From IMG/VR virus record IMGVR_UViG_3300030117_002313, positions 1 to 22,681 of that record: DNA of 22,681 bases. One strand, 5' to 3'. The position numbers and the translations under genes were made by a program. Under the pieces are notes generated by a model. The model searched no databases and was not told the DNA's origin. It saw only the letters and a list, made by a program, of their open reading frames with translations. The stretch is from a virus. Within the stretch, counting starts at the first letter, position 1. Every line of letters begins with the position of its first letter. This document shows, piece by piece, positions 1 to 22,681 of the stretch.

Positions 1-276
1 TTCTTCTGTTAAAGCAAACGCTAATGCCACGGTATCGTGTGTATAACGCGCACTGTAACTTTCAGATGCGTTGTCGAATTGAACCCCTTGTCCTTCGGAC
101 TTAAGTGGTGCAGAACCAAATCCTGTAATTAATACTTCTTCTTCAAATGCTCTATTTGAATCTTCGACAACAAAAATATCTTCATATTCGTTCTCATAAG
201 AGTCATAGGACATCCCAAAAAGGGCATTAAGACCAGGTTCTAGCTCCTTTGCTAATTGTGCTCTTGATATAGCCAT
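1..276 (-). CDS. Major capsid protein, N-terminal part (runs off the left edge)
   Basis: The frame opens at ATG 276-274 and stays open to base 1, giving the first 92 residues. The protein begins MAISRAQLAKELEPGLNALF and continues through an acidic stretch rich in Glu and Tyr to a segment reading SYSARYTHDTVALAF. From memory this start matches major head proteins of many marine siphovirus- and podovirus-like phages, including those annotated as gpT-like. A GGAGTA ribosome site lies 4 nt upstream of the start. The gene follows the scaffold and two head-region genes, which is where a capsid gene is expected. It would form the icosahedral shell. The C-terminal two-thirds or more lies outside the window, so fold and length cannot be judged. 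Confidence 0.8.
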   Translation of the reverse strand, partial: MAISRAQLAKELEPGLNALFGMSYDSYENEYEDIFVVEDSNRAFEEEVLITGFGSAPLKSEGQGVQFDNASESYSARYTHDTVALAFALTEE

Positions 277-286
277 AATTTACTCC

Positions 287-874
287 TTAAGCTAAACCAG
301 CACCTTTCTGTCCCATTATGTGATTTTGGATCACACAAAGAACATTGGTGTTAGCCGATGAAACATCGTCGTTATCAGGATCCTGAGATATGTCTAATGC
401 TTTGAGTGGTAAAGTTGCCGTAGTAGCTCCTGTACCAACATCAAGTTCTGTATTAGATATCCCAGACGAAGTATCGCCAACTGGTGATCCATCAACAATG
501 TCGAAATTTCCAAACAAGTCTGCTACTGGAAAAGCAGCATCAGCTTGTATTTCAAAAACAACATTAGGATCATCAATGACGCTTGCAATAATATCCGAAG
601 CAGAAATGCTACCCGGATAGTGATTTTTAAACACTTGTTCGCCTGTTGTTGGATCAGTGTATTGAACGCCGTTAAACACACCGACAATTGGAACAGTGCC
701 AGAAGCCGCATGTCTACCAATTACACCAGCAGTTAGCTGAGTAACCAAGTCTCCTTGGAATATTGGTGTCGTTGCTCCACTAGCAATCCTATATCTAGAT
801 TGACCTCCAGAATAAGGTGCTCCGCCCATCATACGAACAGGTTTACATCCAAATGCGCTATTATTATTAGCCAT
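287..874 (-). CDS. Putative head structural or decoration protein
   Basis: This 195-aa protein has no signal peptide or membrane helix. It is rich in Gly, Ala, Thr and Asp and looks beta-rich. It starts MANNNSAFGCKPVRMMGG and ends with a short helix-like tail (NHIMGQKGAGLA). The start is supported by AGGAGA about 6 nt upstream of the ATG. The gene sits immediately before the capsid gene, with its stop only about 10 nt from that gene's start. Phages often place small head decoration, stabilising or completion proteins there. I recognise the type as a conserved neighbour of the capsid gene in marine phages, but I see no named domain, so the role is inferred from position and composition. Confidence 0.6.
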   Translation of the reverse strand: MANNNSAFGCKPVRMMGGAPYSGGQSRYRIASGATTPIFQGDLVTQLTAGVIGRHAASGTVPIVGVFNGVQYTDPTTGEQVFKNHYPGSISASDIIASVIDDPNVVFEIQADAAFPVADLFGNFDIVDGSPVGDTSSGISNTELDVGTGATTATLPLKALDISQDPDNDDVSSANTNVLCVIQNHIMGQKGAGLA

Positions 875-898
875 AGAATATTCTCCTAAATATGATTG

Positions 899-1384
899 TT
901 ACTTTTTCCCAAAAGTAACATTAGATCTTCTATCGCTGTCGTACTTCACATATCTGCCGTCTTTTTTCGATTCATTAAACATATTATTGTCCAACGCATC
1001 TTTTTTTCTTGCAGTTTGTTCCTCGTAATAAGCATTACGCTCATTCTTGGTTTCGATTGGTATTTTCGCTAATAAAAGACCTTCACTATAAACTAAACCA
1101 GCATGTCTTGAATTATCGTCAGCTACGGGTAAAGCAAATTCTGTGGGTAAGTCTGTGCCTCTTACGAGTTCCCATCCTTCTCTAAGTCGTCTACTTACAT
1201 TAGCTACATCCTGCTGTCCCAACATAGATTCTCTTATCCATCGATATTCGTATCCCTCTGGTGGAGCAGGTGTTTCAAGTTTTCTTACTGGTCTCCATGG
1301 TTGTCTACGAGTATTATTAGCGTGATTCTCGGATTCACGGGAATTTCTGGAGTGTGTCATATCGTTATTTTCTTCGGTTGTCAT
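899..1384 (-). CDS. Hypothetical head-region protein
   Basis: This is a 161-aa soluble protein, very polar, rich in Arg, Glu and Asn, with no signal peptide or membrane segment. The N-terminal 35 residues look disordered. They are followed by a compact segment starting PPEGYEYRWIRESMLGQ and then WELVRG, a pattern I have seen in unnamed proteins beside phage scaffold and capsid genes. The start ATG overlaps the scaffold stop in an ATGA junction (1384-1381), so translation is probably coupled to the scaffold gene. The location between scaffold and head proteins suggests a minor head or assembly role. No specific function can be assigned. Confidence 0.55.
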   Translation of the reverse strand: MTTEENNDMTHSRNSRESENHANNTRRQPWRPVRKLETPAPPEGYEYRWIRESMLGQQDVANVSRRLREGWELVRGTDLPTEFALPVADDNSRHAGLVYSEGLLLAKIPIETKNERNAYYEEQTARKKDALDNNMFNESKKDGRYVKYDSDRRSNVTFGKK

Positions 1385-2307
1385 TTTGCCTCCCTAGACT
1401 GTATGCGTTGTTTTTCTTTAGCAACAGATTTTAACCACGCGTCTTCCGACATACCATGTGGTTTTAATCCACGGAGCCTAGCAACCTCAGATTTTGAAAA
1501 TTGCACACCGTTCTTTTTGCCTTGTGTTTTTTGCCGACCTCCTACGGAGGCTGAGGCGACTCTTTGCACAGCGGGCCGATCCTCACTTTGTTCAGCGTTT
1601 CCTGATTGTAAACCAGGATAAACTTTGTAAACTCTTTGGTTAAGTTCTGAGTAATATTCATCAGAATCAGGCTCATAGCCTTCATTGACCAGATTCATGT
1701 GTGTGTATTGGGCGTATTGGGTTGCCTCAACATTTTCACCAAACCATTCATTTTTAGATTTCCACTCAAGCGCCTCTTGTGTTGGTTGCACAGGTGCCTG
1801 TTGTGGCTGTTGTTGATAGTTTTGTTGTTGACCTTGATACGCTTGTTGACTTTGTATATTAGCCTCTTGTTGTCTTTGTTTAGCTATACGAACTTTCTCT
1901 TTTTGTATAGAAACTTCATTTTTAAGACTGTCAGCCTTAGATATTAAATCAGCATCGCCAGATTCATGTGCTTTTTTGTACAATTGATCTGCTTCGCGTT
2001 CTTTAACTTGTACTGCTTCTTCTTCTTTTGCTAACAAATTTTGCTGATAAGTCACAGCTGCATTGTAATATTGTTGTACTTGTTGATCTTTTTGTAAAAG
2101 TTCTTGCTCTAATCTAGCTGCTTTCTCCTCAGCCTCTCTTCTTTTAGCATTTACTTTATTGATTCTTTTTGATACACCCTTAGTATAATTTTCTAATTCA
2201 TCGTCACTTGAGGGCGCAGTTGCTTCCTGTTGTTCAGACTCAGTAATCTCTACCTCAACCTCTTCAACTTCTGGTTGTACTTGATTTTGTTCGTTTTCTA
2301 TCGTCAT
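1381..2307 (-). CDS. Putative head scaffolding protein
   Basis: This 308-aa protein is highly charged. The first 35 residues are strongly acidic (Glu-rich). Residues about 45 to 175 form a long heptad-like coiled coil rich in Lys, Glu, Gln and Ala, and a Gln-rich stretch follows at about 150 to 175. The C-terminal 60 residues become basic and end in a probable helix pair (SEDAWLKSVAKEKQRIQ). An acidic N-terminus, a long helical middle and a basic C-terminal capsid-binding end are typical of phage scaffolds, which guide procapsid assembly and are then lost. Position between portal and capsid genes agrees. It overlaps the stop of the co-chaperonin gene by 4 nt. No internal protease domain is seen, so capsid maturation by an embedded protease is not evident. 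Confidence 0.7.
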   Translation of the reverse strand: MTIENEQNQVQPEVEEVEVEITESEQQEATAPSSDDELENYTKGVSKRINKVNAKRREAEEKAARLEQELLQKDQQVQQYYNAAVTYQQNLLAKEEEAVQVKEREADQLYKKAHESGDADLISKADSLKNEVSIQKEKVRIAKQRQQEANIQSQQAYQGQQQNYQQQPQQAPVQPTQEALEWKSKNEWFGENVEATQYAQYTHMNLVNEGYEPDSDEYYSELNQRVYKVYPGLQSGNAEQSEDRPAVQRVASASVGGRQKTQGKKNGVQFSKSEVARLRGLKPHGMSEDAWLKSVAKEKQRIQSREAK

Positions 2308-2744
2308 AAGCTCACTATATCATCTGGATCAAGAATTGTGGCTATTACTTCATCATCGTTGATGATTCGTACCTCTGCACCATCCTCAAGTTTAAATCTC
2401 GAACCAGAGTAGCGTCCGATTAAAACCCATTGTTTTTCTTCGCACCAAGGCGTATCTCCATACCTAGACTTATCGTTATAGCATAATGGTCCTTTTTTTA
2501 CCACATACGCTACAACGGTTGCTAGCGCCTCACGGTCTGTTGTTTGTTTAGTTAGCACGATGCCACCATCTGTTCTAGCTTTACCAGCGTAAGGTAATAC
2601 CAACATGCGCCATCCTGTTGGTTGTGGCATCCTTTCTAAAATTGAAGCATCAAGTTTTTCAGGATCCAAAACTCTATCGCTTGGATCAATATATGCTTCT
2701 GCAAGTTTTTTGTTTACAGCTTTCTCTTGTGATGATGCCGTCAT
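2304..2744 (-). CDS. groES: GroES-like co-chaperonin (phage Cpn10)
   Basis: This 146-aa protein has a GroES-type beta-barrel domain at about residues 42-146 after a roughly 40-residue polar extension. The best marker is the mobile loop DGGIVLTKQTTDREALATVV at residues 59-78, which contains the Ile-Val-Leu tripeptide that in bacterial GroES docks onto GroEL. Before it, GWRMLVLP matches the first strand of the family. After it come VLIGRYSG and EVRIINDDEVIATI, which resemble the GroES segments for the dome region and final strand. Family knowledge says such proteins cap host GroEL to fold capsid proteins, as T4 gp31 does. No GroEL is present here, so it would use the host chaperonin. It lies between portal and scaffold genes and overlaps the preceding small gene by ATGA. 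Confidence 0.85.
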   Translation of the reverse strand: MTASSQEKAVNKKLAEAYIDPSDRVLDPEKLDASILERMPQPTGWRMLVLPYAGKARTDGGIVLTKQTTDREALATVVAYVVKKGPLCYNDKSRYGDTPWCEEKQWVLIGRYSGSRFKLEDGAEVRIINDDEVIATILDPDDIVSL

Positions 2745-2923
2745 ATTTGTTTTCCCATGTCACTTATTGCGTTTGCAATATAGTATAAAGCAGAAAGCTC
2801 TCCTTGCAAATATTTATAATGTTCAATATCTTTTAAACCGCCAGACATGAGAGTTTCTTGAATCTGTTGCTCTCTAGTAGCAATAACTTTCTTAATGTTA
2901 TCGATTACTTGAATTTCGTCCAT
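2741..2923 (-). CDS. Small hypothetical protein
   Basis: This is a 60-aa soluble protein predicted to be mostly helical, with two amphipathic helices separated by a Gly-Gly turn (TLMSGGLKDIEHYKYLQGEL). It has no signal peptide or membrane segment. The pattern of a helix, a short loop with an SGG motif and a second Tyr-containing helix recurs in unnamed small proteins downstream of phage portal genes. The start lies only 3 nt after the stop of the AT-hook gene, and the stop overlaps the co-chaperonin start by 4 nt, so it is part of the same coupled transcript. A head-assembly accessory role is only a positional guess. Confidence 0.6.
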   Translation of the reverse strand: MDEIQVIDNIKKVIATREQQIQETLMSGGLKDIEHYKYLQGELSALYYIANAISDMGKQI

Positions 2924-2926
2924 AAA

Positions 2927-3196
2927 TTAAGATTTCTTTGGCCTACCTCTTTTTTTTGCCGCTGGTTTTTTTGGTTTTGCTTTTTTTACAGTAACTTTTT
3001 TCTTGACAGGTTTTTTTTCCTCAACAACTTCGCCATTAATTCTAGCCATTTTTTTAGCTAATCTAGCCATGTTAGCTTGATGTGCTTTTTCAGCTGCCTC
3101 AAGTTTTGCTTTTTGTTCAATCGCCTCTTGTTCTCTTAGAAGTTTTTTTTCAGCTTTTAGTTTTTTTTGTGCCTCTAATTTATATGATGTCGTCAT
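2927..3196 (-). CDS. Lys-rich AT-hook protein
   Basis: This is an 89-aa, extremely basic protein. Residues 1-55 form a charged coiled-coil-like helix rich in Lys, Glu, Ala and Gln. Residues 60-89 are a run of Lys, Pro and Ala ending in KKRGRPKKS. The RGRP core at residues 83-86 with flanking Lys is the AT-hook signature, which binds the minor groove of AT-rich DNA. The tail also resembles the Lys/Ala/Pro-rich ends of histone H1-like bacterial proteins. It overlaps the portal stop by 4 nt. In this position it could help DNA packaging or condensation in the head, or bind host DNA. Function is inferred; the motif is plain. Confidence 0.6.
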   Translation of the reverse strand: MTTSYKLEAQKKLKAEKKLLREQEAIEQKAKLEAAEKAHQANMARLAKKMARINGEVVEEKKPVKKKVTVKKAKPKKPAAKKRGRPKKS

Positions 3197-5679
3197 CTAA
3201 TTCCTCTTAATTTATTTTCAAGTTCAAGCAGTTTAAGATCTGCATTTTGTCTTAATCTGTCTACTGCTACTCCAAGTTTATCATCAGCAATTTGTTTTTG
3301 CACATTTAACCTGTCTTGTTGTATTTCACTATCCATGATTTTTTCTTGTTGTCTTTGCTTTTGTTTTGCAACAAATTGCTCTGATTCCATGTCAAGCTCT
3401 TTATTACGCAAATCCAACTCCTGTTTTCTAATTTCAACTAACGGATCCTCGCTACCACCCATACCAATAGATTGCAGAAACTCATTGGCTAGTTGTGCCA
3501 TAATTTGAGAGCTAAACTGTTCTATAAGCATCTGTATTTGTTGTTGTATTTGTTGCGATTCTTGTGCTGACACTTGTTGCATTTGTGCCTGTATCTGTTG
3601 TATTTGTTGTTGCATTTCAGGTGGCATTTGCTCTTGTGCCATTTGCATAGCCATAAATTGTAAGTGTTGCATACAATGAGATATTATCAACGCTTGTATT
3701 TGTGGAGTTTGTTTTACAACATCGGTCAAAAATAGACTTTTGTGTGCATCGATATGAGCTTGGTGATTCTGCTCTGCAAACGCTTGAGCAGGTTGACCTA
3801 ACAGTAAGCCAGCATTTTCTTGACCTGCATCGATAGGCTGTGGTGTATTGTCTGCTGGTGGTTGTAAAAGTGCATCTACATTATCTACACCCAAAGCTGC
3901 ATACATTCTTCTATAAGCCTCATAAATTCCTGTCGGTCCATGAATTTCTGGATTGGACTGCACCATTTGTAATAACTCTTGTGCTAATGTAACTCTTTGA
4001 CTTTGTGAAAAAATATTGGGATCTGAGACTGGTATGATGTCAACTCTATCATCAAAGTCCATCTGTTTGACCTCTTGTGGTCCACTGCCGACTTGATAAT
4101 TATAGACTGGTGGTAAATATTCACTAAACACTTTTGCTAACAGACCAAACTCTATGCGTTGCGCATAATGCAATCTTTTATGAATTGCACTCATTACTTT
4201 AGTGCCACGCTCAAGCAAAGCAACGGTGGTGCCGACAGGCATCGCTTGGTTCATATCACCTACATTCATGTCAGCGATAGCTGCAAATCTTTTACCAGAG
4301 TCAACCAAAATACCTAAAAGTTGCATAAGAACATTACTAGGTTCTTTTATTGGTAGTGGTATTAAGTTTTCTCTTAGAGATCCTCCTGTGGTGTCAATAT
4401 CTCTAAATTCACCAGGTTGTAGCGGATCATCCTCATCTCTAATGCGCATACCTCTTGCTTTAAAACCAGCAGGAAGATTGGCTAAAGTACCAGCATCAAT
4501 AAGTTGTCTTAAAATAGAAGTTGATGCTTTAGAGAGACCGCCAATCATGTGCGATAAACCTAAACCATAAAAACCTAATCCTGGCAAAAATTTATATTGA
4601 ACAAAATAATTAATTTTACTCTTCAATACATCGTTTTCCTTATAGTTTCGTCGTATTGAAAGTATTTTTTGCGAATCTTCCTCAATAGTTACAATATATG
4701 GTAATTTCAAACCTGTGGGCATGCCTTGTGCATCTAAATCTTCAAAACCCTCTATATCTAATACTGTATGAACTTCATAAACTGTCCTGTTTCTATTTTC
4801 TTTATAACTTGGTGAAATGCCTTGTATCTCATCAATAGCCTGCTCAATATCATCTAAATCTTCACTATATGAACCTGAACCAATGTCTACATTTGCATAA
4901 AAACCAGAAACTTGTTGTTTTTTAATCTCATTAGCAGACATGCTGATGGAGTGTGTGATTCTTTCAGCTGAACTAATATCTGCTGCTTCATACGGAACTA
5001 TGAGATCTTCTGGCGCTACAAACTTAGCGACTGCTCTGTTTAATACAAAGTCAAAATATATTTTCTTGAAACAAGAGCCAGCGAGAGGTAAATAAAACAA
5101 CATTTGATCCAATTCAGGATCGTACTCGTCCATCTCGTTCATAATGTAATAATTCATAAACTCTTGAACACGCTCTGCTTGGCTTTCTGTTTCTATGGTT
5201 CTAGCGCCAACTATTTCTGTTTTTACTGGTCCTTTCGCGGGCAACATTTCTTTGTAGGCTTGCGCTTGAAACTGTGTAACTGCCTCCGCCAAGATCGGAT
5301 GAACTACACCAGATGAGCCTTCAAACGGTTGCGATCTTGTATCGTCAAATTTCATGCCTAAGTATTTCAACCCATCTGTGTATGTTTTTTCCCACTCGGA
5401 TCTAGATTGTTTATCTGAATCTATTGCATCTAAAAGATCATTAGATATTTTTTCAAGGGTGTTTATATCTATAAAATCAACTAAATTAGCATCAAAACTC
5501 ATTTGTGGTTGCGTTGGTGCTTGTATTTCATCATCTAGTAGGACTTGTTCCTCATTCACCAACACTTGTGCTGCTGCTTGTATTTGCTCGTCTCTCGTAG
5601 TATCAGGAACAATATTTATTGCTGATCCTTGAACTTTTACATCTGGATCATTGTTGGTGCCTAATTTATCAATAGCCAT
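3193..5679 (-). CDS. Portal protein
   Basis: This 828-aa protein is close in size to the large P22-type portal family (about 700 to 830 residues). The N-terminal 75 residues are polar. A conserved-looking segment near residues 100-150 includes LGMKFDDTRSQPFEGSSGVV and VTQFQAQAYKEMLPAKGPVK, which I recognise from portal proteins of marine phages. The middle region carries typical portal-like stretches such as RGMRIRDEDDPLQPGEFRDI. The C-terminal 200 residues are strikingly Gln- and Met-rich and then helical, compatible with the barrel extension of P22-like portals. The dodecameric portal forms the DNA entry and exit vertex and docks the terminase encoded just upstream. The start is set by AAGGTGAT about 7 nt before the ATG. 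Confidence 0.88.
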   Translation of the reverse strand: MAIDKLGTNNDPDVKVQGSAINIVPDTTRDEQIQAAAQVLVNEEQVLLDDEIQAPTQPQMSFDANLVDFIDINTLEKISNDLLDAIDSDKQSRSEWEKTYTDGLKYLGMKFDDTRSQPFEGSSGVVHPILAEAVTQFQAQAYKEMLPAKGPVKTEIVGARTIETESQAERVQEFMNYYIMNEMDEYDPELDQMLFYLPLAGSCFKKIYFDFVLNRAVAKFVAPEDLIVPYEAADISSAERITHSISMSANEIKKQQVSGFYANVDIGSGSYSEDLDDIEQAIDEIQGISPSYKENRNRTVYEVHTVLDIEGFEDLDAQGMPTGLKLPYIVTIEEDSQKILSIRRNYKENDVLKSKINYFVQYKFLPGLGFYGLGLSHMIGGLSKASTSILRQLIDAGTLANLPAGFKARGMRIRDEDDPLQPGEFRDIDTTGGSLRENLIPLPIKEPSNVLMQLLGILVDSGKRFAAIADMNVGDMNQAMPVGTTVALLERGTKVMSAIHKRLHYAQRIEFGLLAKVFSEYLPPVYNYQVGSGPQEVKQMDFDDRVDIIPVSDPNIFSQSQRVTLAQELLQMVQSNPEIHGPTGIYEAYRRMYAALGVDNVDALLQPPADNTPQPIDAGQENAGLLLGQPAQAFAEQNHQAHIDAHKSLFLTDVVKQTPQIQALIISHCMQHLQFMAMQMAQEQMPPEMQQQIQQIQAQMQQVSAQESQQIQQQIQMLIEQFSSQIMAQLANEFLQSIGMGGSEDPLVEIRKQELDLRNKELDMESEQFVAKQKQRQQEKIMDSEIQQDRLNVQKQIADDKLGVAVDRLRQNADLKLLELENKLRGIR

Positions 5680-5680
5680 T

Positions 5681-5908
5681 TTAATGTATCACCTTATTTT
5701 TAAGATTTTCTTCAAAATATATTTCTGTGCCTATAATAGCCTCTAATTCTCCATCTAGCAAAAGACCGTGATACTCTGCAATAAGTTTTGCTGATTCAAG
5801 ACTAGGCGCATGTATTAATGGCCCAACATATTCAGTGCCATCCCACAAAAACTTAGTTGCATAAGTTTTTAATAATAAACTGTCCTGTTCTTCCTTAATA
5901 ATTTCACC
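5681..5908 (-). CDS. Possible small protein with no canonical ATG start
   Basis: An open frame with no ATG runs from just after a TGA at 5911-5909 to a TAA at 5683-5681, which fills the gap between terminase and portal. The translation reads protein-like, for example TYATKFLWDGTEYVGPLIHA followed by SLESAKLIAEYHG and an acidic end. Its beginning overlaps the last 12 codons of the terminase in the -1 frame. Possible starts are ATT at 5902 or 5899, close behind a GAGGTGA ribosome-like site, or TTG at 5848 without a clear site. A -1 frameshift from the terminase would also reach it, but I see no standard slippery heptamer. Without the frame, about 190 nt of this tightly packed phage would be non-coding. 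Function is unknown. Confidence 0.45.
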   Translation of the reverse strand, partial: GEIIKEEQDSLLLKTYATKFLWDGTEYVGPLIHAPSLESAKLIAEYHGLLLDGELEAIIGTEIYFEENLKNKVIH

Positions 5909-7353
5909 TCATCTTGATAGTCCTCATATAAAGATATGAAACCACCTTGTCTAAATCTCATCAAAGCCATTGTAGCACTGTCACAATAGTCATCATAATC
6001 ACCAAAAGGGAAAGACGCCATCTCCTCGATAACTTCTTCTGCAAAATCATCTTCTGGTGCCCATACCATGCCTGACTCAAATATAGGAGCAACGCTATTC
6101 ATGCGCGCTACTTTATCTTGCCCTCGGCTGGGTGTGTACGATGTAACGGGTATACCCATGCGTCGTAGTTCATGCGTTAGTGGTGTTCCAGATGCTTTTG
6201 CCTCAATCAATACACAATCCGGTTCCCAGTATCTATACTCTTCTAAAGCGAGTTTTTTTAACTCTGGAAAATCACACCTAACTCTTTTTGCATCAAGCAA
6301 TATAATTTCGTCGTTGTTCTCATCACCTCTATTGAATATTGCCCATGTTGTTATAGCTGAATAATCAGCTGTCTCTTTTTTTGAAAACGCAGTGTCATAA
6401 CTCTGTATTACATAACTGTAAGGTGGCACATCCTCATCTTCCCAACGATTCCACCATTCCCTTTTAACAATAGATCCCTCCTCAGCTGTTGGATTTTGCA
6501 TCCATTGGCTATTCCACTTAGATATAGGTAATGATGCTTTTACACCTAGTAATTCTTTTTTTTTCCAAAACTCTGGCCATAATGGTTTGTCTGACTCTGG
6601 CATAATCGCAGGAAACTCCACAACTTCCCACTGATCTGCATTTTCATCGCCTTGTTTGTTGAGAACCTTGCCAACCAAATCTTTAGTGCTCCATCTAGTC
6701 ATTACTATCACTATAATTCCACCAGGCTGTAAACGCTGTCGTGGACCAGAGGTGTACCATTCATAAGCTGACTCTAACGCTTTAGGCGAAAGTGCATCTT
6801 GTTCAGAGTGTGGATCGTCTATAATTAATAAATCAGCGCCTCGACCTGTGATAGCACCACCGACACCAGCGGCAAAAAACTCACCTTCTTGATTGCTTGT
6901 CCAACGCCCAGCTGACTTGTTATCTGCTTGTAGCTTAAGTTCAGGAAAAATGTGTTGATACTCTGTGCTATCAATTATGTTTCTAACCTTTCTACCAAAC
7001 CTCACTGCAAGTTCAGCTGTGTGTGTTGTTTGTATAATTTTTAAGTTGCCTTTTCTGCCCATCATCCATGCAGGAAAGAAGGTTGACGCAAACTCCGACT
7101 TTGAATGTCTTGGTGGCAGACAAACTATGAGTCTTTTTAACTTACCATCAGCAATTCTATTAAATTTATCTGCAATAATTTTGTGGTGCCTACCTTCGAT
7201 AAAATCAGGCCACATGTGCTTTATGAAACTTATAAAATCCTTTTGACAGCCATCTTGTTTTTCTAGTTGGTCGTATCTTTGCAGTAGAGCTACTGCCTCA
7301 GCCTTATCTTGCTCTGATAAAATGTCAAAATCTTTAAATGATACATCGCTCAT
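5869..7353 (-). CDS. terL: Terminase large subunit (packaging ATPase and nuclease)
   Basis: This 494-aa protein (from ATG 7353) has the two domains of phage packaging motors. The ATPase half shows the deviant Walker A motif LPPRHSKSEF near residues 79-88 and Walker B LLIIDDPHSE at about 175-184, with the coupling motif near VMTRW (218-221). The C-terminal RNase H-like nuclease shows acidic residues at Asp320 (QSYDTAF), Glu384 (LIEAKASG) and Asp458 (DYCDSATMA). It packages DNA through the portal encoded next. The frame also extends upstream to a TTG at 7371, but neither start has a strong ribosome site; I chose the ATG. No small terminase subunit is recognisable in the window. Confidence 0.93.
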   Translation of the reverse strand: MSDVSFKDFDILSEQDKAEAVALLQRYDQLEKQDGCQKDFISFIKHMWPDFIEGRHHKIIADKFNRIADGKLKRLIVCLPPRHSKSEFASTFFPAWMMGRKGNLKIIQTTHTAELAVRFGRKVRNIIDSTEYQHIFPELKLQADNKSAGRWTSNQEGEFFAAGVGGAITGRGADLLIIDDPHSEQDALSPKALESAYEWYTSGPRQRLQPGGIIVIVMTRWSTKDLVGKVLNKQGDENADQWEVVEFPAIMPESDKPLWPEFWKKKELLGVKASLPISKWNSQWMQNPTAEEGSIVKREWWNRWEDEDVPPYSYVIQSYDTAFSKKETADYSAITTWAIFNRGDENNDEIILLDAKRVRCDFPELKKLALEEYRYWEPDCVLIEAKASGTPLTHELRRMGIPVTSYTPSRGQDKVARMNSVAPIFESGMVWAPEDDFAEEVIEEMASFPFGDYDDYCDSATMALMRFRQGGFISLYEDYQDEVKLLRKNRTVYY

Positions 7354-7357
7354 AATC

Positions 7358-7420
7358 GAGCTGAGAAACAAGGTAGCGACGATATTTTTTGCAACTCAGC
7401 TCTAAGCGTAAAACGCCTAG
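7358..7420 (-). promoter_or_regulatory. Inverted repeats in the terminase leader
   Basis: The 85-nt gap between endolysin and terminase is the widest in the late region. It holds a perfect 8-bp inverted repeat, GAGCTGAG at 7358-7365 and CTCAGCTC at 7395-7402. A second short hairpin pairs 7402-7408 with 7414-7420 around a 5-nt loop, with one G-T pair. The second hairpin has no U-tract, so it is not a standard terminator. It could be an RNA processing or translational control site in front of a terminase that lacks a clear ribosome site. Confidence 0.3.
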
Positions 7421-7438
7421 CATAAGTATCACATAAGG

Positions 7439-7921
7439 TTATACTTCGTGCCACTCTTTACCCTCATATAGTAAAGCCTCGGCCTCTCTTCTCCTAACCA
7501 AGCCTTCTAAAACTACTTTTTCACCGTTTACAGTTGCTTTATTCCATAATTTCATAGACTTTGGCACCTCATCGTATTTTTGTTCATTCAGTAATCTTAT
7601 AGCTGAACTGCCCTTAGCTGCGCTAGGGCCTATATTAAAACACCAAGCAACGAGTGCAGAAAACTGATTTTCGCTTACAGGCACTTTCACCATATTTTTA
7701 ATATGTGACTCGTATTCGTGTAGCTCCTCGGCTAATAAATTATCAGCATCTTGCATTGATATTTTCATCCCATCTTTCACTGGTTTGCCTTTGTATCTAG
7801 TTGAACCATAGCCTATTGTAGGCACATTGGCGGCACAACGATAACTAACAGCCATGTCACCCTCAGTAGGACATCCTTCAAATTTTTTTATTAATTGTTT
7901 GCCTTCTTCTGAAATTTGCAT
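7439..7921 (-). CDS. GH24 endolysin (lysozyme, T4/P21 type)
   Basis: This 160-aa protein is a phage lysozyme that cleaves the beta-1,4 bond of peptidoglycan. The catalytic Glu is E15 in KKFEG. The TIGYGST motif (Thr35) is the family hallmark, and the C-terminal RRREAEALLYEG segment is typical of GH24. The position normally held by the catalytic Asp is Cys29 in YRCAAN, the E-C-T variant known in the P21/R subgroup, with a few extra residues between E15 and Cys29. No signal-anchor or signal peptide precedes the domain, so release to the periplasm should need a holin. The ATG at 7921 is chosen because GGGGAGAATAAA precedes it and it follows the nuclease stop by 1 nt; the longer upstream frame only repeats nuclease DNA. 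Confidence 0.9.
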   Translation of the reverse strand: MQISEEGKQLIKKFEGCPTEGDMAVSYRCAANVPTIGYGSTRYKGKPVKDGMKISMQDADNLLAEELHEYESHIKNMVKVPVSENQFSALVAWCFNIGPSAAKGSSAIRLLNEQKYDEVPKSMKLWNKATVNGEKVVLEGLVRRREAEALLYEGKEWHEV

Positions 7922-7922
7922 T

Positions 7923-8318
7923 TTATTCTCCCCATTTTTTTGTTTTCTTGCCGCCATCGTAATCAACTGCAAGATTTTCTTTTTTAAGCAAATCTGCAAC
8001 ATTTCCATGCTCGCAGAATACATCACCTAAAACTCTTCCATACTTATCAGTGCCATACGATCTTAATGTTATATCACCAACTAACCACTCTTTCAATTTA
8101 GCTTTTGCTAATAGACCAAGCTCTTTTTCTTTTTTGCGCTCAGGATATTTCTTAACATTTATCCTAGATTCAGGAGTGTCAATTTTGGCGATGCGTACGG
8201 CTTTGTTATGTAATTGCACTGAAAAGCCTAAGTCTATGGTCTCTAGACGAATGGTGTCGCCGTCCGTGACTGATTTTAATTTGCATTTATATACAAAAGC
8301 CTCAGGTGAATTACTCAT
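7923..8318 (-). CDS. Staphylococcal nuclease-like endonuclease
   Basis: This 131-aa protein is one complete SNase domain (thermonuclease family, Ca2+-dependent cleavage of DNA and RNA). All key positions are visible: Asp19 and Asp21 in TDGDTIR, Arg42 in VRIAKID, Asp47, Thr48 and Glu50 in IDTPES, and Arg95 in DKYGRVLGDV. There is no obvious signal peptide, so it probably acts in the cytoplasm or after lysis. Possible jobs are host DNA breakdown or trimming of released nucleic acid. It overlaps the upstream spanin stop by 8 nt and is followed 1 nt later by the endolysin, so it is embedded in the lysis cassette. Confidence 0.88.
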   Translation of the reverse strand: MSNSPEAFVYKCKLKSVTDGDTIRLETIDLGFSVQLHNKAVRIAKIDTPESRINVKKYPERKKEKELGLLAKAKLKEWLVGDITLRSYGTDKYGRVLGDVFCEHGNVADLLKKENLAVDYDGGKKTKKWGE

Positions 8319-8700
8319 TTACTTGTTCTTGATTAGTCGTAACTTTTCTATAATACACGACAACATCTTTTAATTCAGTTATGTATCTTTTAATCTCTTG
8401 CATGTTATAAGCCATAACCTCATAGTCTGGAACAGTCATTGCGAGAAATACGAGTTCGCCTTCTTGGTCTTCAATGACTTTAAACTGCTCTTCAAAGTTT
8501 TCAGGCGTTATTGTAAGCCATCTGACTTCTTTTAAATCTATTTCTCTAGGCATCACTGGTTGTACAATAGTCCTTTCCAATGGCTTCGCAGTTACTTCTA
8601 TCTGTTTAGTCGGTATTAGGCTGCAACTGCAAGCCATCATCAAGATCATCAACAGTGACGCTGATTTTCTCGATGTCCTCCATAATATGTTTTGTGCCAT
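8311..8700 (-). CDS. Outer-membrane spanin candidate (Rz1-like lipoprotein)
   Basis: This is a 129-aa protein. The N-terminus is basic followed by a hydrophobic core (SASLLMILMMACSCSL) with Cys24 and Cys26 at a lipobox-like boundary, so lipidation and outer-membrane anchoring are likely. The rest is polar with a segment VRWLTITPENFEEQ that I recall from small phage lipoproteins, and ends in a helix. Its start, preceded by AAGGAAGATAAATA, lies inside the preceding gene in another frame; the two genes share 95 nt. Such nested architecture with an N-terminally anchored coiled-coil partner is the hallmark of Rz/Rz1 spanins, which fuse inner and outer membranes in the last step of lysis. It is longer than classical Rz1, so the call rests mainly on architecture. 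Confidence 0.62.
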   Translation of the reverse strand: MAQNILWRTSRKSASLLMILMMACSCSLIPTKQIEVTAKPLERTIVQPVMPREIDLKEVRWLTITPENFEEQFKVIEDQEGELVFLAMTVPDYEVMAYNMQEIKRYITELKDVVVYYRKVTTNQEQVNE

Positions 8701-9001
8701 TATTTATCTTCCTTTGCATTTCTATTGGATCAGTGAGTATTTTAGCTGTTAATTGATAATTTTGTATGAATTGTGTATATCGGTTAAGTTCTCGTTGTGC
8801 TGCTTGACTTTTGAGAGTCATGTTCTGTAATTGCGTAGTTTGTATGGCGAAATCATTTTGTAGTGTGCTAATTGCTTCTTCTTGCGTTGCTATTGCTCCC
8901 TCTAAAGCTGCATTGTTAGCTTTGAGAGTATTGTTTTCGTTATAGAGCCAATAACTACCAAAACCTAAAACCAAAATAATGCCTATTAAAATTTGTTGCA
9001 T
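8606..9001 (-). CDS. Inner-membrane spanin candidate (Rz-like)
   Basis: This is a 131-aa protein. Residues 4-20 form one hydrophobic helix with a short N-terminus (MQQILIGIILVLGFGSYWLY), and residues 22-110 are an almost continuous coiled coil rich in Gln, Asn, Leu and Ala. The C-terminus is acidic. This is the layout of an i-spanin, anchored in the inner membrane with a periplasmic coiled coil that meets the o-spanin encoded in the overlapping frame. The start overlaps the stop of the previous gene in a TAATG junction and has GAGGATG upstream. It sits with nuclease and endolysin genes, supporting a lysis function. Confidence 0.68.
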   Translation of the reverse strand: MQQILIGIILVLGFGSYWLYNENNTLKANNAALEGAIATQEEAISTLQNDFAIQTTQLQNMTLKSQAAQRELNRYTQFIQNYQLTAKILTDPIEMQRKINNGTKHIMEDIEKISVTVDDLDDGLQLQPNTD

Positions 9002-9240
9002 TAAACATCCTCAATAATATAATTTAAGCCACTAGCACTTCTATACTCAACTATCTTGTTGTTCTGATCCCTAAATTTTAAGTGTTTTTCTTTTTGCACA
9101 ATTATTTTTTTTGTAATGTAGGACTTGTCATCTGAATCACCATATTCTTTATTAAAAGACACTGTAACTTTGTATCTGTTTGCAAACCAGTATTCATACC
9201 AAACAACCAGCTTTTTCCATATTTTTTTTAAACTGTCCAT
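9001..9240 (-). CDS. Small hypothetical phage protein
   Basis: This is a 79-aa soluble, basic and aromatic-rich protein with no membrane segment. An amphipathic N-terminal helix (SLKKIWKKLVVWYEYWF) is followed by a probable beta-rich part with YKVTVSF, EYGDSDDKSY and a C-terminal VEYRSASGLNYIIEDV. The C-terminal pattern looks familiar from small proteins in marine phage lysis regions, but I know no function. The start lies 13 nt inside the end of the cyclase gene and its stop overlaps the i-spanin start (TAATG), so it links the signalling genes to the lysis genes in one transcript. The helix could bind membranes peripherally. Confidence 0.65.
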   Translation of the reverse strand: MDSLKKIWKKLVVWYEYWFANRYKVTVSFNKEYGDSDDKSYITKKIIVQKEKHLKFRDQNNKIVEYRSASGLNYIIEDV

Positions 9241-10973
9241 ATAGCTAGCTTATGTCTCTTACCCTTTACCTTAATTGGTTTTAGTAATTTTAATACAATT
9301 TTACAATTTTTTGCAGTTCTGTAACCTATTAATATATCCCTGCCAACATCTTTGGTTGCTGACTCTAACCTTGCAGCAGTATTCACGGGATCTCCAATGG
9401 CAGAATAATCAAATCGAGTATCTGATCCCATATTACCTATTACCGCTTCTCCAGACTCTACACCAACACCAACAGCTACTGGAGTAGTAAGTGTTTTGTT
9501 AAGTTCATCAATGCCCTTTTGTATATCAATCGCAGCTTGAACTGCTTTGGTTTCGTGATCTTCACAATCTAAGGGCGCTCCAAAAATGAACATCCCTGCA
9601 TCGCCAATGAATTTGTCCGTCATTCCACCTAACTTTTGCACTGCGTTTACCTGCACAGTTAAAGTTTTATTCATTATGCTAGTCACCTCCTCTGGCGATA
9701 ACTCTTCACTTAATGAAGTGAAGCCGCGCAAATCGGTGAAAAGATAACTGCAATATTTTTTTTCTCCACCTAGTTTTAGTAAATCTGGATTTTTTTGTAG
9801 TTCTTTAATTTGTCGTGGATCAAGATAATGTTCAAATTGTTTTTTAATTTGTTGCCGTAATTTGTATTCTTTTCTAAACCGCAAATAGAAAATAACGCTA
9901 CCAATGATAAATTCTGATACCAAAGTCCATGAAAAATCCAATAAAATGCCATTTTTAATGCTAAAAACGCCTAAAACGCCCGTCAAGGCCATAAAAAAAA
10001 CACCGAAGGCTAACGCCTTGGTCATGCTCAGATAAGCGCATACAAGCGAAACTGTGAGCACGAAAATCGCAAAAATCAAAATTTCGGCAGCTAACGCCCA
10101 ATCTGGTATTTTTGGTGAGTCTTGAATCAAAATTGACTCAGCTAATGCTGCTTGAACCTTATGAGGACCAAGCAAACCAACAGGAGTTGCTACTTGCGGC
10201 ATGACGCCTGGTGCATCTACCGACACAAAAACAAATTTACCATCGACATTCATTTCATCTAATGTGGTTTCTGGTGTTTTTACCCAGCTAATCCATTTTC
10301 TACCTAAACGGTCAACATCAACAGGAGGTAAACCTTGCACGGTTATTTGTTGCATGCCATTTTCGTCGCCTTTAATAATATAAGTATCAGCACCTGCTAA
10401 AACTTTCAAAACCTCAGTGCCATAAGATGAGACGAAGCCATCTGGTGTTTGCATCAACAATGGCATGCGTCTTACAAGATTATCAACTTCGGAGGGAGCT
10501 GATGACAGACCTTGGGGGATTTGGAGGTAATCATGGCTGTTCGTGACAACTCCCTTAGCCATAATACCACTAATATTTTGACCAAGTAAAACAGTTCCGC
10601 TTGTTGGTGGATAAACTCCGTTGTCATACTCAAACATAGCTAAGACACTTGGACTATAACTAAGTGCTTCTAAAAAGACATCATCACCACCAAAACGATC
10701 TGGTTGTGGAAAAGATATAACCCAGCCTACACCGATAGCTCCTGCGTTCAGTAAGTCAACATGTATTTGTGCAAGTTCTTGTCTAGGAAATGGCCAACCA
10801 CCAGACTTAAATATATCCTCTTGTGTAATATTGAGAATTGCAAAGTTACCACTAGGATCGTATTTTTTAACAAAGGTATCAAAGGTTTGTAATTTCAAAA
10901 TTTGTAAAGGATATGCTTGAAAAAGCAAAGGTATTAACAGTATCAACAATACTGAAAATATTAGCTTTTTCAT
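9228..10973 (-). CDS. CHASE2-domain class III adenylate cyclase
   Basis: This 581-aa integral membrane receptor cyclase makes cAMP from ATP. An N-terminal hydrophobic helix (residues 4-19) is followed by a CHASE2-type extracytoplasmic sensor (about 25-285) with family-like segments SGGWPFPRQELAQ and a GA-rich helix before FPQPDR. Three membrane helices span about 292-316, 317-338 and 346-366. The cytoplasmic cyclase domain runs from about 405 to 581. Metal-binding Asp414 (LFTDLRGFT) and Asp458 (FIGDAGMF) are present. Lys454 and Asp522 match the ATP-selecting pair, and Asn531 and Arg535 (NTAAR) are the transition-state residues, so it should be active. The start overlaps the FecR gene by ATGA. 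A complete sensor cyclase is highly unusual in a phage late operon. Confidence 0.9.
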   Translation of the reverse strand: MKKLIFSVLLILLIPLLFQAYPLQILKLQTFDTFVKKYDPSGNFAILNITQEDIFKSGGWPFPRQELAQIHVDLLNAGAIGVGWVISFPQPDRFGGDDVFLEALSYSPSVLAMFEYDNGVYPPTSGTVLLGQNISGIMAKGVVTNSHDYLQIPQGLSSAPSEVDNLVRRMPLLMQTPDGFVSSYGTEVLKVLAGADTYIIKGDENGMQQITVQGLPPVDVDRLGRKWISWVKTPETTLDEMNVDGKFVFVSVDAPGVMPQVATPVGLLGPHKVQAALAESILIQDSPKIPDWALAAEILIFAIFVLTVSLVCAYLSMTKALAFGVFFMALTGVLGVFSIKNGILLDFSWTLVSEFIIGSVIFYLRFRKEYKLRQQIKKQFEHYLDPRQIKELQKNPDLLKLGGEKKYCSYLFTDLRGFTSLSEELSPEEVTSIMNKTLTVQVNAVQKLGGMTDKFIGDAGMFIFGAPLDCEDHETKAVQAAIDIQKGIDELNKTLTTPVAVGVGVESGEAVIGNMGSDTRFDYSAIGDPVNTAARLESATKDVGRDILIGYRTAKNCKIVLKLLKPIKVKGKRHKLAIWTV

Positions 10974-12091
10974 CCAGAGCTTTGTTTAATATTAATTACC
11001 GACGATGAGGAACCGTTTATCTGTACTGTTCTAGTTACACCATCTTGAATAAATATAACTGTATATGAATCATCGCCATTAATTAAAACTTGTGCGTTTT
11101 GATTTACCATTCGCATTAATTTTACCTGATTGCCTTGTATTATAGTAGTAATCTGAGTTTCCAGATCTTGACCTATTTTTGTACCAGCTATTTGTACGCC
11201 GCTTGCAAAATTTGTGAGAGTCTCCTCTTCATCCTCTACATCTAACTCATCTAATACATCTAGTAGGTTTTCAAAATAATCGGTTGCTAGGTAATCAATA
11301 TCTAGCTCTGAAAAAGACATGTCCTCTTCTTCTTCAAGAAAATCCTCTGCTAAAGCATCTATCTCAAGATCGGCAAAATCAAGATAATCTGATTGTTCGC
11401 TTTGTTGCACCTCTTCATTTATAGCTCCTTCTTTTGGCGGAGAAACAATTAACATGTTGTCAATAAAATTTAGATCTATGTCTAAAGTAACAGGTTTAGT
11501 TGGTGCTTTTTCATACATTGAGGTGGTGGTTGCTTGGTAGGGTTTGTTTAGTAAAGTTTGACCTGCTGCTGTTTGCACCAAAATCTCGCCACTAGCATTA
11601 CCAAACTCATCCGGTAACAAAATTATTAATGCTTTGCCTAAAAGATCTACGCTACAAACAAAATCTGTGCCTTGAACAAAAATTTGTGAAGTAGGAGTAG
11701 ATAGGGTGATATTTTTCTTACTTAACTTGTTTGCATTACCACTAATAAAACGAATAGTCCCACTAGCAAACTGTAAAGCCATTTTGGATTTATCTGGATT
11801 AGGGTTGAAAACATACTCATTTATTAAAAGATTGCTGTGTTCTGTAAGTCTAACAGTAGACTCATCAAGAAATGTAATGGCAATGCGGCCAGCAGAGGTT
11901 TCGACATTATCTAACGAGTTTATGTCAAAATCTAACTCAGCAGCAAAAGTCTCGTCTCTTACAACTCTGCCGTATCCTGTTAATTCAGTTATATCTCCAA
12001 TCGAATCAGCATGAAGTGGTGGTGCCACCATCATTTTGAATGACGCAAATATTAGAATTTGAAGTATTAGATATGATGGATAACCAGTCAC
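10970..12091 (-). CDS. Secreted FecR-domain protein
   Basis: This is a 373-aa protein from GTG 12091. Residues 1-28 look like a signal peptide (hydrophobic LILQILIFASF, then APPLHA before the probable cut). Residues about 60-160 match the FecR domain: a SAGRIAITFLDESTVRLTEHS segment equivalent, ALQFASGTIRF, then TPTSQIFVQGTDF. A strongly acidic region at about 230-295 and a beta-rich C-terminus (VLINGDDSYTVIFIQDG) follow. There is no cytoplasmic anti-sigma helix, so it is a periplasmic or surface FecR protein rather than a FecI regulator. It overlaps the curlin-like gene by 86 nt and the cyclase by 4 nt. I recall such FecR proteins beside CHASE2 cyclases in bacteria, so it may present a signal to the cyclase. 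The start has a weak ribosome site; an internal ATG at residue 20 would lose the signal peptide. Confidence 0.8.
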   Translation of the reverse strand: MTGYPSYLILQILIFASFKMMVAPPLHADSIGDITELTGYGRVVRDETFAAELDFDINSLDNVETSAGRIAITFLDESTVRLTEHSNLLINEYVFNPNPDKSKMALQFASGTIRFISGNANKLSKKNITLSTPTSQIFVQGTDFVCSVDLLGKALIILLPDEFGNASGEILVQTAAGQTLLNKPYQATTTSMYEKAPTKPVTLDIDLNFIDNMLIVSPPKEGAINEEVQQSEQSDYLDFADLEIDALAEDFLEEEEDMSFSELDIDYLATDYFENLLDVLDELDVEDEEETLTNFASGVQIAGTKIGQDLETQITTIIQGNQVKLMRMVNQNAQVLINGDDSYTVIFIQDGVTRTVQINGSSSSVINIKQSSG

Positions 12092-12731
12092 GAGCTAAAG
12101 TTGAAGATTGAGTTATGTCTAGTGTGTTATTGCTACCGTCAAGATCTAGATTAAAATAACCTGAATCTGATGCAGTTGTGCCAGAATAACCACTAGCGGT
12201 GAAATTAACCGTATTGGTACTGCCATTGATGTCCATGTAATTGACTGCATTTTCATAATCAATATCAAAGTCAAACACATTAGAATCACCAGTAATAATC
12301 CAGTCAAGATTAAGATATGACGAGTCAGCATTTTCTGCGATTTTAATATCTGCCTCATTGCTAGATCCTGTTACATCAATATTAAGATCTACATAATCAG
12401 CTGTTATCAAACCTGTTGAGTTCATTAACAAATCCCAAACATTGCTATCGCCATCATATTCAAAAAAACCAGTAAAATTATCACCATCAATTGCGTCGGA
12501 TCTAAATATGTTAGAAGAACCGATTTGATTGATGTCAAGTGTCATTGACACACCATCGAGGTCAAGTGCCGTCATCGAGGTCGTGGTAGCACTGGTGCCA
12601 CCGATAAGGTTTGAAGAGCCAAGCTGTTCTAAATCAATAGCAGCTGAGTTTCCAGATTGATCGACATAAATTTCGTTGTCAGCGATAACAGTTGTGCTCA
12701 ATAATAGTAAAAACAAGAGTTTATTCATCAT
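12006..12731 (-). CDS. Curlin-like repeat protein, putative export substrate of CsgG
   Basis: This is a 241-aa protein from ATG 12731, which follows a GGGA site; a longer frame upstream adds eight residues that hide the signal peptide. Residues 1-17 are a signal peptide (LLFLLLLSTTVIA). The mature part has irregular repeats carrying G-[SD]-[SNT]-N turns at residues 38, 71, 94, 122, 148, 170 and 199. The first copies keep the curlin Gln (YVDQSGNS, LEQLGSSN, INQIGSSN), while later ones replace it with Asp. Strand-turn repeats with Gly-Asn turns match curlin or CsgA-like amyloid subunits, although the repeats are longer (22-33 residues) and more acidic than those of E. coli. Two Cys lie near the C-terminus (Cys229, Cys241). 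The gene follows csgG with an 11-nt overlap, so it is the obvious cargo. Confidence 0.72.
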   Translation of the reverse strand: MMNKLLFLLLLSTTVIADNEIYVDQSGNSAAIDLEQLGSSNLIGGTSATTTSMTALDLDGVSMTLDINQIGSSNIFRSDAIDGDNFTGFFEYDGDSNVWDLLMNSTGLITADYVDLNIDVTGSSNEADIKIAENADSSYLNLDWIITGDSNVFDFDIDYENAVNYMDINGSTNTVNFTASGYSGTTASDSGYFNLDLDGSNNTLDITQSSTLARDWLSIISNTSNSNICVIQNDGGTTTSC

Positions 12732-13566
12732 AATATTCCCAAAAATTTCGTTCACGACCTTGTTTTACAATATCTACAATACCAATTTCAATGGCTGATT
12801 GCAAAGCGATGGACTTACTTTCATTCATGGCATTTCCAGTTTCAAATTCTAAAAGCTCGGTATCGTTTGCTATAAACCTAAATACATCACCTGATAAACC
12901 AACAGACAATATGGTTTTTGTGGTTAAGTTTTCTAATAAAATTTCGCCTGTGCTAACGGACACCACTCTTATAGAAACAACCACAGTGTCCTCTCTATAC
13001 TGTTTGCTCCCGCCCACACCAAGATAGCGAGCGCCAACACCACCTGTTAGTAAGTTTGTGTTGTAATCAACAATACCTCCTTCAATAATAAGTCCTGCAA
13101 ATAGTAACGGTAATTGCTCTGTTTCATCTTCAAACTTTTCACGCGTTGATCTAATTATTTGGCGTTCACGGCTGATGTGATCGATGCCCACGCGCTCGAC
13201 CACGCGAAAAAAGCCAGATTGTTTCAAAGCTCTAATAAGGTAAGTTTCAGGAGCTTGCGTCATAGCTGTACTGAAATTAGCATAGCCATCTACTGATTTT
13301 CTTTGTCCAGTAAAATCACCAAACTTGTACACAGCAACCACAGGGCGCACTTTTGGAGCTGGCAGGCTTTGTATTTCTTTCGTAATAGGCTTGTTGTTGT
13401 AAGCAGTTTTAGAGAAACATTGTGCTTTGCCAACAATAGATACGAGGTCTTTGTAGTCTCCTTCGGGGTTAGTTAAGCAGGGTGATATAAGTTTGATGTG
13501 CGAAACGCAGCTAGCCACCAAAACCAAAGTCGCCGATTGGAATAGTAATTTCAGTAGTCGTTCCAT
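12721..13566 (-). CDS. csgG: CsgG-type curli export channel lipoprotein
   Basis: This 281-aa protein is close to E. coli CsgG (277 aa). The lipobox VASC puts the lipidated residue at Cys20. CsgG landmarks occur in order: LPAPKVRPVVAVYKFGD (68-84) with the following TGQ, NFSTAMTQAP (97-106, holding the Asn-Phe of the constriction loop), a helix with RALKQSGFFRVVERVG, GGVGARYLGVGG matching the CsgG loop, VSVSTGEIL, and KTILSVGLSGDVFRF for the barrel. The Tyr of the E. coli constriction is not in the same register. An extra stretch of about 20 residues with Cys30 and Cys50 precedes LPAP, and the C-terminal tail is shorter. CsgG nonamers form an outer-membrane pore exporting unfolded curlins. The ATG lies 56 nt inside csgF and has no clear ribosome site. 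Confidence 0.95.
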   Translation of the reverse strand: MERLLKLLFQSATLVLVASCVSHIKLISPCLTNPEGDYKDLVSIVGKAQCFSKTAYNNKPITKEIQSLPAPKVRPVVAVYKFGDFTGQRKSVDGYANFSTAMTQAPETYLIRALKQSGFFRVVERVGIDHISRERQIIRSTREKFEDETEQLPLLFAGLIIEGGIVDYNTNLLTGGVGARYLGVGGSKQYREDTVVVSIRVVSVSTGEILLENLTTKTILSVGLSGDVFRFIANDTELLEFETGNAMNESKSIALQSAIEIGIVDIVKQGRERNFWEYYDE

Positions 13567-13975
13567 CTAAAGTATTAAAAATAGTTAGGGTGATGTAAGT
13601 CCCGTCGCTGGACCAACTAATTATATTATCGAACAAGGTAAAAGATCCTGATGTTTCCGGGTTTTCACCAAATAGCTGTTCTACGATCTGTCTGCTAATT
13701 TGTGCGAAGATGCGTGATTCTAAGTTTTTAGTAAATCTAGAAATTACTGAGTTCTCTTCGTCTCTTTTTCTTTGCTCTTCTAGAGCGCGCAGATCTGCTT
13801 GTAGTTGTTGTTTTCGCGAGAACTCCTGTTGCTCAATCGTAAGATAATGTGCAGAAGTGTTAATACCACTGAATGAGGGAGACTTAAATTGAAACTTTAT
13901 TTCATCAGCTTGTGCTTGCTCAACCATGCAAAAAGTAAACGCCAACATAAAAGATAATAAAAATCCTGCAAACAT
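13511..13975 (-). CDS. csgF: CsgF-type curli assembly factor
   Basis: This is a 154-aa protein from ATG 13975, chosen because an ACGAGG site lies upstream and the signal peptide then starts properly; a longer frame begins at 14014. Residues 1-23 are the signal peptide (ending EQAQA). The mature N-terminus DEIKFQFKSPSFSG closely follows E. coli CsgF, whose N-terminal segment plugs into the CsgG pore. A charged helix of about 45-78, absent or shorter in E. coli, is followed by RFTKNLESRIFAQISRQIVE and a beta-rich end (ITLTIFNTLDGTTTEITIP) that matches the CsgF C-terminal domain. CsgF is surface exposed and couples secretion to fibre nucleation. It overlaps csgG by 56 nt in another frame. The pairing confirms both assignments. 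Confidence 0.92.
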   Translation of the reverse strand: MFAGFLLSFMLAFTFCMVEQAQADEIKFQFKSPSFSGINTSAHYLTIEQQEFSRKQQLQADLRALEEQRKRDEENSVISRFTKNLESRIFAQISRQIVEQLFGENPETSGSFTLFDNIISWSSDGTYITLTIFNTLDGTTTEITIPIGDFGFGG

Positions 13976-13976
13976 G

Positions 13977-14237
13977 TTAGCCTCGTTTTTTGTTTTGTTT
14001 ATTTTTATTTTCATTTTTAAGTTTTACAACCGTGTCTACTTTTTCTTTTAATCGTATCATATCTTGATCTAAAAGTCGTAGCTGATCGGTAAGCCGTATT
14101 ATCGTCTTTTTCATCTCACCTATGGATGGATCTATTATATTAGTGATTGTCTGCCAAACAAAATAAACGAAGTAACCAAGTCCAATTACCATGACAGTGG
14201 GAAACCCAAATGTTTGAACAAAACTAACAATGTCCAT
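13977..14237 (-). CDS. Small membrane protein with coiled coil (holin-like candidate)
   Basis: This is an 86-aa protein. One membrane helix spans about residues 9-31 (FGFPTVMVIGLGYFVYFVWQ), followed by a helical segment at 40-70 that looks like a coiled coil, and a very basic Lys/Asn tail. This layout of one N-terminal helix and a charged coiled-coil tail resembles UviB/BhlA-like holin-associated phage proteins, though no strict motif proves it. The start overlaps the stop of the previous small membrane gene (TGATG), and csgF starts 2 nt after its own stop. It could form membrane lesions or anchor a complex involving the Csg proteins. Function is uncertain. Confidence 0.55.
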   Translation of the reverse strand: MDIVSFVQTFGFPTVMVIGLGYFVYFVWQTITNIIDPSIGEMKKTIIRLTDQLRLLDQDMIRLKEKVDTVVKLKNENKNKQNKKRG

Positions 14238-14533
14238 CAGTCACGCCTTGCATCTATTTTGCCGTCTTCAACAAAGTTTTCTGCTCTTGCTATGCGCTCA
14301 AGATCAGGCGGTATGTCAAGCGCACTTGACACCACTGTATCTATCCTAATGATATCATTATTCATTATAGAGGCTCTAGTTATAAGCATTTTAGTAATTC
14401 CTTGTATCGATTTAATATCCGCAACAAGATTGCCCATCAATTGTTTGATTACTAAAAATATAAAATAGGCCATGATAAGGCCGCTAGCTATGGGTAAGCC
14501 TAAGTCAGCTATTAAGCCGACAGCTTGGTTCAT
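14237..14533 (-). CDS. Small membrane protein
   Basis: This is a 98-aa protein with one membrane helix at about residues 12-33 (LPIASGLIMAYFIFLVIKQL) and a polar C-terminal part that is probably helical and cytoplasmic (ARAENFVEDGKIDARRD at the end). The organisation parallels the next gene, which has a similar LP/FP-leading membrane helix, so the two may be distant paralogues or partners. It is coupled on both sides: TAATG with the preceding gene and TGATG with the following one. A holin or antiholin pair is a reasonable idea given spanins and endolysin downstream, but it is not demonstrated. Confidence 0.55.
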   Translation of the reverse strand: MNQAVGLIADLGLPIASGLIMAYFIFLVIKQLMGNLVADIKSIQGITKMLITRASIMNNDIIRIDTVVSSALDIPPDLERIARAENFVEDGKIDARRD

Positions 14534-14922
14534 TATTCTTTGCCTTCGCCTTTAAAACTCTTAGATGCTCCTGATGTTCCAGCATAAAGACCAAACCAAG
14601 CAGCGCCAGCACCAACAATAATTGATATAAGACCAGACTGTTCAAATGTAGGACTCTCTAGTGCCATAAACCACATGGTTGAGTAATACAACAAAAAGAT
14701 ATACACACTCAAAAACGCTCTTGGGAAAATACGCCAGGAATCAACTGCTTGTGCTAAATGAATCCATTTTTGATGTGGATTGACATTGCTAACATCTTCT
14801 AGTTCTCTAATTTTATCTTTAAGATCTGAAATTTCACGCATCATGTCCATGAACTTATTGAGGTCCATTTCAACTTCGTTTCTATCCATATCTCCGCTAA
14901 ATTGTCCTTGATTCATATTCAT
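14533..14922 (-). CDS. Two-helix membrane protein, holin candidate
   Basis: This is a 129-aa protein from ATG 14922, chosen for its ATGA overlap with the previous gene; the longer frame merely copies that gene's DNA. Residues 1-50 are polar with a coiled-coil helix (MDMMREISDLKDKIRELED). Two membrane helices follow at about 67-88 (FPRAFLSVYIFLLYYSTMWF) and 97-114, separated by a short loop. The C-terminus is short and charged (KSFKGEGKE). Two closely spaced helices with a charged tail fit a holin, but the extended N-terminus is larger than usual. It lies among other tiny membrane genes ahead of the lysis enzymes, so it is the best holin candidate here. Confidence 0.6.
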   Translation of the reverse strand: MNMNQGQFSGDMDRNEVEMDLNKFMDMMREISDLKDKIRELEDVSNVNPHQKWIHLAQAVDSWRIFPRAFLSVYIFLLYYSTMWFMALESPTFEQSGLISIIVGAGAAWFGLYAGTSGASKSFKGEGKE

Positions 14923-15101
14923 ACAAAACTCGCTGCTACTATTGCGCCAACAATAAAAGGATACACGGCCCACAACATAGTTTCTAGCTTATCGAATCTT
15001 TTGGATCCGTCGGTAAGCCTTTGTTCTATGTTAGCGTATCGAATAGCACACTCTTTTTCGTGCGCCTCAATCTTAGCCATAGTATCTTTTACAGTTGCCA
15101 T
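14919..15101 (-). CDS. Small XhlA-like membrane-anchored coiled-coil protein
   Basis: This is a 60-aa protein. Residues 1-40 form a charged helix with Cys18 (KIEAHEKECAIRYANIEQRL), and residues 42-59 a C-terminal hydrophobic helix (MLWAVYPFIVGAIVAASFV). A coiled coil ending in a tail anchor is the XhlA layout, and XhlA-like proteins are encoded with holins and endolysins in several phages. The start overlaps the stop of a 52-aa gene in a TAATG junction, and its own stop overlaps the two-helix protein start. Family assignment is by layout only. Confidence 0.55.
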   Translation of the reverse strand: MATVKDTMAKIEAHEKECAIRYANIEQRLTDGSKRFDKLETMLWAVYPFIVGAIVAASFV

Positions 15102-15259
15102 TACTTTTTACTTTTTTTTACTCGTTTAGTGGTGTAAGCCTCATTAACATCTGGTGTTGATTTGTCATCTGCCACATAACGGCCTTTTTTGTTTCTTGCT
15201 CTAACTTGCACTCTTTCTGTGCCTGTTATTTTGTCCCATAACTTACTTAAAAAACTCAT
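15101..15259 (-). CDS. Small basic hypothetical protein
   Basis: This 52-aa gene has a very good ribosome site (AAGGAGAAATAGT) directly before ATG 15259. The protein starts MSFLSKLWDKITGTERVQVR, has GRYVADDKSTPDVNEAY in the middle, and ends in a run of Lys. I recall the ADDKSTPDVNEA pattern from small unnamed proteins of marine phages. It has no membrane helix; the amphipathic N-terminus could sit on a membrane surface. The stop overlaps the next start (TAATG) and its own start follows the preceding stop by 1 nt. Function is unknown. Confidence 0.68.
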   Translation of the reverse strand: MSFLSKLWDKITGTERVQVRARNKKGRYVADDKSTPDVNEAYTTKRVKKSKK

Positions 15260-15260
15260 A

Positions 15261-15422
15261 CTATTTCTCCTTGGCATGCCAAAAATTTAAGGCCAATAAA
15301 TCTACAATGTTATAAACCTTTTTAAAAAAATTATCATCACGAGGGGTTGGTGTCAACGCAGCCGTCAATGACGCTATGGTAATAATTGCGTTACAAATCA
15401 TAATAAATTTTAAAATACTCAT
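15261..15422 (-). CDS. Small membrane protein with TPTPRDD motif
   Basis: This 53-aa gene has GAGGAG 6 nt before ATG 15422. The product has one N-terminal membrane helix (about residues 4-24, ILKFIMICNAIITIASLTAA), then the loop LTPTPRDDNFFKKVY, and a C-terminal amphipathic helix ending in WHAKEK. Small phage proteins with the same order, a helix, a TP-DD motif and a helix, are common next to holin and lysis genes, so this may be a holin component or a regulator of it. The start overlaps the previous stop as ATGA and the next gene starts 1 nt after the stop. Confidence 0.66.
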   Translation of the reverse strand: MSILKFIMICNAIITIASLTAALTPTPRDDNFFKKVYNIVDLLALNFWHAKEK

Positions 15423-15628
15423 TCTTGCTCCTCTGAGTTTGTCTCAGTGTTTTGTAAACTTTTAGCTAACGCCTGCTGGTAAGCATCAAGACTTGGCTTG
15501 AGTTCTTCAATCTCAAACTGGTGTGCATTGATCTTTTTAGTCAAACTATTTATATGTGCTTGCATAAACTGTTGTTCAGATGAAAGTTGTATTTCTTCGG
15601 TTTGTGTCTTTTTGTCTTTCGTCGCCAT
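15419..15628 (-). CDS. Small coiled-coil protein
   Basis: This is a 69-aa soluble acidic protein. Residues 17-58 read as a heptad-like coiled coil rich in Gln, Leu, Ile and Lys (HINSLTKKINAHQFEIEELK), flanked by polar ends rich in Thr and Glu. It has no signal peptide or membrane segment. A short AGG-containing site precedes the ATG. It separates the fibre genes from the membrane-protein set and overlaps the next gene by ATGA. It may be a fibre chaperone or a partner of the small coiled-coil membrane proteins; there is no direct evidence for either. Confidence 0.55.
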   Translation of the reverse strand: MATKDKKTQTEEIQLSSEQQFMQAHINSLTKKINAHQFEIEELKPSLDAYQQALAKSLQNTETNSEEQE

Positions 15629-15636
15629 TTTTAGAC

Positions 15637-15981
15637 CTAACTTAAAACTTTCGTTACTGATGTTGGTGATACCTTTTCGGCTATACTCGCATCTAATCTA
15701 GCTTTCATAGCTGTAACCTCATCAGCACCTAACGCTGTCTCCACCCAACTTTGCACATTACTCGCTTGTAAACTAGACCAATTTATAAAACTTGATAAGT
15801 CACTGGTATCTAAGTCTTGTGTTCCATAGACAGTTGCAGTTTGTGGGTTGCCATCTGCATCATTATTACTATCATCAGTGCCAGTAAGTCGCCAATGTAC
15901 ATTATGCACTACATTAGATTTACCACTTTTAGTAGGGTATACATCACATGTGCTTACATCCCAAGTATAAGATATTGCCAT
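15637..15981 (-). CDS. Small conserved phage protein linked to tail fibre genes
   Basis: This 114-aa soluble protein starts MAISYTWDVSTCDVYPTKSG and continues with a beta-rich part (NVVHNVHWRLTGTD) and YGTQDLDTSDLSSF, then a helical C-terminus (VQSWVETALGADEVTAMKAR). I recognise this order from a family of unnamed proteins next to tail fibre genes in many marine phages. An AAGGAG site lies inside the end of the fibre gene, about 7 nt before the ATG, so it is translated with the fibre. It may assist fibre assembly or be a virion component; its role is unknown. Confidence 0.65.
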   Translation of the reverse strand: MAISYTWDVSTCDVYPTKSGKSNVVHNVHWRLTGTDDSNNDADGNPQTATVYGTQDLDTSDLSSFINWSSLQASNVQSWVETALGADEVTAMKARLDASIAEKVSPTSVTKVLS

Positions 15982-15982
15982 G

Positions 15983-17845
15983 TTATTTCTCCTTTAAACT
16001 CAAAATTTCACTTTTCAGTAATTCTATTTGTTCTTGTTGCTCTTGCATGCCTTTTATCAGATGCGTAACAAGTTTACTATAATCCATCTGGTAATACCCA
16101 TTTTCATCTTGATTAACTGCATTTGGTACTAACTTTTCAACCTCTTGAGCTATCAAGCCTTCATCTGCATGGTTGTCAGCTTTCCAACTAAAAGCAACAG
16201 GATTAAGGCTATTTATAACATCTAAGCCTCTAGACGAACCTGTAACATCTTTTAGTCTTGCGTCTGAGGATGTGTTATAGGTTGTTGCAGAGGCTGTTAT
16301 GGATATGCTGCCAACTACTGAAGTAGCTTTAAAAAAATTAACTGCTGCTCCGTTACTACCAGTTCTTTGTACAGCTAAGGCATTACCAGCAGCTCTACTG
16401 TGCAAAGCAGCTCCAACACCTCCTCCATATATAGTGTGTCCATTTGTCGTAGTTGAGGAAAAGTCTTGAGCCGCAGTAACATCAACAAGTAAGTTACCTG
16501 ATGAATCTATGCGGACAGCCTCTGATGCGTTGGTCACAAATCTCATGTGATTGTCACTGTGACTATACAAAATCCTGCCGACATCTGCATCGTTTGGATC
16601 TGAAAAAGAAATCGCAGAATTGTTATCGGCTGCGGCCAATATTGCTATTTCACTTGCACCATTTCTTTCAAAAGTTGCAACATATCTTGCAGCATAAGTA
16701 TAGCTCGGACTTGTGTCTGATGCTTGTGCGTGGAGCATCAAAGTTCCAGTTGGTGCGGTTCCAATGCCAACCTTATCGTTAAAAGTTGCAGCACCAGCAT
16801 CTGACATATCAAGGGTGAGAGCTGTAATGGTTGAGCCACCATCGTTACCTATCAGTTTTATATCTTTATCTGAAACATTTGATGCTATCTCTAAATTATT
16901 AGAAGTGTAAGAAATTGTCCCTATGGTTGTTGCATTATCTTTAAATCTTACATCGCCACCATCTGCATCAAGAGTTATGTCCCCTGCTGCATCAATTCTA
17001 AAATCATCAGAAGTTGTTATTTCTAAAGTTCCAGCACCAGATTCTGTAAATGTTGCTGCATTACTGCCATCAGCTGTTATAGATAGAGTACCCGCTGTAA
17101 TAGATACATTGCCTCCAACTGTAAGAGTAGAAGCCATATCCACAGCTCCGTCAATATCTACTACATCTAAGTTTGTTGTTCCGTCTACATCTATATCGCC
17201 AGATATATCTAGTGCTGTACCAATTAAAGTTTGTGTAAAGGTAACTTGTCCGTTAGAAGCAATAGTCATAGCATCTACATCAGAAGCAGATCCTATTGTT
17301 TTACCATCTCCAATAATTAGATCATCAGTAAGAGTAACTATGCCAGTAACTCCTAGTGTTCCCCCAATAGTTGCATCGTCTGTTACTGTTAAATCATCTT
17401 CAACTTTGAGATCGACTACATTTAAACTTGCAAAAGCATCAGTTACGGCTGCACCGGAACCAGCTCCATCTAAATAAACTGCTTTTACATCACCCGCTGG
17501 TATCGTGACATTAGCACCAGAGCCTTGCGAAATTATAATATTTTGTGAACCGCTGGTTGCGTTTTCGATAAAGTGCATCCTGCTTATGGTGTTGGGTGCA
17601 ATCGTTATCGTGCAAGCTGAATCTAGTGTGCCAGTATATTTTAGATACATAGCTCTGCCGGGATCAGTAGAGCCGTCTGCTACTGTTGTTGTGTGTGTAT
17701 CGGCGTTAGTGGTAATAGCCTCAGTGCCAAAACCAAGTGCCTCTCCGATTAGCTCTAAGTTAGTATTAGTCTCAGTTCCCCAAGTACCAGAAGACTCACC
17801 AGTGCCGATTTCCTTTAATCTTAAATCATTTACATAGGTTGCCAT
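15983..17845 (-). CDS. Tail fibre with C-terminal peptidase S74 autochaperone
   Basis: This is a 620-aa protein. The N-terminus (MATYVNDLRLKEIGTGESSG) resembles the virion-attachment part of marine phage fibres. Residues 60-500 are repetitive, rich in Asp, Gly, Thr, Ile and Val, typical of a trimeric beta-helical shaft. The C-terminal 94 residues form an intramolecular chaperone of the peptidase S74 family: SDARLKD gives the catalytic Ser527 and Lys532, followed by NPVAFSWKAD, HADEGLIAQEVEKLVP and a final coiled coil. Family knowledge says the chaperone trimerises, folds the fibre and is then cut off just before the Ser. This is the likely receptor-binding or host-range protein. A GAGGCAAG site precedes the ATG. 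Confidence 0.88.
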   Translation of the reverse strand: MATYVNDLRLKEIGTGESSGTWGTETNTNLELIGEALGFGTEAITTNADTHTTTVADGSTDPGRAMYLKYTGTLDSACTITIAPNTISRMHFIENATSGSQNIIISQGSGANVTIPAGDVKAVYLDGAGSGAAVTDAFASLNVVDLKVEDDLTVTDDATIGGTLGVTGIVTLTDDLIIGDGKTIGSASDVDAMTIASNGQVTFTQTLIGTALDISGDIDVDGTTNLDVVDIDGAVDMASTLTVGGNVSITAGTLSITADGSNAATFTESGAGTLEITTSDDFRIDAAGDITLDADGGDVRFKDNATTIGTISYTSNNLEIASNVSDKDIKLIGNDGGSTITALTLDMSDAGAATFNDKVGIGTAPTGTLMLHAQASDTSPSYTYAARYVATFERNGASEIAILAAADNNSAISFSDPNDADVGRILYSHSDNHMRFVTNASEAVRIDSSGNLLVDVTAAQDFSSTTTNGHTIYGGGVGAALHSRAAGNALAVQRTGSNGAAVNFFKATSVVGSISITASATTYNTSSDARLKDVTGSSRGLDVINSLNPVAFSWKADNHADEGLIAQEVEKLVPNAVNQDENGYYQMDYSKLVTHLIKGMQEQQEQIELLKSEILSLKEK

Positions 17846-17863
17846 TTTAAACTTGCCTCATAA

Positions 17864-18721
17864 TTATGCCGCGTCTCTACCTGCTTTGATATTAGTATAG
17901 TTTGGAGTTTGCGTTGTAGCAACCTCTGAGTAGCTAGCAGTTTGAGAGGTGGAGACATCGCTAAAGCTCGGTGACTGCGATGTGCTAACCTCTGCATAGC
18001 TTGCCGTTTGTGTCGTGGAGATTTCTGCATAACTTGCATTTTGGTCAGTATCTATTTCTCCATATACTAAAATAAAACCAGGATTCGTTGTTATATTTAC
18101 ACCTGTAACATTGACATCGGCTGCTGCGGTTGGGCTTATTGCACCAACGCCACTATTAGTTGCTTGGCCAGAGAGCTCTAAAGTTACACCAAAAGTGATA
18201 CTTGGTGTGCCTAGTTGCGATGTAGCAACTTGTGAATCTGGCGTTATATTCGCCGCAGCATCGGTGGTCACAGATCCCGAGCTCGCGGTAATTACACCAA
18301 CCGTTGACACAGTTGTATTCGCATCTGCTGTCGGTAATATAGATCCTACTGCGCTAGTTGCTGCTTGACCTGTTGGTATGATGTTGGCTTTGCCGGTAAT
18401 TGTTAGCGAGCCAGTGTTTCCTGTGGCTGCAACTCCAGCAACTGAAACATCAGCTGCTGCGGTAACACTTGGAGCTCCTAAGTTGGTGGTTGCGGCTGTG
18501 CCACTGACTTGTACTATGGCTGCGGCAATAACGCTCAGTGATCCAGTCGATGCTGTAATCGATTGACTCGCTGGAGTTACATCGGCTTTGGCGACTACGC
18601 TAACCGAGCCAACCGCAGAGGTTATCGCGCCAGCAGAGGATACTTCTACTGGTAAAGGAGTGCCCCATGCAGCTTCTCCCCAAGCTCCTCTACCCCAGCC
18701 TGTAAGAGTAGTATTGCTCAT
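17864..18721 (-). CDS. Repeat-rich tail protein
   Basis: This is a 285-aa protein. The start (MSNTTLTGWGRGAWGEAAWG) with its Trp-Gly rich motif recurs at the N-terminus of phage tail or fibre-associated proteins. Residues about 30-218 hold roughly eight degenerate repeats of 22-23 residues rich in Ala, Ser, Thr, Val and Gly, a beta-solenoid-like pattern. Residues 227-278 hold five repeats of 11 residues built on Q-[TNS]-x-[SN]-[YF]-x-[ED]-[VI]. Composition and context, next to the fibre, suggest a virion surface or fibre component. The start overlaps the stop of a 46-aa gene (TAATG). Both repeat zones could vary in copy number. There is no enzymatic motif. Confidence 0.68.
   Translation of the reverse strand: MSNTTLTGWGRGAWGEAAWGTPLPVEVSSAGAITSAVGSVSVVAKADVTPASQSITASTGSLSVIAAAIVQVSGTAATTNLGAPSVTAAADVSVAGVAATGNTGSLTITGKANIIPTGQAATSAVGSILPTADANTTVSTVGVITASSGSVTTDAAANITPDSQVATSQLGTPSITFGVTLELSGQATNSGVGAISPTAAADVNVTGVNITTNPGFILVYGEIDTDQNASYAEISTTQTASYAEVSTSQSPSFSDVSTSQTASYSEVATTQTPNYTNIKAGRDAA
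17888..18043 (-). repeat. 33-bp tandem repeats (11-residue units), about five copies
   Basis: Inside the tail protein, codons 227-278 are built from 11-codon units. Full units begin QNASYAEISTT, QTASYAEVSTS, QSPSFSDVSTS and QTASYSEVATT, with a partial fifth unit QTPNYTNI. At the DNA level the copies are similar but not identical, so these are degenerate coding repeats rather than a recent perfect expansion. Confidence 0.85.
18068..18634 (-). repeat. Degenerate 22-23-residue repeats, about eight copies
   Basis: The N-terminal two-thirds of the tail protein repeats a unit of about 66-69 bp. Each unit contains a Gly-[SA]-x turn, a short beta strand ending in AxA or AxV, and a second strand before the next [AT]-[TS]-x spacer, for example TGSLTITGKANIIPTGQAAT. 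Edges are approximate because the units have diverged. Confidence 0.65.
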
Positions 18722-18861
18722 TAGCTTAAGTTGTCTCTAACTGCAACTAACAAGGTTTTTATATTACTAAGATCTGCACGCACTGGATCTGTCATAAAAT
18801 CAAGTGTAAGCATGGAGTCAATGGTTGCAATGGCGCTAATAATTTTTTCTTTATCAGTCAT
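18721..18861 (-). CDS. Very small hypothetical protein
   Basis: This 46-aa gene has a strong GAGGAG site about 5 nt before ATG 18861. The product is one or two helices (TDKEKIISAIATIDSMLTLD, then DPVRADLSNIKTLLVAVRD) with no membrane segment. It overlaps the end of the 442-aa gene by 8 nt and the start of the tail protein by TAATG. The good ribosome site and exact packing support a real gene. It may be a small tail or fibre assembly helper; this is a guess from position. Confidence 0.68.
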   Translation of the reverse strand: MTDKEKIISAIATIDSMLTLDFMTDPVRADLSNIKTLLVAVRDNLS

Positions 18862-20182
18862 TATACTCCTCAAAAATATTTATTTGTTTTGGGTTGTAGT
18901 TTTTTGTAAATTTTTGTAAACTAGGGGTGATGGAAAGATTATATTTTACATGGGAAGATGGTCCTGCGGTATTAAACCCTGTGGGCGATGGTGACTTTGG
19001 ATATTTCATCTCACCGGGCAGTGTCGACTGGACGCTAGCTATGCCCAGCCAAGTAGCCGATTTTTTCGTTGATGGCTCAAAAATGTCTGAAACGGACTTT
19101 GAAGCTAAATTTGGTGTTATTGGTAAAGATCTACCAGAGCTACCAGCAGTTACATAACCGCCCATAGCAAACTTTTTAACATCTAGTTTATAAAAATCTG
19201 GATCTACTTGTTTTTTAGCAGTTCCAAATGTGTCTGCCATTTCTTCTAACAATTTCTGACCTTTTAATCTTTGCTCTCTACCAATCTTTCCTAATTCTAC
19301 TGGATCAGTTGGCATGCCTTTAGGGAATAAAGATCTAAACTCCTCAAAAGCCTTATGATTAGCGTCTGCTGCACGCCACATAGGTTCAGTAATAGCAGAT
19401 ATTTCACCGACTATTGGCTCGCCTTTGGAGTTAGTAAATTTGATAAGTAATTTACGATCAACAAAACCCTCAGGTTTTACTAATCTGCCTTTATCGAAAG
19501 TTTCAAAATTTTGTTTGACAAGTTTTACTAAGGCCTCTTCTTCTGCTGGTGTTGATACTAATACTCTAGTTCTAATCGGATCAGTCAGCTTTGTTACATC
19601 ACCCTCATACTTATCGACAGATTTTTGTATCGCTCTGGGCACTTGTTTTATTTTTCCAACATCGACACCGTAAATATCATATTTGCGTATAGCACCAGGT
19701 AATCTGGTTGATAGTTTTAAGCTAGCTGCTAACTCGTCTATGTTTTGATTGAACTCAGGTGCACTACGCACAGCTCGGTCAAACATTCTATTAGCGTCGC
19801 GTATCGTGTTACCAGAGTATAGATCCTCTTGATGTCTTAAAACATCAGCTTTGCTGGTCGGTAAGCTAGCAATACCGCTTTTTAACGCTTGTTTACCTGG
19901 CCGTAATAAATCACCAATGAGGGGTAGCGCGCCAAGGGTTGAGAGTCCAGCGATACCTGCATACATTAGACCAGGTTTAATATTGCCAGCTCTAAACTCT
20001 TCGACTGCATCACGGCCGTATTTACCACCAGCCACTAAATCTGCTGCCATACCGGGTGGTGTAAAACCAGCTAATATCTGTGCTGGTAAGGGCACATTCT
20101 CTTCGTAGCCTTCAACCACTCGATCTAGAAGATCTTTGTCAGCTGCTCCACCTTGTTGGAATATGTCAATATTTTGATACAT
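18854..20182 (-). CDS. Putative virion protein with RelA/SpoT-like domain
   Basis: This is a 442-aa protein. Residues 1-100 contain a Gly/Ala-rich, moderately hydrophobic stretch (NIKPGLMYAGIAGLSTLGAL) seen in phage internal or ejected proteins. Residues about 160-285 resemble the RelA/SpoT nucleotidyltransferase fold: KQVPRAIQKSVDKY, then TDPIRTRVLVS (Asp201, Arg204, Arg206), EGFVDRKLLIKF, and GEPIVGEISAITEPMW with Glu260 at the position of the catalytic Glu of EIQIRT-type motifs, then His276. The C-terminus includes KKFAMGGYVTAG, a motif common near the end of large phage virion proteins, and a polar tail. It could be an ejected effector that affects nucleotides. The RelA/SpoT relation is a motif reading only. 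The start has a weak ribosome site but a TATAAT box 6 nt upstream. Confidence 0.55.
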   Translation of the reverse strand: MYQNIDIFQQGGAADKDLLDRVVEGYEENVPLPAQILAGFTPPGMAADLVAGGKYGRDAVEEFRAGNIKPGLMYAGIAGLSTLGALPLIGDLLRPGKQALKSGIASLPTSKADVLRHQEDLYSGNTIRDANRMFDRAVRSAPEFNQNIDELAASLKLSTRLPGAIRKYDIYGVDVGKIKQVPRAIQKSVDKYEGDVTKLTDPIRTRVLVSTPAEEEALVKLVKQNFETFDKGRLVKPEGFVDRKLLIKFTNSKGEPIVGEISAITEPMWRAADANHKAFEEFRSLFPKGMPTDPVELGKIGREQRLKGQKLLEEMADTFGTAKKQVDPDFYKLDVKKFAMGGYVTAGSSGRSLPITPNLASKSVSDIFEPSTKKSATWLGIASVQSTLPGEMKYPKSPSPTGFNTAGPSSHVKYNLSITPSLQKFTKNYNPKQINIFEEYND

Positions 20183-20188
20183 TCCATG

Positions 20189-20194
20189 ATTATA
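20189..20194 (-). promoter_or_regulatory. Possible -10 box upstream of the virion gene
   Basis: A perfect TATAAT on the minus strand lies in the 31-nt gap between recombinase and virion gene. Only 6 nt separate it from the ATG at 20182, so a transcript from here would be almost leaderless. No good -35 element is seen 16-18 nt upstream. This may be chance in AT-rich DNA. Confidence 0.25.
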
Positions 20195-20213
20195 ACTGAA
20201 ACGCTAACTTTTT

Positions 20214-21005
20214 CTATTCGTGGTGCAGTCCTTGGAACTTGCGTTTGAGAATCCTGTGGACCTTGTGATACGGAAAATCCTCATAGCCAGGGTGTGAACT
20301 CTGAATCTGTTTAGCTATCTTTCTTGCACCTAAGCCTTTTTCGCGTAATGCCCAAATATGTTTGAGCACTGCAAACTCCTCAGGAATAGGCACTAGCTTA
20401 GTTCTGCGTCTACTGCCGGAGTCGTCATACTCCTTGCGATAACCAAACGGCGTTTTACCGCCAATAGAGTAGCCTTTCTCTGCATAGACAAGTTTGCCAC
20501 CGTTAAGTCGAGACATAATCGTTTCTCTTTCAATCTCAGCAAACATAGCCATATTAGTAACAAGTTGTTGGTTGGCGATCCTTGTCATATCCATCTTTGC
20601 CTCTAAGCCTGTTTTGGCTTTTTCTTTGGGTAAAACCACAGGTATATCATTGAACATATCGCAGAAATACAGTGTAATACCAGTCTCCTCAAGTGTAGGA
20701 ATCATGTTTAGCATTTCAAGAAAAGATCTTGCAAGTCTGTCCAGTTTGGTTGCTACTATCACATCGTTGGCGTCCATCACATCAGTCAGCTCTCTAGAGC
20801 CTGGTCGCTCTAACAAAGGCTTCATGCCACTAATACCAGCGTCGGTAAAGAACTTGTCAACTTTCCTGCCACCGTATTTGTTAGCGACAAACTCCTCAAT
20901 CGATCTCTTTTGTTCTTCGAGTGAAGAGCCATCTCGAACCTGTTGCTCAGACGATACTCTGATATAGCCATAAATATTGTTTACTTGTTTTCTTGGTTCA
21001 ATCAT
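20214..21005 (-). CDS. Serine recombinase (resolvase/invertase family)
   Basis: This 263-aa protein starts at ATG 21005, preceded by GGAGGGAAAGAGT and overlapping the metallopeptidase stop as ATGA. The catalytic resolvase domain covers about residues 11-160: YGYIRVSSEQQ gives the nucleophile Ser18, and VATKLDRLARSF (about 84-95) holds the conserved Arg pair. The IERETIMSRLNGGKLVYAEK segment is the long helix leading to the DNA-binding part. Residues 195-263 form a short recombinase-like or helix-turn-helix C-terminus (GARKIAKQIQ, PYHKVHRILKRKF). It lacks the large Cys-rich and coiled-coil regions of integrases of 450-600 residues, so inversion or resolution, or an atypical integrase, are all possible. 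No att site was identified. Confidence 0.9.
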   Translation of the reverse strand: MIEPRKQVNNIYGYIRVSSEQQVRDGSSLEEQKRSIEEFVANKYGGRKVDKFFTDAGISGMKPLLERPGSRELTDVMDANDVIVATKLDRLARSFLEMLNMIPTLEETGITLYFCDMFNDIPVVLPKEKAKTGLEAKMDMTRIANQQLVTNMAMFAEIERETIMSRLNGGKLVYAEKGYSIGGKTPFGYRKEYDDSGSRRRTKLVPIPEEFAVLKHIWALREKGLGARKIAKQIQSSHPGYEDFPYHKVHRILKRKFQGLHHE

Positions 21006-21907
21006 ACTCTTTCCCTCCATGCTTTTCTTGTAGACCAAATCAATGTGTGAAGTTTTGTTTTTTCTCCAGTTGTGAACATAAAGTTAGCAAATTTAGAAAA
21101 TTTCTTTTGGTATTCTTCATATTTATTAGTGACTTTCTGTTGATGTAGATGATTGAACTCCCAAAAATAAAATTTAGCATGATGTTCATGGATTAGTTTC
21201 AAAGCTCTTTCATACGCTTCTTTCCATGACCATACTGTATGTTCTCTCATATCTCTATCTGCTTCCCAGTCAAGTTCATGTTCCAATGTCTTATCGTAGA
21301 CATCTATTTCAATTCCACCACTATAAAACTGGTCGTAGTTCCTTTGAATTTTAAGCCAGTCATACTGCTCAAGTAAATCCTTACATTTTTGTTTTGGATG
21401 TATTCTTTTCTTTACAACTTTCTTAGGTAAAGGAACAAACTCTTTTGCAACTTGTGGAAAAGGTTTTATTCTTTTGCTTAGTCTCTTCTTCGCATCTGAT
21501 CTATCAAATCCAATAAATCTAATATTTCTTTCATTCAGACTTTTTGCAAGTTCTTTTAAAGTAGGTTGTTCTGGATGTAGATAACTCAGAAGCATGCAGA
21601 AGTTTGAAACAAACTCTGGTCCATGTGCTTCTACTTTCTGTGGCGTAATGATATGAGCATATTCGTGAAGAAGGACTTCATAGTTTCTTGCCCATTTGTT
21701 TTGAATAGCTATTAGATTTTTACCTCTTGCATAACTTACTCCGTTATGAATGTTTTTGAACTTTAATTCAGTTTTGCGTTTGAAAATTTTATCAAGTTTT
21801 TTAATAACTTCTTTGCACTGGTCTTGTGTCAGATAGCTTGTTTTACAACCCCACGACTGAGAGTTTTCCCAGTTGTAGACTTTTTGTCTTTGCATGTCTC
21901 TAGCCAT
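21002..21907 (-). CDS. SprT-like zinc metallopeptidase
   Basis: This is a 301-aa soluble protein. The zinc site is plain: HEYAH at residues 81-85, with Glu82 catalytic, and a third ligand probably His95 in EAHGPEF. The HExxH followed by HGxxF matches the SprT/WSS1-like group. Residues 1-75 hold the N-terminal helix and strand of that fold, including YARGKNLIAIQNKW. The C-terminal 150 residues are very basic then aromatic and helical, and I do not recognise them. SprT-like proteins are often linked to DNA-protein crosslink processing, but the phage role is unknown; cutting a host protein or a phage precursor is possible. It overlaps the recombinase start by ATGA and adjoins the OB-fold gene by 1 nt. 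Confidence 0.75.
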   Translation of the reverse strand: MARDMQRQKVYNWENSQSWGCKTSYLTQDQCKEVIKKLDKIFKRKTELKFKNIHNGVSYARGKNLIAIQNKWARNYEVLLHEYAHIITPQKVEAHGPEFVSNFCMLLSYLHPEQPTLKELAKSLNERNIRFIGFDRSDAKKRLSKRIKPFPQVAKEFVPLPKKVVKKRIHPKQKCKDLLEQYDWLKIQRNYDQFYSGGIEIDVYDKTLEHELDWEADRDMREHTVWSWKEAYERALKLIHEHHAKFYFWEFNHLHQQKVTNKYEEYQKKFSKFANFMFTTGEKTKLHTLIWSTRKAWRERV

Positions 21908-22572
21908 TACAAAACCTCCTGTGCTTTTGTAGGTTTCTTGAAGAAACCAAAGTGTGCATCGTCCTTTGATCTTGATACAAGTGCATTAAATGAAACTTTT
22001 GCACCTTGTAAAGTATCTAGATCTTTAAGTTTTGATGGAACTGAACCCCAAAGTTTAAAACCTCTTTCATCTTTAAATAACATTTTAAGAGTATCACCCC
22101 ATTGAGTCTCTTCCAGCTTAGTGCCTAAAACAACCCCTGATAAATTTTGTCTTTCTTCCGAAGCAGGAATACTCTCAACCCATTCAAGGTTTTGCCATTT
22201 ATCAAACATATCAAATAAATTAATAGCAGAAATGTTTTGCTTGTTTTCATGTTGAGCCTTTTCTGCATTACTTCCGATACCCCATTCATTTTCAGCACAT
22301 TCTGGCTTTGAAAAATCCAGTACAAGGTTTGAAGTATCAGTATAATTTTCATCAATATATTGTTGTGCATTGATTAGAGCTTTATCAAAATTAGTAGATA
22401 AATTTTTAACATGAGAATGATATAATTTTTTAACAGTAGTCCATACACCGCCAGAATTAACATGGCAATCATCCCAATAAACACACCTTAGTGTATAAAA
22501 GACATCTAAGGATTCATCGGTTTTTCCAGTGGATATGTAATATTTAGTTTGATATTCTTTCAATTCGTTCAT
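21907..22572 (-). CDS. OB-fold-like hypothetical protein
   Basis: This is a 221-aa soluble protein. The N-terminal half (residues 1-130) starts with KEYQTKYYISTGKTDESLDV and is rich in aromatic and charged residues without a recognised domain. The C-terminal part (about 145-221) reads LSGVVLGTKLEETQWGDTLK, then LFKDERGFKLWGSVPSKL, VSFNALVSRS and FGFFKKPTK. This strand order and the W-G-x-V-P and FGFFKKP motifs are familiar from OB-fold-like proteins in many phages and may bind nucleic acid. It overlaps the preceding partial gene by 4 nt and touches the metallopeptidase start. The group probably belongs to early or middle genes. Confidence 0.62.
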   Translation of the reverse strand: MNELKEYQTKYYISTGKTDESLDVFYTLRCVYWDDCHVNSGGVWTTVKKLYHSHVKNLSTNFDKALINAQQYIDENYTDTSNLVLDFSKPECAENEWGIGSNAEKAQHENKQNISAINLFDMFDKWQNLEWVESIPASEERQNLSGVVLGTKLEETQWGDTLKMLFKDERGFKLWGSVPSKLKDLDTLQGAKVSFNALVSRSKDDAHFGFFKKPTKAQEVL

Positions 22573-22681
22573 ACTGCAACCAACTGTTCAATATCTTGAA
22601 ATCTATCAAGATCAATTAAATACTTAACCGCCTCAGTCCAATCTTTAAATGGCTTTTCGGTTTCATAATTATAATTCTCAA
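22569..22681 (-). CDS. Partial unknown protein (3' end only, runs off the right edge)
   Basis: Only the last 36 codons are in the window. They read ENYNYETEKPFKDWTEAVKY and then LIDLDRFQDIEQLVAV before a TGA that overlaps the next ATG (ATGA, 22572-22569). The coupling supports a real gene. The fragment is acidic and helical with no recognised motif. Confidence 0.5.
   Translation of the reverse strand, partial: ENYNYETEKPFKDWTEAVKYLIDLDRFQDIEQLVAV

Follow-up and report, generated by a model that had tools for sequence, protein, structure and literature searches.

Gene content and phage origin of the locus

Reading along the minus strand of the stretch of DNA analysed here (hereafter the window; 22,681 nt, positions 1 to 22,681 of IMG/VR record IMGVR_UViG_3300030117_002313), we see a unit ordered as a pair of small membrane proteins, CsgF, CsgG, a curlin-like protein, a FecR-domain protein and a CHASE2-adenylate cyclase, placed inside a run of phage structural and lysis genes:

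14237..14533, minus strand: small membrane protein, 98 aa (phrog_18771), paralogue of the protein encoded at 13977..14237
13977..14237, minus strand: small membrane protein, 86 aa (phrog_18771)
13511..13975, minus strand: CsgF homologue (Pfam PF10614, E 6.2e-19, 68.9 bits against a cut-off of 25.8)
13511..13566, minus strand: 56-nt out-of-frame csgF/csgG overlap, read from the sequence
12721..13566, minus strand: CsgG homologue, outer-membrane secretion-pore lipoprotein (PF03783, E 9.3e-46, 156 bits against a cut-off of 20.8)
12006..12731, minus strand: curlin-like secreted protein (GxxN turns, model, profile match)
10970..12091, minus strand: secreted FecR-domain protein (PF04773, E 8.7e-9)
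9228..10973, minus strand: CHASE2-sensor class III adenylate cyclase (PF05226, E 1.9e-21; PF00211, E 9.8e-19)

A previous, sequence-only reading of this DNA had placed csgF, csgG and a curlin-like gene at these coordinates, with overlaps of 56 nt (csgF/csgG) and 11 nt (csgG/curlin-like gene); the positions and both overlaps are exact, and the flanking genes that it named (fibre, spanins, endolysin and terminase) are those of a phage. Its central proposal, a phage-borne CsgF-CsgG-curlin export unit within a structural and lysis gene run, was right: judged by homology, this is a type VIII (curli-type) secretion unit encoded by a phage. The three genes stand, but others had been overlooked: those for FecR and the CHASE2-cyclase and, upstream, the pair for small membrane proteins.

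The terminase and portal are both of the HTVC023P-type pelagipodophage lineage; the best matches of TerL are psg01 (023Pt_psg01; 63%) and HTVC027P (60%), those of the portal HTVC023P (46%) and psg01 (54%). By these affinities the phage is an HTVC023P-type marine podovirus, its host—going by its relatives—probably SAR11. A chimeric assembly, named beforehand as one finding that would overturn the reading, is rejected, since many independent contigs carry identical junctions; one, from another metagenome, keeps an identical order, unbroken from fibre to terminase, and dozens more agree.

The putative secretion pore and its candidate cargo

CsgF (154 aa from the ATG at 13975) begins with a signal peptide; an alternative in-frame ATG at 14014 is the less likely start, because a protein begun there would be without one. 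Its N-terminal plug motif (FxFxxPxFxG; FQFKSPSFSG in the window) aligns with that of E. coli CsgF, F30, P33, F35 and G37 being invariant between the two. CsgG (281 aa) matches the E. coli CsgG structures in the PDB (phmmer E 6e-45) and carries a lipobox, LVASC—a feature that a simple pattern recovers both here and in 141 of 160 viral relatives; on homology, it would form a pore. Both proteins lie far above their Pfam cut-offs in the profile search that the sequence-only reading had proposed, and the FecR, CHASE2 and cyclase domains likewise exceed theirs. The 3' end of csgF encodes, out of frame, nearly the whole of the CsgG signal peptide together with the lipobox; an overlap of 53–59 nt is found in 77 of 79 relatives.

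The periplasmic gate CsgE, which boosts export in E. coli and is reported not to be strictly essential (PMC7029224), is absent, as had been noted: PF10627 finds no match in the window, in HTVC008M, Melnitz and a further 9 related virus contigs (11 phage records altogether) or in the Hyphomonas genome discussed below, the E. coli control being positive. Gating is left unexplained by this absence. Neither CsgC nor CsgD was seen among the proteins scanned.

The curlin-like protein (241 aa) is a predicted beta-solenoid with seven regular GxxN turns and a C-terminal Cys pair (residues 229 and 241). Its earlier description, as a secreted protein of Gly-Asn turn repeats, is borne out by the turns, eight where 2.1 are expected and a number reached in none of 2000 shuffles, but falls short on the family profile, the match to Pfam Curlin_rpt being borderline (E 0.002–0.003; 18.3 against a cut-off of 20.7). 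Among relatives, 17 of 29 match Curlin_rpt at E up to 0.1 (best 2e-5), and there are relatives, as well as second curlins, that exceed the Pfam curlin cut-off. The curlin-like profile matches the curlin-like protein of the Hyphomonas csg operon at 97.7%; likeness to E. coli CsgA/B is weak (hhalign 26%). The structural model is confident, beta-rich and solenoid-like (pLDDT 85, pTM 0.79). Foldseek of this model against the PDB returns no significant match, only generic beta-helices; curli cryo-EM structures are not among its matches, a result that is uninformative. Myophage relatives have a second curlin that clears the Pfam threshold and that, in some of them, is joined to a PA14 domain; such fusions point to adhesion.

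FecR, the adenylate cyclase and the small membrane pair

The term ‘minimal system’, used in the sequence-only reading, does not fit, as the genes for FecR and the CHASE2-cyclase are joined by overlaps and belong to the unit. The FecR gene (GTG start; 373 aa) overlaps the curlin-like gene by 86 nt, which hold most of the FecR signal peptide, and the cyclase gene by 4 nt (ATGA). The FecR protein combines a periplasmic PupR/FecR fold, its model matching PupR over residues 58–214 (Z 16.1), with a C-terminal beta domain; its single hydrophobic stretch is N-terminal and signal-like (residues 8–26), the FecR domain following directly. The cytoplasmic anti-sigma part, inner-membrane helix and partner sigma factor of a FecR transducer were not found. 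The C-terminal strands (I-x-I-x-Q) were considered as a curlin repeat and rejected (hhalign 0.6%).

The cyclase (581 aa, four TM) keeps its catalytic residues (D414, K454, D458, D528, N531 and R535); the two metal Asp, the adenine Lys/Asp and the transition-state Asn/Arg are conserved in 83–88 of 88 sequences. By its residues, the enzyme is apparently active and adenylate-specific. The cAMP-receptor domain (PF00027) is rare in SAR11-family genomes (9 of 147) and absent from the phage records (0 of 15), which leaves the signalling chain without its last link. The puzzle is that a conserved, apparently active adenylate cyclase has no evident receptor for its cAMP, either in the phage or in its host.

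The small membrane pair precedes csgF (13977–14533); the 98-aa member has one hydrophobic N-terminal stretch and then a charged tail ending DARRD. Homologues occur in only 6 of 50,697 phage records, precisely those with the csgF-csgG unit. Genes before csgF have been named ‘HK’, for histidine kinase (PMC9599517), and from position and copy number we infer that these are the 86- and 98-aa proteins. Pfam finds a kinase domain in neither, and HATPase_c is not found in the window, the 9 related virus contigs, HTVC008M or Melnitz; a histidine kinase upstream of csgF is rejected for want of a kinase domain. The present analysis thereby firms up the membership of the unit and questions the histidine kinase annotation in the literature.

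Co-inheritance, selection and genomic setting

The gene-neighbourhood survey proposed in the sequence-only reading finds the unit whole—membrane pair, CsgF, curlin, FecR and cyclase all present—at 52 of 52 podovirus loci with full context and complete at 17 of 18 such myovirus loci, the remaining one being without the cyclase; absence of this gene from some such units has been reported (PMC9599517). Median dN/dS values of 0.04–0.12 for CsgF, CsgG, curlin, FecR and cyclase place the module genes under purifying selection, the curlin-like gene (0.04) showing the strongest constraint among the secreted parts; in the same phages the values for lysozyme (0.27) and fibre (0.22) are higher. Ocean metatranscriptomes show expression of the unit genes, with gene counts near a 1:1 ratio (PMC9599517).

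In the window the unit lies directly before spanins, nuclease and endolysin; of the 40 podovirus loci with sufficient sequence, 26 have lysis genes of this type within 3.5 kb after the unit, and strict linkage of unit and lysis cassette is therefore not universal. A Salmonella phage record with a CsgG match (OR851715), an unannotated, unverified, low-coverage contig of 1.5 kb, was set aside.

Proposed function

Homology, gene order, co-inheritance, purifying selection and the intact cyclase residues are observed. The reading that we favour, and hold to be probable while short of assured, is that the unit exports an adhesive, amyloid-like coat and anchors it on the infected cell, with FecR and the CHASE2-cyclase as monitors. 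Given the signal peptides seen, four proteins (CsgG, CsgF, the curlin-like one and FecR) would reach the periplasm through host Sec; lipoprotein CsgG would, by homology, assemble an outer-membrane pore, which the N-terminal segment of CsgF, its plug motif kept, would cap. On leaving through this pore, the curlin-like beta-solenoid would be retained by CsgF, which would polymerise it into a fibre at the cell surface. From the coupling of the genes, the localisation of their products and the intact catalytic residues, we suggest that the inner-membrane cyclase, through its CHASE2 domain, may read periplasmic FecR and so turn the state of secretion or of the envelope into cAMP. The infected cell would gain a sticky amyloid-like coat, the likely benefit being that competing phages are excluded or nearby hosts held together. 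Against the coat, clumping was not seen in Melnitz infections (PMC9004378). Coat, aggregation and outer-membrane hole, the jobs suggested in the sequence-only reading, had each been proposed in the literature.

One alternative has CsgG/CsgF act in the manner of a secretin or pinholin, as a regulated hole in the outer membrane that sets the time of lysis or admits nutrients, with curlin a plug or secondary; a role in lysis or permeability has been proposed for Melnitz, with structural arguments (PMC9004378), and uptake elsewhere (PMC7029224, PMC9599517). The absence of the CsgE gate and the position of the unit before the lysis genes of the window speak for it, but this proximity holds at only 26 of the 40 podovirus loci, and in HTVC008M the unit adjoins ssDNA-binding and tape-measure genes. 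Nor does a pore alone explain a curlin present in every full-context locus, at dN/dS 0.04, or the PA14-curlin fusions, and we regard this account as unlikely.

Less likely again is that signalling comes first, the secreted protein, FecR and CHASE2-cyclase sensing envelope state or superinfection, with cAMP or a drain on ATP as output and export serving the sensor. The overlap of the FecR and cyclase genes, their co-inheritance with csgG, the intact cyclase residues and the resemblance of the FecR periplasmic fold to the anti-sigma regulator PupR would all suit such a sensor; the scarcity of cAMP receptors (none in the phages, few in SAR11 relatives) does not, and at the one myovirus locus without the cyclase (cf. 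PMC9599517) the export genes remain. Passive or decaying cargo from a bacterium, unused, or an assembly join has only the module's foreign origin in its favour and is refuted, to the point of being very improbable, by constraint (dN/dS 0.04–0.12), 100% co-occurrence and junctions repeated in many independent contigs.

Returning to the coat, a doubtful extension is that the unit might be a self-contained phage signalling-and-coating machine, in which FecR and the CHASE2-cyclase read secretion of the curlin-like fibre into cAMP within hosts mostly without class III cyclases and CRP-type receptors. If so, a new kind of cAMP effector or a purely metabolic effect would be implied, the phage-only membrane pair being a candidate partner. 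A pore and surface fibre foreign to the most abundant ocean bacteria would alter cell stickiness and coinfection at sea.

Comparison with known systems

The unit is real and of a published type, described in related ocean phages between 2020 and 2022: whole, with CsgA/B alongside FecR and cyclase, for HTVC023P-type phages (PMC9599517, 2022), and in part for pelagimyophages (PMC7029224) and Melnitz (PMC9004378). The sequence-only reading was right to place csgG/csgF in pelagimyophage-type genomes; the curlin cargo that it thought less expected had already been published, HTVC008M being deposited with a ‘curlin-associated protein’ and Melnitz with ‘curlin associated repeat’ proteins. With the HTVC023P-type T8SS module the window shares both genes and order (‘HK’, CsgF, CsgG, CsgA/B, FecR, cyclase), whereas the optional second curlin of that module is absent from it. 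The myophages HTVC008M (Pelagibacter) and Melnitz (Methylophilales) have the order and strand of the window, with CsgG identities to it of 48% and 44%, respectively. Unlike the window, they have an additional curlin-repeat gene, which lies between those for FecR and the cyclase and in HTVC008M also encodes a PA14 domain; their csgF and csgG do not overlap, and their first curlin is without the C-terminal Cys pair.

Among bacteria, the chromosome of Hyphomonas sp. TMED17 holds the five core genes (csgF-csgG-curlin-FecR-CHASE2-cyclase) in the order of the window among bacterial genes; it differs in its chromosomal setting, in its 504-aa curlin-like protein and in having no small membrane pair. 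TMED17 CsgG clusters, on a long branch, with the clade of viral CsgG (100/99), and the copy on this one Hyphomonas chromosome is of virus type. A broad bacterial source of the FecR type is rejected, TMED17 being the only one of 105 family genomes to have it and 385 of the class giving only remote matches.

Finally, CsgG, the CsgF plug motif and curlin-type GxxN turns are common to the window and to E. coli csgBAC/csgDEFG; the E. coli system has CsgE, of which the window has none, while the window unit adds FecR, the CHASE2-cyclase and the small membrane proteins.

Composition of the unit and co-inheritance of its genes

Working outwards from the three genes that the sequence-only reading had proposed at 12006-13975, we find csgF, csgG and the curlin-like gene correctly placed there, all on the minus strand. 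In the profile search which that reading had suggested as a check, CsgF (PF10614; E 6.2e-19, 68.9 bits against a cut-off of 25.8) and CsgG (PF03783; E 9.3e-46, 156 bits against 20.8) both clear their Pfam cut-offs. Residues 62-278 of the window CsgG match E. coli CsgG at 6e-45 in a search against solved structures, and by alignment the NFSTA motif of the E. coli pore constriction (the site of N55 and F56 in E. coli CsgG numbering) is retained in podovirus CsgG and reads QLSTA in the myophages HTVC008M and Melnitz. The plug motif FxFxxPxFxG is present in the window CsgF; CsgE is missing from the window, from HTVC008M and Melnitz, and from nine related virus contigs. The unit is larger than the ‘minimal system’ first envisaged, extending to FecR and CHASE2-cyclase genes downstream and two small membrane proteins upstream:

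9228-10973, minus strand: CHASE2-class III cyclase; 4-nt overlap with the FecR gene
10970-12091, minus strand: secreted FecR-domain protein, directly downstream of the curlin-like gene and overlapping it
12006-12091, minus strand: curlin/FecR gene overlap, long and out of frame, holding most of the FecR signal peptide
13511-13566, minus strand: csgF/csgG overlap, holding most of the CsgG signal peptide
upstream of csgF: two paralogous small membrane proteins (phrog_18771)

The csgF/csgG overlap measures 53-59 nt in 77 of 79 loci, both exceptions being myophages, and contains, in another reading frame than the CsgF tail, almost the whole signal peptide and lipobox of CsgG.

We compared 80 viral loci gathered with the window CsgG and about 80 gathered with that of HTVC008M, counting co-occurrence where there was enough flanking sequence. 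Membrane protein, CsgF, curlin, FecR and cyclase accompany each other in 52/52 podovirus loci; in myoviruses the first four are present in 18/18 and the cyclase in 17/18, counts that, as loci were selected by CsgG similarity, describe the companions of this CsgG rather than the frequency of the unit. Median dN/dS (pairwise against the window by simple counting, some genes having few pairs) is 0.04 for the curlin-like protein, 0.06 for FecR, 0.09 for CsgG and 0.12 for both CsgF and the cyclase; by comparison, terminase and portal give 0.02, fibre and lysozyme 0.22-0.27.

The upstream membrane proteins

The genes before csgF encode membrane proteins of 81-117 aa, found in only 6 of 50,697 phage records (HTVC008M, two; Melnitz, four), all with the csgF-csgG unit. 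Their position and copy number suggest that they are the ‘HK’ of PMC9599517; they contain no kinase domain, and HATPase_c is lacking from the window, HTVC008M, Melnitz and nine related virus contigs, so the name ‘histidine kinase’ is unsupported. Further upstream, at 14533-15101, are another two small ORFs of membrane or coiled-coil type, phrog_10198 and one of 60 aa; with no holin recognised in the window, one of the two could have that role.

The curlin-like protein and second curlins

Curlin_rpt matches the window's curlin-like protein at E 0.002-0.003, below the Pfam cut-off, and 17 of its 29 relatives at E up to 0.1 (best 2e-5). Eight GxxN turns are observed against 2.1 expected (38, 71, 94, 122, 148, 170, 199 and one more). 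The family profile scores 97.7% with the curlin-like protein encoded in a csg operon of Hyphomonas and only 26% with E. coli CsgA/B. The AlphaFold model is confident and all beta (pLDDT 85, pTM 0.79); a second-look aligner groups it with beta-helix proteins (Z up to 17), plain Foldseek giving no significant match. All podovirus curlin-like proteins carry a C-terminal Cys, usually with a second 12 residues earlier, whereas the pair in myophages lies near residues 98 and 107. In the window the pair is:

12006-12050, minus strand: Cys residues 229 and 241 of the curlin-like protein

In some myophages the second curlin has an N-terminal PA14 domain (HTVC008M, 2.7e-6; contigs L216 and L223, 2.4e-8 and 8e-9), placed ahead of the curlin repeats at:

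L082:10471-11796
L216:10065-11339
L223:7570-8871

Second curlins of other myophages join unrelated N-terminal parts to the same repeats; this variety is reminiscent of an adhesive tip that can be exchanged. The term PA14 is absent from PMC9599517.

The cyclase and its predicted cAMP output

All six residues that mark a functional class III adenylate cyclase are present (D414, K454, D458, D528, N531, R535), the adenine-reading pair being K and D, and they are kept in 83-88 of 88 relatives. Of 147 genomes in the family to which a Pelagibacter MAG belongs, two have a class III cyclase scoring above the cut-off and nine have a cAMP-binding domain, figures that indicate rarity rather than absence, genome completeness not being given. 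Both cyclase genomes also have CsgF: one carries the full phage unit on its contig (L087), the other has the two genes 4 kb apart on one contig. None of 15 phage records, complete HTVC008M and Melnitz included, encodes a cAMP-binding domain. The suggestion that cAMP acts via CsgD as in E. coli (PMC9599517) is thus left without a visible receptor.

A bacterial copy and other carriers

In Hyphomonas sp. TMED17, itself a MAG, a 705-kb contig carries csgF-csgG-curlin-FecR-CHASE2-cyclase flanked by ordinary bacterial genes:

L094:9450-15473 (NHBW01000006.1): five-gene virus-type set, between FAA hydrolase and 2OG oxygenase

This locus is a counterexample to the statement that FecR and cyclase lie outside bacterial T8SS operons (PMC9599517). 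Its CsgG groups within the viral clade (100/99), where it forms a long branch; its CsgF scores as viral ones do (65 bits; 104-122 in other CsgF-bearing genomes of the family), and its FecR type is found nowhere else among 105 genomes of that family. The copy therefore either survives from the donor lineage or was captured from a phage.

Phage-type T8SS units also occur on contigs binned to other bacteria (L088, L089 (Maricaulis MAG IN14), L092, L093 (Sphingobacteriales MAG)), two of which reach 121 and 142 kb, which suggests that phages of non-SAR11 hosts carry the unit too. OR851715.1 (L084), deposited as ‘Salmonella phage S.Kent 1-2-1’, is a 1.5-kb unverified low-coverage contig whose CsgG reading frame is 39% like the window's; it is probably a wastewater sequence, not that phage.

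Proposed function

The analysis shows homology for pore, cap, cyclase and FecR fold (Z 16.1 to PupR), along with signal peptides, co-inheritance and constraint. In the mechanism we propose, CsgG and CsgF would form a pore through which the curlin-like protein may be exported and then anchored, with FecR signalling to CHASE2. That the curlin-like gene is always present, and that PA14 fusions exist, speaks for a secreted adhesive coat rather than a pore alone; such a coat would serve either superinfection exclusion or aggregation. A role in lysis would be favoured by adjacency to the lysis cassette, seen in 26/40 podovirus loci but not in HTVC008M.

Between the spanin and endolysin genes of the window lies a staphylococcal-nuclease-type gene (7923-8318), retained in many relatives. 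A serine recombinase of resolvase/invertase type (20214-21038), shared by several relatives, sits beside the tail genes of this phage type, which is otherwise known as lytic.

Comparison with published systems

Judged by its sequence, the window is an HTVC023P-type podovirus as described in PMC9599517, with a terminase 60-63% to 023Pt_psg01 and HTVC027P and a portal 46-54% to HTVC023P, psg01 and HTVC027P. The csgF-csgG cluster of pelagimyophages, mentioned in the sequence-only reading, is indeed on record (PMC7029224, 2020), with sibling capture or uptake proposed, and the deposited HTVC008M record annotates CsgF, CsgG, a curlin-associated protein and an adenylate/guanylyl cyclase. Melnitz has the cluster as well; no clumping was seen, and a pore timing lysis was proposed (PMC9004378, 2022). 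The full unit (‘HK’, CsgF, CsgG, CsgA/B, FecR, an optional second CsgA/B and cyclase) was reported in nine HTVC023P-type podoviruses and in myophages, expressed in ocean metatranscriptomes and moved between phage families (PMC9599517, 2022); a curlin-like cargo, thought ‘less expected’ beforehand, was hence already known for this phage type. The unit is real and well supported and, in kind and nearly in detail, already published; its interest lies mainly in a cAMP output without explanation, the PA14-curlin fusions, the copy in a bacterium and the corrected annotation.
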